A stretch of DNA of 64,000 nucleotides, taken from NCBI GenBank assembly GCA_015061625.1, contig SUWG01000005.1:1-64000 (forward strand), in the 5' to 3' direction. Origin of the DNA: Lentisphaerota bacterium. GTDB taxonomy: Bacteria; Verrucomicrobiota; Lentisphaeria; Victivallales; Victivallaceae. Shown here in pieces: positions 1 through 64,000 of this stretch. The position numbers were made by a program, and so were the translations under genes. The notes beneath the pieces were generated by a model. That model saw only the letters and a list, made by a program, of their open reading frames with translations. It searched no databases and was not told where the DNA came from. Numbering within the stretch: the stretch's first letter is position 1; every line of letters starts with the position of its first letter.

Positions 1-437
1 GTGCAGTGGAAAGGCCGCCCAGGCGAGCCGTAAGGCGAAGCCGCTTGACGACCGGCAAAGCCGGTCTGGCGGCCGCCCCACGGAATCGACGGCGTTACTT
101 TAGTAGGGGAATTCACGCCCGGAGCCACTTTTTGTCACGGGAAATCTCCGGCAAAAGGTGGGGAGTTTGAGGGGAGGAAAAGGCGTTAGCGTTTGCCTCC
201 CCTCAAGCGAACAAGAGCCACTAAACGCTCCACCGGCTAATCACCGGCAACACACCAAGAGCAGAGCAGGCTTACGGCTCGCTTACGCTCGACATACGCC
301 CGGTACGGATAGGTACAGAGTTGTACGGATAAGTACGGAGCAACGCAAGCCGGGAAATTTCCCCCCCGGCTATCCGTTTGTTACCGTTTGTTACCGTTTG
401 ATCATCACTGCGGAGGGGGATCGTTGCTGACAATATT
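1..437. repeat. Mosaic intergenic repeat island 1
   Basis: No credible gene is seen here. The stretch is a mosaic of modules found again elsewhere in the window. Positions 7-97 fold with GGCCGCC pairing to GGCGGCC around an inner GACCGGC/GCCGGTC hairpin, and recur at about 26622-26690. Positions 169-204 form a GAGGGGAGG/CCTCCCCTC hairpin. Positions 212-255 resemble the 49-bp tandem unit at 14012. Positions 265-400 are the reverse complement of the CCGTAC and AACGGT 10-bp-period arrays seen at 13461-13560. The short open frame at 158-430 is made of these repeats and is not called. Confidence 0.8.
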
Positions 438-1127
438 TTACCGTCTGGCTTTCAAGGTCAATGCTCCCAGTATCTGATGCAGTTTGAGGAAGATCGCCAG
501 CAACATGAAAACCACAGAGCAACTGAAAAGAAAAATACAGTCGTTGATTACAGAGACTCGGCCTCTTAGTCTGTTGAAGGAGTAGTTCATGCTGTCAAAA
601 ATCATCGCTTCTGCCGTACTCAAAGTATAAAATTCGGTATCACGGATGGTCATATTTTCGTCATGCATCAACTCATAATACCAAGACTCCGACAACTGTG
701 AACCGATTTTTTGCTTTCTATCTTCGTATGATTTGACATGCTGCAAAGTGTAATTACTACTAAGCGACTGATCATCTAATGCATTGATGCAACCAAAGGT
801 CGCACTGGCAATGGATAAGAGAATGCAGACAATCGTAAAAAAATTCATTATTTTGCGGTTGCGGATATACAGATATTCATCTGCCGTAAGTTGATTCATC
901 ATCGGCGGCGGCGGGGCTGATACCGGTGGAGCAAAGGGGCTGCCCATCGGCATATTATGTTTAGGTGCGCCCGGCGGCGGCAACTGCCGTTTGGGGGCGG
1001 ATTGAGCCGGGGGATTCACCTTGAATGATCGTTGGCACTCCGGACACTCTGCTTCCATGCCGATCCACTGATTTTCCAGTTCCAGTTCGCTTTGGCAGTG
1101 CGGACAATTCTGTTTGAATGTGGCCAT
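438..1127 (-). CDS. Zinc-ribbon membrane protein, paralogue 1
   Basis: A 229-residue protein of unknown function. Residues 1-40 form a small zinc ribbon with CPHC (about residues 8-11) and CPEC (about 28-31), nearly identical to the next three genes. A Pro/Ala-rich linker follows (about 40-75), then one hydrophobic segment near 93-112 and a second near 195-218, so it is probably an inner-membrane protein with the ribbon in the cytoplasm. The start is fixed by a strong GGAAGG ribosome site and by the shared MATFK N-terminus. It is the last gene of a four-gene minus-strand cluster. Its role cannot be told from sequence; the ribbon may be a docking or regulatory module. Confidence 0.8.
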   Translation of the reverse strand: MATFKQNCPHCQSELELENQWIGMEAECPECQRSFKVNPPAQSAPKRQLPPPGAPKHNMPMGSPFAPPVSAPPPPMMNQLTADEYLYIRNRKIMNFFTIVCILLSIASATFGCINALDDQSLSSNYTLQHVKSYEDRKQKIGSQLSESWYYELMHDENMTIRDTEFYTLSTAEAMIFDSMNYSFNRLRGRVSVINDCIFLFSCSVVFMLLAIFLKLHQILGALTLKARR

Positions 1128-1149
1128 CTTTCTTCCTTCCTTTCAACCC

Positions 1150-1629
1150 TTACAGCATACCGTTGGCGCCCATATATGCACCGATGGCAGAACTGGCGAC
1201 CGTCAACATCAATGTGATCACATTAAGCACGATTCCGACGGTATATTTCTTTTTGATTCCGAGGATCAGGCCGATGATCGTCACCGGAAAACCGAAAAGG
1301 GGAATGATCCATGCGATAAGCCCGATCAGACCGAGAACCAGTGAAGCGGTGCTTTTTTCTCCCGGCACCGACATTCCCGGTTGATACCCCATGCCCGTAT
1401 TGCCGTAAGGATTCTGTTGCGGCGGCGGATAACCCATGCCCGGATTGCCGTAAGGATTCTGCTGCGGCGGCGGGGCAAAGGTGGTCGCCGGGCGGCGCAT
1501 TTGCTGTTGCGGGGCGTTGACGGTGAAAGGTTGTTTGCACCCCGGACACTCGACTTCTATGCCGATCCAGTCGGTTTCCATTTCCAATTCACTCATGCAG
1601 TGCGGACAATTCTGTTTGAATGCGGCCAT
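1150..1629 (-). CDS. Zinc-ribbon membrane protein, paralogue 2 (DUF4190-like)
   Basis: A 159-residue protein. It has the same N-terminal ribbon (CPHC and CPGC, residues 9-31), a linker with repeated NPYGNxGMGYxP units, and a C-terminal half with two hydrophobic segments separated by a short loop (LVLGLIGLIAWIIPLFGFPVTIIGLILG, then IVLNVITLMLTVASSAIGAYMG). That layout resembles DUF4190-type two-helix membrane domains; the assignment is by eye. A GGAGAG ribosome site precedes the ATG. It lies 22 bp upstream of paralogue 1 and 16 bp downstream of paralogue 3, so the cluster is probably one transcript. Function unknown. Confidence 0.8.
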   Translation of the reverse strand: MAAFKQNCPHCMSELEMETDWIGIEVECPGCKQPFTVNAPQQQMRRPATTFAPPPQQNPYGNPGMGYPPPQQNPYGNTGMGYQPGMSVPGEKSTASLVLGLIGLIAWIIPLFGFPVTIIGLILGIKKKYTVGIVLNVITLMLTVASSAIGAYMGANGML

Positions 1630-1645
1630 TTTTTCTCTCCTTTGG

Positions 1646-2548
1646 TTAACCTAAAATTTCTGTTATCACATATATCCAAGCGGCGATACCCGGCCCGGTG
1701 ATGCCGAGCAGCAGACACAGTATTGTAATGATCGAAGCGGCTTTACACGTTATATACCGGTGACCGCCGAAAGGATTTCTGAATTCCCACCGTCTGACCG
1801 GTTCTCCGGATGCCGATTTACCAAAGGCATAGAGGGCATCACCGGCAATATAAGCATAGACCAGAAAAAAGGCAAAACCGATGAGTTTGGCGTAATTCAT
1901 ATAATCCTTGGCCATATGCAGGTAGCCTGAATTATTTTGCCGGGTACTTTGATAGCCGTAGCCGTAATCGTAATCATAACTGTAACTTGGGTAACGATAC
2001 AGGTCGTAGTAGTCTTCAGCCTGTATTACACAGGCACCGGCACCGACCATGATTCCGGCCATAATGAGCAAAAAGATGAAGCCTTTGCCGATCATGCCCA
2101 GATAAAAGTGACCGAAACCGGGGCAGAGCAGATTGAGAAAGGTGACCAATCCCCAACTTTTGTATTGGGTAGAGGGAATAAAGGAATAGGGATTGGGCCC
2201 GTATGGCACCGGCGGATAACCGGGGTACTGCGGCGGCATTTGCGGCGGATAACCGGGGTACTGCGGCGGATAACCCTGAAATTGTTGCGGCGGCATTTGC
2301 GGCGGATAACCGGGGTATTGCTGTGGCGGCATTTGCGGCGGATAACCCTGAAATTGCGGCGGCGGTGGCGGCATTTGTTGCGGCACCGGCCGTTGCAGCG
2401 GACGATTCAGGCGGCGTTGCGGAGTTGCCGGAGCGGTGACGGTAAATGGATTCATACACTCCGGGCACTCTGCTTCCATGCCGATCCAGTCGGTTTCCAG
2501 TTCCAATTCACTTTGACAGTGCGGACAATTACTTTTGAATGTTGCCAT
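1646..2548 (-). CDS. Zinc-ribbon protein with proline-rich repeats and TM2-like domain, paralogue 3
   Basis: About 300 residues. The N-terminal ribbon (CPHC, CPEC) is followed by a long low-complexity stretch (about residues 45-120) built from PPQMPPQQYPGYPPQ-type units, encoded by near-identical DNA repeats at 2203-2370. The C-terminal half contains GLVTFLNLLCPGFGHFYLG, typical of TM2-like membrane domains, and three or four hydrophobic segments. An upstream ATG two codons earlier (2554) is possible, but the start at 2548 gives the MATFK beginning shared by all paralogues with AGGGA at good spacing. The repeats are prone to length change by slippage. Likely a membrane protein; function unknown. 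Confidence 0.8.
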   Translation of the reverse strand: MATFKSNCPHCQSELELETDWIGMEAECPECMNPFTVTAPATPQRRLNRPLQRPVPQQMPPPPPQFQGYPPQMPPQQYPGYPPQMPPQQFQGYPPQYPGYPPQMPPQYPGYPPVPYGPNPYSFIPSTQYKSWGLVTFLNLLCPGFGHFYLGMIGKGFIFLLIMAGIMVGAGACVIQAEDYYDLYRYPSYSYDYDYGYGYQSTRQNNSGYLHMAKDYMNYAKLIGFAFFLVYAYIAGDALYAFGKSASGEPVRRWEFRNPFGGHRYITCKAASIITILCLLLGITGPGIAAWIYVITEILG

Positions 2549-2573
2549 TTTCATTTCCCTTTTTGCATTGAAA

Positions 2574-3665
2574 TCAGTCAGTTACAGCATCTATGATGTC
2601 GCCGAGCAAACTGCCGCCGTCATCGTCATCATCATCCGGGGCTTCGCCGTCATCCATCAATGTTCCATCCACGGTCGGAGTCATCCAGACTTTGCCGGTG
2701 CCGCGGTAGACGTTGACCAGACCTTCGCCATTGACCATGGAACCGATCAGGCTTTTGGAAGAACGTTCCACGGTGAGTTGCAGAGTATTTGACCAGGCGA
2801 TCGCCATATTGCCGTCGATTTTCAATTCACTGCCGTTGAGTTCGATCTCGATCAATTCTTCCCGTGGCACGGGACTCTCAAAAACGGCGACACCGTTGCC
2901 CGCCAGCATGAGGTTGAAAAGTCCCTCTCCGGCGATCAGGGATGAGAGGCTTTTGCGGCTGACGACCTTTTCCTGCAAATGGGCATCACAGGCGAGAAAA
3001 AGGCCATCTTGCAATACCACTCCGGCGGGGCCCCAGTCGGCAATATTTTCGATCAGGATGTATTTGTAGGTCGGCTCCAGCATGACAAAACCGTAACCGC
3101 TGTAAAGCGGCTTGACGGCACTTTCGCCGGTGACAAATCCTTTCACCATATTTTTCAGGAATCCGCCGACCGCTTTCGCTCCCGACCCCAGACCGGTTTC
3201 ACTGGAAATCGTGCCGCATGACCACTGCAGCGCACCGGCCTGCATTTTGATCGTATTGCCCTGCAACTGGCAGAGAACCTGCCGTTTGCGGACATTCATC
3301 TTTTCCATGAAATAGGAAACTTCGGCGGTATCCGGAGTGTTGCTCAAATCTTTCTTATGCTCGTAAACTGAAAAACATCCGCTGGATTCGAGCAGTTTCA
3401 TATTGGGATTATTCAATACGTTATTCACCTTGAATCCGCCGGGCGGCAATGCGGAATTCTGCACCGGCGGTGCCGAGGGGGCAAAACCCGGCACCGGACG
3501 TGCCGGTACACTCATTTTCGGCACGATTTTCGGCCGCTCGGCCGCCGGAGCGGTAACGGTGAAAATTTTGCTGCACTCCGGACACTCCACTTCCATACCG
3601 GCCCAATCGCTATCCAGTTCCAGTTTGCATTGACAATGCGGACAATTACTTTTGAATGTTGCCAT
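2574..3665 (-). CDS. Zinc-ribbon plus AIM24-family protein, paralogue 4
   Basis: About 363 residues. The same MATFKSNCPHC ribbon starts the protein (residues 1-40), then a Pro/Ala linker, then a soluble beta-rich domain (about 95-330) with repeated glycine-turn motifs such as SLIAGEGLFN and SMVNGEGLVN, characteristic of the AIM24/DUF124 family. The tail is acidic (DDGEAPDDDDDD). The open frame extends 48 codons further upstream, but ATG 3665 has a GAGGG ribosome site and matches the paralogues. First gene of the minus-strand cluster, divergent from the kinase gene at 3879. AIM24 proteins in bacteria have no settled role; the ribbon fusion is unusual. Confidence 0.85.
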   Translation of the reverse strand: MATFKSNCPHCQCKLELDSDWAGMEVECPECSKIFTVTAPAAERPKIVPKMSVPARPVPGFAPSAPPVQNSALPPGGFKVNNVLNNPNMKLLESSGCFSVYEHKKDLSNTPDTAEVSYFMEKMNVRKRQVLCQLQGNTIKMQAGALQWSCGTISSETGLGSGAKAVGGFLKNMVKGFVTGESAVKPLYSGYGFVMLEPTYKYILIENIADWGPAGVVLQDGLFLACDAHLQEKVVSRKSLSSLIAGEGLFNLMLAGNGVAVFESPVPREELIEIELNGSELKIDGNMAIAWSNTLQLTVERSSKSLIGSMVNGEGLVNVYRGTGKVWMTPTVDGTLMDDGEAPDDDDDDGGSLLGDIIDAVTD

Positions 3666-3878
3666 AGTTCCCTCTTGTAAATGTTGATTAAGGCATGATC
3701 CATTCTTTTCACAGATTATATTCCCGTAAGAAAAGATCAATCTTACAGCAAATTTCAAAAAAAATGAAAAATTTTTCACAAACAAAGTTTTTTGTTGCGG
3801 AAAAAGCATTTACGGCTTGACATTTCAAAGGTTGTGACCTATGTTAAAGGATTGTATTATTCATTGAAGGGGGGGCTT

Positions 3879-6740
3879 ATGTCATCATTGCCGGAAACCG
3901 GGGAAATGTTTTCCGGTTGTCAGATCCTTGCCCAGTGCGGTAAAGGTGCTTACGGCGTGGTGTATCTGGCGCGCAATCCGCTGGGGCAGAAAGTTATCAT
4001 CAAGATCGTCACTTCCCCCCACGGTTCGGAACGGGAACTCAAAGGTTTGCGCAACTACATGAATGTTTCCGGCAAACACCCCAACTTACTGCATATTTTT
4101 CACATCGGGAAACTGGATGACGGATTCTATTACGTTATGGAAGCCGCCGACAACTGCAACGATGATGAAAATCATTATCTGCCCGCCACGCTGGGCAATC
4201 TTTTCCGGCGCAAAACCAACTTTTCTCTGGAGCGTGCCGTTGAGATCACCAAAGAGTTGCTCGGCGGCTTGAAAGTCATGCACCAGTCGCAACTTATCCA
4301 CCGGGATATCAAGCCGGATAATATCATTTTCGTTGACGGCAAAGCCAAACTTTCCGACCCCGGTCTGGTCGCCGAAGTCGGTCAGACCACCACGCTGGCC
4401 GGTACCATCGGTTTCATCCCGCCGGAAGTGGTCAATGACGGGGCGGTGATCGACCAGAATGCCGATCTTTACGCTCTGGGCAAGGTCTTTTACTGTATGG
4501 TCACCGGCAACAAACCCGGCCAATATCCGCAACTGCCGCTGGATATGAAAGTGGAAGTCTGCCGCCAGCTTTACCCGGCATTGAGCCGGATGTGCAACCG
4601 CAACCGCAACAAAAGATTTCAGAATGCCGATGAATTTCTCAACGGTCTGCCCCGGCATATCGCTCCGCCGAATTACCTGGATTCATTCCGGGAAAATTTC
4701 CGCAACTGGCGCATTTGCAACCGGGAGTTGTGGTATATCCTGCTGATTACAGTTGCCGTATTGATTTTAGGCGGTGCGGCAACCGCCGTTTCGGTCGCCT
4801 ATTTCCGCCGTCAGGCGGCTCTGGAAGCCGAAGTTTTGGCCGCTCATGCCGCCGGGATCCGACTGGCGCAGCAGGAGCGGGCGGCGGCCTTTTTCGCCAC
4901 GGTGGGCAACCGCAAAGAGTTGCTTTATCTGCAAATGCAAACCTTTCTGCCGGAAAAGTTCGCCGAATTTTCCGCGCTTTACTCCTCGCTGGAATCGGCG
5001 TATGAAAAAAGTGATTACGTTTTGGCGGCGCAACTGGCGGAAACGTTGAGCGGATTTCTGGCGGATTGTGCCATGCTGCAGCTCCCGGCACTGCCGGAAA
5101 ACGGGGAAGATTTTGCCGGTGGCATGGCGGCATCCGGAGCGATGCATGGATTTTTATCCACGCCGCTTGCCGCCTTTTTAAGTGAAGAAAAACAAGAGGA
5201 ATTGCGGCAGACTCTCGCCGCTTTTGACCGGGAACTTTTCCGGAATTGGCATGGTTTTACCTGCGGTAAAGAGCGTATCTCGGTTCAGGAATATTATCTG
5301 CCGGCAGTCTTTGTGCCGCCCGGTGCGGTAAAAATGGCGCACTCCGGCGAAGTGGTGAGCATACCATACTGTTTCTGGATCGGCAAACATGAGATATTGC
5401 ATGAGAACTTCACCTTGTCGCTGGGCATTTCCCCCCAGAAAACGCCCCATGCCCATACCCCGGTGGAAAGGGTCGCCTGGAATGACGTGCTGTTTTACTG
5501 CTATATTCTGACGATGCGTTTCCACCATGCCGGTATTCTGCCGCCGGGGTACATCGTGCGTATCCCGACTGAAGCGGAGTGGGAATTTGCCGCTCAAAAC
5601 GGCTGGCTGGGGGCGGATGAGAGCCCCTTATCCGACCGGGCGGTGATCCGGGAAAACAGCGGCGGCCGCACCTGGCCGGCCGGTACGAAAGCCGCCAGCC
5701 GTCTGGGGTTGTGGGATATTTACGGCAATGTGGCGGAAATGGTTATGCCCATCCACCCGACGGCGATGCATAACTCCATTGTATTGCGCGGCGGTTCATT
5801 CAAATCGGCGGCGGCGGATTGCGACCGGCGCATTGAATATTTGAAGTACCAGTTTCTGCCGGATGATATCGGTTTCCGGGTGGTCATTGCTCCGGGTACG
5901 CTGGAGTATTTCGATGAAAATTTTTTCCTTTACGGGGCCATGCAAGCCCGGCATAACGGCAGTGTTTATGAACTTATCGGGGCGAATTCCGGGGCATTCA
6001 CCTGGCGTGATGCGGATATGTTGAGCCGTCTGCTGGGCGGCCGTCTGGCGGAATTTGACCGCTCAAGTGATATTGCTTTGCTCCGGGAAAAAATTCCGCT
6101 TCTGGGTCAGTGGCCGACCTTTATCGGCGGAGTTCTGCGCGACGGGGTGTGGCAGTGGCAGAATTCCGGAAATGCCGTTGATCCGGCGCGCTGGCGGGAA
6201 ACTCCCGTCGGGCATCAGGGGGAATTTCTGGCGTTGAGCGGTTCCTCGTGGCGGGCGGTAAGCGACTACAAATCGGGGGTTTTTCTCTGCCAGTGGAGCG
6301 AGGATGAATATGCCGTGCGCACTCGCCGTCTGGCTGATTTGACCGGGGAATTGCCCGGAGTCATCCACCGGTTCACTTACGGAAACCGTCACTATCTGCT
6401 GATAAATTCCAGTATGCTCTGGTACGGGGCGGCCCGTTTCTGTGAATTGCTGGGCGGCCGTCTGGCATCGCTTGATACTTCGGAAGTGCGGGAATTTGTC
6501 ATCCGCCAGACCGCCGCTTTTCCGGAGGAACGCATTTTGCTCGGCGGCTATGCCAAACGGGAAAAATGGTACTGGTTGAGCGGCGGGGAGATCACTTTTG
6601 CGCTTCAGGCCGATGAGTTCAACCCCATTCCCAGCTGCAACCGCAACTTTGTCACTCTGCAAAACGGCAAATTCTGCAACAGTCAGTTTTCTTCCTCATT
6701 TTTGTGTGAATTGAGCATCAGTTCGGATTCTTCACGCTGA
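3879..6740 (+). CDS. Membrane Ser/Thr protein kinase with FGE-sulfatase-like and two C-type lectin-like domains
   Basis: About 953 residues. The N-terminal kinase domain (about 10-260) shows the glycine loop GKGAYGVVYLAR (21-32), a lysine in VIIKI (K42) and HRDIKPDN (141-148). The metal-binding DFG is changed to DPG (160-162). A single membrane helix lies near 285-308. Outside the membrane come a helical spacer, an FGE-sulfatase/SUMF1-type domain (about 470-645; PTEAEWEFA, YGNVAEMV, LRGGSF, GFRVV) and two C-type lectin-like domains (about 665-800 and 805-950) with LLGGRL repeats. It looks like a receptor kinase sensing an extracellular ligand. The start at 3879 has a GAAGGGGGG site. It converges with, and overlaps by 58 bp, the sigma-factor gene. 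Confidence 0.9.
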   Translation: MSSLPETGEMFSGCQILAQCGKGAYGVVYLARNPLGQKVIIKIVTSPHGSERELKGLRNYMNVSGKHPNLLHIFHIGKLDDGFYYVMEAADNCNDDENHYLPATLGNLFRRKTNFSLERAVEITKELLGGLKVMHQSQLIHRDIKPDNIIFVDGKAKLSDPGLVAEVGQTTTLAGTIGFIPPEVVNDGAVIDQNADLYALGKVFYCMVTGNKPGQYPQLPLDMKVEVCRQLYPALSRMCNRNRNKRFQNADEFLNGLPRHIAPPNYLDSFRENFRNWRICNRELWYILLITVAVLILGGAATAVSVAYFRRQAALEAEVLAAHAAGIRLAQQERAAAFFATVGNRKELLYLQMQTFLPEKFAEFSALYSSLESAYEKSDYVLAAQLAETLSGFLADCAMLQLPALPENGEDFAGGMAASGAMHGFLSTPLAAFLSEEKQEELRQTLAAFDRELFRNWHGFTCGKERISVQEYYLPAVFVPPGAVKMAHSGEVVSIPYCFWIGKHEILHENFTLSLGISPQKTPHAHTPVERVAWNDVLFYCYILTMRFHHAGILPPGYIVRIPTEAEWEFAAQNGWLGADESPLSDRAVIRENSGGRTWPAGTKAASRLGLWDIYGNVAEMVMPIHPTAMHNSIVLRGGSFKSAAADCDRRIEYLKYQFLPDDIGFRVVIAPGTLEYFDENFFLYGAMQARHNGSVYELIGANSGAFTWRDADMLSRLLGGRLAEFDRSSDIALLREKIPLLGQWPTFIGGVLRDGVWQWQNSGNAVDPARWRETPVGHQGEFLALSGSSWRAVSDYKSGVFLCQWSEDEYAVRTRRLADLTGELPGVIHRFTYGNRHYLLINSSMLWYGAARFCELLGGRLASLDTSEVREFVIRQTAAFPEERILLGGYAKREKWYWLSGGEITFALQADEFNPIPSCNRNFVTLQNGKFCNSQFSSSFLCELSISSDSSR

Positions 6741-7330
6741 CGGTACACAGCGATAAGTTTTTTCAATTTTTTCATGCACCGGGAGCGGATAACGTAGATA
6801 TTGTTGCGGCTTTTGCGGGTGATCGAACTGATTTCCGCTATATCCCGGTGCTGGATAAAGAGCATATAGAAGACCTGATACGATTCGGTATCGACCTGAT
6901 TGCGCAGATCTTCCATGGCTTTTTCGATGATGAAATCCTGCCATTCGGTCATATAGATCTCGTCGATCCCCTCCGGATATTTCAACGTCAGGGCCGTGGC
7001 GGTCAATTTACCCGGATCGGGGCGGCGGTTAAAAATTTTCATTGCCGCATAATGGGTGATTTTTGCCAGATAACTGCGGAATTTGCCCCGTTCCGGATCG
7101 TAGAAAAAGGAATCCATTTTCTTCCAGAAGATCACCATGACATCCACCATCAGATCGTCGCACTCCTCTCTGGTCAGCTGGCGGCTTTTGCCGATGTGGT
7201 GGATCATGCCGGAGTATTTGCTGCAGAATTCCTTCCACGCGGTGTCACTGCCGGAGCGTATCTGCCGCAGGAAACTGCTGTGCGTCGTGTAGGATATGGA
7301 GTTGCGTTTCGGTGGTTTGAGGTAGTACAT
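6683..7330 (-). CDS. ECF-like RNA polymerase sigma factor
   Basis: A 215-residue sigma-70 family protein. Region 2 is visible at about residues 19-100 (FLRQIRSGSDTAWKEF, DDLMVDVMVIFWKKM, YLAKITHYAAMKIFNRR) and region 4 at about 145-195, including a helix-turn-helix (IAEISSITRKSRNNIYVIRSRCMKKLKKL). Longer than minimal ECF factors and of a type common in Planctomycetes/Lentisphaerae. It begins 6 bp after the MATE gene, so the two are likely co-transcribed, but its ribosome site is weak. The 3' end overlaps the end of the kinase gene on the other strand, so transcription of the two could interfere. No anti-sigma gene is adjacent; control by the kinase is only a guess. Confidence 0.85.
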   Translation of the reverse strand: MYYLKPPKRNSISYTTHSSFLRQIRSGSDTAWKEFCSKYSGMIHHIGKSRQLTREECDDLMVDVMVIFWKKMDSFFYDPERGKFRSYLAKITHYAAMKIFNRRPDPGKLTATALTLKYPEGIDEIYMTEWQDFIIEKAMEDLRNQVDTESYQVFYMLFIQHRDIAEISSITRKSRNNIYVIRSRCMKKLKKLIAVYRQREESELMLNSHKNEEEN

Positions 7331-7336
7331 ATATAT

Positions 7337-8692
7337 TTATCTGGTAATATTTTTTACCCATTTGTAGCGGCGGTAATGGATCATGACCCACGGTATTTTG
7401 CCGACTTCATCCAGACAGGTGCAGGCGTAGACCACCAGCACCGGCCAGTGGAAATAAAACGCTCCGGAAAAGGCACAGGGCAGGGCAATGCCCCACATAC
7501 ACACCACCAGACTTACCACGTCGAAAACGGCATCGCCGCCGGAGTAGAATATGCCGTTGATGACCACGGTGCAGACACAGCGGCCGATCATGTAGACCGA
7601 GAGGATGATGAACATACCGGTCATATATTCTCCGGCCAGCGGAGTCAACTTCACGAATCCGGTGAAAAGCGGTATCGAGGCCAGAATTATCACCGTGGTA
7701 CTCAAACCGATGAGAAATGAGATCAGAGTGATGCGGTCGCCGTAACGTTTGCCGGTTTCCAGATGTCCGGCACCCAATTCGTTGCCGATGAGGATGCTGG
7801 CGGCTCCGGCGACACCGTTACACATACAGCAGAGCAGGTCGCGCACCACGGCGGCAATGGCATTGGCGGCGGCGGCATCCGGCCCCATGTGGCCCATGAT
7901 GGCGGTGTAAGAGGTAAATCCGATGCCCCAGAGCATGAAACTGCCCAGTATGGGCAGGGAATATTTCCAGAAATCCCCTTCCAGCAGCCAGTTGATATGC
8001 CACAATTCGCGGAGGTCGAGCCGGATACAGCCGGGTTTGAAAGATATCCCGATGCACCAGAGCAATTCGATGATCCGGGCGATGACGGTGGCAACTGCCG
8101 CCCCGATCACCCCCAAGGCGGGGATGGCGGCAAAGCCGAAAATGAATACCGCATTGAATACGATATTCATCACCACCGCCCCGGAACTGATGAATGCTGA
8201 CATGGCGGCATTTTCACTTACCCGCATGATCGCCAGATAACATTGTGAAATACCCGTGAGCAGATATGACCATGAAGCGACTTTCAAATATCCGGCTCCC
8301 AGAGCGATAAGGTGCGGGTCGGAAGCGAATATCCGCATCAGATATTCCGGGAAAAAGTAACATCCGGAAAAAAACACCAGTGAAACGATGAGCGATTCCC
8401 GGATGCTGATACCGAAAATCTCACCGAGAACTTTCCGGTCATTTTTGCCCCAGTATTGTGCGCCGAGGATCGCCACGCCGGAGCAGATCGCCCCCAGAAG
8501 CATATTCTGGACAAATTGTATTTGGGTGGCCAGCGACACTGCCGCCATGGCATCCTGATCGAGTTTGCCGAGCATGAGGGCATCGGCGGCGGCGACGAGG
8601 GCGAGCATCAACTGCTGTAAAGTTATCGGAAAAGTCAGAGCCAGCAGTTTGCCGGTAAATTTCCGGTCACGGATGATATCGGTAATCAGCAT
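7337..8692 (-). CDS. MATE family efflux transporter
   Basis: 451 residues with about 12 hydrophobic segments in two homologous halves, the usual size and shape of MATE/DinF proteins. The N-terminal half begins KLLALTFPITLQQLMLALVAAADALMLGKL, the classic MATE helix 1-2 region; the second half begins FWKYSLPILGSFMLWGIGFTSYTAIMGHMG. MATE proteins export small cationic compounds in exchange for Na+ or H+ across the inner membrane; the substrate here is unknown. The ribosome site before ATG 8692 is poor. Transcribed with the sigma factor at 7330 downstream. Only distantly like the second MATE gene at 18397. Confidence 0.9.
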   Translation of the reverse strand: MLITDIIRDRKFTGKLLALTFPITLQQLMLALVAAADALMLGKLDQDAMAAVSLATQIQFVQNMLLGAICSGVAILGAQYWGKNDRKVLGEIFGISIRESLIVSLVFFSGCYFFPEYLMRIFASDPHLIALGAGYLKVASWSYLLTGISQCYLAIMRVSENAAMSAFISSGAVVMNIVFNAVFIFGFAAIPALGVIGAAVATVIARIIELLWCIGISFKPGCIRLDLRELWHINWLLEGDFWKYSLPILGSFMLWGIGFTSYTAIMGHMGPDAAAANAIAAVVRDLLCCMCNGVAGAASILIGNELGAGHLETGKRYGDRITLISFLIGLSTTVIILASIPLFTGFVKLTPLAGEYMTGMFIILSVYMIGRCVCTVVINGIFYSGGDAVFDVVSLVVCMWGIALPCAFSGAFYFHWPVLVVYACTCLDEVGKIPWVMIHYRRYKWVKNITR

Positions 8693-9034
8693 AATTATTT
8701 ATCATGGATATTCCAGTTGAAAGTTTCTCAACTTAATATAGCACTTAAAAAATTTTTATCAACCTTGAGGCGGCTGACTGTTTTTTTACTGATTCCGGCA
8801 TATTTCAACTTGCATTTGACATCAAAAAATGCAAAAATTTGCCGTTTGCGGTTGCATTTTTTCATTTTTTGACTATAATTAAAAGAGGATATACGGTGGA
8901 AATGAGACGATTTTACCGTAAATAAGATGAATTTACACTTTAAAAACATCAAATCACAGTGTAAATTAATACAGTTTCCAAATTTTGATTTCGGCATGAG
9001 CCGCAAATACAACCCATAAACAAAGGAGAAAAAA
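8693..9034 (+). promoter_or_regulatory. Intergenic control region with promoter and two inverted repeats before a prepilin gene
   Basis: This 342-bp gap separates the divergent MATE and prepilin genes. On the + strand TTGCAT (8852-8857) and TATAAT (8874-8879) are 16 bp apart, a good housekeeping promoter, giving a leader of about 150 nt. Inside the leader are TACGGT/ACCGTA (8892-8897 and 8915-8920) and a perfect 10-bp inverted repeat AATTTACACT/AGTGTAAATT (8930-8939 and 8958-8967). AGGAG at 9024-9028 is the ribosome site. The leader repeats could be operators or RNA hairpins. Confidence 0.6.
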
Positions 9035-9793
9035 ATGAAACGACTCCACCATGGTGGAGTAAAGCATACCTGCTTTACTCTTATTGAACTTCTCGTAGTC
9101 ATCGCCATCATCGCCATTCTGGCGGCGATCCTGCTCCCCGCCCTCAACTCCGCCCGTGAACGCGGCCGTACCGCCAGTTGCGTGAATAACGTCAAACAGA
9201 TCACGCAAGGCATCATGCAATACGGCGATGACAGCAGTTATCTCGCTCACGGCGGCGCATGGGCTAATGCATGGACGAAAAAAGTTGCGCCGTATATCGG
9301 TGGAACTCTTGATGCTTCAGGTGGTATTACCGCCCCCATCGACTCTCTTACCTGCCCCAGCAATCCGGCAGACTTCAGCAAATACAAAGGCAACACTTCG
9401 GTTGCTGGCGCATTCGGTCCCGGCGGCGGTTTGAGTTACATCCTCTCGCTTGCCGGCACTTACACCGACGGTGCTTCCGGTGCCTGTCAGAAGCCGCGTC
9501 ATATTTCCGATATAGTCAATCCCAGTTCCAGATATCTGGTCGTGGAAGGAAATGCCCTGTTTAAGGCTGATGGTTCCAATAAAGACCCCAATTTGCATAC
9601 CTACGGTCAGGATGCGTATGTTCAAGACCTGCGTTTCTCTCATCCGGCTGGAAAAACCGGTACAGTGGTTTCCAGTTTTGCTGATGCCGGTGGTATGACC
9701 ATCGGTTTCATGGATGCTCATGTCGAGGTCAAAACCGGTATCAAGAGTGGTAATTCCGGACAGGATCAGGCATCCTGGTACTATGTTAAGTAA
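9035..9793 (+). CDS. Prepilin-like protein (type II secretion/pilin N-terminus, DUF1559-like)
   Basis: 252 residues. After a short positively charged leader ([13 protein letters not shown]) comes the class III prepilin signal F-TLIE with the hydrophobic helix [19 protein letters not shown] and NSARERGR, so a prepilin peptidase probably cuts before Phe14 and methylates it. The rest is a globular domain with a C-terminal [10 protein letters not shown] motif, related to the H-X9-DG domain of DUF1559-type proteins. Such proteins are abundant in Lentisphaerae; most have no known partner. It lies 23 bp upstream of a large secreted glycosidase-like gene and is probably co-transcribed with it. Codons 3-16 contain the overlapping hairpins listed separately. 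Confidence 0.9.
9043..9080 (+). repeat. Two overlapping inverted repeats inside the prepilin start
   Basis: ACTCCACCATGGTGGAGT (9043-9060) is a perfect 18-bp palindrome. It overlaps a second inverted repeat with a 10-bp stem, GAGTAAAGCA (9057-9066) and TGCTTTACTC (9071-9080), loop TACC. The GAGT at 9057-9060 belongs to both, so the two structures compete. The same arrangement with changed arms is found at 24100, 25032 and 45411. Confidence 0.9.
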
Positions 9794-9816
9794 ATGTTTC
9801 CGGAGTGTGATTTTTA

Positions 9817-12800
9817 ATGCGTAAGTTTCTTGTTTTGTTGACAGTTCTTTCCGCCGCTTTTACTGTGGCGGCGGAAAATATGGTAAGAAATGCTGATTTT
9901 TCCAGCCGGACCAGTGCCGGTCTGCCCCACTACTGGCTGGTGCGCGGTAAAGCCGATGGTTTCCGTCCGGCTGACGGCGCAATGACTATGGGTAAAGCCG
10001 ATGAGGTCATCTGGCTCATCCAGTATCTGCCCGAAGATCTTGAGCGCGGTAAGGAATATGAATTTTCTTTCACCGTCAGCGGCCGCGGACAGTACCGGGC
10101 CTATGCCGAGTGGTCATATTTCCAGGATGGCAAAAAACATCTGCGTTCCACCGGCGGCGGTTTGCGTAATACGCCCGCTGACAATACCCCGGTGCGCATC
10201 GTTTTCACCCTGCCGGATAATGCCCAGCGGCCCTACATCGTGTTTCAGGCCCCCAAAGGCAGTGAAGTTACTTTCCGGGATGTGAAATTCACCCCCTATA
10301 TCCGCCCGCTGGTCGCCAATGCCGACTTCGTCCAGATCGCCGGTAACGGCAAAGCGGTCGATTGGGCCACCCGCGGCACCGCCGATCAATTCACCTTTGC
10401 CCCCGGCAAAGTCACCATGCGTTCCGCAGAGGGCAAAAATGCCTACCTCATTCAGGATCTGCAGAAACGTCTGCTCCCCGGCGCAACTTACCGGATGACG
10501 TGCAAAGTTTCCGCCAAAGCCAACAGCCGTTTCCGCTGTTATGTCGAAAGTTCCTTCGTCGTTTCCGGTCAACGCTCCACCAAGGCGTTCCACGCTCAAT
10601 GGACGACTCTGGAAGCCGGGGAAAAGGTCGTTTCCTATGAATTCACCATGGGCAATACTGCCATCGGCGCTCTGCTCGTTTTCAATATCATGGGTGATGC
10701 CGAAGTGACCGTCAGCGATATCAAAATGGAATTGCTCAATGCTCCCAATCCCCCGATCGTCGTGCCGCAGCAGCCGGTTTTTGGCGGCGCATGGCAGGGC
10801 CGCGGTATCACCGCCGACGGCAATCAGGTGACCATCCCCAGAGGTGCGACCGCCACCCGCTGGATGATCGAACTTATCCCCGGTAAAAGATATACCATCA
10901 CCCACTCTTCCAGAGGTGAGGGCAAAAGCGACAGCGATTCCGGATTCTACTTCTACGATACCAAAGTGCGTTTCACCAACGGCAAAATCGTGCAGATCGC
11001 CCACGAAGATACCGGAAGACTTCTGCAGAATAAATCCTACACCTTTGTCGCCCAGACCCCGACCGCCATTCTGGAAATCATCCCCTGCGGCGTGGATAAT
11101 CTCATCATCCGGGAACTCCAACTGCGTGAAGCCCCCCCCGAAGCCGAAGTCGTGCCGGAGTTGACCTTCTATCTCCAGCGCAACAAAATCTACAGCAAAC
11201 TGCATCCGGCAACCGTGGATGGATATCTTTCCAATCCGCATAACGCCGCTTCCGCCAAAATCATTTTCAACGGCGAAACCTACACCACCACCAAAGACGG
11301 CAACCTTTTCCGCTTTACGCTCAAAACCGCCGGTCTGGCGGTCGGTTCATACGAAGTGACCGCTGAATTGACCGCCGCCAACGGCAGCAAAACTACCGTC
11401 AAAAGCGAAATTACCGTCATGCCCCCCGCCCCGACCGAAGTCACCGTCGGCCCCGGAAGGCTCCTCTATGTCAATGGTCAACCCTACCTCGCCATCGGCC
11501 CGTGGGCTCTGCCCAATTCCCATAACCCCAGCGTTATGGAATTCGCCGCCCAACGCGGGGTGAACTTCCTCAAGGTCCGTTTCGCCGATCCGGTGAAATT
11601 CAAGGAGTACCTCGACCTCGCCCACCGCTACGGTATGAAAGTTTGCTTCAATACCGGTTCTCCTTCCGATGCCAGCGACGGTGCCTACCGCACCTGGCTC
11701 CACGGCGTCGAATCCGTCCTCACTCCGGAAATCCTCGCTCACCCCGCTCTGCTCTGCTACTTCCTGCAGGATGAGCCTTTCTGGGTCGGATATCCCGTAA
11801 CTGTACTCGACCGCTGTTACAAAGAAATGCAGCGCATCGACCCCTACCGCCCCGTCTGGATCAATGCCGCTCCCCGCGGCACTCATGCCGATCAGATCCC
11901 CTTCGCCAGAGTTTGCGATATCTACGGCGTGGATATCTATCCCGTACCCGCTTCATCCGGTCACAGCCATCTGGAAGATAAAACCATCGCCTGTGTCGGC
12001 AAATACGCCCTGCGTAAAGCCGAGATCGCCGGTGATACCAAACCGATCGCTATGGCTCTGCAAGGCTTCTCATGGCGCGCCATGAGCGATAAAGTCGAGA
12101 GTGACCGCTCCGTCTATCCGACCGCTCATGAAAACCGCTTCATGACCTTCGACTGCCTGATCAATGAATCCGCCATGCTCGGCTGGTGGGGTACCGGTTA
12201 CATCCTCGTTCCGGAATTCTACAACGTACTCTATGCTCAATTCGATGAATTGCGCCGCCTCTATCCCATCCTTATCGGCAACGCTTCACGCCGTCAGGAG
12301 ACCCGTGACGGCATTGAATACCGCACCTACACCGGTAACGGTTACACCATGATCATCTCCGCCAATCCCACCGAAGAACGGCGCACCGGTACTTTTACCA
12401 ATACCGGATTTACCGGTTCCGTCACCGAATGGGCCACCGGACGCAAACTTATCGCCGATAACGGTAACTTCAGCGACTCTTTTGAACCTTTCGCCGTTCA
12501 TATCTACTATCAGGGTACGCTCCCGGCATCCGCCACTTCCGCCGCCAATGACCCCGCCCACAACAACCCCTTTACCGAGGATGTTCGCCTGCGGGTCAAC
12601 GGCCGTATCTATGACGGTAACGGCGTCTGGATCTGGAATGCTTCCGGTATCGGCGTCAGAGGCAGTACCGCTGTGCTGCGCAAAACTTTCACCGTCACCG
12701 GTCAGACCACCGTGCGTATCCACATTTCCGCCGATGACCGCGCCGAAATCTACTGCAACGGCCGCAAAGCCGGGGAAGTTTCCGACTTTACTTTCATGCA

Positions 12801-13038
12801 GAGGATCGACCTGACCCCATTCATCGTCAACGGCGAAAATACCATCGAGATCCACGCCGCCGACGGCGGCATCCTGCCCTGCGGCGTGCTGGCAGAGATC
12901 CACGCCGGAAGTCAGATCTATGCCACCGGCAGTGACTGGCTCGGCGCGGCAACCGTCGATGGACCTTTCGTTCCCGCCGGTGTCGTCGCCAAATTCGGCG
13001 AAGAGGCGTGGGGACGCGGCGTCCGCTTCTGCCCTTAA
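9817..13038 (+). CDS. Large secreted glycosidase-like protein with CBM-type repeats
   Basis: 1073 residues with a signal peptide (MRKFLVLLTVLSAAFTVAA). Residues about 20-310 hold two tandem carbohydrate-binding-like beta domains (both open with NADF and have TFRDVKF/TVSDIKM-type ends, like CBM4_9), then a third sandwich (about 320-440). A TIM-barrel follows (about 545-850; VNGQPYLAIGPWALP, MKVCFNTG, LLCYFLQDEPFW, DIYGVDIYPV). The E in QDEPFW is a good candidate catalytic acid. The C-terminus (about 920-1050) is a galactose-binding-like fold (STAVLRKTFTV, AEIYCNGRKAG). It resembles GH5/GH42-clan proteins, but the exact family is not recognised. Secreted or periplasmic; paired with the prepilin at 9035. 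Confidence 0.8.
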   Translation: MRKFLVLLTVLSAAFTVAAENMVRNADFSSRTSAGLPHYWLVRGKADGFRPADGAMTMGKADEVIWLIQYLPEDLERGKEYEFSFTVSGRGQYRAYAEWSYFQDGKKHLRSTGGGLRNTPADNTPVRIVFTLPDNAQRPYIVFQAPKGSEVTFRDVKFTPYIRPLVANADFVQIAGNGKAVDWATRGTADQFTFAPGKVTMRSAEGKNAYLIQDLQKRLLPGATYRMTCKVSAKANSRFRCYVESSFVVSGQRSTKAFHAQWTTLEAGEKVVSYEFTMGNTAIGALLVFNIMGDAEVTVSDIKMELLNAPNPPIVVPQQPVFGGAWQGRGITADGNQVTIPRGATATRWMIELIPGKRYTITHSSRGEGKSDSDSGFYFYDTKVRFTNGKIVQIAHEDTGRLLQNKSYTFVAQTPTAILEIIPCGVDNLIIRELQLREAPPEAEVVPELTFYLQRNKIYSKLHPATVDGYLSNPHNAASAKIIFNGETYTTTKDGNLFRFTLKTAGLAVGSYEVTAELTAANGSKTTVKSEITVMPPAPTEVTVGPGRLLYVNGQPYLAIGPWALPNSHNPSVMEFAAQRGVNFLKVRFADPVKFKEYLDLAHRYGMKVCFNTGSPSDASDGAYRTWLHGVESVLTPEILAHPALLCYFLQDEPFWVGYPVTVLDRCYKEMQRIDPYRPVWINAAPRGTHADQIPFARVCDIYGVDIYPVPASSGHSHLEDKTIACVGKYALRKAEIAGDTKPIAMALQGFSWRAMSDKVESDRSVYPTAHENRFMTFDCLINESAMLGWWGTGYILVPEFYNVLYAQFDELRRLYPILIGNASRRQETRDGIEYRTYTGNGYTMIISANPTEERRTGTFTNTGFTGSVTEWATGRKLIADNGNFSDSFEPFAVHIYYQGTLPASATSAANDPAHNNPFTEDVRLRVNGRIYDGNGVWIWNASGIGVRGSTAVLRKTFTVTGQTTVRIHISADDRAEIYCNGRKAGEVSDFTFMQRIDLTPFIVNGENTIEIHAADGGILPCGVLAEIHAGSQIYATGSDWLGAATVDGPFVPAGVVAKFGEEAWGRGVRFCP

Positions 13039-13072
13039 CCTGCTTTTCTTTTCACGGGAAAAGAAAAGCAGG
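13039..13072 (+). terminator. Strong 15-bp hairpin just after the stop codon
   Basis: CCTGCTTTTCTTTTC (13039-13053) pairs perfectly with GAAAAGAAAAGCAGG (13058-13072) across an ACGG loop, starting at the base after the TAA of the secreted glycosidase gene. It lacks a clean T run, so it may stabilise the mRNA 3' end rather than terminate. Confidence 0.6.
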
Positions 13073-13149
13073 CAAAAGAAAAGCGGTGTGTCGCGCCGCT
13101 CCGTTGTCGCGGCTTGATCGACGCTTTTTGAAAAAAAGCTTGGCAAAAA

Positions 13150-13184
13150 CTCAGTGGAGTAACACCCACTGGGTTTTTCTTTTT
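13150..13184 (+). terminator. Rho-independent terminator
   Basis: CTCAGTGG (13150-13157) pairs with CCACTGGG (13166-13173), including one G-T pair, followed by TTTTTCTTTTT. This is the likely end of the 9035-13038 transcript. Confidence 0.7.
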
Positions 13185-13191
13185 ATACGGG

Positions 13192-13252
13192 GGTATGCTC
13201 CCTCATAAAATCGTTTGCAAAACCCGACCTTGCCGCATACTGACGGCAAATT
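13192..13252 (+). repeat. Right half of a family A hairpin element
   Basis: From GTATG onward this matches the right arm of the complete element at 56875-56998 (CTCCCTCATAAAATCG ... CGGCAAAT), but the left arm is missing and terminator DNA sits in its place. The break lies at the hairpin tip. Confidence 0.75.
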
Positions 13253-13651
13253 GGCCGCAGTGTGGTTCGGCTCACGGGCGGTTGACACCGCCCTTAACAG
13301 GGGGCGTTGCCCCCCGTACCCCCCGAAAGTGGTAATGATTTACAAACTTTCTGATTGAGCCGCGACATCGGAGCGGCGAGACACCTCGCAACCCGCCGAG
13401 CGGGCGCCCCCGTACCCCCGGTAGACAGCAGTCTGCCGGGGTTTTGTTTGTTTCGGCTCAACGGTAACTAACGGTAATTAACGGATAGCCGGCAGGGGCA
13501 TTATCCCGGCTGGCGTTGCTCCGTACTCATCCGTACCCCTCCGTACCTATCCGTACCGGGCGCATATCGAGCGCAAGCGAGCCGCAGTGTGGTTCGGCTT
13601 ACGGGCGGTTGACACCGCCCTTGACAGGGGGCGTTGCCCCCCGTACCCCCG

Positions 13652-13779
13652 CTTTTGCTTTGCATTGCGGGCAATCTCTTGTCAAACCATCGGACACCGG
13701 CTCGGTCACATACATAGTATGCTCCCTCGCCGTTGCCTCTGTTTGACTTCGACCTTGTCTCGCACTGCTTCGCAAAAAG
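13652..13779. repeat. Family A hairpin element, copy 1
   Basis: A 128-bp imperfect hairpin. The outer stem is CTTTTGC with GCAAAAAG, the middle stem GTCAAAC (13681-13687) with GTTTGAC (13741-13747), the inner stem CGGC with GCCG, and the tip CATAC-ATA-GTATG (13709-13721). Compared with the copy at 58736 the tip and outer stems have changed on both sides. Confidence 0.8.
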
Positions 13780-14011
13780 TACGCAGTCTGCCGGGGGTTT
13801 GTTTGTTTCGGCTCAACGGTAACTAACGGTAACAAACGGTATGGCGGGGCATTATCCCGGCTGGCGTTGCTCCGTACTCATCCGTACCTCTCCGTACCTA
13901 TCCGTACCGGGCGCATATCGAGCGCAAGCGAGCCGCACAAGGTAAAGTAAAAGCCGCCACCCTCCCGTGCCGGGGGAGGAAAAGGCGTTAGCGTTTGCCT
14001 CCCCTCAAGCG

Positions 14012-14165
14012 CACAAAAGCCAATAACCGCTCCATCGGTCAATTACCGGCAACAAATACGCACAAGAGCCAATAACCGCTCCATCGGTCAATTACCGGCA
14101 ACAAATACGCACAAGAGGCAATAACCGCTCCATCGGTCAATTACCGGCAACAAATACGCACACAA
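14012..14165. repeat. 49-bp tandem repeat, about three copies
   Basis: Units starting at 14041 and 14090 are almost identical over 49 bp (AATTACCGGCAACAAATACG ... CCATCGGTC), with partial copies on both sides. Each holds CGGT and ACCG arms. Single diverged units occur at about 212 and 26812. There are no unique spacers, so this is not a CRISPR array. Confidence 0.85.
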
Positions 14166-14295
14166 AGCCTGTAACTGTTTTGCCGATCAATCACCTTTTT
14201 TTGATGAAAAATCTCTCTTCAACTTGCAAAACATGGTCACTGCGGTTAAATTATTCACCGCGACTTTAATAACCAGCATAAAACAGGTATTCATC

Positions 14296-15582
14296 ATGGA
14301 TTTTGGCAAAGGCGATTCATCGTGGTTCACTCATGACCGGTTCGGTATGTTCATTCACTGGGGCATTTACTCCATGCACGGCCGGGGCGAATGGCAGGGC
14401 GTGATCGAAAATATGAGTGATGAACAATATGAAAACTACTATAAATATTTCGACCCCGATCTTTTCGATGCCAAAATCTGGGCCAAAGCCGCCAGAGAAG
14501 CCGGTATGAAATATGTGGTTTTCACCGTCAAGCACCACGAGGGATTCTGTATGTATGATTCAGAATTCACCGACTACAAATCCACCACCGCTTGCGGCCG
14601 GGATCTGCTCCGGGAGATCGTCGATGCTTTCCGCGCCGAGGGGTTGCGCATCGGTTTGTATTATTCGCTGATCGACTGGCATCACCCCCACTTCGAAATC
14701 GATGTCAATCACCCCTACCGTGAACGGGATGACCGCGATGAACTCAATAAAACCCGCAATATGGATATCTACCGCCAGTACATCAAAGATCAGACCAGAG
14801 AAATCCTCACCAAATACGGCGATATCGATATCGGCTGGTTCGACTTTTCCTATCCCCATGTCTCTTACAATCCCAAAGGCCGGGAGGCGTGGGATTCGGA
14901 AGGTCTGGTCAAACTCATCCGTTCCATCCGGCCGTCGATCATGCTCAATAACCGCCTCGATCTGCCCGGCGGCGGGGATATCGTCACTCCCGAACAGAAT
15001 ACCCCGGAAGAACCCATCCTCGATGAAAACGGCAATGTCGCCGTCTGGGAAGGCTGCCAGACTTTCGGCGGCAGTTGGGGCTACAAACGTGATGAATATA
15101 CCTGGAAATCGGAAAAACAGTGTATCGATATGCTGGTCAACCACGTTTCCAGAGGCGGTAATCTGCTGATGAATGTGGGCCCGACCAGCCGTGGTTTTCT
15201 GGATGACCGGGCAATGACCGGTCTGGGATATTTTGCCAAATGGATGAAGTATTGTTCCAAATCCATCTACGGTTGCGGCATCGCTCCGGCGGAATTTCCC
15301 GAACCGCGCGACTGCCGTTACACTTACAATCCGGAAACCAAACGGCTTTATCTGCACTTTATGAATTGGCCTTTTATGTATATCAATCTGCCGAAACTGG
15401 CGGGCAAAGTGGCTTATGCCAGATTTCTGCATGACGGCAGTGAAGTGCAGTTCCGCACGGCTGAACCGGCAACTCTGCACAACCACCTTAACGTATATGC
15501 CCCGGATGACAGTCTGATCCTCACTCTGCCGGTGAAAAAGCCGGATCTGGCGGTGCCGGTGGTCGAATTGATTTTGAAATAA
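14296..15582 (+). CDS. Alpha-L-fucosidase, GH29
   Basis: About 428 residues from ATG 14296; an in-frame start 24 codons earlier lacks support. GH29 features are clear: WFTHDRFGMFIHWGIYS at the N-terminus, KYVVFTVKHHEGFCMYDS, and IDIGWFDFSYP carrying the expected catalytic Asp. The barrel is about 340 residues with a short beta domain after it, ending near PDLAVPVVELILK. No signal peptide is visible, so it probably hydrolyses fucose from oligosaccharides in the cytoplasm. It starts a same-strand run with GH43, a GH5-like enzyme and a MATE exporter; the GH43 gene begins 21 bp after its stop. Confidence 0.92.
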   Translation: MDFGKGDSSWFTHDRFGMFIHWGIYSMHGRGEWQGVIENMSDEQYENYYKYFDPDLFDAKIWAKAAREAGMKYVVFTVKHHEGFCMYDSEFTDYKSTTACGRDLLREIVDAFRAEGLRIGLYYSLIDWHHPHFEIDVNHPYRERDDRDELNKTRNMDIYRQYIKDQTREILTKYGDIDIGWFDFSYPHVSYNPKGREAWDSEGLVKLIRSIRPSIMLNNRLDLPGGGDIVTPEQNTPEEPILDENGNVAVWEGCQTFGGSWGYKRDEYTWKSEKQCIDMLVNHVSRGGNLLMNVGPTSRGFLDDRAMTGLGYFAKWMKYCSKSIYGCGIAPAEFPEPRDCRYTYNPETKRLYLHFMNWPFMYINLPKLAGKVAYARFLHDGSEVQFRTAEPATLHNHLNVYAPDDSLILTLPVKKPDLAVPVVELILK

Positions 15583-15603
15583 TTGATAAAACAAAGGTGT
15601 ATT

Positions 15604-16458
15604 ATGTCAAATCCTGATCGTGAACCTTTGGCTTTGCCCGATCCGTTTATTCTGTATCACAACGGCGTATATTACGCTTACGGTTCAAGAAATGAGGAGG
15701 GTATTCCGGTTTACACATCGGATGATATGCTCAACTGGAAGTATCACGGCATCGCATTTCATCAGGATAATGCCTGGTCGGATAAACTTTTCTGGGCTCC
15801 GGAAGTTTATAAAGTCAAAGATCGTTTTGTCATGTATGTCACCGTCAACTGGCATATTTCGGCGGCATTTGCCGATTCGCCCTGCGGCCCATTCATCCAG
15901 GATAAAAATACACCGATCTGGCCGCATGAAAGGTCGATCGACAATTCACTTTTCATCGCCCCCGACGGTCAGGCATACGTTTTCTGGAACCGGGGCGATC
16001 CCAATGGCGTTTACGTTGCCGAAGTCGAAAGCGATCTGGTCACGGTCAGAGCCGGAACTCTCCGGCTCTGTGTCACTCCGGAACTGCCGTGGGAAACGAT
16101 TCAGAATACCATTTGCGAAGGGCCGTTTTGCATCGAGCATGAAGGCAAATATATTCTGACCTATTCCGTCAATGATTACCGCAGTCAGGATTATTCCATC
16201 GGTGCCGCCGAAGCGGATCACCCGCTGGGCCCGTGGAAAAAATATGATCAGCCGCTGTTGCGCCGCCCCGGCCAACTGGTCGGCACCGGGCATCACAGTT
16301 TTTTCCATGATAAAGATGGCAAAATGCGGGCGGTTTTTCACGCCCATCACAGCGAAACGGAGATCCATCCCCGGTTGACTTATATTACGGATGTTACTTT
16401 TACGGATGGTAAAATCGCACTTTCTCCGGAGTATACTGCGTTGAAAGTGATCCGGTAA
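15604..16458 (+). CDS. Glycoside hydrolase family 43 protein
   Basis: About 284 residues. The five-bladed propeller family is recognised from LPDPFILYHNGVYYAYGS (catalytic base Asp), the second-blade WAPEVYKVKDRFVMYVTV, and the acid Glu in ICEGPFCIEHEGKYILTYS. GH43 enzymes usually act on arabinofuranosides or xylosides; some act on galactans. No signal peptide is seen, so it likely works on imported oligosaccharides. AAAGG precedes ATG 15604; a start seven codons upstream is possible but lacks a ribosome site. Immediately downstream of the GH29 gene, so probably co-expressed. Confidence 0.9.
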   Translation: MSNPDREPLALPDPFILYHNGVYYAYGSRNEEGIPVYTSDDMLNWKYHGIAFHQDNAWSDKLFWAPEVYKVKDRFVMYVTVNWHISAAFADSPCGPFIQDKNTPIWPHERSIDNSLFIAPDGQAYVFWNRGDPNGVYVAEVESDLVTVRAGTLRLCVTPELPWETIQNTICEGPFCIEHEGKYILTYSVNDYRSQDYSIGAAEADHPLGPWKKYDQPLLRRPGQLVGTGHHSFFHDKDGKMRAVFHAHHSETEIHPRLTYITDVTFTDGKIALSPEYTALKVIR

Positions 16459-16486
16459 AAAAACAAAATGTTTCAAATGTTTCATT

Positions 16487-16517
16487 CACCGGGGATGGAA
16501 AAAAGCCATTCCCGGTG
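16487..16517 (+). terminator. Stem-loop between GH43 and GH5-like genes
   Basis: CACCGGGGATGG pairs with CCATTCCCGGTG (one G-T pair) across a 7-nt loop, but only a short T-poor tail follows. It may be a weak terminator or a processing hairpin. Confidence 0.45.
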
Positions 16518-16574
16518 CTATCTTATAAGAATGTGTTAAGTTTATAATATTAAAATAAAGTTGAGGATAGAAAA

Positions 16575-18380
16575 ATGAGCAAATTTTTACCGGGATTTTC
16601 GGAATTCAGCGTGGGTGTCAACTACTGGGCATCTCATGCCGGTACGCAGATGTGGAGCAAATTTTCTGCTGAAGAGGTGGAAAATGATTTCATCGCCTTG
16701 CGCAATTCCGGCGTCAATACGGTGCGTATTTTCCCCTTGTGGGAAGATTTCCAGCCGGTCAAACTGCTGGCTGAATGCAGTAACAAATTCCGGGAGATCA
16801 GTTTTATTGACGGTTCTCCGCTCCCGGCGACCGGTTTGCGCAGTTTCGGTCTTGATCCGGTGATGATGGGGCGTTTCCGCACCGTTGCCGATCTGGCTCT
16901 CAAATATGAGTTGAAACTGGTCGTGGGATTGCTCACCGGCTGGATGAGCGGAGCGATGTTCGTCCCCCCCGCTCTGGCGGATAAGAACCTCTTTGAAGAT
17001 TTTCAGGCGATCCGGCTGGCTGAAATGTTCCTGCGCGGTTTCGTTACGGAAATGAAAGATCATCCGGCGATCGTCGCCTGGGAGCCGGGCAATGAATGTA
17101 ACTGTCTGTCGGCAAGCAGTGCTTACAGTTCATGGAATTGGCATCACATGGTCACTTCCACCATCCGCCTGATCGACCGGGAGCGGCCGATCTTTTCCGG
17201 TATGCATGGCGGCAGAACGGAGATCAGCAAATCCAACAACCTCATCATGCAGGGTGAATTATTCGATGCCCTGACCACCCATCCCTATCCGGCATTTACC
17301 CCGCATTGCGGCAAAAGTGCATTGAATAATGTGCCGGCGATCTATCATGCCACGGCGGAATCGGTCTACTACCGGGGCGTTTCCGGCAAACCGGCATTCG
17401 TCGAGGAGATCGGTGCATTCGGGCCTAATTATCTTTCCGAAGAACGCACGGAAGCATATCTGTATACCGTGCTTTATTCCGCTTTGATCCACGATCTGGG
17501 TTCGGTATTGTGGTGGTGCGGATTCTCCTTTGACCGCTGTGCGGATAATGCCCCCTACCGCTGGGGTGCCATGGAGCGTGAATTGGGCGCGATGAAATCC
17601 GACCGTGCCGCCGACGGTGCGGGCAAGGCGATGAAACGTTTCGGTGAAGAACTTAAAAATCTGCCGCACTTTTCCGGCCGCAAAGTCGATGCCACGGTGG
17701 TGCTTACCACCATGAATGATGCGTGGAAAAGTGCATTCGGCGCATTCATTTTGAGCAAACAGGCCGGTTTTGAAGTGGAATACTGCAATATCGCCACGAT
17801 CGACGAACTGCCGGAAAGCAAATTCTACATCGTGCCGTCGATCAGCGGATTTGAGGTGATGGATGTCCACAAATACCGTCTGCTGCTTCAGGCCGCTGAA
17901 AAGGGGGCTACGGTGGTCATTACGGCGGACAGCGGTTATCTGCAGCCATTCAATGCTTATTTCGGCTGTGAAGTCGATTACCGCACCGAAGAACCGGAAA
18001 CGGTCACATTCACGCTTGACGGTCAGCAATTCAGCACCGTTCAGAGCATTACCCGCAGGATGAAAAATCATACCGCGGATGTCATTGCCGCTGATGCCGA
18101 TGGTTTCCCGGTGATCCTGGAGCAGAAATACGGCGAAGGCAAACTGGTTTTCGTCAATGCCGCTCTGGAAAACAATTGTTTTGCTCCGGGCAATGAACTT
18201 TACCGGGTCTACCGCAAACTGGCGGCGATTTCCGGAGTTGAAGTGCCGGAAAAATCTCCGGAAATCGGTATCACCACCCACAAAACTGCCGACGGCAGAA
18301 CGTTGAAGTTTTACATCAACTATGCCGATCATGAAGTTGACGGCATGGCCGGAAACAGCGTGAAATACGAAATTATCTGA
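16575..18380 (+). CDS. GH5-like glycoside hydrolase
   Basis: 601 residues. The N-terminal TIM barrel (about 1-330) has the GH5/clan A signature residues: a probable acid in VAWEPGNECNC and a probable nucleophile Glu in PAFVEEIGAFG. The motif order (GVNYWASHAGTQMW, NTVRIFPLWEDF) resembles beta-mannanase/cellulase-type enzymes; the substrate cannot be assigned. The C-terminal part (about 340-600) resembles the glutamine-amidotransferase-like trimerisation domain of GH42 enzymes (AAEKGATVVITADSGYL, YGEGKLVFVNAALE). No signal peptide. GAGGA before the ATG. Seventeen bases separate it from the MATE gene. Confidence 0.85.
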   Translation: MSKFLPGFSEFSVGVNYWASHAGTQMWSKFSAEEVENDFIALRNSGVNTVRIFPLWEDFQPVKLLAECSNKFREISFIDGSPLPATGLRSFGLDPVMMGRFRTVADLALKYELKLVVGLLTGWMSGAMFVPPALADKNLFEDFQAIRLAEMFLRGFVTEMKDHPAIVAWEPGNECNCLSASSAYSSWNWHHMVTSTIRLIDRERPIFSGMHGGRTEISKSNNLIMQGELFDALTTHPYPAFTPHCGKSALNNVPAIYHATAESVYYRGVSGKPAFVEEIGAFGPNYLSEERTEAYLYTVLYSALIHDLGSVLWWCGFSFDRCADNAPYRWGAMERELGAMKSDRAADGAGKAMKRFGEELKNLPHFSGRKVDATVVLTTMNDAWKSAFGAFILSKQAGFEVEYCNIATIDELPESKFYIVPSISGFEVMDVHKYRLLLQAAEKGATVVITADSGYLQPFNAYFGCEVDYRTEEPETVTFTLDGQQFSTVQSITRRMKNHTADVIAADADGFPVILEQKYGEGKLVFVNAALENNCFAPGNELYRVYRKLAAISGVEVPEKSPEIGITTHKTADGRTLKFYINYADHEVDGMAGNSVKYEII

Positions 18381-18396
18381 CCGGGCAAGGGATAAA

Positions 18397-19737
18397 ATGG
18401 CAAAGCGGGTGATGACGCAAGGTGCGCCCTGGCGGCATATACTCTGTTTTGCCCTGCCGGTGTTGTGCGGTTCACTGCTTCAACAGTTGTATCATACGGC
18501 AGATACGCTGATCGTCGGTAATTTTCTGGGTGAAAATGCGCTGGCGGCAGTCGGCACGACCAATACGTTTGCCTTTCTGTTTCTGGCGGTGGCGATCGGT
18601 TTTTCCGCCGGAAACGGGGTGCTGGTGGCCCAGCACTTCGGCGCGGAAGATGAAAATATGGTGCGCAAAGATGCCGCCACGGGAATTTTACTGCTCTTAT
18701 CCATGGGAGCGGTGTTTTCTGTTGCCGGAGCAGTTTTGAGCCGTCCGGTATACACCCATCTGATCGCCGTGCCGCAGTTGATACTGGATGATACGGTAAA
18801 ATATTTCCAGATCTATTCTGCCGGATTGGTTTTTCAATTCGGCTTCAATATTTTTGCTTCCGTGTTGCGGGCGGTCGGTGACAGCGCGGCGACACTCTAT
18901 TTTCTGCTGCTTTCTTCGCTGCTCAATATCGCTCTCGACCTCTTTTTTATCGCTGTATGTCACAGCGGCGTGGCGGGGGCCGCCTGGGCCACGGTCATTT
19001 CACAGGCGGTTTCCATGGCGGCGGTCTGGTGGTATATGGCGCATAAGTACCGTTTTTTCCGTTACCGGATACGGGATTTGAAGTGGGATAAACATATCGC
19101 TGTTGAAACGCTGGTCATCGGTCTGCCTATCGCTCTGCAACTGGTCATCGTGGCGGTGGGGTTGAGTTTCATCCAGCGGGCGGTCAATGGTTTCGGCAAG
19201 GTGATGACCGCCTCATTCACCGTGGGGCAGCGGATCGAAATGTATTTGCATCTGCCCTGCAATGCTTTGCAGGCCACTCTGGCGACTTATACCGGTCAGA
19301 ATGTCGGAGCGGGTAAGATGGAAAGGGTGCGTGCCGGGGCATATCAGGGGGTGCTGATCTCGGTGGTATTTACGGCGTTGCTGGCGGTGGCGGTCTGGTT
19401 TGCCGCCAACCGGATAAGTGAAATTTTCGGCTTGAGTGAAGTGGCCGAGGAGTATTGTTCGGCGCATTTGAAAGCCGTAGCATTTATCACGGTGATATTG
19501 TCAGTTTATGTGCCGCTATTCGGAGTGTTTCAGGGTACGAAACATTGTGTGGTGCCGGCGTTGGTGGCACTGGGGGCATTGACGTTGCGGGTGATCGTCA
19601 CTTATCTATTCAAAGACAGTGCATATTTCGGCAGATCGATCATCTGGTGGAATGGCTTATTCGGCTTTTGCACCGGATGCATCATCACCTGGAGTTACTA
19701 TTTGAGCAACAAGTGGCAGAAAAATCCGCAGGGATGA
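18397..19737 (+). CDS. MATE family efflux transporter (second)
   Basis: 446 residues with about 12 hydrophobic segments. It begins GAPWRHILCFALPVLCGSLLQQLYHTADTLIVGNFLG, the MATE signature, and the second half opens VETLVIGLPIALQLVIVAVGLSFIQRAVNGFG. Resembles the NorM/DinF subgroup widespread in gut anaerobes. An inner-membrane exporter of unknown substrate. It follows the GH5-like gene by 16 bp with GGGATAA before the ATG, so it is probably translated from the same mRNA. It converges with the GH2 gene, with six bases between the two stop codons and no terminator hairpin. Confidence 0.9.
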   Translation: MAKRVMTQGAPWRHILCFALPVLCGSLLQQLYHTADTLIVGNFLGENALAAVGTTNTFAFLFLAVAIGFSAGNGVLVAQHFGAEDENMVRKDAATGILLLLSMGAVFSVAGAVLSRPVYTHLIAVPQLILDDTVKYFQIYSAGLVFQFGFNIFASVLRAVGDSAATLYFLLLSSLLNIALDLFFIAVCHSGVAGAAWATVISQAVSMAAVWWYMAHKYRFFRYRIRDLKWDKHIAVETLVIGLPIALQLVIVAVGLSFIQRAVNGFGKVMTASFTVGQRIEMYLHLPCNALQATLATYTGQNVGAGKMERVRAGAYQGVLISVVFTALLAVAVWFAANRISEIFGLSEVAEEYCSAHLKAVAFITVILSVYVPLFGVFQGTKHCVVPALVALGALTLRVIVTYLFKDSAYFGRSIIWWNGLFGFCTGCIITWSYYLSNKWQKNPQG

Positions 19738-19743
19738 CCGCTT

Positions 19744-22700
19744 TTATTCCACGGTGAAGCGGAATGCAAAGGTGTAGGATTTGTCATTCAACTCATACTG
19801 TGCCAGTGTTTGCGGCCCGCAGGAGCCGGTGCCGATGCCCCGCTGTTGAAGATCGAGAAAGAGGAAGGTTTCCTCATGCTCCGGCAATTCGCAGAAGTGT
19901 TTGGCGGCAAAGAGTTCGGCCACGGTGAATTTGGTGGCGGTGAATTCAAATACCGGTGCGCCGGTGAAGCGGAGAATGGCATTTTTTCCGGGGAATTTCA
20001 CCATTCTGGTATCGGTGCGGTTGCCGTGTTCCTGCGGTACTGCGTAATTGAACCGGCTGTTTTCCGTGGCACTGGAGTTGTAGAGGCCGACCATGGCCGC
20101 CCGTTTGCGGTCGATGTAGTTCTCAAAGGGGCCGCGGCCGAAATATTCAAACTCATCCATATTGTGCAATGTGGCACTTACGCCGACCCGCGGCAGAGTC
20201 GGGAATGATTCGGGGATGCGGTACTGACACTGTACGGCAAATGAACCGTCATCCAGCATGGTGATCGTCTGATCGAAAAGCACCGTGCCGCCGTCGCAGA
20301 TGATTTCCCGGTTTATTTTCAGCGTGTGATCTTCCAGTTGGTATCCGGTGATTTTGTTTATGCATTTATCCAGACCGGCTTTCATACATTGACAGTAAGG
20401 TTTCCACAGTTGCGTATCGAGTGCTTTACCTTTGATGATATCGTTGTCGGTCGGGGCGCGGAAAAGATTGCCTTCAAAAAGGTCAGAGGCGATCAAATCG
20501 TTTCCGGCAAAAAGTTGCAGATTATTTTCCGGGGAGAAGCGCAACTGGCAGACGGCGTTGGATAAGGTGACGATCCCGCCGTTTTTTTCAGCGGAAATGG
20601 ATTGCGCAGGTGCTTTCGGCCGGGGCGCGGCGGGGATTTGAGCCGTCAGATCGAATTGATCGTGAGCCAGCAGCGTACCGGCGGGGATCAGCGGCAGATC
20701 TTTAGCGGCGGTAAAGGTGAATGTGAGGAAAATTTCTTCATCCTCCATCCGGCAGAGACCATCGGTGTCAATGGTAAAATCCAGCGATTCACCGGGGCGC
20801 AGATGGTGAAATTGCGGCAGATTCCCGGAACGGATGAGCAGACCGTTTTTCTCCATGCGCCACGAACCGGCAAAATCGGTTAGGCTGGTAAAGTCCCGGC
20901 AGTTGGTCAGGCGGAAAACGGTATCGCCCTGACGGGAAATGCGGATCTCCTGCACCAGATGGCGGAATTCATACATCCCGGCGTGCAGTGAACGGTCGGA
21001 AGCGAGCATACCATTGCAGCAGAAGTCGGAATCATTGGGGAAATCATTGAAATCCCCGCCGTAAGCGTAAAATGGTTTGCCGTTGGCATCGTGTTGCAAA
21101 ATGCCCTGATCGACCCAGTCCCAGATGAAGCCGCCCTGCGTTTTTTTCCCGGAATAAAAGAGATCCCAGTAGTCGCAAAGTGAACCGGAACTGTTGCCCA
21201 TGGCGTGAGCATATTCGATGAGGATCGCCGGACGGGTGGTTTCGGGGTTGTCATCGTAGGCTCTCAATTCATCAATGCCGATATACATCGGGCAGAATAT
21301 CTGATTGAGGGCATCGTTGCCGCCGGTGTCGGCGTGGCCGAGCTGGTTCCAGTTGGCGTGAGTTTCGCAGTTGTGGAAGATCACTCTGGAATCGTCGAGC
21401 GTGCGGAGTTTTTCCAGTGCGGCGGTGTGGTTTTCGCCGTCGCCGGATTCATTGCCGGGCGACCAGGCGATGATGGAAACGTGGGAACGGTCACGCAACA
21501 CCATGCGTTCAACGCGGGAAATGAAAGCATTTTTCCAGCGCGGATCACGGCAGATGGTCTCAAAATTGGCGTGGGATTCGATATTGGCTTCATCCATAAG
21601 GTAGATGCCGTATTGGTCACAGAGGTCGTACCACCGCTCATCATCCGGGTAGTGACAGGTGCGGACGGCGTTGAAGTTGTACTGCTTGAGCAGTCTGATA
21701 TCCTCAAGCATACTTTCCAGCGACAGAGTTTTACCGGTCAACGGGTCATGTTCGTGGCGGTTGACGCCTTTGATCATAATGCGTTTGCCGTTGACGAGCA
21801 GAGAGTTGTTTTCGATGCGCACGTTGCGGAATCCGGTACGCATGGTGCGGGAATCGAGCAAAGTGCCGTCGTGGTCAAAGAGTTCGGCGGTGCAGTTGTA
21901 GAGCGTGGGCGTTTCGCTTGACCACGGCGAAACGTTATCCAGAATCAGCCGGGCGTGGAATTTGTAGCCGTCGATACGGAAGTGACGGTCGATAGTGCCG
22001 CTGTATTCAGCGATTTTTGCCTTGTCGGAGCCGGTGAGGGTGAATTTCACGGTAAGATCGGCATCCGGGCCGTGCTGGGCGAGATATTTGGCAAAGTGGA
22101 AAGCCAGATGGCAGTTGAAGTCAAAAATACCGGTATGGTTTTGATGATCCCAGTCGCCGTTGATGAAAATATCTTCAAAATAAGCGAAGTTGGTGGAGTA
22201 GATGAAACATGAGCGGTAAATGCCCGCCATCCACCACTGATCCTGATCTTCGATGTAACTGGAATCCGAATAACGGATAACTTTGGCAATGAGGGTATTT
22301 TCACCGGCAATGAGCATGGTTGTCAGGTCGAATTCCGAGGGGAGCCGGGTATCTTTGCCCATGCCGAGGAATTGTCCGTTGAGGAAAAGTTCAAAGTAAC
22401 TTTCCACGCCGCCGATATGCAGAACGATCCGGCGGCCGGAGAATTTTTCCGGCAGGGTGAAAGTCGTGCGGTAGACGGCACAGGGATTTTTTTCCGGTGT
22501 GAATGGCGGATCATTGTCAAAGGGCATGACGACATTGGTATAATGCGGCAGGTCGCCGAAGTTGCCCAGAGTCCAGTTGGATGGCACGGTGATCTTGTCG
22601 CTGAATGTGATACTGCCGGGATCTTCCGGCATATTTTCCGGGCGGTCAAAGAGTTGGAAATCCCATTGACCGTCGAGGTTGAAGCGTTCACTTTCCGTCA

Positions 22701-22779
22701 CCGGTGCGCCGCTCATCGGCAGACGGTTGATTCCGGTTATTTCGGGGGTTTCATAAAGTTTTACCGGGGGGGTATACAT
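19744..22779 (-). CDS. Beta-galactosidase, GH2 (LacZ-like)
   Basis: About 1011 residues, the full LacZ length. Domains in order: jelly-roll sugar-binding (about 30-200), immunoglobulin-like (about 205-320), TIM barrel (about 325-610), a second Ig-like domain, and the small-chain domain (about 740-1010). The catalytic acid is E444 in WSPGNESG and the nucleophile E522 in IEYAHAMGN; NRHEHDP is also typical. No signal peptide, so it is cytoplasmic and likely cleaves terminal beta-galactosides. Two upstream ATGs exist; 22779 is chosen because GGAG lies eight bases before it. It is divergent from the beta-domain protein at 22929. Confidence 0.93.
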   Translation of the reverse strand: MYTPPVKLYETPEITGINRLPMSGAPVTESERFNLDGQWDFQLFDRPENMPEDPGSITFSDKITVPSNWTLGNFGDLPHYTNVVMPFDNDPPFTPEKNPCAVYRTTFTLPEKFSGRRIVLHIGGVESYFELFLNGQFLGMGKDTRLPSEFDLTTMLIAGENTLIAKVIRYSDSSYIEDQDQWWMAGIYRSCFIYSTNFAYFEDIFINGDWDHQNHTGIFDFNCHLAFHFAKYLAQHGPDADLTVKFTLTGSDKAKIAEYSGTIDRHFRIDGYKFHARLILDNVSPWSSETPTLYNCTAELFDHDGTLLDSRTMRTGFRNVRIENNSLLVNGKRIMIKGVNRHEHDPLTGKTLSLESMLEDIRLLKQYNFNAVRTCHYPDDERWYDLCDQYGIYLMDEANIESHANFETICRDPRWKNAFISRVERMVLRDRSHVSIIAWSPGNESGDGENHTAALEKLRTLDDSRVIFHNCETHANWNQLGHADTGGNDALNQIFCPMYIGIDELRAYDDNPETTRPAILIEYAHAMGNSSGSLCDYWDLFYSGKKTQGGFIWDWVDQGILQHDANGKPFYAYGGDFNDFPNDSDFCCNGMLASDRSLHAGMYEFRHLVQEIRISRQGDTVFRLTNCRDFTSLTDFAGSWRMEKNGLLIRSGNLPQFHHLRPGESLDFTIDTDGLCRMEDEEIFLTFTFTAAKDLPLIPAGTLLAHDQFDLTAQIPAAPRPKAPAQSISAEKNGGIVTLSNAVCQLRFSPENNLQLFAGNDLIASDLFEGNLFRAPTDNDIIKGKALDTQLWKPYCQCMKAGLDKCINKITGYQLEDHTLKINREIICDGGTVLFDQTITMLDDGSFAVQCQYRIPESFPTLPRVGVSATLHNMDEFEYFGRGPFENYIDRKRAAMVGLYNSSATENSRFNYAVPQEHGNRTDTRMVKFPGKNAILRFTGAPVFEFTATKFTVAELFAAKHFCELPEHEETFLFLDLQQRGIGTGSCGPQTLAQYELNDKSYTFAFRFTVE

Positions 22780-22876
22780 GGCATTCTCCATAGCAGTTGT
22801 ATTGTTATTTTTCCATAATATATACTGCCGGAACGACTTTACAAGATGTTTTTTCACTTTTTCTCCGGTAAAACAT

Positions 22877-22905
22877 TTGCCCTGCGGCTGAATATGTGCT
22901 ATATT
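22877..22905 (+). promoter_or_regulatory. Predicted promoter for the 22929 gene
   Basis: TTGCCC (22877-22882) and TATATT (22900-22905) are 17 bp apart; the ribosome site AGGAGG follows at 22917-22922. Confidence 0.6.
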
Positions 22906-22928
22906 TTCCCATCACAGGAGGAATGTTT

Positions 22929-23972
22929 ATGAAAAAGTTGTTGTCATTGTTGCTGGCGGCGGTCAGCGGTGTTGCGCTGTATGCCGGGGATATCGTATTG
23001 ATGCAGAAAGTCCAGACCTGTTATATCAGCGGCAAGCGGGCCACTTATGAACTTGCCTTGGATGGCACGGCGATCTCGATCAAAGGCGAGGGCAGTTTCA
23101 CCGGATACAAATATCTGATCGCCAGAGTGCAGATCGACCCGGTGGTGCTGGAGGGCAAAACCCTGGTTCTGGAAGTGAAAGCCGGAAATTTTGTTCCCGG
23201 TGATGCGTTTTATGTGAAAGCTCTGGATAAAGACGGCAAGATCGTCGCTTCATTCGTCACTAAAAACAACTTATCCGGCGGCTGGAATAAGATCATCTGC
23301 ACTCCGGGCAAGACCGGCGGCGGTGTGACCAGTTTTGACCGGGATGTGAATGGGGCGATAACTTCCGAAGTCGTGGCCTTGCAGTTTTATTGCGGCCGCC
23401 CCGGCCCGGCGGCGGATTATGATGTGGAGATCCGCAACATAACTCTGGAAGATTCCACGGGCGTTTCCGGCGTGGAGGTCCCGGTGATGAATACTCCGGG
23501 CGCAGTTACCCTGCTGGGCGTGACCAACTTCCATATCCCGGCGGCGCGGGCATCCGGCACGCTGGCTGACGGGGCGGTAACGCTCAAAGGTGAAGTCAAA
23601 TATCAGAAACGTTACGATTATCTGATTGCGAAGATCCATGTGCGCCCGTTTGTGTTGGAGGGCCACGCATTTTCGCTCAAAGTCACCGGTTTGAATTTTG
23701 TTCCCGGCGACCAATTCTATGTGAAGTGTCTGGATAAAGACGGCAACAATATCGCCACATTTTACACCCGGAAAAATCTTACCGGCGGCGTGACGCTGGT
23801 CTGTGTGCCGGGGAGCAATCATGACGGTATGCTTTACAGCGGCCGGGAAGCCAAAGTGCCGTTGAGTACTCCGGTGGCATTTCTGCAAATCTATTGCGGA
23901 CGGCCGGGCCCCGCTCCGCAGGAGCCGATCGAGGTAAAAATCGAAGATGCCGGATTGATCGCCCGGCCGTAA
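22929..23972 (+). CDS. Secreted protein made of two copies of an unrecognised beta domain
   Basis: About 347 residues with a signal peptide (MKKLLSLLLAAVSGVALYAG). The mature part is two tandem copies (about 22-165 and 175-345) of one ~150-residue domain: a region like VRPFVLEGKSLSFxVK, then NFVPGDxFYVKxLDKDG, then a CTPG turn, then a VxLQFYCGRPGPA strand, ending in xIEIxNxxL. I do not recognise this family. The same domain occurs twice at the N-termini of the proteins at 27183 and 32197, where a propeller follows. The pattern suggests a carbohydrate- or surface-binding module. Start chosen by AGGAGG. Divergent from the GH2 gene. Confidence 0.75.
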   Translation: MKKLLSLLLAAVSGVALYAGDIVLMQKVQTCYISGKRATYELALDGTAISIKGEGSFTGYKYLIARVQIDPVVLEGKTLVLEVKAGNFVPGDAFYVKALDKDGKIVASFVTKNNLSGGWNKIICTPGKTGGGVTSFDRDVNGAITSEVVALQFYCGRPGPAADYDVEIRNITLEDSTGVSGVEVPVMNTPGAVTLLGVTNFHIPAARASGTLADGAVTLKGEVKYQKRYDYLIAKIHVRPFVLEGHAFSLKVTGLNFVPGDQFYVKCLDKDGNNIATFYTRKNLTGGVTLVCVPGSNHDGMLYSGREAKVPLSTPVAFLQIYCGRPGPAPQEPIEVKIEDAGLIARP

Positions 23973-24017
23973 TATATATTTTGCCTGAAATAATATGTTT
24001 ATTGCCTGAAGCAATAC

Positions 24018-24046
24018 TTGCAAAAATATATTTTTTTGCGTATACT
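24018..24046 (+). promoter_or_regulatory. Predicted promoter for prepilin gene 24092
   Basis: TTGCAA (24018-24023) and TATACT (24041-24046) with 17 bp between. The words TGCCTGAAATAATA and TGCCTGAAGCAATACTTG sit just upstream (23982 and 24003) and recur before the 27183 gene. Confidence 0.6.
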
Positions 24047-24091
24047 TAACAGCAGACAGTAATCAACCACACAAATTCAAAGAGGTTAAGT

Positions 24092-24874
24092 ATGAAAAAA
24101 CTCCACCATGGTGGAGTAAACCGTACCCGGTTTACTCTTATCGAACTGCTCGTCGTCATTGCCATTATCGCTATTTTAGCGGCGATCCTGCTCCCCGCAT
24201 TGAATTCCGCCCGTGAGCGCGGCCGCAGTGCCAGTTGCATCAGCAATATGAAGCAGATGGGCAATGGTACCCAGGGGTACGTCAATGACTTCAACGTTTT
24301 TCCGGCGGCTTTTGTTACCAATGCCGCTTTCGGCGGACGTCAGATGATGTCATGGAAAGCATATATTTACACCTATGCTGTCGGCAGTTTCCCGACCAAT
24401 GATACCCAGCGCGGTCTGGCTCTTTCCACCGGGATTTTCCTCTGCCCGTCATGGCCGGAAGCCGAATTGGGTACGCTTTTCGATGAAACCAAATGGTCAC
24501 AGGTCGCCTTGAAAGGCGGTTACGGTTTGAACTCCAATGACAAAGACCGTCAGGCCGGTTTGGGATCGACCTATATCGGTTATGCTGCCGATCCTCTGGG
24601 CAAAGATGGTTTCACCCGCCCGACTGATATGGATTCCCCCTCGGAAACTTTGATCGTCGGTGAATCCAGTGACCGTTACAGTGACCGCAGCAATCTCACT
24701 CAATTCGGTTTTATTTACGACAGCAAAACTCCGGATGGCCGTCATGCCAATTATACCCAGATGCCGGTGCTGTGGGGCGATGGTCACGTTTCACTCATGA
24801 CCAATCAGGAGTTGGAAAGAAAACCGGCGACCAATCCCGGTGCGCGCCGCTACTACTTCTGCGTGAAAAAATAA
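24092..24874 (+). CDS. Prepilin-like protein (DUF1559-like)
   Basis: 260 residues. Leader [13 protein letters not shown], then [45 protein letters not shown]; the prepilin peptidase site is before Phe14. The C-terminus has [22 protein letters not shown], the H/DG motif of DUF1559-type domains. Nearly the same N- and C-termini are found in the next gene (25023), while the middles differ, as expected for a recent tandem duplication with diversification. Expected in the inner membrane or a pseudopilus-like structure. GAGG before the ATG; own promoter and a downstream terminator, so it is a single-gene unit. Confidence 0.9.
24100..24137 (+). repeat. Two overlapping inverted repeats inside the prepilin start
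   Basis: Palindrome ACTCCACCATGGTGGAGT (24100-24117) overlaps a 10-bp stem GAGTAAACCG (24114-24123) / CGGTTTACTC (24128-24137) with loop TACC. Relative to the copy at 9057, AAAGCA became AAACCG on the left and TGCTTT became CGGTTT on the right, keeping all pairs. Confidence 0.9.
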
Positions 24875-24890
24875 ATTATGTATCGATTTC

Positions 24891-24927
24891 CGGCTGGCAT
24901 TTTACGGTGTCAGCCGTTTTTTTTTTG
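24891..24927 (+). terminator. Rho-independent terminator after prepilin 24092
   Basis: CGGCTG (24891-24896) pairs with CAGCCG (24911-24916) and is followed by a run of ten T residues. Confidence 0.75.
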
Positions 24928-24944
24928 AAAAATTCACATTTTTC

Positions 24945-24973
24945 TTGACAAATATCATGTCGCCGTGTATATT
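24945..24973 (+). promoter_or_regulatory. Strong predicted promoter for prepilin gene 25023
   Basis: TTGACA (24945-24950), 17-bp spacer, TATATT (24968-24973). The leader is about 45 nt. Confidence 0.75.
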
Positions 24974-25022
24974 ATAAATGTTCCACAACATCTTAACTTA
25001 CAACAAAAAAGGAAAAACGAAA

Positions 25023-25802
25023 ATGAAACAGCTCCGGTATACCGGAGTAAACCGTACCCGGTTTACTCTTATCGAATTGCTCGTCGTCATCGCCATTATC
25101 GCCATTTTAGCGGCGATTCTGCTCCCGGCATTGAACTCCGCCCGTGAGCGCGGCCGCAGTGCCAGTTGTATCAGCAATTTGAAGCAGATGGGTAACGGGA
25201 TGATGGGGTATACCAATGACTTCAATCTTTTTCCGATCAGTACCCTCAATACCAAACTCGGCGGTGGTAATGCTTCCAGTTGGAAATATCAAATTTATAT
25301 CTACGCTGTAGGTGATCCCGGTTCCACTCTCCTTGATTACGGCAAAGCGGTTTCTTCCGGAATTTTCCTCTGCCCGTCATGGAGTACGGATACCATGTCA
25401 AAAGTTGCTTTCGGAACTGCGTGGCAGGATTACGCCGCTATGGGCGGTTACGGCTACACTTACGGACATCATTCGCATAACTACAGACCGAGCGGTTTTA
25501 CTTCCGGTTATATCGGCTATACCGGTAACAATCAGGCATTTTACACTTGCCGGCCTACTGATTTGGAATCTCCGTCGGAAACTTTGATCGTCGGCGAAAC
25601 CGGTGACCAGACTGCCACCGACCGCAACCACGCAACCTTGATTTACGAGGGTGAAACTCCCAATGGCCGTCATGCCAACTATACCCAGATGCCGGTGTTG
25701 TGGGCTGATGCTCACGTTTCAATGATGACCAATGAAGAGTTGGCCAAGCCGCTCGGTAACGGCGGAGTAAAATATTATTTTGCTCCGTACAAAAAACGTT
25801 AA
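25023..25802 (+). CDS. Prepilin-like protein (DUF1559-like)
   Basis: About 259 residues from ATG 25023 (AGGA upstream); the open frame runs 15 codons further back but into the promoter. Leader [13 protein letters not shown], then [45 protein letters not shown]. The C-terminal [24 protein letters not shown] matches the 24092 protein, with DGH replaced by DAH. The middle is different, so the pair are diverged duplicates. The leader residues differ from the other prepilins (RYTG instead of HHGG), yet the DNA palindrome there is intact. Has its own promoter and terminator. Confidence 0.9.
25032..25068 (+). repeat. Two overlapping inverted repeats inside the prepilin start (variant arms)
   Basis: Palindrome CTCCGGTATACCGGAG (25032-25047) overlaps the stem GAGTAAACCG (25045-25054) / CGGTTTACTC (25059-25068), loop TACC. 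Versus the CTCCACC/GGTGGAG form, three base pairs changed on both arms (A-T to G-C, C-G to G-C, C-G to T-A). Confidence 0.9.
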
Positions 25803-25832
25803 GCAATTAAAAACAATACTTATTTATCCGAG

Positions 25833-25867
25833 ACATCCGGTTCGCATTTGCCAGACCGGATGTTTTG
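25833..25867 (+). terminator. Terminator after prepilin 25023
   Basis: ACATCCGGT (25833-25841) pairs with ACCGGATGT (25855-25863) and is followed by TTTTG. It overlaps the next promoter. Confidence 0.65.
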
Positions 25868-25876
25868 CTGTATATT
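25848..25876 (+). promoter_or_regulatory. Predicted promoter of the broken prepilin gene
   Basis: TTGCCA (25848-25853), 17 bp, TATATT (25871-25876), laid out like the promoter at 24945. It appears intact although the gene it served is destroyed. Confidence 0.6.
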
Positions 25877-25927
25877 ATAAGATGTTCAGGCGTTTTGGAA
25901 ATCATTAACCCAAAAGGAAAATCAAAA

Positions 25928-26033
25928 ATGAAACAGCTCCGGCATACCGGAGTAAAGCAATCATCGCCATTTTAGCGGCAATTCTGCTTCCGGCATTGAA
26001 TTCCGCCCGTGAGCGCGGCCGCAGTGTGGAGTG
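25928..26033 (+). pseudogene. Prepilin gene remnant fused to a repeat island
   Basis: The AAAAGGA ribosome site, ATG and first codons match prepilin 25023 (ATGAAACAGCTCCGG), and the first hairpin is nearly intact (CTCCGG-CATA-CCGGAG, 25937-25952). About 40 bp that should encode FTLIELLVV are then missing: AGTAAAGCA runs straight into ATCATCGCCATTTTAG, shifting the frame to an early stop. The coding similarity continues through GCCCGTGAGCGCGGCCGCAGTG and then changes abruptly into the repeat module that begins GGCCGCAGTGTGG. It cannot make a prepilin. Confidence 0.9.
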
Positions 26034-26087
26034 GCTCACGGGCGGTTGACACCGCCCTTTACAGGGGCTGCCGCCCCCGTACCCCCG

Positions 26088-26215
26088 CTTTTGCTTTGCA
26101 TTGCGGGCAATCTCTTGTCAAACTATCGGACACCGGCTCGGTCACATACATAGTATGCTCCCTCGCCGTTGCCTCTGTTTGACTTCGACCTTGCCTCGCA
26201 CTGCTTCGCAAAAAG
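26088..26215. repeat. Family A hairpin element, copy 2
   Basis: Nearly identical to copy 1 at 13652: outer CTTTTGC / GCAAAAAG, middle stem starting GTCAAAC (here GTCAAAC-TATC) with GTTTGAC, tip CATAC-ATA-GTATG. Flanked by the same modules in the same order as copy 1, so the whole block was probably duplicated. Confidence 0.8.
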
Positions 26216-27000
26216 TACGCAGTCTGCCGGGGTTTTGTTTGTTTCGGCTCAACGGTAACTAACGGTAACTAACGGTAATTAACGGATAGCCGGCAGGGGC
26301 ATTATCCCGGCTGGCGTTGCTCCGTACTCATCCGTACCCCTCCGTACCCCTCCGTACCGGGCGCATATCGAGCGCAAGCGAGCCGCAGTGTGGAGTGGCT
26401 CACGGGCGGTTGGCACCGCCCTTGACAGGGGGCGTTGCCCCCCGTACCCCCCCGGTAGGCAGCAGTCTGCCGGGGTTGTTTTGTATTTGCCAGCCACAAG
26501 AGTTCGTCTTTGTCACGGGAAATCGCGCAGACCGCAGTCGAATGCACTTTTGCGGAGCAAAAGCCGACGCAACAATAGTTGCGAGGATGAGCAAGCGGGC
26601 GAGCATTAGCCGGCATGCGTAGTGGAAAGGCCGCCCAGGCGAAGCCGTTTGACGACCGGCAACGCCGGTCTGGCGGCCGCCCCACGTAGTCGACGGCGTT
26701 ACTATCGTAGGGGAAATCACGCCCGGAGCATCTTTTTCTCACGGGAAAGGCCCTTGCAAAAGGTGGGGTGTGGGGAGGGAAAGGCGAAGCGTGTCCCTCC
26801 CCACTACGCACAAGAGCATATAAACGCTTTACCGGCTAATTACCGGCAACAATACCCGGCAGAACTCAGTTGTGTGGCTTGATTCCTGCGATAATTGATT
26901 GAGCCGCGACATCGGAGCGGCGAGACACCTCGCAACCCGCCGAGCGGGCGCCCTTGACAGGGGCTGCCGCCGGTGACAGACACTGCGGGGCTGGTTGTCA

Positions 27001-27070
27001 TCGGTTCTTCTCCGTTCCTCTCCGTTCTCATCCGTTCTTCTCCGTTCTCATCCGTTCTTCTCCGTTTCCT
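27001..27070. repeat. 10-bp-period CCGTTC array
   Basis: Seven consecutive decamers of the type CCGTTCNNNT in exact register. The other islands use CCGTAC or AACGGT instead, so only the period and the CCGT core are shared. Confidence 0.85.
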
Positions 27071-27140
27071 CTTTTTGCTCCCGAAAAAATACATTCCGTG
27101 CCTGAAATAATACTTGTTTTTGTATTTTTCCGGTGGTAAA

Positions 27141-27163
27141 TTATTAGTATGTTATACTAATAA
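27141..27163 (+). promoter_or_regulatory. Perfect inverted repeat just before the ribosome site of the 27183 gene
   Basis: TTATTAGTAT (27141-27150) and ATACTAATAA (27154-27163) form a perfect 10-bp inverted repeat with a GTT centre, seven bases before AGGAG. Upstream, TTGTTT and TAAATT could form a promoter, so this may be a repressor site at the start of transcription or a leader hairpin. Confidence 0.6.
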
Positions 27164-27182
27164 GCCAAAAGGAGTCCGGCAA

Positions 27183-30035
27183 ATGAAAAAACTTTTACAT
27201 TTTTTTGTCTTTGCTGCCGCATTTGCGGTTTCGGCACAGAGTATCTGGAATGGTGAAATCTCATCGGTCAGGCACTCCGCTTACAAGCATTCTCCGCAGT
27301 TTACCGCCGACGGGGGGGCACTCAATATCAAAGCATCCATGAATATTCCTGCCGGCAAGCACGAATATTTTGCTTTTTCCATCAATGTTTCCGCCTTTTC
27401 GCTGCAGGAAAAAAGTTTGAGCTTCCACTTCACCACCCGGCAGGTTGATCCCCGTGACATTTTTTATGTCAAAGCCCGCAATGCTTCCGGGCAGGTGGTC
27501 GGCAGTTTCTATACCCGGATAACCCAAAGCACTTCCCGTACTTACATCTGTACCACCGGCCGGGATGGCGGCGGCATGACTTACTTCGCTTCCGATGTCA
27601 AAGGTCCGGCCGGTGATCCGGTGGTCAAACTGGACTTTTTCTACTGCCGCCATGACGGGAATAACGCACTTGACCTTACTTTGAGCGATATTAAAATCAT
27701 CCCCCATCCCCCGGTGGAATTGTGGAATGGTCAACTCTCCTCGGTCAGCAGCACCACGCCGAAGTTTTCTCCGCAATTTTCCATCGACGGCGATATGCTC
27801 AACATCAGAACTTCTTTTGATATTCAAAAGCATGAGTACTTCATTTTTGATGTTAAAGTCAACCCGTTTTCATTGCAGGAAAAGAGTTTGAGTTTCCAAT
27901 TCGCTTCACCGCAGCTGCTTGCCGGGGATATGCTCTACATCAAAGCTCTGGATGCTTCCGGTCAGGTGGTCGGCAGTTTTTACACCCGCTTGAGCAATGG
28001 CAATATGCGTACTTATGTCTGCACTCCGGAAAGTGACACCGGCGGCGTGACTTACTTTGCTTCCGATGTCAAAGCTCCCATCACCAATCCGGTAGTCAAA
28101 CTCCGATTTTTCTACTGCCGCATGGCCGGTAAAAACACCATGGATCTCGCTGTCGGCAAATTTGAATTGGTTCCCCATCCGCCCAGAGTACCCACCGTCA
28201 AAGCACGGGATCTCGGTTTTGCCGTCCGCGGCGGTACCTGCCGGGGATTGCACACCGCCAAAGATGCCGACGGCAATGATTGTGTGGTGGTTTTTCTCAT
28301 GGATGATATCAACCGCCGGATGCTTCAGATCAGTGCCGTCACCGGTCAGTGTGATGAAACAGTGCTTCCTTTCCGGCCGAGAGATGCGGTTTACAGTTCG
28401 ATCAAGGGCAGCAACGGCAAATCTTACTCCCTTTTTGCTCATCACTTCGTGGAATATGACCCCGCACAGAAAAAATTCACCTTCGTCCGTCAGGTCAAAG
28501 ACCTCTGTGCAATGAGTATGGCAGAGGATAATAACGGTGTGATCTACGCGGCAACTTATCCGGATTTCTGTCTCTACTCCTACAATCCCGCCACCGGAGA
28601 ATTCAAAGATTTCGGTCAGTTGCATAAAGAAACCTTTGCCCAGTACCCCCGCTCCATCACGGTCGCAGATGACAATACTCTCTACATCGGCACCGGCAAT
28701 GCCCGCGGTCAGGCGATCCACGTCTATCCGGATAGCGGCCGGGTCGTGGCCCTCATCCCCAAAGCCGAAGAACCTGCCGGCAAATCGCTCTTTGTCCGCC
28801 GGTTCACCGACGGCAAAATCTATGCCCGTCACCTCGATTTGTTTTTTCGAATCGACGGTGACAATGCCGTTAAACTTGACTCTGTGCCTGACGCTCAGAT
28901 GATCCTCAGTCCTTTTACCGGGTCGCAGAATCTGGTCATCCGGGATTTTGACAGCGGCCGCAAACTGGTTTCCATTGATTTCGCCACCGGCAAACTGGTC
29001 ACTTCCGCTGCCGACGGCAGTGACCGCCGGGAAGTAACTTTTTCTTTCACCAATCACGGTTCCCCGATGATGGGGGTCGATGTCACTGCCGATGGTATCG
29101 TCGGCGGCGGCGGATTTTTCCCTTTCTGTTTCGGTTTGCTTTATCCGGAATCCGGCGAAAAGACCATCCAGGCCGCCGATGTGCAGTGCAATGCGATCGC
29201 AGCTCACGGCAAATATTTTTACATTGCCGGTTACTCCGGCGGCATCATCATGCGTTTCGATCCGGATAAGCCGTGGGATCTTACCAACCCCATGCACCGC
29301 ACCCAACCGGATCTGCAGAGCAATCCGGTGTTTTACGGTTCGGCAAGAAGGGTATTCATCCGGCCGCACGCCATTGCGGTTTCGCCCGATGGCAGATACT
29401 TCGTTTCCGGCGGCACTCCGGAATACGGACACACCGGCGGCGGTATCGCCATCGTGGATACCCAAAGCGGAGAAATGACCCTCGTGCCCCATACCGAACT
29501 TGCCCCTCTGGAATCTCCGCACGCTCTGGCCGTGACCGATGCCGGACTCATTCTCTGCGGTACGACCATCCAATCCGGTACCGGCGGCGAGGTAAAGGCC
29601 ACCGAAGCATCCTTATTCATCTACGACATCCATGCCCGCAAAACCATCTGGCGCAGCAAAGAATTAGGTTCAGTACAGGATATTCTGCAATTCATCCGGC
29701 TGGATGATTCACGTTTCATGGGATTTACTTCCGCCGGGGAATTGTTTATTTTCGATCTTGATTCCCGCCGGGTGACTGTCCGGCAGGATATTTCTGAAAT
29801 CGGTACTCCGGCCAGAGGACAGGCCTGCCGGGTTCTGATCAGTGACGGCGAGGGTGGTATCTGGTTCATCGGCACTTCTTATGTCGCCAAAATCGATCCC
29901 GCCGATTGCCGGATCCTGCGTAAAGCCAAAATCGACGGCGGCATCCAGACCGGTGGAGCGATCTACCGCGGAATTTTGTATTTTGTCGCCGGTCACCGTT
30001 GGAAAAGTATTGATCTCAAAGAGATTTTCAAATAA
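27183..30035 (+). CDS. Secreted protein: two beta domains plus a beta-propeller
   Basis: About 950 residues with a signal peptide (MKKLLHFFVFAAAFAVSA). Two copies of the unrecognised domain of the 22929 protein follow (about 20-175 and 180-335); both contain SLQEKSLSFxF, a xGQVVGSFYTR turn and TYFASDVK. The remainder (about 345-950) has repeated strand-turn units with YAATYPDFCLYSYNPATGEF, LYIGTGNARGQAIHVYP and AVSPDGRYFVSGG, typical of a seven-bladed propeller of the YncE/SMP-30-like type. Probably periplasmic or outer-surface; the function may be glycan binding or a lyase-like activity, but no catalytic residues can be named. It begins the run to 38135. Confidence 0.78.
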   Translation: MKKLLHFFVFAAAFAVSAQSIWNGEISSVRHSAYKHSPQFTADGGALNIKASMNIPAGKHEYFAFSINVSAFSLQEKSLSFHFTTRQVDPRDIFYVKARNASGQVVGSFYTRITQSTSRTYICTTGRDGGGMTYFASDVKGPAGDPVVKLDFFYCRHDGNNALDLTLSDIKIIPHPPVELWNGQLSSVSSTTPKFSPQFSIDGDMLNIRTSFDIQKHEYFIFDVKVNPFSLQEKSLSFQFASPQLLAGDMLYIKALDASGQVVGSFYTRLSNGNMRTYVCTPESDTGGVTYFASDVKAPITNPVVKLRFFYCRMAGKNTMDLAVGKFELVPHPPRVPTVKARDLGFAVRGGTCRGLHTAKDADGNDCVVVFLMDDINRRMLQISAVTGQCDETVLPFRPRDAVYSSIKGSNGKSYSLFAHHFVEYDPAQKKFTFVRQVKDLCAMSMAEDNNGVIYAATYPDFCLYSYNPATGEFKDFGQLHKETFAQYPRSITVADDNTLYIGTGNARGQAIHVYPDSGRVVALIPKAEEPAGKSLFVRRFTDGKIYARHLDLFFRIDGDNAVKLDSVPDAQMILSPFTGSQNLVIRDFDSGRKLVSIDFATGKLVTSAADGSDRREVTFSFTNHGSPMMGVDVTADGIVGGGGFFPFCFGLLYPESGEKTIQAADVQCNAIAAHGKYFYIAGYSGGIIMRFDPDKPWDLTNPMHRTQPDLQSNPVFYGSARRVFIRPHAIAVSPDGRYFVSGGTPEYGHTGGGIAIVDTQSGEMTLVPHTELAPLESPHALAVTDAGLILCGTTIQSGTGGEVKATEASLFIYDIHARKTIWRSKELGSVQDILQFIRLDDSRFMGFTSAGELFIFDLDSRRVTVRQDISEIGTPARGQACRVLISDGEGGIWFIGTSYVAKIDPADCRILRKAKIDGGIQTGGAIYRGILYFVAGHRWKSIDLKEIFK

Positions 30036-30047
30036 GGAGAGTGTGTA

Positions 30048-31112
30048 GTGAACGATTATTCTGAACTTTGCAAAAACCTCGTTCCGCGCAAGGTGGAAAA
30101 TACTTACGACCGCCCCGCATGGTGGCGGGTGCGCATCCCCGAATTGATCGAGGATATCGGCAAGGTGAAAAAAGGTCAGGTCGAAGTCCTCACCCATACC
30201 CCCGGCGGTTTTCCGGTCTACTGTGTTTCCTACGGCAGAAAACTGCCCCAGCGCAAAACCACATGGCCCAGCCTGACCGGCAGTAAGCACCCGGAATATT
30301 ACACCAATACCGATCAGCAGACTCTGCTCTTTCTCGCCGGTATCCACGGCGAGGAAACCGAGGGCATCATCACTCTTAATAACTTCATTTCCCTGATGGA
30401 AACCGGGGTCGATCACCGGGGCATTGCCCGGCCGCACCTTACGGAACTGGCCGGACATTACCGGATCCTGGTCATGCCGTGCATCAATATGGATGCCCGC
30501 AGTTTCGCTCCGGATTGTCTGATGGGGTGTACGCAACTGGATTACAAACCCATTCAGACCCGGCTCAAAAACGGCAATTATCTGGTCTGGCCGCATTTGA
30601 AAGAATATTTCCCGCTGCCGATGGATGAGGTCGAGCAGTTGGGCGCATACTACAACTTTGACGGCGTGAATATCCAGTTGGATGCCGCACCGGGCAATAT
30701 TATTTCCAACGAGGCCAAAGCGATTCTGAAACTTGCCCACGATGAACGCATCGACTGCATGGTGAATATGCACACCGGCACTTACGGAGCGCACTTTGTC
30801 CACCCGACGGTGGTCAATTATCCGGGCAACTATAAAACGATCCACACGATCAACCGCCTCTGGTCGGAAAAGATCGGCCGGATACTGGATTACGGCGAGG
30901 AGGCGTACAGTGTCCAATGCGACATCAACGATGCCGTCGCCATGGCCACCGGAGCGGTGACCATGACCTACGAGGCCGCCGGATTGAAGGTCGAACCATT
31001 TGATAACAAGGTCGAAGTTGCTTACAAAATGATGGAAACCATTATGGAATACGGTTTGCAGCAGCCGCTTGCCCCCCGCAATACTCTGATGAAGCCGCAG
31101 GAAAAAAATTGA
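30048..31112 (+). CDS. M14-like zinc carboxypeptidase/deacylase, copy 1
   Basis: 354 residues, GTG start with AAGGAGA upstream. Zinc-ligand pattern of the M14 family: H100 and E103 in AGIHGEETEG and H242 in VNMHTG; the likely catalytic Glu is E309 in TMTYEAAG. NMDARSF (148-154) matches the Asn-Arg substrate-anchoring motif. No signal peptide, so cytoplasmic. M14 members remove C-terminal amino acids or deacylate amino acids and amidated peptides; the substrate here is unknown. A second copy follows directly (about 75 percent identical by eye). It lies 12 bp after the propeller gene. Confidence 0.8.
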   Translation: MNDYSELCKNLVPRKVENTYDRPAWWRVRIPELIEDIGKVKKGQVEVLTHTPGGFPVYCVSYGRKLPQRKTTWPSLTGSKHPEYYTNTDQQTLLFLAGIHGEETEGIITLNNFISLMETGVDHRGIARPHLTELAGHYRILVMPCINMDARSFAPDCLMGCTQLDYKPIQTRLKNGNYLVWPHLKEYFPLPMDEVEQLGAYYNFDGVNIQLDAAPGNIISNEAKAILKLAHDERIDCMVNMHTGTYGAHFVHPTVVNYPGNYKTIHTINRLWSEKIGRILDYGEEAYSVQCDINDAVAMATGAVTMTYEAAGLKVEPFDNKVEVAYKMMETIMEYGLQQPLAPRNTLMKPQEKN

Positions 31113-31122
31113 GGTGCAGATC

Positions 31123-32178
31123 ATGAATGATTATTCAGAATTGTGTAAAAATCTCGTTCCGCGCAAGGTGGCAAACACTTATGACCGCCCCGCATGGTGG
31201 CGCGTGCGTATCCCAGAATTGATCGAAGATATCGGCAAAGTGAAAAAAGGTCAGGTCGAGATTCTCACCCATACCCCCGGCGGTTTTCCGGTCTACTGCG
31301 TTACTTACGGCGAAAAACTGCCCCAGCGCAAGACTTACTGGCCCAGTCTGACCGGCAGTAAGCACCCGGAATATTATGCCAATACCGATCAGCAGACATT
31401 GATGTTCATTGCCGGTATCCATGCCGAGGAAACCGAGGGGATAACGGCGTTGAGCAATCTGCTTTCTTTGTTGGAAACCGGTGTCGATCACCGGGGCATT
31501 GCCCGGCCGCATCTGGTCGGATTGGCACAGAAATTCCGGCTGGTCATCATGCCCTGTGTCAATATGGATGGCCGCAGTTTCGCCCCGGATTGTCTGATGG
31601 GATGCACTCCGGATGATTATGCCCCGCTCCATACCCGGCTCAAAAACGGTAAATATCTGGTCTGGCCAGATTTGAAAGAGTATTTCCCGCTGCCGATGGA
31701 TGAGGTCGATCAGTTGGGTACTTACTACAACTTTGAAGGCGTGAATATCCAGTTGGACAGCGCACCGGGCAATATCATTTCCAACGAAGCCAAAGCGATT
31801 CTGAAACTCGCCCACGATGAACGCATCGACTGCATGGTGAATATGCATACCGCCAGAGATAATCCGCATATCATTCCGCCGACGATCACCAATTATCCGG
31901 GCAATTTCAAAACGGTTCACGAAATCAACCGCCGCTGGACGCAGAAGATGGGCAAAGTTGCCATGGATTACGATGAAAATGCTTACAGCACCCAGTGTGA
32001 CATCAATGATGCGGTCACGCTGGCCACCGGAGCAGTGACCATGACCTATGAGGCCGCCGGTTTGAAAGTTGAGGAATTCGATAATAAACTTGAGGCGGCA
32101 TACAAACTTTTTGAAACCATTATGGAGTATGCTTCTGAAACTCCGATCGCTCCGAGAAACAAGTTGCTTTACCGTTAA
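31123..32178 (+). CDS. M14-like zinc carboxypeptidase/deacylase, copy 2
   Basis: About 351 residues, a tandem duplicate of the preceding gene. The zinc site is retained (AGIHAEETEG, VNMHTA) and so is TMTYEAAG, but the loop after the third zinc ligand differs (TARDNPHIIPP instead of TGTYGAHFVHP), which suggests a changed substrate pocket. The start is placed at ATG 31123 because GAGGTG lies six bases before it and the beginning MNDYSELCKNLVPRKV matches copy 1. Ten bases separate it from copy 1 and 18 from the next secreted protein, so the order is typical of one operon. Confidence 0.8.
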   Translation: MNDYSELCKNLVPRKVANTYDRPAWWRVRIPELIEDIGKVKKGQVEILTHTPGGFPVYCVTYGEKLPQRKTYWPSLTGSKHPEYYANTDQQTLMFIAGIHAEETEGITALSNLLSLLETGVDHRGIARPHLVGLAQKFRLVIMPCVNMDGRSFAPDCLMGCTPDDYAPLHTRLKNGKYLVWPDLKEYFPLPMDEVDQLGTYYNFEGVNIQLDSAPGNIISNEAKAILKLAHDERIDCMVNMHTARDNPHIIPPTITNYPGNFKTVHEINRRWTQKMGKVAMDYDENAYSTQCDINDAVTLATGAVTMTYEAAGLKVEEFDNKLEAAYKLFETIMEYASETPIAPRNKLLYR

Positions 32179-32196
32179 ATCAAAGGAATAAAAGTT

Positions 32197-35100
32197 ATGA
32201 AAAAGATCTTCATGTTTCTGACTGTGTTTTGTGCGGTGGCGGTAATGGCCGCAGAGCAGAGTATCGTCATGCAGAGCATCCGCTCTAAAAGAGTGGAGAG
32301 TCGCGGTCAGGTTTCCGCAGTTATCAGCGGAAACGGCCAAGTCCTTGCCCTCAAAGGGGATGCCAAACATCAGAATTCCGGTTATCTGATTTGCAATGTG
32401 GCGGTCACGCCATTCAAGATGACCGGTAAAACGCTGGTGTTTTCAGTGCAAAGCCCCTATCTGGTCAACGATCAGTTTTATGTAAAAGGCTTGAACCGGG
32501 CCGGCAAGGTGGTCACTTCGTTTGTGACCAGAAGCAATTTGAGTTGTCCCGGGGAAATTTTCTGCACTCCGGGCAGTACCGCCGGGGGCGTGACCTATTT
32601 CGCCAGTGATGTCAAAGCCGCTCCGGATGAGGAGATCGTGACCTTGCAATTTTGTCTTTACCGCAAAGGTCCGGCGGCAGATTACGATGCAGTCATCCGC
32701 AATATCCGGTTGATCGACCGGCAGGAAAAATCTGCCATCGTCATTGAACCGCAGACTGAAAACGGGGATTTGACTTTGTTCCGGGTCGCCGGAAAAAGCG
32801 TACCCAAAGGTACTGCTCAAGTGGTCATTTCAGATAACGACATATCCATCGAATCGGAAGTGAAGTACGAGAAATACGGCTATACCACCGCTTCAATCGA
32901 GGTGCGGCCGTTTGTGCTTGACGGCAAAAGTCTGTCATTTACGGTGAAATCCGGTAACTTTGTTTCCGGCGATCAATTTTATGTCAAAGGTTACGATGCC
33001 GATAATAAGATCGTGTTTTCATTCTACAACCGCAGGGATATGCGTGAAGCGACCCCAATGATCTGCACTCCGGGATTCGACGGCAATAATGCCATCAATA
33101 TCCCCGGTGATGTCAAAGCTCCGCTGACCAATCCGGTGGTGAGGATCGTTTTCTACTGCGGCCGTCCCGGTCCGGCGGCACCGGTGGATATGGAAATCAG
33201 TGATCTGGCTCTGGTCGATAAACCGGTTGTGCCGGGCAGTGAAGGTTTTGATACGCATGGTGTGGGTATCTCCTCTGCTGAAGTACGCAACGTTATCGCC
33301 TGTGTTGACCGCAACGGCAAACGTCTGGTGATCACTTCACCGATGGATGAGGGCAGAGCCTATGTTTTGCTTACCGAAGTGGATACCGGAAAAACCTATC
33401 AATATTACTGTGAAGGCTACGGCGGCATTTTCGGCGGCGGTGTGCTTACTCCCCGCGGCAAATTTGTCTTTGCCGCCTGCGGTAAGGCGTGGGTCTTTGA
33501 TATCAATGAAAGAACTCTGACTGCCTGCGGTCCGGCGAGCGGTTCCAACTTGTGTGCCACGGTCTCTCCGGATGGCGTGACCGCTTATCTGGGATTCGCC
33601 CCCGGCTGTAATGTGGTGGAGGTCAATACCGATACCTGCCAGAGCCGCAATCTCGGCCGAATGGATGACCGTGAAGAGTATGCCTCCTATCTGGCGGTGG
33701 ACAGCAACGGTATTCTCTATTGCGGCATCGGCACGGCCAAAGCCAACATCGTGGCATTCAACCCCCGCACCGGTGAAAGAATGCAGATTTTGCCGGAAGA
33801 TCAGCGGGCTCTGGGTACGGCACAGGTGATCCCCGGCGATGACGGATATGTGTATGTGCTGTTCAACAATTTCGTTGCCAAATGTCTGGATGGCAAAGTC
33901 GTTGAAGCGGGCGCACGCTGTCAGAAAGCCAGAGATGTCATTTCCGTCAAATACGGTTCGCGCCAATATAACTTCCCTGACGGTTCGGCGGTGGCAAGTA
34001 TCGACCTCGGCACCAGAGAATTGGTTATCCGGGAAAACGGCCGGACCCGCACGATCAAAATCGACTATGTTTCCGGCGGCTTGAATCTTACTTCTCTGGG
34101 ATTGGGGCCGGATGGACACATCTACTTCAGCAGTTCCCACCCCAACCACCTCGGCCGTCTGGATATTTCCACCGGAAAAATCACCGATCTGGGCTTCAAC
34201 CCCCGTATCGGCGGGGGCAACTGGTGCAATATGGTCGCCTTTGACGGTAAACTTTATGGCTGTGAATATGCCGGGGGCAGATTGTGGGTCTATGATCCGG
34301 CATTGCCGGCGGTTTATGCGGCACGGCATATAGATCACTTCGGCGTGGCTTACGGCGATCTGCTGGCCAATGCTTTCGGTCGCAACGGTCAGTGGCGGGA
34401 ATTGACCCAGATGCAGGTGCTTTTCGGCATTGCCGGCGGTGAAGATCATGAGATGGGGTTGAAGATCCCGATCCCGGAAAAGGGGCAATGGTATTTGAAT
34501 CTGCAATTTCTCAAATCCGGTTCTTACGGTATAATCACGGTCAAAGTCAAAGATCAGGAATACAAATTCAATTTGCAGCATCATGAAACCGCTCCCGGTC
34601 CGATCGAAAATCTCGGTCCCTTTGATCTGGAAGGCGAATTTCTGGAAGTCCGTTTCCACGCTTCTGCCGAAGGGGTCACCGGAGCAAGAAACTACTTCAG
34701 TCTGATCGGTATCGAGTTATCTAAAACCAAACGGGAGATCCCGGCCGTTGCGCAAAAGAGGTTGAATCCGGATATCCTCGGCGGCTGGCCCAATCTGATC
34801 ACCCGCCCGCGGACGATCGCTGTCAATCCGGTCACCGGCGAGGTGGTCATCGCCGGATTTGCCAACTATGGTCTGGTCGGCGGCGGTTTCGGCATCTGGA
34901 ACAGCAAAACCGGTCAAGTCAGAGAGATCAGCGATTGGCTGCCCGGTGAAAGTTGTATAGATATGTATTTCCGGCCCGACGGCAATCTGGTCGGCGCAAC
35001 CAGCGTCACTGCCCCCGGCGGCGGCCATGAAACGGCGACCAAAGCATCGGTATTCATGATCGACTGGCAGTCGGGAAAAGTGGTGAAACATATTGCCTTT

Positions 35101-35454
35101 GAGGGTGAACGCAACATTTACGGTGTCCGGGAATTCGGCAATTACATCTATGCGGCATCATCCACCGGCAATTTGTATATCATTGACAAAAACAGTTGGC
35201 AGTTGGTCAGAAAAGTTGAATTGAATGGTACTCCGGTCAACCGCAATCCGTTGTTGCTCACGGCGGATGGCAAGCGGCTTTTCATCCTCTGCAACCGGGC
35301 GATTTTTGAGGTCGATCCTGCCGATGGTATGCCGGTGTATGTGGCGATCGCTCCATTCACGATCTCTGCCGGCGGTGCGATTTCCGGTGACCGCATCTAC
35401 TTTATCAGCCGGGAAAAGATCGCCAGTTGGCAGATAAAGGATTTGAAAAAATGA
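32197..35454 (+). CDS. Secreted protein: two beta domains plus a beta-propeller (larger paralogue)
   Basis: 1085 residues with a signal peptide (MKKIFMFLTVFCAVAVMAA). Two copies of the unrecognised domain (about 22-170 and 185-345; NDQFYVKGLNRAGKVVTSF, SGDQFYVKGYDADNKIVFSF, LQFCLYRKGPAADYD, VFYCGRPGPAAP). A propeller-like region follows, interrupted by a sandwich-like insert at about 735-850 (GDLLANAFGRNGQWRELTQMQ). Same architecture as the 27183 protein, about 100 residues longer. The stop codon overlaps the next start (ATGA at 35451), which suggests translational coupling to the amidohydrolase. Function unknown; a sugar-polymer binding or cleavage role is inferred from the setting. Confidence 0.75.
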   Translation: MKKIFMFLTVFCAVAVMAAEQSIVMQSIRSKRVESRGQVSAVISGNGQVLALKGDAKHQNSGYLICNVAVTPFKMTGKTLVFSVQSPYLVNDQFYVKGLNRAGKVVTSFVTRSNLSCPGEIFCTPGSTAGGVTYFASDVKAAPDEEIVTLQFCLYRKGPAADYDAVIRNIRLIDRQEKSAIVIEPQTENGDLTLFRVAGKSVPKGTAQVVISDNDISIESEVKYEKYGYTTASIEVRPFVLDGKSLSFTVKSGNFVSGDQFYVKGYDADNKIVFSFYNRRDMREATPMICTPGFDGNNAINIPGDVKAPLTNPVVRIVFYCGRPGPAAPVDMEISDLALVDKPVVPGSEGFDTHGVGISSAEVRNVIACVDRNGKRLVITSPMDEGRAYVLLTEVDTGKTYQYYCEGYGGIFGGGVLTPRGKFVFAACGKAWVFDINERTLTACGPASGSNLCATVSPDGVTAYLGFAPGCNVVEVNTDTCQSRNLGRMDDREEYASYLAVDSNGILYCGIGTAKANIVAFNPRTGERMQILPEDQRALGTAQVIPGDDGYVYVLFNNFVAKCLDGKVVEAGARCQKARDVISVKYGSRQYNFPDGSAVASIDLGTRELVIRENGRTRTIKIDYVSGGLNLTSLGLGPDGHIYFSSSHPNHLGRLDISTGKITDLGFNPRIGGGNWCNMVAFDGKLYGCEYAGGRLWVYDPALPAVYAARHIDHFGVAYGDLLANAFGRNGQWRELTQMQVLFGIAGGEDHEMGLKIPIPEKGQWYLNLQFLKSGSYGIITVKVKDQEYKFNLQHHETAPGPIENLGPFDLEGEFLEVRFHASAEGVTGARNYFSLIGIELSKTKREIPAVAQKRLNPDILGGWPNLITRPRTIAVNPVTGEVVIAGFANYGLVGGGFGIWNSKTGQVREISDWLPGESCIDMYFRPDGNLVGATSVTAPGGGHETATKASVFMIDWQSGKVVKHIAFEGERNIYGVREFGNYIYAASSTGNLYIIDKNSWQLVRKVELNGTPVNRNPLLLTADGKRLFILCNRAIFEVDPADGMPVYVAIAPFTISAGGAISGDRIYFISREKIASWQIKDLKK

Positions 35455-36185
35455 TTTATGATATCCATACACACAACTTTGCTTCCGGCAACCGGGAACT
35501 TTTCGGAGAAGCGGAAAAACACGGTATCAGCCGGGTGCTGCTGCTCGGTGATGTTTTGCGCCACTGTGAGGCACAGAGTGCGGAACAGGTGCGGGAGATC
35601 AATGATGATACCATTGCCGATGTGAAAAAATACAGCGATATGGCAGATGGATTCTGCTATATCAACCCGGCATTACCGGCAGATTTCATCCGGGAGGAAG
35701 TGACCAGATGTTTCGCCGCCGGACTCAAAGGGGTGAAACTGGAAATTTCCCTTTGCTGCAGCAATCCGAAACTGGATGATCTGATGGCGGTGCTTAAAGA
35801 GTATGACCGGCCGCTGCTGCACCATTGCTGGTTCAAAACGGTGGGGAAATACGGTGAGGAATCTGACCCGTCGGATATCGCTGTTCTGGCGAAACGTCAC
35901 CCGGAAGTGAAGATCGTTATGGCGCATTTGTGCGGCTGCGGTTACCGTGGCGTGGAATATATTGCCGATCTGCCCAACGTTTATGTGGATACTTCCGGCG
36001 GCCAGCCGGAGAATGGCTTTTTGCAATATGCGGTCAAGAGGATCGGGGCGGGGCGTCTGCTTTACGGTTCGGATGCGCCGTGCCGGGATTTCGGCTGTCA
36101 GCTGCATAAAGTGCTGGATGCCGGGTTGAGTTCTGCGGATATGGAAAAGATCCTTTACACCAATGCAGTGGAGTTGTTGAAATGA
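35451..36185 (+). CDS. Amidohydrolase-2-like metal-dependent hydrolase
   Basis: About 244 residues. The TIM-barrel amidohydrolase motifs are all present: HxH in DIHTHNF near the N-terminus, a His in PLLHHCW, another in VMAHLCG, and the Asp of LYGSDAPC. Members hydrolyse or decarboxylate small ring compounds and lactones (for instance sugar lactonases). The start overlaps the stop of the propeller gene by four bases and its own stop overlaps the next start, so the three proteins are probably made in step. The next gene is a related but degenerate protein. Confidence 0.85.
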   Translation: MIYDIHTHNFASGNRELFGEAEKHGISRVLLLGDVLRHCEAQSAEQVREINDDTIADVKKYSDMADGFCYINPALPADFIREEVTRCFAAGLKGVKLEISLCCSNPKLDDLMAVLKEYDRPLLHHCWFKTVGKYGEESDPSDIAVLAKRHPEVKIVMAHLCGCGYRGVEYIADLPNVYVDTSGGQPENGFLQYAVKRIGAGRLLYGSDAPCRDFGCQLHKVLDAGLSSADMEKILYTNAVELLK

Positions 36186-36916
36186 GTGGTATTTTCGATG
36201 TGAATATTTCCTGCGGCCGCTGGCCTTTCCGGAGATTGCCGGATTCGGAATTGCCGGAATTGGTAAAGGTACTGAAAAAATTCGGTATAACCGGCGGCAT
36301 AGTCCGTTCGCTGGAAGCACCGTTTTCCATGAATATCAATGAGGAAAATGATATTCTGCTGGAGCGTTGTGCCGGGATGGAAAATTTCATTCCGGCATTG
36401 GCGGTGCGGCCGGAATTCGGTTTGTGGCGCAAATTTTCCGGCAAAGTGGCGGCACTTTATCCGTCATATCATCAGTATAAACTTACTTCACCGGAAGCGT
36501 TGGAAATGATTTCCGGTCTGCTGGATAAGAATGTCGTGCCGCTTATCGTATTGCGGGAGGAAGATGAGCGTGGTCAGCACCCCTTATGCAAAGTAGCGGC
36601 GGTACCGGCAAAAGAGATCAATGAATTGGCAGAGATGTTTCCGGATAAACCGTTTATTGCGGTGAATCTCTATGCTTATGAATACGCTCAACTGACGGCA
36701 AAAAATATTTATGCGGATATCGCTTTTGCTGAAACTTTTCCGGCCATTGCCGAACCGGTGGCGTTGCTGGGCAGTCAGAATCTGGTATTCGGTTCCCATT
36801 CGCCGTTTTTCTGTACGGGTGCGGCGGTGAGCAAGTTATCCTATGATAAATTGAGCGAAAATGATGTGGCAAATATAGCATATAAAAATATGGAGAGAGT
36901 TTTATATGGAAAATAA
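36182..36916 (+). CDS. Degenerate amidohydrolase-like protein
   Basis: 244 residues, the same length and strand pattern as the preceding enzyme, but the metal site is gone: the HxH after the first strand reads NIS (FDVNISCGRWPF) and the later GSD reads GSH (VFGSHSPF). The fold still looks like an amidohydrolase barrel (WPFRRL at the N-terminus, NMERVLYG at the C-terminus). It may be a non-catalytic partner of the 35451 enzyme, as the coupled overlap (36182-36185) suggests, or may bind a ligand. Overlaps the following aminotransferase gene by 11 bp. Confidence 0.7.
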   Translation: MSGIFDVNISCGRWPFRRLPDSELPELVKVLKKFGITGGIVRSLEAPFSMNINEENDILLERCAGMENFIPALAVRPEFGLWRKFSGKVAALYPSYHQYKLTSPEALEMISGLLDKNVVPLIVLREEDERGQHPLCKVAAVPAKEINELAEMFPDKPFIAVNLYAYEYAQLTAKNIYADIAFAETFPAIAEPVALLGSQNLVFGSHSPFFCTGAAVSKLSYDKLSENDVANIAYKNMERVLYGK

Positions 36917-38135
36917 ATTGGCAATGCTGGGCGGCACGCCGGTAAAGACGACGCCATTCGGCAAGGGGAGCCGTTACGGTGAAGCGGAAATGGCGGAAGT
37001 CAAAGATACTTTTGACCATGGCAGTCTGATTTATTGGGGCGGTTACAAGATCGGTCAATTCTGTGAAACGGTGAAAAAGTATTTCGGCGTGGAGTATTGT
37101 GCCGGGTGCAGTTCCGGTTCGGCGGCGATCCATGCGGCGATCGGTGCGGCGAAGATCGAGCCGGGTTATGAAGTTATTACTTCACCGATCACGGATATCG
37201 GTTCGCTGGTGGGGATCATCTATCAGAATCTGATCCCGGTGTTTGCCGATGTGGATCCTAATACCTACAATATGACTCCGGAATCGGTCGAAAAGGTCAT
37301 TACCGACCGTACCAGAGCGATCGTGGTGGTGCATCTGGCGGGCAATCCGTGTGATATGGATGGGATCATGGCGGTAGCGAAAAAGCATGATTTATTCGTG
37401 ATCGAGGATTGTGCGCAGGCTTACGGCACGCTTTACAAGGGGCGTCTGGCCGGTACGATCGGTGATGTCGGGGCATTTTCGCTCAATGAATCCAAACATT
37501 TGAGTGCGGGCGACGGTGGATTTATCATTACCAATGACAAAGAGATCCACGGGGTCTGCCACAACTATATGGATAAATATTATGACCGTCTGGGGCGGGG
37601 CGACCGTCTGGATCATATTGCACCGAACTACCGGGCCAGTGAATTGCAGTATGCGGTGGGCAAGGCGCAGTTTGCCAGATTGGATGATATTCTGGCCAAA
37701 AGGCGTAAATTTGCGAACATTCTGTCGGAAAATCTGGCGGGTATCGACGGGATAACGCTGCCGAAAGTGCTGGATGGTTGTGAAAGTTCATGGTGGTTTT
37801 ATCTTTTCCGGTTGACACCGGGAGTTTTTGAGGGTGACGGGCCGAATTTTGCCAAGGCGATGTGTGCCGAGGGGTGCTGGGCGCAGGCGGGATATATTCC
37901 GCAGCCGATCTACCGGGAGAAGGTTTTTGCGCAAAAGAGTTTCTTCCCCGGCAATGTCTGGCCGGCGGAGGTGGTTTCGGGCAGAAGTTATGCTTATCCC
38001 AAGGGGCTTTGTCCGGTGGCGGAAGAGGTGCTGGCGACTTCGATCAGATTGCCGGTGAGTGAATTTTTCACGGAAGATGATGCGCTGGATATGGTCAAAG
38101 CGGTGAAAAAGGTGGCCGAAGGCTTGAGAAAATAA
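36906..38135 (+). CDS. DegT/DnrJ/EryC1-family PLP aminotransferase
   Basis: 409 residues. Type I fold PLP enzyme with sugar-aminotransferase motifs: GSAAIHAAIGA, D168 in VIEDCAQAYG (pyridine nitrogen), and the Schiff-base lysine K197 in LNESKHLSAGDGG. DegT-family enzymes transfer amino groups to keto-sugars or to inositol-type intermediates. Last gene of the run that starts at 27183, with the start inside the previous gene and GGAGAGAG before the ATG. Together with the M14-like proteins, amidohydrolase and downstream NAD epimerase and DapA-like gene it may belong to a pathway for an unusual amino-sugar or amidated sugar; this is inference. Confidence 0.9.
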   Translation: MENKLAMLGGTPVKTTPFGKGSRYGEAEMAEVKDTFDHGSLIYWGGYKIGQFCETVKKYFGVEYCAGCSSGSAAIHAAIGAAKIEPGYEVITSPITDIGSLVGIIYQNLIPVFADVDPNTYNMTPESVEKVITDRTRAIVVVHLAGNPCDMDGIMAVAKKHDLFVIEDCAQAYGTLYKGRLAGTIGDVGAFSLNESKHLSAGDGGFIITNDKEIHGVCHNYMDKYYDRLGRGDRLDHIAPNYRASELQYAVGKAQFARLDDILAKRRKFANILSENLAGIDGITLPKVLDGCESSWWFYLFRLTPGVFEGDGPNFAKAMCAEGCWAQAGYIPQPIYREKVFAQKSFFPGNVWPAEVVSGRSYAYPKGLCPVAEEVLATSIRLPVSEFFTEDDALDMVKAVKKVAEGLRK

Positions 38136-38165
38136 AAAACTGAATTTGGTGAAAAATCTAAACTG

Positions 38166-38288
38166 CGGTGGCGCATTACGGGCAATCTCTTGCCAAATCG
38201 GCGGACTCAAGCTCGGTCGAGTATGGTTATACACTCCCTCGCTTTCGCCTTGATTTGGCGGCGACCTTGCCTCGTACTGCATCCACCG
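38166..38288. repeat. Family A hairpin element, copy 3
   Basis: Outer CGGTGG/CCACCG, middle stem GCCAAATC (38192-38199) / GATTTGGC (38252-38259), a perfect 8-bp pair, and tip GTAT-GGTT-ATAC (38221-38232). The middle stem reads GTCAAAC/GTTTGAC in copies 1 and 2. Confidence 0.8.
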
Positions 38289-38503
38289 GGTGGAGCGGTG
38301 CTGATTGGAAAAATTAAATAAAAAAATCAAATAAAAATCTGCCACCGGGTGCTTACCCGGACGTGGTCAAGCGGCGGAACGCTTGTCGCCGCCATCAGCG
38401 GCGAAAATAAGCGACAGCGCATAAGTCGGCGTGGAAACGCCGACACCACCTGCCGTGAGCGAAGTTGTGCGCCAGCACAACAGTTGAGCGGCAAGGCAGT
38501 AAA

Positions 38504-38626
38504 GGTGAATGCATTGCGGGCTTTTTTCTTGCCAAATCTGCGGACTCAAGCTCGGTCGAGTACATAGTACACTCCTTCACCGTTACCTTGATTTGACGGC
38601 TTTCCTTGCCTTACACTGCATCCACC
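38504..38626. repeat. Family A hairpin element, copy 4
   Basis: The left arm (GCCAAATC, CTCAAGCTCGG) matches copy 3 but the right arm (ACCGTT, GATTTGAC) matches copy 5, so the inner stem no longer pairs well. It looks like a recombinant between two element types. Tip GTAC-ATA-GTAC kept. Confidence 0.7.
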
Positions 38627-38632
38627 GGGTGC

Positions 38633-38752
38633 GGTGGCGCATTGCGGTCAATCTCTTGCCAAATCGGCGGATAACGGTTCAGTCGAGTACATAGTACACT
38701 CCTTCACCGTTACCTTGATTTGACGGCGACCTTGCCTCGCACTGCATCCACC
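38633..38752. repeat. Family A hairpin element, copy 5
   Basis: Outer GGTGG/CCACC, inner AACGGT/ACCGTT, tip GTAC-ATA-GTAC. It shares its outer arm with the end of copy 4. Nearly identical to copy 7 at 58736. Confidence 0.8.
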
Positions 38753-38850
38753 TTGTGTGGATGAGATGAAAATCAAATAAAAATTTGCTACCGGGTGGAA
38801 CGGTGCTGACCTTGGGTAAGATATAAACAGGAATTTCAGGAGAATATGAA

Positions 38851-39891
38851 ATGAGCAAATTCGTGGAAAAATTCAACAACGAACAGGAACTTGAAGCGTT
38901 TCTTTCAGTGCCGAATGCCGAATTGATCGAAATGATGAAGCGTCTGGATGGCGACATCATGATTCTCGGTATTGCCGGAAAGATGGGTGTGACCATGGGC
39001 AAACTGGCGGTCAATGCCATCCGGGAGGCGAAAGTGGATAAAAAGGTTTACGGTGTGGCGCGTTTCAGCGATGCCGAAGCCAGAAAAAAACTGGAAGATG
39101 CCGGTATTCAGACCATCGTTTGCGATCTGCTGGATCGGGAAGCGGTCGCCAAACTGCCGAAAATCAAAAATATCATTTTCATGGCGGGTCGTAAATTCGG
39201 CACTGACGGCAGTGAGGAATTGACCTGGATGATGAATACGGTCGTGCCGTCAAATGTGATCGAGAACTTCAAAGATTCCCGGATAACTGCGTTTTCCACG
39301 GGTTGTGTTTATCCGCTGATCAATTTGAAAGATGGCGGCTGCACGGAAAAAGACCGTCCCGGTCCGATCGGTGAATATTCCCAGTCATGTCTGGGGCGGG
39401 AAAGGGTCTTTGAATACGGGGCCAAGGCTTACGGCATCAAAACTCTGCTTTACCGGCTCAACTATGCCATTGATCTGCGTTACGGGGTGTTGCATGACAT
39501 TGCCCAGGCGGTGTGGAAAGGTGAAGAGGTCAATAATACGGTCGGTTTTTTCAACGTCATCTGGCAGGGCGATGCCAACCATATTGCGTTGCGCAGTCTG
39601 GAATTGGCGGAAAATCCGGCGGCGATCTTGAATGTTACCGGGCCGGAAATTTTGAGTGTGGAAACGGTGGCAAAGGAATTCGGCAGACTTTTCGGTAAAG
39701 AGGTGAAATTCAAGTGTGCGGAGACCAGCACGGATTGTTTCCTGTCGGATTCCAGTGTGATGACGGATATTTTCGGGAATCCTTCCATTCCGGTTTCCCG
39801 GATGATCAAATGGCAGGCGGCGTGGATCGCCGACGGCGGCAGAACTCTGAATAAGCCGACCCATTATGAAGTAAATACCGGAAAATTCTGA
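38851..39891 (+). CDS. NAD(P)-dependent epimerase/dehydratase-like protein (extended SDR)
   Basis: 346 residues. The Rossmann start is visible as IMILGIAGKMGVTMG (about 30-45) and the core ends in NVTGPEILSVETVAKEFGRLFG, usual for extended SDR sugar epimerases. TGCVYP provides the catalytic Ser/Thr region, but the expected YxxxK reads YSQSC, so the lysine is absent. The activity is therefore uncertain; it may use another residue or be a binding protein. AGGAG before the ATG. Sixteen bases before the DapA-like gene, so they are probably co-transcribed with it and the AraC regulator. Confidence 0.75.
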   Translation: MSKFVEKFNNEQELEAFLSVPNAELIEMMKRLDGDIMILGIAGKMGVTMGKLAVNAIREAKVDKKVYGVARFSDAEARKKLEDAGIQTIVCDLLDREAVAKLPKIKNIIFMAGRKFGTDGSEELTWMMNTVVPSNVIENFKDSRITAFSTGCVYPLINLKDGGCTEKDRPGPIGEYSQSCLGRERVFEYGAKAYGIKTLLYRLNYAIDLRYGVLHDIAQAVWKGEEVNNTVGFFNVIWQGDANHIALRSLELAENPAAILNVTGPEILSVETVAKEFGRLFGKEVKFKCAETSTDCFLSDSSVMTDIFGNPSIPVSRMIKWQAAWIADGGRTLNKPTHYEVNTGKF

Positions 39892-39907
39892 AAAAGGAAT
39901 ATATACG

Positions 39908-40969
39908 ATGAAAACGATTTCCCAGATCGATCCGGCCGTATTGGCCAAATTCCGCAAAGGTTGTGTGATTCCCGCCCAGCCGCTGGCGTTGGATGAAAAC
40001 CGTAAATTCATGCCGCAGTATCAGCGGGCGTTGTGCCGTTATTATATCGATGCCGGAGTCGGCGGTATTGCAGTGGGGGTCCACTCCACGCAGTTTGAGA
40101 TCCGCAAACCGGAGATCGGACTTTATGAACCGGTGTTGAGTGAAACTTCCAAATTCATCGACGAATGGTGCGAAAAACGCGGCAGAAAGATCCTCAAAGT
40201 CGCCGGAGTTTGCGGCAAAACGGAGCAGGCATTGTATGAAGCGCAATTTGCCGTGGATAACGGTTATGATGCCGGACTTTTGAGCATGGCGGCATTCAAA
40301 GACGGCACGGTTGAGGAGATGCTGGAGCATTGCCGCAAAGTTGCGGAAGTTATTCCCGTAATCGGCTTTTATCTGCAGCCGAGTGTGGGCGGCCGGATTT
40401 TGCCGCTGGAATTCTGGAAAGGTCTGTGCGCCATTCCCAATCTTCTGGGTATCAAAATGGCTCCATTCAACCGTTACTGCACTTTTGATGTGGTGCGTGC
40501 GCTGGCGGAATCCGGGCGCGATGATGTGACGCTTTTCACCGGCAACGATGACAATATCCTCATTGATCTGCTTTCCAAATATGTGATCGGCGGCAAAGAG
40601 TTGCGGATCAAAGGCGGCTTGCTCGGTCACTGGTGCTGCTGGACGAAAAAGGCGGTGGAATTGCTCGATGAAGTTCATGCATTGATCGATTCAGGTAAAG
40701 ATATCCCCGCTGAAATGCTGACCAGAAATATCCAGATCACCGACTGCAATGCGGCGTTTTTCGATGCCGCCAACGGTTATGCCGGATGTATTCCGGGCAT
40801 CCATGAAGTGTTGCGCCGTCAGGGCTTGCTCAAAGGTGTCTGGTGTCTGAATCCTTATGAGGTGCTTTCCGCCGGACAGAGTGAGGAGATCAGCAGAGTC
40901 CACGATGCTTATCCGGCATTGCACGACGATGAATTTGTCGCCGCCAATCTGGCCGAATGGCTGGCGTGA
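39908..40969 (+). CDS. DapA/NanA-family aldolase-lyase
   Basis: 353 residues, somewhat longer than typical members (about 295). The (beta/alpha)8 fold of the dihydrodipicolinate synthase/N-acetylneuraminate lyase family is supported by the conserved Schiff-base lysine, K183 in LGIKMAPFN, and by the Tyr of GFYLQPSVGG; EIRKPEIGLYEPVL replaces the usual substrate loop. These enzymes cleave or condense pyruvate with aldehydes, as in sialic acid, KDG or sugar-acid breakdown; the substrate is not predictable. Strong ribosome site AAAAAGGA. Probably in one unit with 38851 and 40985. Confidence 0.85.
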   Translation: MKTISQIDPAVLAKFRKGCVIPAQPLALDENRKFMPQYQRALCRYYIDAGVGGIAVGVHSTQFEIRKPEIGLYEPVLSETSKFIDEWCEKRGRKILKVAGVCGKTEQALYEAQFAVDNGYDAGLLSMAAFKDGTVEEMLEHCRKVAEVIPVIGFYLQPSVGGRILPLEFWKGLCAIPNLLGIKMAPFNRYCTFDVVRALAESGRDDVTLFTGNDDNILIDLLSKYVIGGKELRIKGGLLGHWCCWTKKAVELLDEVHALIDSGKDIPAEMLTRNIQITDCNAAFFDAANGYAGCIPGIHEVLRRQGLLKGVWCLNPYEVLSAGQSEEISRVHDAYPALHDDEFVAANLAEWLA

Positions 40970-40984
40970 TATCCGGAGCATGGT

Positions 40985-41860
40985 ATGGATTTCCAAAGGT
41001 GGATCTCCCGGCTGGGAACGGAAATAATCCCGCTGGAAGTGAACTATTTTCAGGCATTGGGCGATGAATGTACCCCGGAACACACTCATCCGGGGCAGTT
41101 GCATATCGCCTGTTTTGAAAAGGGCAGCGGCTGGTGCATGGTCAACGGCATCAAACACCGCATCCATTCCGGGGATATTTACCTTATTCTGCCCGGAGAG
41201 ATGCACCAATTCTCCGCAGAACCGGATAATCCGTACCGGGCCTGTTTTCTGCATTTTTCGTGGTTCGGGGAGCTTCCGGCGGAAATTCCGCTGACGTTGA
41301 AAGTTCCCCGGAGCGAAAAGCGCAAGTTTTTTGCGCTGTGTTCCCGGATGGCGGATATCTGCCATAAGGGGGATCGGGATATCAGCGAAGATTTTTTCTT
41401 TTACGGTGAATTGCTCCACTTTTGGGGGTTATTGCTCCGTTACGCTGCTGATGCCGGTGTTTCCGGCGAACTCCTCCGCCCCAAAGAGGGGATCAATAAG
41501 CAGCTTAATCAGATCGTGAGCAAACTTCACGGGCCGCCGTTTTTCTATCCGGGCATCGACACGCTGGCGGAAGAAAGCGGCATCAGCCGCCGCCAGTTGA
41601 CCAAACTTTTCCGGAAGTTCGTCGGTTGCGGTATCAAACAATATTATCTGGCCAATGTGATGCATTATGCCAAAAGCATACGGGAACAAAAGGTGATTTC
41701 CGTGGCGGAACTGGCGAAACAATGCGGCTATTCCACGCCGCAGAACTTCCTTCTGGCATATAAAAAATTCTTTTCCGCCCCGGAAGGGAAAGACTTCAGC
41801 AAAAGCGTGGTGTGGACTCCGACGGAAACTTCTGCCGGCAAGACGATCAGCAAAAAGTAA
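40985..41860 (+). CDS. AraC-family transcriptional regulator
   Basis: 291 residues. An N-terminal cupin-like ligand domain (about 30-100; PEHTHPGQLHIACFEKG, GDIYLILPGEMHQF) precedes the two helix-turn-helix motifs of the AraC DNA-binding domain (about 195-275; IDTLAEESGISRRQLTKLFRKFVG and VISVAELAKQCGYSTPQNFLLAYKKFF). A sensor/activator of sugar genes is expected; the likely targets are the epimerase and lyase genes just upstream and/or the GH78 gene downstream. The start has GGAG six bases before it. Four bases after its stop lies the GH78 promoter at 41865. Confidence 0.9.
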   Translation: MDFQRWISRLGTEIIPLEVNYFQALGDECTPEHTHPGQLHIACFEKGSGWCMVNGIKHRIHSGDIYLILPGEMHQFSAEPDNPYRACFLHFSWFGELPAEIPLTLKVPRSEKRKFFALCSRMADICHKGDRDISEDFFFYGELLHFWGLLLRYAADAGVSGELLRPKEGINKQLNQIVSKLHGPPFFYPGIDTLAEESGISRRQLTKLFRKFVGCGIKQYYLANVMHYAKSIREQKVISVAELAKQCGYSTPQNFLLAYKKFFSAPEGKDFSKSVVWTPTETSAGKTISKK

Positions 41861-41864
41861 TATC

Positions 41865-41893
41865 TTGACAAAATAAGGCGTATAGTGTATATT
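41865..41893 (+). promoter_or_regulatory. Promoter of the GH78 gene
   Basis: TTGACA (41865-41870), 17-bp spacer, TATATT (41888-41893). Matches the promoter at 44268 in spacing and in the distance to the shared operator. Confidence 0.8.
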
Positions 41894-41898
41894 AAAAC

Positions 41899-41913
41899 TA
41901 TACAACCTATACA
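41899..41913 (+). promoter_or_regulatory. Probable GntR operator before GH78
   Basis: TATACAACCTATACA starts six bases after the -10 box, covering the expected transcription start. It shares 14 of 15 bases with 44301-44315 before the GntR gene and has two TATAC half-sites nine bases apart. Confidence 0.75.
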
Positions 41914-41938
41914 TCAACATTGTCAAAGGTCAGTTTTT

Positions 41939-44251
41939 ATGAGTAACTCATGTTTCGGATTCCCGCCTGAATTTCCCGGTGCTTACTGGTTGCGTCTGCC
42001 GCATTACAGCCGTGACGACCGTGACCGCCGTTTCCAGTGCCGCAAAACGTTTGAATTATCCGGTGTGCCGGAAACGGTATATATCAATGTCACTGCCGAT
42101 GCCAAATATATTCTTTATGTGAATGGGCAGTTTGTCCATTTCGGCCCGGCGCGGGGATTTCAAAGTCATTGGCCCTACGACCGTCTGGATATCGCGCCCT
42201 ATTTGAAGTGCGGGAAAAATGTCATTGCCGCATTGGTTTATAAATTCGGTATGGGTATGACGATGTATGCTTACGGCTATGACAATGGATTTCTGTTGTC
42301 GGGCAAGGCCGGGGCGGTGGATTTGAGTACCGGGGAAAGTTGGCTCATCCGCCATGCTCCGGGATATATACCGGCGGTGGCACGTTCATCGGGGCAGTAC
42401 GGATTTCAGGAATTTTTCGATTGCCGCGCGGCGCAGGATGAGTGGTTCATGCCGGAATATGCCGAAGATGAGTCATGGTTCGATGAATTATCTGCCAGCC
42501 ATTTGCGGGCGGCGGGATGTGCGCCGTGGTATGCGTTTGAGGAGCGTGGAGTGCCGTTATTGGGCAAAACGGTGGTCGAAGCCGCCGGGATGGTCGGTTT
42601 TTCGGCGACGGCGGCGGCGCCCGGTATGGAAAGAAATGAGAATATTTACCTGAATTATGCCGCCGGTGGATTTGATTGGCAGGCGCGGACGATTCCGGGC
42701 AATGAATTTGATTTTTCCGGTGAAGTAAATGCGGTGGTCGCCGATCTGGGTGAACAGATGCCGGGCAAGCTGATTTTTGATATCGACCATGCGCAAGGCG
42801 GGGAAATGCTGGGATTTATCGCATTTGAAACGTTGAAAAACGATGGATTGACGCCGGATTTCCCGGAAACGCCGCCGGAAAAGACCTTGGTTTTCGGTGG
42901 CAGATTGACCTTGAAAGCGGGGAAATATCACCATGAAACCACGTTGCCGTGGGGGGTGCGTTATGTGGTGATGTGGAAGTCGCAGGGAAATTTCAAGGTG
43001 AAACTTGCCGCCAGAAAGATGATCGCTGAATTGGATGTTTCCGGCAGTTTCCGCACTTCGGATACGGCAAAGCAGAAGATCTGGGATATGTGTATGCGCA
43101 GTCAGCGGTGCTGTCTGGTGGATTCCTACATAGATTGTCCGGGCAGGGAGAATGCCCAGTGGTGGGGCGATGCGCTGGTGCAGAGTCAGAATACGTTCCG
43201 GATAACGGATAAGGCGGATTTTCTGGCGCGGGGGCTGCGGCAGATCGGAGAGGTGACATTGCCGGATGGTTTGACCTATGCGATCGCGCCGACGAGCAGC
43301 ACATTGTGTGTATTGCCGGATTATTCGGCACTTTATCCGGTGACGTTGTATGCCCATTATTTCCAGACCGGTTCACTGGAAATGTATGATAAGATGCGTC
43401 AGACGGCTCTGGGGATATTGAGTTATTTCCGCAATTCGGCGCAGGCCAACGGCAATGGATTGGCGGCATTTGACCCCCGGTACTGGATATTTCTGGATTG
43501 GTGCGGGCCGTTGCAGCGCAAAGGTACGCCGACGGTGCTTAATTTATTGTGGCTGTATGGTTTGAAGTGTTTGCATGAATTGTCGGTCGCCGCCGGGGAT
43601 AAGGAGGTTGCCGCTTTGACGGCGGCGGATATGGAAGGTTTGACGGCGGCGATAGAGAAAAATCTTTATGATCCGGCAAGCGGATTTATTGCTGACGGGT
43701 TGGATGAATCGGGAAAAACAGTGACATCTCATTCGGCGCATGGAGCGGCACTGGCGATCATATTGGGGCTGTTTCCTCAAAGGCATCAGCAGTATATTGA
43801 GGAAATTTTACTGCCGCTGGTAAAGGGGGATAGAAGTGACCCGTTGCAGCCGAGTGTGTATTTCACTTATTTTGTATTTGAGGCGTTGAAGCGCAAAGGA
43901 TACCGCAAAGAGGTGATCGAGTGTATTGACCGCTGGTGGGGTGAATTTGTGGAAGCGGGTTGTTCGACCACGCCGGAATTGTTTCTGGATCAGGCGAGAA
44001 AGGGTCACAGCAGTTTCTGTCATGCGTGGGGGGCGCATCCATTGGTGCATTATTCGGAAATATTGCTGGGGGTCAGGCAGTTGTCGGCCGGTTGGGAAGC
44101 TGTGGAGATCGACCCGTTGCTGATACCGGGGATGAATATCAAGGGAAGCGTGCCGACGCCGCATGGAGCGATCGTGGTGTCGGTGGCGTGGCAGGATGGC
44201 AAACCGATGGTATTCAAAGATGTTCCGGGAAATATCACTGTAAGAGAATGA
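41939..44251 (+). CDS. Alpha-L-rhamnosidase-like protein, GH78
   Basis: About 770 residues from ATG 41939. An N-terminal beta-sandwich (about 30-250; YINVTADAKYILYVNGQFVHFGPARG) leads to an (alpha/alpha)6 barrel (about 370-690) with the GH78 signature region DCPGRENAQWWGDALVQ, and a C-terminal beta domain with FCHAWGAHPLVHYSEILLGV and GSVPTPHGAIVVS. No signal peptide, so it likely removes rhamnose from imported oligosaccharides or glycosides. Transcription appears to be controlled by the operator at 41899 and thus by the GntR repressor encoded next. The long frame offers an earlier ATG inside the promoter, which is not used here. Confidence 0.88.
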   Translation: MSNSCFGFPPEFPGAYWLRLPHYSRDDRDRRFQCRKTFELSGVPETVYINVTADAKYILYVNGQFVHFGPARGFQSHWPYDRLDIAPYLKCGKNVIAALVYKFGMGMTMYAYGYDNGFLLSGKAGAVDLSTGESWLIRHAPGYIPAVARSSGQYGFQEFFDCRAAQDEWFMPEYAEDESWFDELSASHLRAAGCAPWYAFEERGVPLLGKTVVEAAGMVGFSATAAAPGMERNENIYLNYAAGGFDWQARTIPGNEFDFSGEVNAVVADLGEQMPGKLIFDIDHAQGGEMLGFIAFETLKNDGLTPDFPETPPEKTLVFGGRLTLKAGKYHHETTLPWGVRYVVMWKSQGNFKVKLAARKMIAELDVSGSFRTSDTAKQKIWDMCMRSQRCCLVDSYIDCPGRENAQWWGDALVQSQNTFRITDKADFLARGLRQIGEVTLPDGLTYAIAPTSSTLCVLPDYSALYPVTLYAHYFQTGSLEMYDKMRQTALGILSYFRNSAQANGNGLAAFDPRYWIFLDWCGPLQRKGTPTVLNLLWLYGLKCLHELSVAAGDKEVAALTAADMEGLTAAIEKNLYDPASGFIADGLDESGKTVTSHSAHGAALAIILGLFPQRHQQYIEEILLPLVKGDRSDPLQPSVYFTYFVFEALKRKGYRKEVIECIDRWWGEFVEAGCSTTPELFLDQARKGHSSFCHAWGAHPLVHYSEILLGVRQLSAGWEAVEIDPLLIPGMNIKGSVPTPHGAIVVSVAWQDGKPMVFKDVPGNITVRE

Positions 44252-44267
44252 AAAATTTCATTCCGGC

Positions 44268-44296
44268 TTGACATAATAAAAAAACGATGCTATTTT
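44268..44296 (+). promoter_or_regulatory. Promoter of the GntR-family regulator gene
   Basis: TTGACA (44268-44273), 17 bp, TATTTT (44291-44296), with the shared operator beginning five bases downstream. Confidence 0.75.
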
Positions 44297-44300
44297 AAAG

Positions 44301-44315
44301 CATACAACCTATACA
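44301..44315 (+). promoter_or_regulatory. Probable GntR operator before its own gene
   Basis: CATACAACCTATACA at the expected transcription start. The same word before GH78 implies one repressor controls both and represses itself. Confidence 0.75.
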
Positions 44316-44332
44316 CCTGTGGAAAATGACTT

Positions 44333-45370
44333 ATGAAAGACAAGAGTAAATACCGGATGATCGCCGATTCGTTGCGTGACCGTATTTATTCCGGTGAGTT
44401 GGTTTCCGGTGAAAAGTTTTATACCCGGAAGCAGTTGTGTGAGTTGTTCAATATCAGTTTGATGACGGCATTCAATGTGCAGAAGTTGTTACAGGATGCC
44501 GGGTTGATTTTCAGCGAACCGGGGGTGGGATTTTTCGTGAACCGCCCGGAAATGTACCGGATCAACCACCCCAGCGAGCCGGTGAGAAAGATCCGGATGA
44601 TCGGTTCACCGCAGGCGATCGGTGAGACGACGGATTTCGGTTCACATCTGGTCAGCGGAGTGCGTGAAGCGTGTGAAAAGCATGGTTTGACCTTGAATGT
44701 GGAATTGGTTCAGGTGTTGAATAACCCGAAACACATCATCAATACTTCCCGGCGGCTTGATCCGGATGAAGCATTGGTGGTATTTCTGCATGATGAATTG
44801 CTGCCGGAAGTGGTCAATCTGCTGTTGTCGCCGGATGTGCGGGCGGTGACGGTGAGCCGGACATTTCCGGATAAACCGGCGGTATTGTGTGATATTGCCG
44901 ATGTGGTGCGGCAGATATTGGCATTGTGTGAAAGGAAAAAAGTTCACAAAGTGCTTTATGCCGGTCAGTGTAATCACTGGATCTCATTGCGGCATGAATC
45001 GGTGTTTTTTGAGATGTTTGAAAGATTCATTCAAGATCATGATTTTGAATATGAAACTGATTTTTCCGGCAATTTTCCGCAGTTGGTCAAACATATAAAA
45101 GAGTATGAGCCGGATGCGGTGATCTTCTCGCAGGATGAGGGTGCGTTGCGGTTGCGCGACCACTATTTTTCCGCCGGGGAAAAGCGGCCGGTTTTTATCG
45201 GTTACGGCGATTACGACGCCGGGGGCAAGGCGCAGAAACTGCGTTATACCTATTGGCCCGACGGGGCGGAAATGGGCCGCCGGGCAGTGGAAATATTGTT
45301 GAAACCGGATATCAATATCCGTCCGTCACTGTATGAATATGTGGCGGGCAAATTAATTGAACGTGATTGA
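44333..45370 (+). CDS. GntR-family regulator with LacI-type ligand domain
   Basis: 345 residues. Residues 1-70 form a winged helix-turn-helix of the GntR/AraR type ([53 protein letters not shown]). The rest (about 85-340) is a periplasmic-binding-like two-lobed domain that binds a sugar ([51 protein letters not shown]). This is the AraR-like architecture common in catabolic repressors. It lies between the GH78 gene and a prepilin gene. The shared operators suggest a rhamnoside-responsive repressor. No special ribosome site; the leader is about 30 nt. Confidence 0.9.
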
Positions 45371-45402
45371 ATAACCCAACTAAAAAGAAAGGATTTGTGA
45401 AA

Positions 45403-46107
45403 ATGAAAAGACTCCACCATGGTGGAGTAAAGCACTCATGCTTTACTCTTATTGAACTGCTCGTGGTCATCGCCATCATCGCTATTTTAGCGGCGATACT
45501 GCTCCCCGCTCTCAACAGTGCCAGAGAGCGCGGCCGGGCGGCAAGTTGTATCAGCAACCTTAAACAACTGGGTAATGCGGTGCAGTTTTATGCAGATGCC
45601 AACGATGATTTTCTGCCGGCAAGTCAGGGGCCTAATGGCGGTTCGCCGATCTGGTATCAATGTTTGACTCAAATTATTTATCCCGGCAATGGTATTAATG
45701 ACGGTGGTGGTGTTTTTGTCTGTCCGTCATGTCCTTATGATATGCCTGATGGTACTGCTCCGAGACATTCATACGGATATAACAGTTCCTGTTATCAGTA
45801 TAATGCCACCAGTGGTGCTAATTATGAACTGCGTTTTAAGGAATATCGCAAAATTACCAAAATCGTCAGAGCCACTGAAAGACCGTTGATCGTGGACTTT
45901 TTCTGGTTTGACCGGCCGGATAACAATCGTTTTACGTGGTTCGGTTCTGGAGATTTCTTTGATGAAACAGATAATAGGTTCAACCGGATGAATTGGCACA
46001 ATAAGAGTACCAATATGCTTTCTCCGGCGGGGAATGTATTCAGCGACAAAGCAACCAAAACTCAATACCCTCTCGGCAGAGTTGAATTTTATTACGACAC
46101 CTGGTGA
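45403..46107 (+). CDS. Prepilin-like protein (DUF1559-like)
   Basis: About 235 residues from ATG 45403, with AAAGGA upstream; an ATG 12 codons earlier lacks a site. Leader [13 protein letters not shown], then [45 protein letters not shown]. The C-terminal part has [19 protein letters not shown], a weaker form of the H-X9-DG region. It follows the GntR gene by 32 bp without an obvious promoter, and precedes a secreted TIM-barrel protein by 25 bp, repeating the prepilin-hydrolase pairing of 9035-13038. Confidence 0.88.
45411..45448 (+). repeat. Two overlapping inverted repeats inside the prepilin start
   Basis: Palindrome ACTCCACCATGGTGGAGT (45411-45428) and stem GAGTAAAGCA (45425-45434) / TGCTTTACTC (45439-45448). 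The loop is CTCA instead of TACC, so loops vary while stems are kept. Confidence 0.9.
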
Positions 46108-46132
46108 TAACAGTTAAAGGAGATAAATAAAA

Positions 46133-47989
46133 ATGTTGAAAAAATTGATGTTATTTTGCTGTATGGCGGTCTTTACCGCTATGGCAGTGGAATTGCCGGA
46201 GCGTATCATTTCCGGCTACGGCGGCCATATTTTCGGCAGTCGTGACGCACAGGTAGAGGGCGGTCATATCTGGCGGATGATGGAATTGATGAAACAGCAT
46301 AAATTCAACTCCATCGAAATCAAATTCCAGCAGGTTCTGCCCAATGGAGTCCGCAAAATGCAGTTGGATAGATACAAAGGCGATGTCGCCAAATTCTATC
46401 AGAAAGCCACGGAATGCGGTCTTATGCTGCAAATCTACCTCTATCCGTGTCCGGATGCCCGCCGCCGCCCGGAGTGGGAGGAACACGCCCGCTGTCAGGC
46501 GGTCGTCGCCGCTGACGGTCTGGAACTGCCCGGCGTTTTCGCCCTCAACGATGTGAATTCATGGCGCACGCTTTTTGAACACGCCTATCAATTCGCCCGT
46601 CTGCATAAGGAAATTCCCTTTACTTCGTTGAAGTTTGATATGGAATTGACCTCTTTGTATTACAGTTACGATGACGGCACCTGGGGCAGATTCTGCGCCG
46701 CCAATCCGCAGTTTGCCGCCGATACTCCGGCCGCCAACCGCGCACAACTGCTCAAAGATAAGAATGCCGAAGCCCTTTATAAAGCATTCTTTGAGAAAGA
46801 AGTTGAGGCCGCCGCCAAAACTTTTGCCGATGAACTTCACGCCATTGCCCCGACTTTGATCCTCGGCTATATGCCCTCACATCACGGCGCATTGGCCCGC
46901 ATTATGGAAACGGTGCTGGCAACCGATACTCTACCGGCGATCGTGGATGGCTGGGAGTTGTATAACGGCGCCGGTATAGAAGATTATATCGTGCAGAGAG
47001 CCGCACTTGCCAAACAGCGTCACCCCAACAACCGTTACGTTTCCTGGCTGCGCCCGGATAACTATTCCGCTGAAGACCTCGCAATCCAGGCGTATCACGC
47101 CGGAGCGAAACTCGATGGCTACTCCATCTGGGTATTGTGGATGCTCGATGCCGCTTATCCGCAGCGTATTCCCAAGGGTATTGCTTCGGTTGATGCTCAC
47201 TGGGCGGCATTCGGCAGAGCCAATGAAGCATTGCGGGCGGATATCGCCGCCGGTACGCTGAATAATCCGGTGCGTATTCCTTTCAAAAAAGCGCAGTCAA
47301 AAGTGGCCTCCATTGATTACAGCGATCTGGTCATCCCGACTCTGCGGCCGGTAGGTAACGGCGATATGGCAGGTTCCGTGAGAAGATATCTTCTGCGCGA
47401 ACAGCAGGTGATCCTGTTCTACGCCAGAGCCGGGGAAAAACTGGATATCCGCATTCACCACATGGGCGACAACCGCCGCCCGACCGGTTTGCAGTATGCG
47501 GTCATGGATCAGCAGAAAAATATTCTGCGCAATGAATCACTTACTTTCGGTACGACGTCACACTTTCAGGTCGATGCTCCCCATACCGGAACTTATGCGA
47601 TGGTCTTGAGTGCCGGTATCGGCGGTCAGGCATGGTACAGCGTGGAGATCAAAACCCCTTATGCGGCGATCTATCAGGCTCCGCGTACCCGCATCTACCT
47701 TTTCGGGCCGCAGAAAGTTTTTGTGGCCGGTGCCGCACTGGGCAACCGGCAGTTGAATTTCGCCACCACTGCCGCAGAATCATGGAAACTCTCGCTGGAT
47801 GGTGCGGCGGCACAGGTTTACCGCCGTCCGGGAAATATCAATCTGCCGCTGGCGGATAAGGCGGCGGTCGCCGTCGATTTCCAGAAAGGCGGAATCGATT
47901 ACAGCCAGAATATTTTCCTCACATTCCCCGGTGGTCGCACTCCGCTGGTCTTCTTCGGCCCGGAACGCACCATGGAGATCGTGCGGTAA
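46133..47989 (+). CDS. Secreted TIM-barrel protein, probable glycosidase of unassigned family
   Basis: 618 residues with a signal peptide (MLKKLMLFCCMAVFTAMA). The first ~400 residues look like a TIM barrel (FNSIEIKFQQVLPNG, TSLKFDMELTSLYYSYDDGTWGRF, LDGYSIWVLWMLDAAYP); a possible acidic pair is D/E in KFDMELT. Residues about 420-615 form a beta-sandwich with PTGLQYAVMDQQ and VDAPHTGTYAMVLS, like a pre-peptidase/binding domain. I do not recognise the family. AAAGGAGA before the ATG. It is probably co-transcribed with the prepilin at 45403 and ends before a terminator at 48006. Confidence 0.7.
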   Translation: MLKKLMLFCCMAVFTAMAVELPERIISGYGGHIFGSRDAQVEGGHIWRMMELMKQHKFNSIEIKFQQVLPNGVRKMQLDRYKGDVAKFYQKATECGLMLQIYLYPCPDARRRPEWEEHARCQAVVAADGLELPGVFALNDVNSWRTLFEHAYQFARLHKEIPFTSLKFDMELTSLYYSYDDGTWGRFCAANPQFAADTPAANRAQLLKDKNAEALYKAFFEKEVEAAAKTFADELHAIAPTLILGYMPSHHGALARIMETVLATDTLPAIVDGWELYNGAGIEDYIVQRAALAKQRHPNNRYVSWLRPDNYSAEDLAIQAYHAGAKLDGYSIWVLWMLDAAYPQRIPKGIASVDAHWAAFGRANEALRADIAAGTLNNPVRIPFKKAQSKVASIDYSDLVIPTLRPVGNGDMAGSVRRYLLREQQVILFYARAGEKLDIRIHHMGDNRRPTGLQYAVMDQQKNILRNESLTFGTTSHFQVDAPHTGTYAMVLSAGIGGQAWYSVEIKTPYAAIYQAPRTRIYLFGPQKVFVAGAALGNRQLNFATTAAESWKLSLDGAAAQVYRRPGNINLPLADKAAVAVDFQKGGIDYSQNIFLTFPGGRTPLVFFGPERTMEIVR

Positions 47990-48005
47990 AAATCCGGATA
48001 AAAAC

Positions 48006-48037
48006 ACAGCGGTTTTGGTTGACAAAACCGCTGTTTT
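48006..48037 (+). terminator. Terminator after the secreted TIM-barrel gene
   Basis: ACAGCGGTTTTG (48006-48017) and CAAAACCGCTGT (48023-48034) pair perfectly, followed by TTTG. The -35 box of the next promoter lies in the loop. Confidence 0.75.
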
Positions 48038-48047
48038 GTATTATATT
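48019..48047 (+). promoter_or_regulatory. Promoter embedded in the terminator
   Basis: TTGACA (48019-48024), exactly 17 bp, TATATT (48042-48047), for the GH42-like gene. Confidence 0.7.
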
Positions 48048-48086
48048 TAATCCCGGTTTATTAAAATAATTTTGGAATCCGGTGTG

Positions 48087-50120
48087 ATGAAAGAACGTAT
48101 TTTTTATACTTTCGACCCATTCGATGATTATCCGTGGGAAGATGCCGTAAAAGCGGCTTATGATGATGGCGTGAGGATTTTTTCTTTCCTCTATCCGATG
48201 ATGCTCAACTGGCAGGAAGATGGTTCATTTGATTTCACTTTGACCGACACTCTGACCGACCGCATAATGGCACTTATTCCGGATGGCCGAATGATGCCGC
48301 GGGCATTTCTGACCACCCCTTACTGGTGGGATAAAAAATATCCCGGCGAATTGCTCAAATTCAGCGGGCCGACTCCCAAACAGACCAACTTCACCCACGT
48401 CAACGAACCTTTGTGGCTCTACGAAAACAAACAATTCCACGGCTCGGATAACGCTTCACTGGCTTCGCTCCAGTGGCGCAAAGATGCCGGAAATGCCGTC
48501 TATGCCACAACTAAACATCTGGTGGAGCGTTACGGCAGAAACCGCATTTACGCTATGCAGATGGCTTACGGCACCTGCGGTGAATGGGGGGCTTTCGGCA
48601 GTTATCTTTTCGGTCAATCCGCCAACGGGGATTTTTCTGAACCGATGGTGAGAGCCTACCGGGAATTTCTCCGGGAAAAATATGGCGATAAACCGGAATT
48701 TGCCACCATTTTGCCGCCATCCAAAGCCGCCCGCCAGCAGGTCGAATACGGGATGCTCCGCTCGCCGGAATCCATCCGTTACTTCCTCGATTATCAGGAA
48801 GTTGCCGCAAAAGTGAAAAATGAGGCTCTCGCCCACTTCTGCCGCCGGGCCAAAGAGGCGTGTGCCGATATGGTTTGCGGCAGTTTCGGCGGCTCGGCCA
48901 TGAGTGTCGGTTCATCGGCCTGCGGTTTGAATTACGCCGCCGGATTTGACAGCAAATATCTGCTCAAAATCGAAGAACTTGACTTCCTTTCCACGCCCAA
49001 CAACTACTTTTCCCAGCGCAAAGGGGCGACTTTCTCGCATACGCCGGTGCGTTCAGTGAGCCGGAAAAAACGTTTCATCGCCGAATGTGACACCCGCAGT
49101 GAAAAGGCCAACAACGCATGGGCCCCGGCCAAAGGATTTTCCGATGCCCAGTTTTTGCGGGAAACAGCATTCAATTTGCTTACTTCCGGCTATCTGTGGC
49201 ACTATGACTTCGGTTTGGATTGGTACAGCGTGCCGGAAGTCAAAGCGTTGCGGCGCAAACTGCTCGCCATGGATCCGGCGGTTTTCGACTGTGATACCCA
49301 GGCGCAGATCGCCGTGGTCGCCGATCCGGCCAGCGTGGGATGCACTTGCGGATCGGTGGGCTTCTACCGCCAATTCGGCGAAACGCTGACCAGAGAATTG
49401 CCCCGGTGCGGCGCATTCGCCGATCATATCACCATGGATGATCTTACTTCCATGCCGCCTTACAAACTTTATATTTTCCGGGATGCTTTCCTTTACCGTC
49501 CGGAAATCCGGGAATTTCTGGTGAAAAACCACGCTTCGGCGATCTGGCTGGGCCCCGCCGGATGTGTATTGCCGGATAAAGTCGATATTTCCGCTGCGGA
49601 AAAACAGACCTCGATCAAACTTGCCGCCGCCGAAAATGTGTTGGCGACCAATTCGGTCACGCTCCACGGTAAGCACTTGCTCAATGAGGGTATCGACGTG
49701 CCTGCCACGCCTTCCGGGGTGGAAGATATCAATGGCTTGTGGAGTCCGGTATTGTATGCTCTGCCGGATGAAAATTGTTCCGTCGCCGGTCTGGTCGAGT
49801 CGCTCGATCTGCCGGGCATGGTCTTGCGCCAAAGCGGGGAAAGATTTGACTTGTGGAGTGCCTCTCCTCTGCTCTTTGCCGCTACGGTACGCAACCTCGC
49901 CGCCGCTTGCGGAGTAAAATTGCGTATCGCCGGGGGCGATGCGGAAATTTACGGGGCCGGAAAGACCTTCGCCATCCGTATCATGGGCGATCAACCGATC
50001 GTTTTCAATACGGAAAATACGCTGACCGATCTGATTTCCGGAGAAAAATATATTCCGGCAGAGGGCAAGGTCACTTTTACCGGTGAAAAGGGCAAAAGTT
50101 ATCTTTTTACTGAATTCTGA
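48087..50120 (+). CDS. GH42-like beta-galactosidase-type protein
   Basis: About 677 residues. The barrel part (about 20-400) has RAFLTTPYWWDKKYPGELL, YAMQMAYGTCGEWGAFGSYL (the E in GEWG is a candidate acid) and KKRFIAECDTRSEK (the E is a candidate nucleophile). The middle part (about 425-600) resembles the GH42 trimerisation domain (AQIAVVADPASVGC, FLVKNHASAIWLGPAG) and a small beta domain ends the protein. No signal peptide. The start at 48087 has only a weak ribosome site; a TTG five codons upstream is also possible. Expressed from its own promoter. The family is close to GH42 but not certain. Confidence 0.75.
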   Translation: MKERIFYTFDPFDDYPWEDAVKAAYDDGVRIFSFLYPMMLNWQEDGSFDFTLTDTLTDRIMALIPDGRMMPRAFLTTPYWWDKKYPGELLKFSGPTPKQTNFTHVNEPLWLYENKQFHGSDNASLASLQWRKDAGNAVYATTKHLVERYGRNRIYAMQMAYGTCGEWGAFGSYLFGQSANGDFSEPMVRAYREFLREKYGDKPEFATILPPSKAARQQVEYGMLRSPESIRYFLDYQEVAAKVKNEALAHFCRRAKEACADMVCGSFGGSAMSVGSSACGLNYAAGFDSKYLLKIEELDFLSTPNNYFSQRKGATFSHTPVRSVSRKKRFIAECDTRSEKANNAWAPAKGFSDAQFLRETAFNLLTSGYLWHYDFGLDWYSVPEVKALRRKLLAMDPAVFDCDTQAQIAVVADPASVGCTCGSVGFYRQFGETLTRELPRCGAFADHITMDDLTSMPPYKLYIFRDAFLYRPEIREFLVKNHASAIWLGPAGCVLPDKVDISAAEKQTSIKLAAAENVLATNSVTLHGKHLLNEGIDVPATPSGVEDINGLWSPVLYALPDENCSVAGLVESLDLPGMVLRQSGERFDLWSASPLLFAATVRNLAAACGVKLRIAGGDAEIYGAGKTFAIRIMGDQPIVFNTENTLTDLISGEKYIPAEGKVTFTGEKGKSYLFTEF

Positions 50121-50133
50121 CGGCGGTCATCTG

Positions 50134-50167
50134 CGGATGCAGAATGAGGTCAATGATTCTGCATCCG
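50134..50167. terminator. Bidirectional terminator between convergent genes
   Basis: CGGATGCAGAAT (50134-50145) pairs perfectly with ATTCTGCATCCG (50156-50167), loop GAGGTCAATG. The right arm encodes the last residues of the SIS protein, so the stem is built into its coding end. Confidence 0.65.
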
Positions 50168-51763
50168 TTTCAAAGTTTCACGCACAGCGGGGGTGCCGGG
50201 GGCGGCATTTTCCACCGTTTTGAATAACTCCACGCAGGCCGTATGGTAGTCACTGCCGGATAATTCGGCGATCAGCCGGATGGCACGGTCGATAAGTTTC
50301 TTGTTGGAAATCGCTACAAAACTCATCCAGTTGCCCGTTACTCTGCCCAGTTTGACCATCGTGCCGGTGGAAACCGTATTCCACTGCAACTTGACCGCCA
50401 GATGCTCGTAAACTTTGATCCTGCTTGACGGCAACGGCGCACAGAAGCCGTCAAACTTCCGGTAATACGCAAACTTTTCCGCCTCTTTTGCCGTGGCTTT
50501 TTCCAGTTCATCTGCCGCCCGACCATAGTAAAACAGCACTGCCGCATCATTTCCCGTGGCGTAACGGCCGGGCAGAAATTCGTTGCCGACCGGGATCTTT
50601 ATCAACTCTTTTGCCGAAATTTCCGGTGGCGAGGCGATCACTTTTTCCGGCGCACCCATTTCCGCATAATCGGCACTCTGCCACTCCAGACAACGCAATT
50701 TCCGGTTGCCCAAGGCTCTTTGCAACGCTTCCGGCGCCGGTAACAGCGGATTGCGGACAAACGCCCACGGTTCGGGCATAGTTTCATCATCAATCCGGCG
50801 GAAGCCGGGCAGCATGAATGTCGGACTGCGCTCGGTCGTATCCGTAAACAAATCCAGCATATAATCATCGGCAAAGTAAGTCACCCGGCCGTTTCTGGCA
50901 TAGATTTCCGCTTCAAAATCGATTTGTGCGGCAAGTTTGGCTACCGTGTCACGGTTTTCCAGAATATCGAGTAATTTGGCAAACTTTTCCGCAAAATTCC
51001 CCGGCTCATCCTTTCCGGTCAACCTTGCTCCGGCCACTTCCAACGCCGCCGAGGCGATCAGTTGTTCGCTGGTGGTCGCCTGCATCCGGGTCGAACCGGC
51101 CAGTGCCATCGGCCCGCAGGAAAGATCCAGCACCGTCACCGACTGATTGTCGATCGCCTGACGGCAGCGGTCAAGATGTTCCCGCAAAAGCGATGCCGGA
51201 TTGTTGAAAAGCAAAAACGCTTTTCCGCCCAGTGAAGTAAATTCCCTGACCGTACCCAGAACGGAACTGGTCTCCCCGCCTTCGGTGATCGCCACCAGCA
51301 GATCTGACGGAGTCATCTGCATATCCCGCACCTGCCGCGCTCCGAAAATCGCAAAATCTTCAAATGATTCCACTGATTTGACCAGCGCATAATCTCCGCC
51401 GGTCATGATGCTCTGCACCTGACCGGCATATTCCGGATAGCCGGTGCGCCACATCTTTTCCAGCAGAATACTCAATCTGCCGGTCGCCCCGCAACCGGAA
51501 AATACCACTTTCCCGCCACGGGAAATGGTCTGTGTCACCGCATCGCACAACTGCGCAAACTCCGCTGAAGCAAAGATTTTTTGCGCCATAACGGCCACAT
51601 TGCGGTCAACTGATTGCAAATTGCGTATCCCGGCCGCGGTGGAACGGGCAAACTCCTTATCCAGACCGGTGGTCAACGCATTGGATTGTTCCGTAGGCAG
51701 AAAACCGAGGTGGAACGCCTTTTCTTCAAACTCAAACTGACGGGCTTTTTCGAGATATGACAT
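50150..51763 (-). CDS. SIS-domain protein related to MurQ/GKRP
   Basis: 537 residues, longer than MurQ (about 300) and nearer the glucokinase-regulatory protein layout. The first SIS domain (about 60-250) has VVFSGCGATGRLSILLEKM and VAITEGGETSSVLGTV, the sugar-phosphate-binding loops of the N-acetylmuramic acid 6-phosphate etherase family; a second SIS-like half follows (about 290-520; VLFYYGRAADELEKA). It may cleave or bind a sugar phosphate such as MurNAc-6-P from peptidoglycan recycling. Cytoplasmic. Minus strand, downstream of the zinc-ribbon gene (16 bp) and convergent with the GH42-like gene. Confidence 0.75.
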   Translation of the reverse strand: MSYLEKARQFEFEEKAFHLGFLPTEQSNALTTGLDKEFARSTAAGIRNLQSVDRNVAVMAQKIFASAEFAQLCDAVTQTISRGGKVVFSGCGATGRLSILLEKMWRTGYPEYAGQVQSIMTGGDYALVKSVESFEDFAIFGARQVRDMQMTPSDLLVAITEGGETSSVLGTVREFTSLGGKAFLLFNNPASLLREHLDRCRQAIDNQSVTVLDLSCGPMALAGSTRMQATTSEQLIASAALEVAGARLTGKDEPGNFAEKFAKLLDILENRDTVAKLAAQIDFEAEIYARNGRVTYFADDYMLDLFTDTTERSPTFMLPGFRRIDDETMPEPWAFVRNPLLPAPEALQRALGNRKLRCLEWQSADYAEMGAPEKVIASPPEISAKELIKIPVGNEFLPGRYATGNDAAVLFYYGRAADELEKATAKEAEKFAYYRKFDGFCAPLPSSRIKVYEHLAVKLQWNTVSTGTMVKLGRVTGNWMSFVAISNKKLIDRAIRLIAELSGSDYHTACVELFKTVENAAPGTPAVRETLKRMQNH

Positions 51764-51779
51764 CGTAAACTAAAACACC

Positions 51780-52499
51780 TTATTTTGCCTGTGATTTTTT
51801 CCAAACCCAGTACTTTACAGTAAATATGATTGCCAACATACAGGCAACAGTGCTTATCGAACTAATCAAATTACTGAAAAGACTCCCCCAGGCTCTAAAT
51901 TCATTTAAGTCAAAATGTGAAAATTCTATATCATGATCGTTAACAAGCATAAAAAGATAATGACTTACAACTGCATATGCCACAACCAATATTTTACCGA
52001 TAATGGATACTGCCCCGCAAGCGAATGCCGCCGATTTTATACGTTTCAATGCCGCCTGTCCTTTGGCTGTTACCGGATCGACCGATGATTTATTTAAATA
52101 CAGAACAGCAAAAATGGTTGCCAGAAAGATGAAAATATTCATCAGAATACTATTCACGGGCTGTATAAAAAACAACACATTTCTGAATGTTTCCATATCA
52201 TCCACAAATTTGCGATATTCCTCCCAATCGTTTCGAGAGATAAATTCATTTGCAGTTCGATTATAAATCATCCAAGCGATTGTGCAACAGAAACTGATCA
52301 ATGCAGAAATACCGCAAACCACGAAAGAGATCACCATGCCGCGTTTTTCAGGCGGAGCAGGAGTAACTTGCTGCACCGGAACGGAAGGAGTTGCACAAAC
52401 AGTAAAATCTTTACCGCAAACCGAACAACATATTTCCATTTCCTCCCACTCTTCTTTAATTTCCAGAATACTCTTACAACCAGGACATTCGTGATTCAT
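51780..52499 (-). CDS. Zinc-ribbon membrane protein, distant paralogue 5
   Basis: 239 residues. The N-terminal ribbon is MNHECPGCKSILEIKEEW...CCSVCGKDF, a diverged relative of the 438-3665 cluster, followed by a Pro-rich linker and four hydrophobic segments (about 52-72, 92-120, 140-170, 205-230). AAGGAGCGG precedes the ATG. It sits 16 bp upstream of the SIS gene on the same strand. Function unknown; probably an inner-membrane protein. Base composition is clearly more AT-rich than its neighbours, which may point to a separate origin. Confidence 0.7.
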   Translation of the reverse strand: MNHECPGCKSILEIKEEWEEMEICCSVCGKDFTVCATPSVPVQQVTPAPPEKRGMVISFVVCGISALISFCCTIAWMIYNRTANEFISRNDWEEYRKFVDDMETFRNVLFFIQPVNSILMNIFIFLATIFAVLYLNKSSVDPVTAKGQAALKRIKSAAFACGAVSIIGKILVVAYAVVSHYLFMLVNDHDIEFSHFDLNEFRAWGSLFSNLISSISTVACMLAIIFTVKYWVWKKSQAK

Positions 52500-52628
52500 A
52501 TTTCCGCTCCTTATGTTATTGTAAATATGGATATTTCATTGACTTTTCCCAATAATGTAACACATTAATAAAGTAATTTCACTATTGTCCGGAAAAATGA
52601 AGATCGAAAAATGTTTTTGCCGATGGGG

Positions 52629-52676
52629 AACCGGTCGCAAGTTCAACTTGTGCAAAATTTGCACATACTGCCGGTT
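52629..52676. promoter_or_regulatory. Nested inverted repeats downstream of the LacI gene
   Basis: AACCGG (52629-52634) and CCGGTT (52671-52676) enclose TGTGCAAA (52649-52656) and TTTGCACA (52658-52665). It may be the terminator of the LacI gene or a regulatory site for the zinc-ribbon/SIS pair. The rest of 52500-52701 shows TAATGT-AAC-ACATTA at about 52552 and nothing else. Confidence 0.45.
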
Positions 52677-52701
52677 ACGGCAAGGCCTGTCAATACAAAT
52701 T

Positions 52702-53724
52702 CTATAATTTTCCGGTGCTTTCCCGGATGATAAGTTCCGGGGCTATCAACTCCCGGCGCGGCGTGAAACTTTCCTGATCGAGGATGAATTCCACCGCCGC
52801 CCCCGCCAGTTTGCCGTAATCCAGCGACACCGTACTCAATGCCGGATAAAGCATCTGTCCCAGCGGCAGATCATCACAACCGGCCACCGCCACATCTTCA
52901 CCGATGGTTATCCGGTTGCTCTGCAATACCCGGTAAACTCCCAATGCCATTTCATCATTGCTGAAAACCGCATCAAAAGCGATATCTTTCCGGATGAATT
53001 CCGTCATCACTTCCGCCGCTCCCGGCGAGGTGAAATCGGCGTGCAGGATCATTCTTTCATCAATATTTATTCCCGCTTCTGACAGCACTTTGCGATAGGA
53101 ATTTTCCATTATTCTGCTGAAAAAATGTTCCTTTACGCCGCTTAACAGCACGATCCGCTTTCTTCCCCGGCTTATCAGGTGTTTCAACATCGCTTCCGTG
53201 CCGCTGGCATTGTCAAAATTGAAACTGCTGAATGTCGCATCAAAATTATCCACCCCCGGATTATCCAGCAATATCGCTCCGGGAAAATTCATCAGCAAAG
53301 TTTTCAACTGCGATTCCGGAAAATCCCCGATGATCAGCACCGCATCGGATTTCTGCCGCTTCAACGCCGCCAGCAGGATCAGAAATCCCGGATAACTGCC
53401 GTCATTGGAGTAGATCACACATTCGCAATTATGCCGGATCAAGGTGCGCTGGATGGTGTTGACCAGACGGGAATGAAAAATCGAGACCGTCGATCCCACC
53501 CCGCCCAGCACCAGCGATATGCGGTGCGGAGTATCTTTGCTCTGACGGTGCGGACGACCCAGCCGGGAACTTTTAAAGTACCCCAGTTCTTCGGCTTTTG
53601 CCAATATTTTTGCCAGCGTTTCCGGATGCACATTGCTCCGCTGGCGCAATGCCCGGCTCACCGTCATCGCACTTACGCCGCACGCATGGGCTATATCGCT
53701 GATTGATGTCTGTCGTTCTTTCAT
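52702..53724 (-). CDS. LacI-family transcriptional regulator
   Basis: About 340 residues. The N-terminal helix-turn-helix is typical (SISDIAHACGVSAMTVSRALRQRSNVHPETLAKILAKAEELGY), followed by the two-lobed periplasmic-binding-like sugar domain (ISLVLGGVGSTVSIFHSRLVNTIQ, AVFSNDEMALGVYRVLQ, DVAVAGCDDLPLGQMLYPALSTV). The hinge helix region lacks a clear LAA motif. Divergent from the deacetylase operon, so it probably represses that operon and itself; a TGTTAT/ATAACA inverted repeat overlaps its start at 53722-53738. An earlier non-ATG start is possible but adds no conserved residues. Confidence 0.9.
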   Translation of the reverse strand: MKERQTSISDIAHACGVSAMTVSRALRQRSNVHPETLAKILAKAEELGYFKSSRLGRPHRQSKDTPHRISLVLGGVGSTVSIFHSRLVNTIQRTLIRHNCECVIYSNDGSYPGFLILLAALKRQKSDAVLIIGDFPESQLKTLLMNFPGAILLDNPGVDNFDATFSSFNFDNASGTEAMLKHLISRGRKRIVLLSGVKEHFFSRIMENSYRKVLSEAGINIDERMILHADFTSPGAAEVMTEFIRKDIAFDAVFSNDEMALGVYRVLQSNRITIGEDVAVAGCDDLPLGQMLYPALSTVSLDYGKLAGAAVEFILDQESFTPRRELIAPELIIRESTGKL

Positions 53725-53833
53725 GTTATTGAATATAACACACAATCCGGCGGAAAACAATAAAATTATCCGCTTTTTTACAAAAAATACTTGTATTCAT
53801 CGATTCCGGGGATATATTTATACCATATAAACT

Positions 53834-53849
53834 ATGTTAATATTAACAT
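53834..53849. promoter_or_regulatory. Perfect 16-bp palindrome, probable LacI-family operator
   Basis: ATGTTAATATTAACAT lies just downstream of a probable promoter (TTGTAT 53791, TATATT 53813) and before the ribosome site of the deacetylase gene, next to the divergent LacI gene. A similar TGTTAA-TT-TTAACA lies at 62264. Confidence 0.7.
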
Positions 53850-53862
53850 GAGGGTCGAAGTT

Positions 53863-54759
53863 ATGGATGGCAGATTTGATGTGGTTTTCGGTTTTGATAT
53901 GGAAACCGATGTCGGCAGTTTTACTGATTACTACAACGGCGTGCAGAAAGGCACTCCCCGTTTGCTGGAACTTTTGAGCAAACACCATGCTCCTTCCACC
54001 TTTTTCTGGACCGGTCATGCCGCATCCAACAACAAAAATATCGTGGAAATGGTGCGTGATGCCGATGGCGGTATGCATGAAACCGGCTGTCATTCCCTGG
54101 TGCATGAAACTTTGGGCGATGCCATTTTCCCGCTGCCCAACAACTGGCCCGTTTTCCCCTTTGAGGTCGAGGGACGGATCCGGGAAGCCACCCGGCTGGT
54201 CAAAGAGGCTTCGGGTATCGATCCGACCAGTTTCCGCTGTCCGAGATTGTGGGGCAGTACCAAAGTGGTCAATGTGCTGGAAGAACTCGGCTACAAAGCC
54301 GATGCCACCTTGCCGCTTTACTTCTACCGCACCATGTTCAAACCCTATCACCCCGACCGCAACGACTGGACGCGCGAGGGCGATATGAAAATCGTCGAAA
54401 TCCCCAACTTCTGCGATCTGGTCATGACCAGCAACGATCCATACAACCGTGACCGCGATCAGTGGCCGCTTTTCCGCACCGAGGGCGCAGAAGCCCTGAT
54501 GGATAAGGTGTGGAGTTACATCGACTATGTGGAAGCGCATCATGTCCGCCCGGTTCTCTGCTTCTATCTGCATCCGTGGGAATATTACGAAATGCCCACC
54601 GGCGTTCTGGATTACGGCGAAGCCGAGGTCAAGCCTCACAGTTTCATCACGCTCAACTGCGGCGATACGGCGGTGAAAGAGATGGATAAACTGCTCGCCA
54701 TGCTAACTTCTGCCGGAGCCGTTTACAAAACCGCCGGAGCATTGAGCGATGAATATTGA
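53863..54759 (+). CDS. Polysaccharide deacetylase-like protein (carbohydrate esterase 4 fold)
   Basis: About 298 residues from ATG 53863, which has GAGGG in front; an ATG at 53848 lies within the palindrome. NodB-type barrel: the metal-site Asp region FGFDMETDVG near the N-terminus, and SLVHETLGDAIFP in place of the HxxxH motif (its first His is here part of CHSLVHET). FRCPRLWGS and YLHPWEY complete the family motifs. Such enzymes remove acetyl groups from polysaccharides or cut C-N bonds. No signal peptide, so the substrate is probably soluble and intracellular. First gene of a three-gene unit under the LacI regulator. Confidence 0.85.
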   Translation: MDGRFDVVFGFDMETDVGSFTDYYNGVQKGTPRLLELLSKHHAPSTFFWTGHAASNNKNIVEMVRDADGGMHETGCHSLVHETLGDAIFPLPNNWPVFPFEVEGRIREATRLVKEASGIDPTSFRCPRLWGSTKVVNVLEELGYKADATLPLYFYRTMFKPYHPDRNDWTREGDMKIVEIPNFCDLVMTSNDPYNRDRDQWPLFRTEGAEALMDKVWSYIDYVEAHHVRPVLCFYLHPWEYYEMPTGVLDYGEAEVKPHSFITLNCGDTAVKEMDKLLAMLTSAGAVYKTAGALSDEY

Positions 54760-55687
54760 GCAGTTACTTGATATCTGCCAAAGTTGCGGCCGCCGCCCGG
54801 TGATGATCTCATCGGGCAACGCCGCCGTGATCGCTGTTGCCGGTATGGAAGGCCGCCTATTTTACGTCCATGACGGTCAACTGGTCAGCCTTTTCCGCCC
54901 CGAAGCCGCAAAAAATATCAGCACTGCCAAAACCGGATATTTCAACCCCGGCGGTGACGGCCTCTGGCCCGCTCCGGAAGGTACAAAATTCGGTTATGAA
55001 TACTCCACCGGCTCCTGGCGTGTGCCTGCCGCCATAACTTCCGCCCAATATGAGATCGTTTCGCAAAGCAGCAACTCTCTGGAAATCGCCGCCGAGATCG
55101 ATCTGGTCAACAATCAGCAGTTGGGCATCCCCTGCCGCTTCATCCGCAAAGTTTCCGTCGATGAAGTTGACGGCCAAACCGTTATCCGCCAGTGCGATGC
55201 TATCGAATATATCGGCATTTGTGAACTTGCCCGCGGCACTTTTTCCATTGCGCCGTGGTCACTTTCCCAATTCACCGTCGATGACCGGACTATTGCCCGT
55301 TTCGGTGATCCGGGTACGCCCATCCGTGACCTCTATATGCCCAGTGGCGATCTGCTTGCTTCCGATGGAGAAACTGTCACCATGAAACACGATCCGGTCA
55401 ACCGTATCCAGCTCGCCCTGCCGGAAAACAGCAGATTCGTCGAATTGATCCTGCCGCAGCGCAACTTGCAAATCACCCGCACCGTTTCCCCGCTGGCTCC
55501 GCCTCTGCTCCCGGTCGATATCGCTGACTATCCCCCCGATGCCGAACCCGGTGAACCGGTGCGCTTGAGCATCTACAATGACCCATCCGGATTTATGGAA
55601 TTGGAAACCGTCGGCGGATGCCCCGCTGACCTCACCCCCGGTGCGGTATTGGAAATGAATACCTTGAATATAATCAAAGCCTGTTAA
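54749..55687 (+). CDS. Hypothetical protein, mutarotase-like or DUF4380-like
   Basis: 312 residues, overlapping the deacetylase gene by 11 bp, which suggests coupling. It is rich in beta strands with long runs of alternating hydrophobics (AVIAVAGMEGRLFYVHDG, YEYSTGSWRVPAAITSAQYEIVSQSSNSLEIAAEIDL). The layout resembles galactose-mutarotase/DUF4380-type sandwiches that bind sugars; I cannot confirm this. No signal peptide, no catalytic residues identified. It has GGAG in front of ATG 54749 and is followed by the M24-like gene after 22 bp. Confidence 0.6.
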   Translation: MNIEQLLDICQSCGRRPVMISSGNAAVIAVAGMEGRLFYVHDGQLVSLFRPEAAKNISTAKTGYFNPGGDGLWPAPEGTKFGYEYSTGSWRVPAAITSAQYEIVSQSSNSLEIAAEIDLVNNQQLGIPCRFIRKVSVDEVDGQTVIRQCDAIEYIGICELARGTFSIAPWSLSQFTVDDRTIARFGDPGTPIRDLYMPSGDLLASDGETVTMKHDPVNRIQLALPENSRFVELILPQRNLQITRTVSPLAPPLLPVDIADYPPDAEPGEPVRLSIYNDPSGFMELETVGGCPADLTPGAVLEMNTLNIIKAC

Positions 55688-55709
55688 CCAAAACAAAGGA
55701 GATTTTACC

Positions 55710-56876
55710 ATGGCTTATGTGATCCCCAAAAACGAATATTTTGAACGTATCGCCAAATTCCAGGCGAGAATCAAAGAGGCCGGTCTGGATGCCTGTCTGG
55801 TTCACGGTACCGAATCCGACTTCGCCAACGTCCGTTACCTTTCCGAATACTGGCCCACCTTTGAACAGGCCGGCGTATTCGTCCCCGCCGAAGGCGATGC
55901 CGTGTTGCTCATCGGCCCGGAAAGTTACAAATACGCCGAGGGCCGCGCCGTGCTGCCCAAAATCGCCATGATGCTCAACTACCGCGAATCCGCTGAACCC
56001 GATTACCCCGGCATCCCCCTTGCCACCTATCCCGATGTGGTCAAAATGGCAATGGGCGACCGGCCGCTTAAAACCCTCGGCCTCGTCGGTACCGCCGTTA
56101 TGACCAAACCCACGCTCGATGCCGTCGCCGCTCAACTGCCCGGTGTCAAAGTCGTCGTCGCCGATGAAGTTTTCCGCCCCCTGCGCTGGTTCAAAAGCGA
56201 AAACGAACTCAACTGCCACCGCAAAGCATTCAAAGTCGCCGAAAAAGCCGTCGCCGCCATGCTCAATGAACTTAAACCCGGCATGACCGAATTTCAAGCC
56301 ATCGGTATCGCCCAGCGCGAAATCTACGCCAACGGCGGCGAATATGAGGGCCACAGCCTCTACTGTTTCGGCGGCAACCGCACCAGTAACGGCATCAGCC
56401 GCCCGACCGGAGCAAAACTCAAGAAAAATGAGATCATCCAGATCAATATCGGTGCCAGAGTCGGCGGATATTCCAGTTCCATCGGTCTGCCCGTCTACTT
56501 CGGCAAACTCCCCAAAGAACAGATGAAACTTGTCGAATTCGGTCTGCGCGCCCATAAATTCACCTTTGAACTTATGAAAGCCGGTGCCGATGCCGCCAGC
56601 ATCGCCAAAGATTACTACGATTGGGGCTGCGCCGAAGGCTGGAAAGATTATATGCTCTACGGCCCCGTCCACGGCCTCGGTCTTATGGAAACTGAATCCC
56701 CGTGGATCGAACTTACCAGCAACTACAAACTGCAGGAAAATATGACCTACCAGATCGATACATTTTTCACCGGCAACGGTTACGGTCTGCGCTGGGAACG
56801 CGGATGCATCATCAAAGCCGATGGCTGTGAGTTGCTCTCCAAAAAATTCATGTCGCTCAAAGACTGCCAACTCTGA
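55710..56876 (+). CDS. M24 (pita-bread) family protein lacking metal ligands
   Basis: 388 residues: an N-terminal creatinase-like domain (about 1-130) and a C-terminal pita-bread fold (about 150-380). The expected metal ligands are partly lost. The Asp of the first motif is Asn in QINIGARVGGYSSS and the second Asp is Ser; the later Glu (IEP) is Asp in YQIDTF; the His of VHGLGLMETE and the Glu of LRWERG are kept. So it resembles metal-free creatinase-type hydrolases rather than Xaa-Pro aminopeptidases. Codon use is richer in C-ending codons than its neighbours. AAAGGAGA precedes the ATG. Its stop codon touches repeat A6. Confidence 0.8.
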   Translation: MAYVIPKNEYFERIAKFQARIKEAGLDACLVHGTESDFANVRYLSEYWPTFEQAGVFVPAEGDAVLLIGPESYKYAEGRAVLPKIAMMLNYRESAEPDYPGIPLATYPDVVKMAMGDRPLKTLGLVGTAVMTKPTLDAVAAQLPGVKVVVADEVFRPLRWFKSENELNCHRKAFKVAEKAVAAMLNELKPGMTEFQAIGIAQREIYANGGEYEGHSLYCFGGNRTSNGISRPTGAKLKKNEIIQINIGARVGGYSSSIGLPVYFGKLPKEQMKLVEFGLRAHKFTFELMKAGADAASIAKDYYDWGCAEGWKDYMLYGPVHGLGLMETESPWIELTSNYKLQENMTYQIDTFFTGNGYGLRWERGCIIKADGCELLSKKFMSLKDCQL

Positions 56877-56998
56877 TTTGCCGCATTATGGGCAATCTCG
56901 GGCCTTGACGGCACGATTTTATTCGGTCGAGTACAGTCGTACACTCCCTCATAAAATCGTTTGCAAAACCCGACCTTGCCGCATACTGACGGCAAATC
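56875..56998. repeat. Family A hairpin element, copy 6
   Basis: Outer stem GATTTGCCG (56875-56883) / CGGCAAATC (56990-56998), inner stem CGATTTTAT (56914-56922) / ATAAAATCG (56951-56959), both perfect 9-bp pairs; tip GTAC-AGTC-GTAC (56931-56942). These stems replace the AACGGT/ACCGTT and CCGGTGG/CCACCGG of other copies. It starts inside the TGA stop codon of the M24-like gene. Confidence 0.85.
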
Positions 56999-57320
56999 GG
57001 CCGCAGTGTGGAGCGGCTCTTGCGGGCGGTTGGCACCGCCCTTGACAGGGGGCGTTGCCCCCCGTACCCCCCGGTAGACAGCAGTCTGCCGGGGTTCTGT
57101 TTGTTTCGGCTCAACGGTAACTAACGGTAATTAACGGTAATTAACGGTAATTAACGGATAGCCGGCAGGGGCATTATCCCAACTGGCGTTGCTCCGTACT
57201 CATCCGTACCCCTCCGTACCTATCCGTACCGGGCGCATATCGAGCGCAAGCGAGCCGCAAGCCCCCCCCCCGGTAGATTTTTGCAGTCTGCCGGGGTTCT
57301 GTTTGTTCAGATCCACGAGC
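56999..57320. repeat. Mosaic intergenic repeat island 5
   Basis: After A6 come a GGCCGCAGTG-type module (56999-57070), an AACGGT period-10 array of five units (57112-57160) and a CCGTAC period-10 array (57193-57234), then a run of C and a GTCTGCCGGGG tail repeat. From 57321 to 57453 the DNA is AT-rich with GCAGATTATC; no clear promoter, AGGGG precedes the next ATG. Confidence 0.75.
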
Positions 57321-57453
57321 ATCCGTTATTATCCGTTTTCAAAGAAAATCTGCTCATAACATAAAATAAGCATTGTAAAATCTTACTGCCGGAGATATAT
57401 TAACCGCAGATTATCTTTTCTGTTTTACAAAATTTGGGCAAAAAGGGGCTGTT

Positions 57454-58128
57454 ATGAAAAAATTTATCTCCTTATCTCTGGTGTTTCTGCTCGGTGTCGT
57501 TTTGATTGCCGGTTGCGGCAAGGATAAAAGCAAAAAGAAGCGGCGTGACCGCAGTGACCGGCAGGAGGAATCTTCCGGCCGCCGAATGGTCTCTCCATCA
57601 AGGTTGCGTGGAATGCAGAGAGAGGTGGTCAATAACCTCTTACAGCTCGGCAATGCTTTGGAAATGTACAGTCAGGGTACAAGAGGGTGGTACAAACCGC
57701 ATGGTATTCTTGCCAATGGCCGTCATGCCCAGAATGATCCGGCGGCGGCATTTGACGCCCTTTTTTCTCAAGGCCATTTGGCTTATGCAAGAGTTTACAT
57801 TTCACCTTACGATGATTTATCCACTCCGGCGACCACCGGGGGTCCGATGCGTCCGGAAAATACTTCATATGCATACATTTATGTCAGTCCGCAATATTCC
57901 TCTGCCTCGGCCGTCGCATTTGAAAAACCGTGGACGATCCCGGATAACAGTGACAAAATCAGCATCCTGTATGCCGATGGTCATGTGGCATCCCACACGG
58001 TGCCGGGCGTTTCCCGGATGAGCTGCCGGGAATTGATCTCCACCCATCCGGAAATTTTCGGCTTATATCCGCACAGCGATATCTCCTTTGCCGATATTAT
58101 CGACCGCACCCGACCCACACGGAGGTAA
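57454..58128 (+). CDS. Lipoprotein with a DUF1559/H-X9-DG-type C-terminus
   Basis: 224 residues. A lipoprotein signal ends in LIAGCG, so Cys21 would be lipidated. A charged linker (about 23-50) follows, then a domain similar to the prepilins of this window: VVNNLLQLGNALEMYSQGTRG mirrors the prepilin VKQxxxxIMQY region and ISILYADGHVASH matches their C-terminal DGH motif. It lacks the FTLIELL helix, so it is a DUF1559-type domain tethered by a lipid. Outer- or inner-membrane periplasmic face expected. Two bases separate it from the flavin reductase-like gene, so the two are likely co-expressed. Confidence 0.8.
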   Translation: MKKFISLSLVFLLGVVLIAGCGKDKSKKKRRDRSDRQEESSGRRMVSPSRLRGMQREVVNNLLQLGNALEMYSQGTRGWYKPHGILANGRHAQNDPAAAFDALFSQGHLAYARVYISPYDDLSTPATTGGPMRPENTSYAYIYVSPQYSSASAVAFEKPWTIPDNSDKISILYADGHVASHTVPGVSRMSCRELISTHPEIFGLYPHSDISFADIIDRTRPTRR

Positions 58129-58130
58129 TC

Positions 58131-58628
58131 ATGCAAAAATCTGCCACAGTCAATCAGGCCTGGGATCGCAAATATCCTGAACAGGTCGTGCTTGCCATAA
58201 CCAAAGCCCCCGATGGCCGCATCAATCTGATGGCGATCGGCTGGGTGACGTTAGTTTCCGATGAACCGCCGATGTTCATTTGCGGCATCGATGACCCGGC
58301 TTACACGCTGGAACTTATCCGGCAAAACAAGGAATTCGTCATCGCCTATCCCTCGAAAGCGATGGCCGGAGAGACCCTTTATGCCGGAACTACTCACGGT
58401 CACGAAATCGACAAGGGCAAAATTTCCGGTTTGAAATTTGAATCTGCCAGTGTGGTCGATGTGCCGTTGTTATCTGATGCGGTTGCCAATTTTGAGTGCC
58501 GTCTGGTTACGGAGTACCGTCCGGGCAACTGTCCGCTGGTTGTCGGTGAAGTGGTTGCCTCATCGGTCAACTGTGATGAAACTGTTACCCGGCTGGTCAA
58601 TACCGGTAAAGGGTATAAATTGCAATAG
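58131..58628 (+). CDS. Flavin reductase-like (FMN-binding split barrel) protein
   Basis: 165 residues with GGAGGT at ideal spacing. The split-barrel flavoprotein fold is suggested by VLAITKAPDGRINLMAIGWVTLVSDEPPMFICGIDD and by GHEIDKGKISGLKFESASVVDVPLLSDAVANFECRLV, typical of flavin reductase/DUF447-like proteins. Such proteins bind FMN and reduce flavin or serve as redox partners; no partner gene is adjacent. Cytoplasmic. The gene is tucked behind the lipoprotein gene and followed by a repeat island. Confidence 0.75.
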   Translation: MQKSATVNQAWDRKYPEQVVLAITKAPDGRINLMAIGWVTLVSDEPPMFICGIDDPAYTLELIRQNKEFVIAYPSKAMAGETLYAGTTHGHEIDKGKISGLKFESASVVDVPLLSDAVANFECRLVTEYRPGNCPLVVGEVVASSVNCDETVTRLVNTGKGYKLQ

Positions 58629-58735
58629 TTAAATCATTAAATAAAAATTAAATAAAAAAATTTGCCACCGGGTGCTACCCGGACGTGATCCAACGGCGGA
58701 ACGCTTGTCGCCGCATAAGCGGCGAAAATAAGCGT

Positions 58736-58859
58736 CCGGTGGCGCATTGCGGTCAATCTCTTGTCAAACCGGCGGATAACGGTTCAGTCGAGTACATAGT
58801 ACACTCCTTCACCGTTACCTTGATTTGACGGCGACCTTGCCTCGCACTGCATCCACCGG
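58736..58859. repeat. Family A hairpin element, copy 7 (reference copy)
   Basis: A 124-bp hairpin: CCGGTGG (58736-58742) / CCACCGG (58853-58859), GTCAAA (58763-58768) / TTTGAC (58824-58829), AACGGT (58778-58783) / ACCGTT (58811-58816), and tip GTAC-ATA-GTAC (58792-58802). Most of the element is paired. Confidence 0.85.
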
Positions 58860-58939
58860 GAGGTCGGCGCAAGTTGCGCCGACACCACCTGCCGCAAGCG
58901 AAGTTGTGCGACAGCACAACACTTGAGCGTAAGGCAGTT

Positions 58940-58990
58940 CCGGTGGCGCATTGCGGTCAATCTCTTGTCAAACCGGCGGATAACGGTTCA
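58940..58990. repeat. Left half of a family A hairpin element, copy 8
   Basis: Identical to the left arm of copy 7 from CCGGTGG to AACGGTTCA, then stops a few bases before the tip and runs into unique DNA (TGGGATAATAATATTCGG). The mirror case is 13192-13252. Confidence 0.8.
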
Positions 58991-59027
58991 TGGGATAATA
59001 ATATTCGGCTTGTGAAAGGATGATTTT

Positions 59028-59657
59028 ATGAAAAAGTGTCTGTTTTCCGCTTTGTTGATGCTTTTTTTCTGCGGCTGTGCTTCCCGCTATCTGGTTATCG
59101 GTGATCTTTATGCGCCGACTGCCATGGATGAGCGTGAGCGGGTCTATGTCGTGCCGGCGGAAACTTGCACTAAAATCCTTTACCGCACATTCTTTCTGGA
59201 GTGGCAGCCGACTGCCGGATTCCGTATCTACAAAGCGGAAAATGCTCCATTGTATGCGGTGTGGCGGCTGACTGGATTGCCGCAGAATCAGGCGGCATTC
59301 GGCACGGTTTTTTACAAAACCCATGAACTTGAGCAATCAACGCAGGATGCGCTGGCAGCTTACGCCGGAAATTCCATCCGTCAGGCGATCACCAATGCCG
59401 GAATTTCTGTGGTCGATCATCAGGTGGAAAAGATCGAATTTCACGGCGAACCGGCGATAAAGGTGGTTTGCATTTATCACAATCAGGCTAAAACCTCTTA
59501 TTCCATGCAGACGACCATCGTCTTTTTCTGTCCGGATGACCCGGAACACTTTATCTACTATGTTTCGTGGTTCCAGCGCGGCACTCCGGAAACTTACCGG
59601 GATGAGCGCATTTCCGCCGCCGGAGAAAACTTTTTCACCCTCTTTAATCTGCGCTGA
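59028..59657 (+). CDS. Lipoprotein of unknown function
   Basis: 209 residues. Lipoprotein signal MKKCLFSALLMLFFCGCAS; the lipobox Cys is in CGCAS, so Cys17 would be lipidated. The remaining domain (about 25-205) alternates beta strands and helices (YVVPAETCTKILYRTFFLEWQ, FGTVFYKTHELEQSTQDALAAYAGNSIRQAITNAGISVVDHQVEKIEF) with no signature I recognise. GAAAGGA precedes the ATG. It converges with the MBOAT gene, 27 bp apart. Likely an outer- or inner-membrane lipoprotein; nothing more can be said. Confidence 0.7.
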   Translation: MKKCLFSALLMLFFCGCASRYLVIGDLYAPTAMDERERVYVVPAETCTKILYRTFFLEWQPTAGFRIYKAENAPLYAVWRLTGLPQNQAAFGTVFYKTHELEQSTQDALAAYAGNSIRQAITNAGISVVDHQVEKIEFHGEPAIKVVCIYHNQAKTSYSMQTTIVFFCPDDPEHFIYYVSWFQRGTPETYRDERISAAGENFFTLFNLR

Positions 59658-59684
59658 ATACAGTTTCCTGCCCGTTTTTGACGG

Positions 59685-61055
59685 TCAGAAGTTGAAGTAA
59701 ATGAACGGCGAATACTTCACAAAAAAGAACATCGACACCACGATCAACGCCGTTGCCGTCAGCGCATTCACCCAGGTCGGGCGGAATTTTTCTTTCATAT
59801 CCGATGCCGGTTTCAGGCAGATGATGATGAAAATTCCGGCGATAAAGAGCAGAATATTGAAAACTTCCACTTTCGGCAGCTGCCATGAGGCCGGATGAAA
59901 CATCCCCAGATAAAGGGCTTGGGCCTGACTCCAATTTGCCGCCCGGAAAGGTATCCACGCCAGCAATACAAAGAAAAAGGTCAGCAGTTGCGCCGCAAGT
60001 TTCGGCATTTTCAGACCGAGGAATTTGCTCCACACCCGGTGTATCACCAGCGCAAAGCCGTGGAGCATACCCCACAATACAAAGAGCCAGCTTGCCCCGT
60101 GCCACAGACCGCTGATAAAGAAGGTAACCAGCAGATTCCAGCAGGTGCGCAATTTGCCGCACCGGTTGCCGCCCAGCGGGATATAGATACTGCTCATCAG
60201 AAATCTGCCCAGAGTGATGTGCCATCTGCGCCAGAAGTCACTGATATTTTCCGCGCGGTAAGGCGCATCGAAGTTTTTCGGCAGACGGATATTGAAAAGC
60301 AAGCCGATACCGATCGCCATGTCGCAATAACCGCTGAAGTCAAAATAAATCTGGAACGTATACGCCAGAGCCGTCTGCCACGAAGCAAAAAAGTTGCCCG
60401 CCAGTGCCGCAAATCCGGCATCGGCGATTTCGGCGAAAAAGTCGGCAAGCAGGACCTTTTTGCCCAGACCGAGGGCGAATATATATAATCCGGCGGCGAA
60501 ATTTTCTGCATTGAATTTACTGTTTTCCTCCCGGTCAAACTGGCTCATCATCTCATCCGGCAGTACGATCGGCCCGGCGATCAACTGCGGGAAAAAGCAG
60601 ACAAAAAGCGAATAACTGCCAAAGGTGTAGCGTTTGGCCAGTTGACGGGCATTGACCATCATCAGAAATGATATCTGCTGAAAGGTGAAAAAACTGATCC
60701 CCAGCGGCAGAAGAATGTGTTTGAGCAGAAATGAAGTTCCGAATACCGCATTGATGTTTTCCACAAAGAAATCATAATATTTGAAGTATCCCAGAAGCAG
60801 CACGTTGCAGATGATCCCCAGGGTGAGGACGATTTTGGAAGACTTTTTATAAAGGCACTGCGCGAAGAACCAGTTGATCAGTATCGAGGCGGCAAGGATC
60901 AGGGAATAACTCCAGTTGAACCACGAATAAAAGACAAATGAAGCGATGACCAACCACACTCTGGCGGCCGGAATACTCTTTTTCGCCAGCAGAAAATAGA
61001 CCAGTGCGGTCAGCGGCAGGAAACCCAGCATAAAGGTAAAAGTCGGAAAAAGCAT
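59685..61055 (-). CDS. MBOAT-family O-acyltransferase (AlgI/DltB-like)
   Basis: 456 residues with about ten hydrophobic segments. The MBOAT signature is visible: the conserved His in ISGLWHGASWLFVLWGMLHG, and the N-terminal part with LLPLGISFFTFQQISFLMMV and FPQLIAGPIV. AlgI/DltB proteins move an acyl (usually acetyl) group across the membrane to a periplasmic partner that transfers it to polysaccharide. The partner is the adjacent gene at 61059, which overlaps in order and spacing (3 bp). Inner membrane. Together they likely acetylate a surface polysaccharide. Confidence 0.9.
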   Translation of the reverse strand: MLFPTFTFMLGFLPLTALVYFLLAKKSIPAARVWLVIASFVFYSWFNWSYSLILAASILINWFFAQCLYKKSSKIVLTLGIICNVLLLGYFKYYDFFVENINAVFGTSFLLKHILLPLGISFFTFQQISFLMMVNARQLAKRYTFGSYSLFVCFFPQLIAGPIVLPDEMMSQFDREENSKFNAENFAAGLYIFALGLGKKVLLADFFAEIADAGFAALAGNFFASWQTALAYTFQIYFDFSGYCDMAIGIGLLFNIRLPKNFDAPYRAENISDFWRRWHITLGRFLMSSIYIPLGGNRCGKLRTCWNLLVTFFISGLWHGASWLFVLWGMLHGFALVIHRVWSKFLGLKMPKLAAQLLTFFFVLLAWIPFRAANWSQAQALYLGMFHPASWQLPKVEVFNILLFIAGIFIIICLKPASDMKEKFRPTWVNALTATALIVVSMFFFVKYSPFIYFNF

Positions 61056-61058
61056 AAC

Positions 61059-62180
61059 TTATTTCCCCTTGAATTCTTGCAAATGTTGATAATACAGCGG
61101 CATATTTTCGGCGATCAATGCCCGCAACTCTCTTTCGTTGGCTTCCACATCGTCAACCGTTCTGATCCGGCGGTAATCTTTAGCGAGGCACTCCAGCAAT
61201 CTTCTTGCCGCCACATTGCTGAAGTGCTGGACATCGGAAAAATAGTCATGGTGGCAGACGAATTCCCTTGCCGCCTGAAAATCGTACAACCGGACATTGC
61301 TCCGTTTCAGCAGTTCTTTCATCACCATCGTCCGCTGGCGGATGAGGGCGTCGGCTTCCCCGAAGTGTTCACTCTGGCAATAGGTGTAGATGTGATACGG
61401 CGGCAGATAGACGATGAATTCGATCTCCGGGTGTTCATCAAACATCGGCAGCAGATGGTTGTAAAGGTTATCCAGATGCGCCTGCGGGTCGTACGGGGTC
61501 ATGGTGTGGTGGACTTTGTCGTTGTGGATGGCATCTTCCATCACCGCCGCCAGGCCGTAAGGTTTGCCGTCATATTCCGTGGCAAACATCCGGTTGCGGT
61601 CGGATTGGTGCGGCCGCTGGCGTTTGGGACTGGTCTTGCGTTTGATCAGATAGATCATGCTGGAAAAGGTCTGCCGGGAAAAGAGATAACGGTAATCCTG
61701 CGCATGATCGCTCCGGTACATATATTCAAACTCTTTCCAGTGCGGAACGGTCTTATTCAAAGGGTAGATATCCAGTGACAGCACCACTTGGGTAAGTTTT
61801 TCCCCTTTGGCGGCAACTGCCACGTCGAAAAACTTTTTCAAGTCGATCATGGTACCGCCGGAGGCCGCCAGTTTCACCGAGCGGCAGCCGAATGTCTGGT
61901 CGATATCGGCGATGAAAAAGTTTCTGGTCATGGATGTTCCCAGCATCAGCAGATCGTAATCTTCCCGCTGCAGGATCGAGGGTGCCGTAGCATAAACTTC
62001 GTAATACACCTTGTCGTAGAACCACGGTTCATGATAGCGGTAATGCGGATCGACCACGACCGCCAGCAGTGCCGATCCGGCAATGATCCCCAGCGATACT
62101 GAAATGACCAGTATGCTCCATTTGCCGTAATTGATTTCGGCCCGGATCACCTTTTGCAGAAATTTGCGTATTTTATCCAT
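61059..62180 (-). CDS. AlgX/DltD-like periplasmic acetylation partner (SGNH-type)
   Basis: 373 residues. One N-terminal membrane helix (about 20-42; SILVISVSLGIIAGSALLAVVV) anchors a periplasmic domain with an SGNH-type core: YDLLMLGTSMTRNFFIAD carries the nucleophile Ser in a GxSMT context, and CHHDYFSDVQHFSN carries the probable Asp-His pair. Its order next to the MBOAT gene (3 bp) and length match the second protein of alginate/teichoic acid-type acetylation pairs. GGTGATCT precedes ATG 62180, so this is the first gene of the pair. Confidence 0.85.
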   Translation of the reverse strand: MDKIRKFLQKVIRAEINYGKWSILVISVSLGIIAGSALLAVVVDPHYRYHEPWFYDKVYYEVYATAPSILQREDYDLLMLGTSMTRNFFIADIDQTFGCRSVKLAASGGTMIDLKKFFDVAVAAKGEKLTQVVLSLDIYPLNKTVPHWKEFEYMYRSDHAQDYRYLFSRQTFSSMIYLIKRKTSPKRQRPHQSDRNRMFATEYDGKPYGLAAVMEDAIHNDKVHHTMTPYDPQAHLDNLYNHLLPMFDEHPEIEFIVYLPPYHIYTYCQSEHFGEADALIRQRTMVMKELLKRSNVRLYDFQAAREFVCHHDYFSDVQHFSNVAARRLLECLAKDYRRIRTVDDVEANERELRALIAENMPLYYQHLQEFKGK

Positions 62181-62263
62181 AGATCACCTTTTTTTCAGAC
62201 ATTTTCATACTATACTGCCAAAACTGCTTTTATTCAACATGATAAGTGTTTTTTAAATAATAA

Positions 62264-62277
62264 TGTTAATTTTAACA
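62264..62277. promoter_or_regulatory. TGTTAA-TT-TTAACA palindrome-like site
   Basis: Six-base arms TGTTAA/TTAACA, resembling the palindrome at 53834. It lies upstream of the -35 box of the 62357 gene and 84 bp before the divergent SGNH gene, so which gene it controls is unclear. Confidence 0.45.
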
Positions 62278-62288
62278 CGGTTCGGCGG

Positions 62289-62316
62289 TTGATTTTTCCA
62301 TTTCCGGCTGTATATT
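62289..62316 (+). promoter_or_regulatory. Predicted promoter for the 62357 gene
   Basis: TTGATT (62289-62294), 16 bp, TATATT (62311-62316); GAGG precedes the ATG. Confidence 0.6.
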
Positions 62317-62356
62317 AATTCCGTAAACAGCAAAACAATTATGCATGAGGTTTTAT

Positions 62357-64000
62357 ATGTTGCAGATCGAGCGCAGTTACGGATTCCGGAAACGGATAGA
62401 TGCAGTTCACCATGAAAAAATGAATGATTCGGATTTGCCGTGTCAGGATAATGAGATCGCCCTCGGCCGCAACTGGTGCATCGTGCTGGATGAAAAAGCC
62501 CCGGAACCGGTCAGAAGAACCGCTTATGATCTGGCGGATTACTTCAAAACTTCCATGGGGTTGAATCTCCATATCGAATCGGCCGGCGATACGGCGGTAA
62601 CTTTTACCATCGATCCGCAGTGCGGTTTGCCTCAAGGTGCATTTATTTTACAGGTTTCGGAAAACCGGGTGAATATTTCCGCCGCTGATGCCGGTGGTAT
62701 CCGCCGGGGCGGAGTCTATATCGAAGACCTCTGCAATCTGCGCGGCGCACCGATTCTGCCTTTGGGCGACGTGCGCCGGGAAAAACTTATTACTCCGCGC
62801 ATTCTTCACTCCGGCTGGGGCATTGAATTATTCCCCGATTCCCATCTCAACGCCATGATGCACGCCGGATTTGATGCCGTGGCGGTCTTCTGCAAAGGCC
62901 CCAACGAAACCAATGTCGGCACTCTGGATTTCAACGATCTTATCGACCGGGCGGCAAATTACGATATACAGGTTTTTCTTTATGCCTATCTGCCCAGTTT
63001 CAAACATCCGGATGATGATGATGCTGTGGAATTTTTTGAAAAAGTCTACACTGAACTTCTGCTCAACTATCCCGGTGTCGCCGGAGTGATGCTGGTCGGT
63101 GAAAGTGCCGTATTCCCCAGCAAAGACCCGGCGACCAGCGGCAAACATTACAACGATGCGATCATTGACGGTATTCCGGATGTATTGCCGTGTCCGGGGT
63201 GGTGGCCATGCAGTGATTATCCGGCATTTCTGATCCGGGTGCGCGATGCGGTGCGCAAGGCGATCCCCCATGCCAAAATCATTTTCAACACCTACAACTG
63301 GGGGTGGACGGAACTGGAGTTGCGGAAAAAATTTCTGGAAAATCTCCCGGAAGGCATCACCATTCAGGTCACTTACGACATCTTTGCCGAAAGGCGTCTT
63401 TTCGGTCAGTTGAGCCGGGTGATGGATTATTCCATTGCGGCGGACAAGCCCGGATATTATTTTGAAAGCGAGTGTCAGGAAGCCGCCAAACTTGGCATTC
63501 CTCTGCTTTCCACCGCCAACAGTGCCGGAACCACCTGGGATATCGGGGTCGCCCCTTATATCCCGGTGCCGCAAAGGTGGATAACCCGTTTCAAAGAACT
63601 TGACCGTTACCGCCGGGAGTGCAATCTTTCGGCATTTTACGACTGCCACCATTACGGCTGGTTCCCCTCGGTGATCACAGAATTGGGTAAAGCGTATTTC
63701 AACTCTCCGCAGTGCGATTTGGATGAATTGCTGAAAATTCTGGCTCGCCGGATGGCGGGCAACGGGGCGGAATCTTTGCTGGCGGCATGGCAGAAGTGGA
63801 GCGATGCATTCGGATTTCTGCCGATAACCAATGAAGATCAATACGGCCCGTTGCGCGTGGGGGCGGCATATCCCCTTATTTTCCAGCCGAATATCACCCG
63901 CACCATGAGCAGCAAAGAGATCTCCTTTCCCGCCGATCCCAAAGCGCATTTCGGCGGCAGTATCGTCAAAACGCTTTATCAGCCATACGAGAACATCAAC
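62357..64000 (+). CDS. TIM-barrel glycosidase-like protein (partial, runs off the end)
   Basis: 548 residues are readable with no stop before the window edge. The N-terminal part (about 35-130) resembles the mixed alpha/beta domain that precedes the barrel in GH20/GH67-type enzymes (RRTAYDLADYFKTSMGLNLHIE). The barrel follows (about 135-430; HSGWGIELFPDSHLNAMMHAGFDAVAVF, GVMLVGESAVF, FNTYNWGWTE, DYSIAADKPGYYFESECQEAAK); a Glu in VGESAVF or FESEC could be catalytic. No signal peptide. The family is not certain; alpha-glucuronidase- or hexosaminidase-type activities are possible. ATG 62357 has GAGG upstream and its own promoter. Confidence 0.7.
   Translation, partial: MLQIERSYGFRKRIDAVHHEKMNDSDLPCQDNEIALGRNWCIVLDEKAPEPVRRTAYDLADYFKTSMGLNLHIESAGDTAVTFTIDPQCGLPQGAFILQVSENRVNISAADAGGIRRGGVYIEDLCNLRGAPILPLGDVRREKLITPRILHSGWGIELFPDSHLNAMMHAGFDAVAVFCKGPNETNVGTLDFNDLIDRAANYDIQVFLYAYLPSFKHPDDDDAVEFFEKVYTELLLNYPGVAGVMLVGESAVFPSKDPATSGKHYNDAIIDGIPDVLPCPGWWPCSDYPAFLIRVRDAVRKAIPHAKIIFNTYNWGWTELELRKKFLENLPEGITIQVTYDIFAERRLFGQLSRVMDYSIAADKPGYYFESECQEAAKLGIPLLSTANSAGTTWDIGVAPYIPVPQRWITRFKELDRYRRECNLSAFYDCHHYGWFPSVITELGKAYFNSPQCDLDELLKILARRMAGNGAESLLAAWQKWSDAFGFLPITNEDQYGPLRVGAAYPLIFQPNITRTMSSKEISFPADPKAHFGGSIVKTLYQPYENIN

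Follow-up and report, generated by a model that had tools for sequence, protein, structure and literature searches.

We propose, with moderate confidence, that the palindromes found in the coding leaders of a bacterial prepilin family arise and persist through strand-switching DNA synthesis, are spread and swapped among some 60-70 paralogues and are tolerated in a leader that is presumably cleaved off. Firstly, template switching at fold-back DNA would copy one arm onto the other and so keep the palindromes perfect. Secondly, the same strand-switching synthesis would invert loops and duplicate the palindrome unit. Thirdly, gene conversion or recombination among the many paralogues would spread and swap leaders. 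Because the leader peptide is presumably removed by prepilin peptidase, its sequence would hardly matter, and palindromes could accumulate just before the F of the FTLIELL motif. The proposal is built on features read from the sequences: the layout of the palindromes, their covariation and self-complementary centres, the few G-U steps, inverted loops, tandem units, replaced leaders and the near-restriction to the genus among the genomes sampled. A general mutational process alone, however, leaves the clustering in one gene family unexplained.

Overlapping palindromes anchored on the prepilin cleavage site

The window, i.e. the whole stretch of 64,000 nucleotides that was analysed, belongs to a 2.7-Mb genome of 44 contigs. 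It contains four prepilin-like genes, whose proteins match TIGR02532 and PF07596 (DUF1559) above cut-off and PF07963 slightly below cut-off. The initial annotation had described two overlapping palindromes (here S1 and S2) at each of these genes, and inverted-repeat search found all of them perfect:

9035..9793, + strand: prepilin-like gene 1 (profile matches)
9043..9060, + strand: S1 of gene 1, arms in the 8-9 bp class, loopless, perfect
9057..9080, + strand: S2 of gene 1, 10 bp arms, 4-nt loop, perfect
24092..24874, + strand: prepilin-like gene 2 (TIGR02532 N-terminus, PF07596/DUF1559)
24100..24117, + strand: S1 of gene 2, 9 bp arms, loopless, perfect
24114..24137, + strand: S2 of gene 2, 10 bp arms, 4-nt loop; F-T-L codons from 24131 in the right arm
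25023..25802, + strand: prepilin-like gene 3 (profile matches)
25032..25047, + strand: S1 of gene 3, 8 bp arms, loopless, perfect
25045..25068, + strand: S2 of gene 3, 10 bp arms, 4-nt loop, perfect
25928..26037, + strand: broken fifth prepilin copy immediately after gene 3, S1 at 25937-25952 with 6 bp arms
45403..46107, + strand: prepilin-like gene 4 (start taken as the ATG at 45403; profile matches)
45411..45428, + strand: S1 of gene 4, arms in the 8-9 bp class, loopless, perfect
45425..45448, + strand: S2 of gene 4, 10 bp arms, 4-nt loop, perfect

In the broken fifth copy, S1 and the left S2 arm remain and the FTLIELLVV(I) codons are gone; one end of the deletion (junction 25959/25960) coincides with the S2 centre.

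The pattern GGAGTAA-gap-TTTACTCT occurs four times in the window and never in 100 shuffles; in the whole genome its strict form has 15 matches and the reversed pattern none. Seven of the window's 12 palindromes with arms of at least 9 bp and loops of at most 4 nt lie within the four leaders, and five Markov controls contain 0-3 such palindromes each. In 169 starts, a set partly selected by hairpin, S2 is present in 104 and S1 in 108; ten leader shuffles of these starts gave 0-3 and 1-11, respectively. Chance origin of the leader palindromes was set aside on these three kinds of control. Further perfect palindromes with 9-10 bp arms are found outside prepilin leaders at 12069-12086, 16047-16070, 27141-27163 and 58863-58883 of the window.

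With the first base of the F codon taken as 0, most copies have S2 from -17 to +6 and the centre of S1 at -22.5. The general layout is X(-34) P1 X'(-17) P2 X(0), where the last X represents the F-T-L codons, X' is their reverse complement and each P is a segment of about 10 nt, itself palindromic or nearly so. The distance from X to X is 34 nt in most copies. Because X' is common to both palindromes, S1 and S2 cannot both form fully in one strand. Conserved protein residues are encoded by the F-T-L arm only, and the leader residues are variable.

The palindromes were at first regarded as placed by the start codon. This idea was set aside: they are anchored on the F-T-L codons, that is, on the prepilin cleavage site, and the distance from start codon to F varies (median 45 nt, range 6-96, according to a rough start-codon rule that assigned a start in 102 of 112 cases). 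Among the shortest distances are 13 in which the ATG lies inside S2.

Two hairpin types can be distinguished. The first, present in the window, combines a loopless S1 with a looped S2. In this type and in some others, X' follows the synonymous spellings of the F-T-L codons (GAGTAAA/TTTACTC, GGGTAAA/TTTACCC, AGGTGAA/TTCACCT, AAGTGAA/TTCACTT). The second type has a looped S1, whose sequence is quite different in each gene, and an S2 core that is mostly the loopless GCCCATGGGC; here X' is complementary to the F-T-L codons over their first bases only. At least one of the two palindromes is loopless in 94 of 99 copies and S2 alone in 44 of 109, and the mutual exclusion of looped S1 and looped S2 has a Fisher p of about 8e-7 with relatedness ignored. 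In some second-type leaders (L058, L062, L192) the core GCCCATGGGC supplies a possible internal start, namely an ATG that lies in frame two codons ahead of F and in some cases follows an AGGA-like site. Still another leader type (L051, L064, L213, L331) is a series of hairpins with CTTCA-like spacers between them; the final hairpin uses the FTLIE codons in a different register.

The palindromes do not occur in every prepilin start, as had been supposed. The window's own genome has 82 distinct FTLIELL sites, 19 of them second copies behind a mobile insert (see below), which leaves 63 first sites. S1 and S2 are both found in 36 of these, S2 only in one, a different multi-hairpin leader in two and no such hairpin in 24. 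This set is based on 76 of 80 match places, those left out (C3:732, C12:33932, C12:35283, C44:14542) all having E >0.01. Two related genomes, each represented by most of its matches, carry both stems at 9 of 40 sites (G003) and 14 of 63 sites (G031), where 16 and 24 of the sites, respectively, are second FTLIELLs. Other genera of the family and order contributed 49 starts, of which none has S2 and one has S1. These are the less biased sets; the start sets that include the comparisons of G003, G031 and a third relative, G025, were partly chosen by hairpin, because patterns fetched many of the loci.

The strict pattern, which is blind to other spellings, is present in the own genome and in 11 of 59 relatives, all 11 within the 33 relatives of the genus (ranks of genus, family and order are those of the genome collection). 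A scan of genome contigs with the hairpin pattern returned 70 contigs, 65 of them from Lentisphaeria or Lentisphaerae MAGs; where a title gives the source, it is sheep colon, yak colon or roe deer caecum. The other five belong to Fimbriimonadaceae, Elusimicrobiaceae (two), Planctomycetaceae and Kaiserbacteria, and four of these have neither stem. The Kaiserbacteria start (L181, JACQKD010000003.1), outside the phylum, has a 12-bp S2-like palindrome on its FTL codons and no S1; it is either a chance or a parallel case. Hairpin leaders thus appear nearly restricted to the genus among the genomes sampled.

Covariation, DNA copying and RNA folding

The initial annotation stated that the arms change together while the encoded residues change, and suggested a covariation test on the starts of FTLIELL genes. 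Such a test gave a strong signal in both stems. We used a gap-free alignment of 90 leaders from 121 eligible rows; the 31 rows dropped by hand include five tandem copies and near-duplicates. Standard pairs occupy 93.2% of cells in S2 (shuffled 79.8, slid 32-51) and 78.8% in S1 (shuffled 57.2, slid 33-48), percentages that are raised by the entry rule, under which each stem needed 5 or more Watson-Crick pairs out of 7. With relatedness uncontrolled, the covariation score is 0.390 for S2 (slid controls 0.074-0.182) and 0.607 for S1 (0.086-0.195), in both cases above all 500 shuffles. The number of pairs with changes on both sides and the number of pair types were matched by 88 and 116 of 500 shuffles for S2, and by 436 and 332 for S1; these counts do not exceed the shuffles because the columns are so variable.

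Covariation of this strength would be expected of a cis-acting RNA, in which mRNA hairpins, possibly alternative stems competing for the common X', control prepilin translation. S2 is indeed the main predicted RNA fold in all four window copies (z from -1.9 to -4.3). The details of pairing are less favourable to such a function. In the inner S1 pairs (columns 8-12), 165 of 450 cells are changed on both sides, none on one side, and eight are unpaired. In the inner S2 pairs (columns 27-29), 79 of 270 cells are changed on both sides, five are G-U and three unpaired. When all ten pairs are counted, S2 has 12 one-sided cells and S1 has 27, a point against template switching. They lie mainly at the outer pairs: seven fall on the outermost S2 pair, and 20 of the 27 in S1 are U-G in column 7 with 22. 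There, S2 also constrains X', and the upstream arm is apparently decaying. In stems with a single mismatch among the five inner pairs, G-T and A-C are about equally frequent (1 versus 3 in S1, 4 versus 3 in S2) and therefore give no sign of RNA tolerance. A few copies (L056, L060, L083) decay without compensation.

The centre of S1 is another obstacle. Its central 4-mer is self-complementary at 78 of 106 sites (36 of 62 when each distinct stem is counted once), where chance would give 1 in 16, and 13 different palindromic 4-mers occur there. As no hairpin can pair its four innermost bases, this fits an RNA hairpin poorly, and none of the four window copies has S1 in its predicted RNA fold. Inner pairs and S1 centres break the G-U and loop rules of RNA helices; some G-U occurs in the outer pairs, and S2 folds well. 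A known RNA family was dropped from consideration, as the window has no Rfam match at gathering score. Control of translation is further opposed by the anchoring on F instead of ATG, by the 24 first sites that do without any such hairpin and by the fast replacement of leaders between orthologues (next section). We therefore regard a cis-acting RNA as decidedly unlikely.

The pairing signal seems instead to originate in DNA copying and in recombination, at a site that tolerates change. Of the initial claim that selection acts on nucleic acid pairing, the covariation stands; the selection derived from it, above all in the form of a translation switch, is weakened by the few inner G-U steps, the S1 centres and their missing fold, and by exact loop inversions and quick leader replacement. 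Among the functions that had been offered, the evidence comes closest to a recombination hot spot of the prepilin family. Covariation commonly passes for proof of a functional RNA structure; in this large bacterial case the same signal seems to arise from DNA copying. Self-complementary centres, few G-U steps and exact loop inversions are the marks that separate the two.

Leader turnover, tandem units and insertions

Exact loop inversion was observed between orthologues of G003 and G031 in L304/L305, L347/L363 and L352/L359, with flank identities of 62/62, 61/62 and 50/62, and in one paralogue pair, L188/L304. In other G003-G031 pairs the loop is unchanged (L188/L313, L025/L032, L357/L379), and comparisons between the own genome and G025 gave no inversion. 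Overall, loop comparisons, mostly of paralogues, comprise 29 non-inverted differences versus four inversions, with 14 loops identical. In L062/L192 and L080/L226 the loops changed and the arms were kept. Selection on the stems would also yield this outcome, which speaks for a cis-acting RNA and counts against template switching. Both stems and loops are kept in L052/L198, L066/L207 and L025/L032.

Leaders are replaced quickly between orthologues. In 45 cross-genome pairs about 75-100% identical, with orthologues called by protein-tail identity alone and starts directly before an insert excluded, the leader differs in 31. Between the own genome and G025 (22 pairs, proteins about 75-100% identical) five leaders are the same and 17 different; between G003 and G031 (23 pairs) nine are the same and 14 different. 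A different leader may be another hairpin (L010/L218, L014/L215, L015/L239, L053/L201), a hairpin versus none (L078/L229, L206/L322), or two unlike leaders both free of hairpins. It may also lie behind an insert in one gene and be insert-free in the other (L091/L233, L084/L230), in which case the stretches are not strictly like-for-like. In L091/L233 and L064/L214, and not in others, synonymous differences cluster within the first 75-90 nt that code for the mature protein, which would be expected from an exchange of leader and N-terminal helix among paralogues. Recombination tracts were judged by eye in 19 chosen pairs, several of which diverge along the whole gene. L124 appears to combine the left half of one S1 with the right half of a different S1, the two meeting at the centre.

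The unit itself has a recurrent length. In 138 readings it measures 34 nt in 113, 31 in 12, 32 in nine, 35 in three and 37 in one; six more readings of 62-70 represent tandem units. None of the 138 lengths is divisible by three, which is mostly explained by one 34-nt founder and 3-nt indels. Nine starts have a tandem second unit, of 34 nt (five), 35 nt (three) or 31 nt (one), and identity between the two units is 86-100%. Each of the nine has an ATG, preceded by a ribosome-site-like motif, whose frame agrees with that of the first unit and not with that of FTLIELL. The tandem units look like recent duplications of working genes. An assembly artefact is unlikely to account for tandem units or inversions, as most arms have 9-12 nt; this is shorter than usual assembly words. 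The most exposed copies are L038 and L072 with arms of 29-30 bp. Ribosome bypass, which has precedents in yeast mitochondria and T4 gene 60, finds no support here as an explanation of the tandem units.

Could the tandem units be a programmed phase switch, with one unit in frame and two out, which turns individual prepilin genes on and off? Unit number changes the frame in all nine starts, the near-identity of the units would suit such a switch, and the frame beyond FTLIELL is open in the three tandem genes listed (L072, 243 aa; L002, 329 aa; L016, 174 aa). The loss of frame, however, follows arithmetically whenever an in-frame gene duplicates a unit not divisible by three. Moreover, no allele was seen in both states: among 33 genomes of the genus, L072 has four relatives at 37-41% identity and L016 only itself, so that neither has a close orthologue. 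L072 also has an additional ATG just upstream that would be in frame with no unit. We consider a programmed switch very unlikely. Programmed diversification at the DNA level in a wider sense, in which units are flipped, rewritten, doubled and exchanged so that genes go off and on and leaders are reshuffled among paralogues, is quite unlikely as well.

A constant unit length and tandem copies may also be the traces of a small mobile palindromic element, similar to Rickettsia palindromic elements or REPs, which would insert at TTYAC and duplicate the 7-nt target X, its copies diverging afterwards. Direct repeats X do flank the unit on both sides, the unit is present in one orthologue and absent from the other in L078/L229, L206/L322, L209/L324 and L348/L360, and another in-frame insert, about 180 bp long, occupies the identical place. 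The copies, however, are alike in geometry and not in sequence. S1 arms of the second type are wholly different between genes, X' often copies the codon spelling of its own target, and the five remaining long palindromes of the window (12 minus 7) do not resemble copies of the leader unit. Y1 (RAYT) transposase was found in 10 of 33 genomes of the genus; it is absent from the own genome and from the hairpin-bearing G003, G012, G021, G025, G028 and G031. A REP/RAYT system was rejected, as Y1 matches do not track hairpin presence. Integron attC sites were rejected too: no integrase exceeds the TIGR02249 cut-off in any of the 33 genomes, and the weak matches in 32 of them are paralleled in 14 of 14 control genomes. 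On balance, a mobile element as origin of the 34-nt unit is unlikely.

The larger insert lies in frame behind FTLIELLV in many starts, usually measures about 180 nt from first F to second F, codes for ...STVISSLHFLTQK..., carries its own hairpin and ends in a second FTLIELLV, which it thereby duplicates (for example L012:1519-1720, L080, L233). It is missing from a near-identical orthologue (L091/L233). The own genome has it behind 14 first sites (of 63) and behind one second site. As 19 second sites are seen, a few first sites must lie beyond contig ends or have been filtered out. The hairpin-bearing half also occurs away from FTLIELL codons (L145, L169, L177), and its loop is inverted in L361 compared with the usual direction in 85. 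The insert behaves like a Rickettsia palindromic element and shows that insertions are tolerated at this spot. In the window, a hairpin with 15 bp arms at 13039-13072 directly follows the long ORF 9817-13038; its loop region CACGGG is the inverse of the insert's usual CCCGTG. It is possibly a relative of the insert hairpin.

With tens of parallel loci in each genome, these leaders provide a natural assay in which birth, perfect upkeep and loss of palindromes can be followed. They may also bring to light a frame switch within a gene family of gut bacteria.

Comparison with known systems

In titles and abstracts of open-access papers (subscription journals being outside the scope), no palindromes in prepilin leaders or in Lentisphaeria were found. 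Several described systems share parts of the picture. Rickettsia palindromic elements are palindromic DNA of about 150 bp inserted in frame within unrelated protein genes (PMC10969869). The insert of about 180 bp works in a similar way. Copies of the 34-nt unit have geometry in common and not sequence, except for X in the window's type, and were seen in one family, where palindromes outside FTLIELL leaders were compared within the window only.

Small hairpin inversions of chloroplast DNA, described in PMC2903610, which cites Kelchner and Wendel 1996, likewise flip loops flanked by inverted repeats between relatives. They concern non-coding plastid DNA, whereas the prepilin case affects coding DNA at one repeated gene position. 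Simultaneous multiple compensatory changes and inverted loops have been named as marks of template switching (PMC8794818). In that study the combination of compensatory change with loop inversion was rare, a point against our proposal. Prepilin leaders share with those hairpins several compensatory changes at once, inverted loops and insertion in stem halves. That signal is diffuse and comes from rRNA genes; ours is concentrated in one family of one genus.

Perfect inverted repeats within coding sequence, for which template switching was proposed, have been described in mitochondrial genes of Nematomorpha (PMC6649704). Arms there also change in concert, overlapping hairpins compete and have direct repeats, and many positions are species-specific. 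The nematomorph repeats are found in an organelle and in many genes, reach 142 bp and code for conserved residues in both arms. The last property is not shared by prepilin leaders, where one arm lies in the variable leader. The prepilin palindromes are bacterial, confined to one paralogous family and one fixed place, have short arms and show loop inversion and tandem units in addition. Taken together, they resemble the nematomorph mitochondrial coding palindromes, in what would be a new, targeted bacterial setting.
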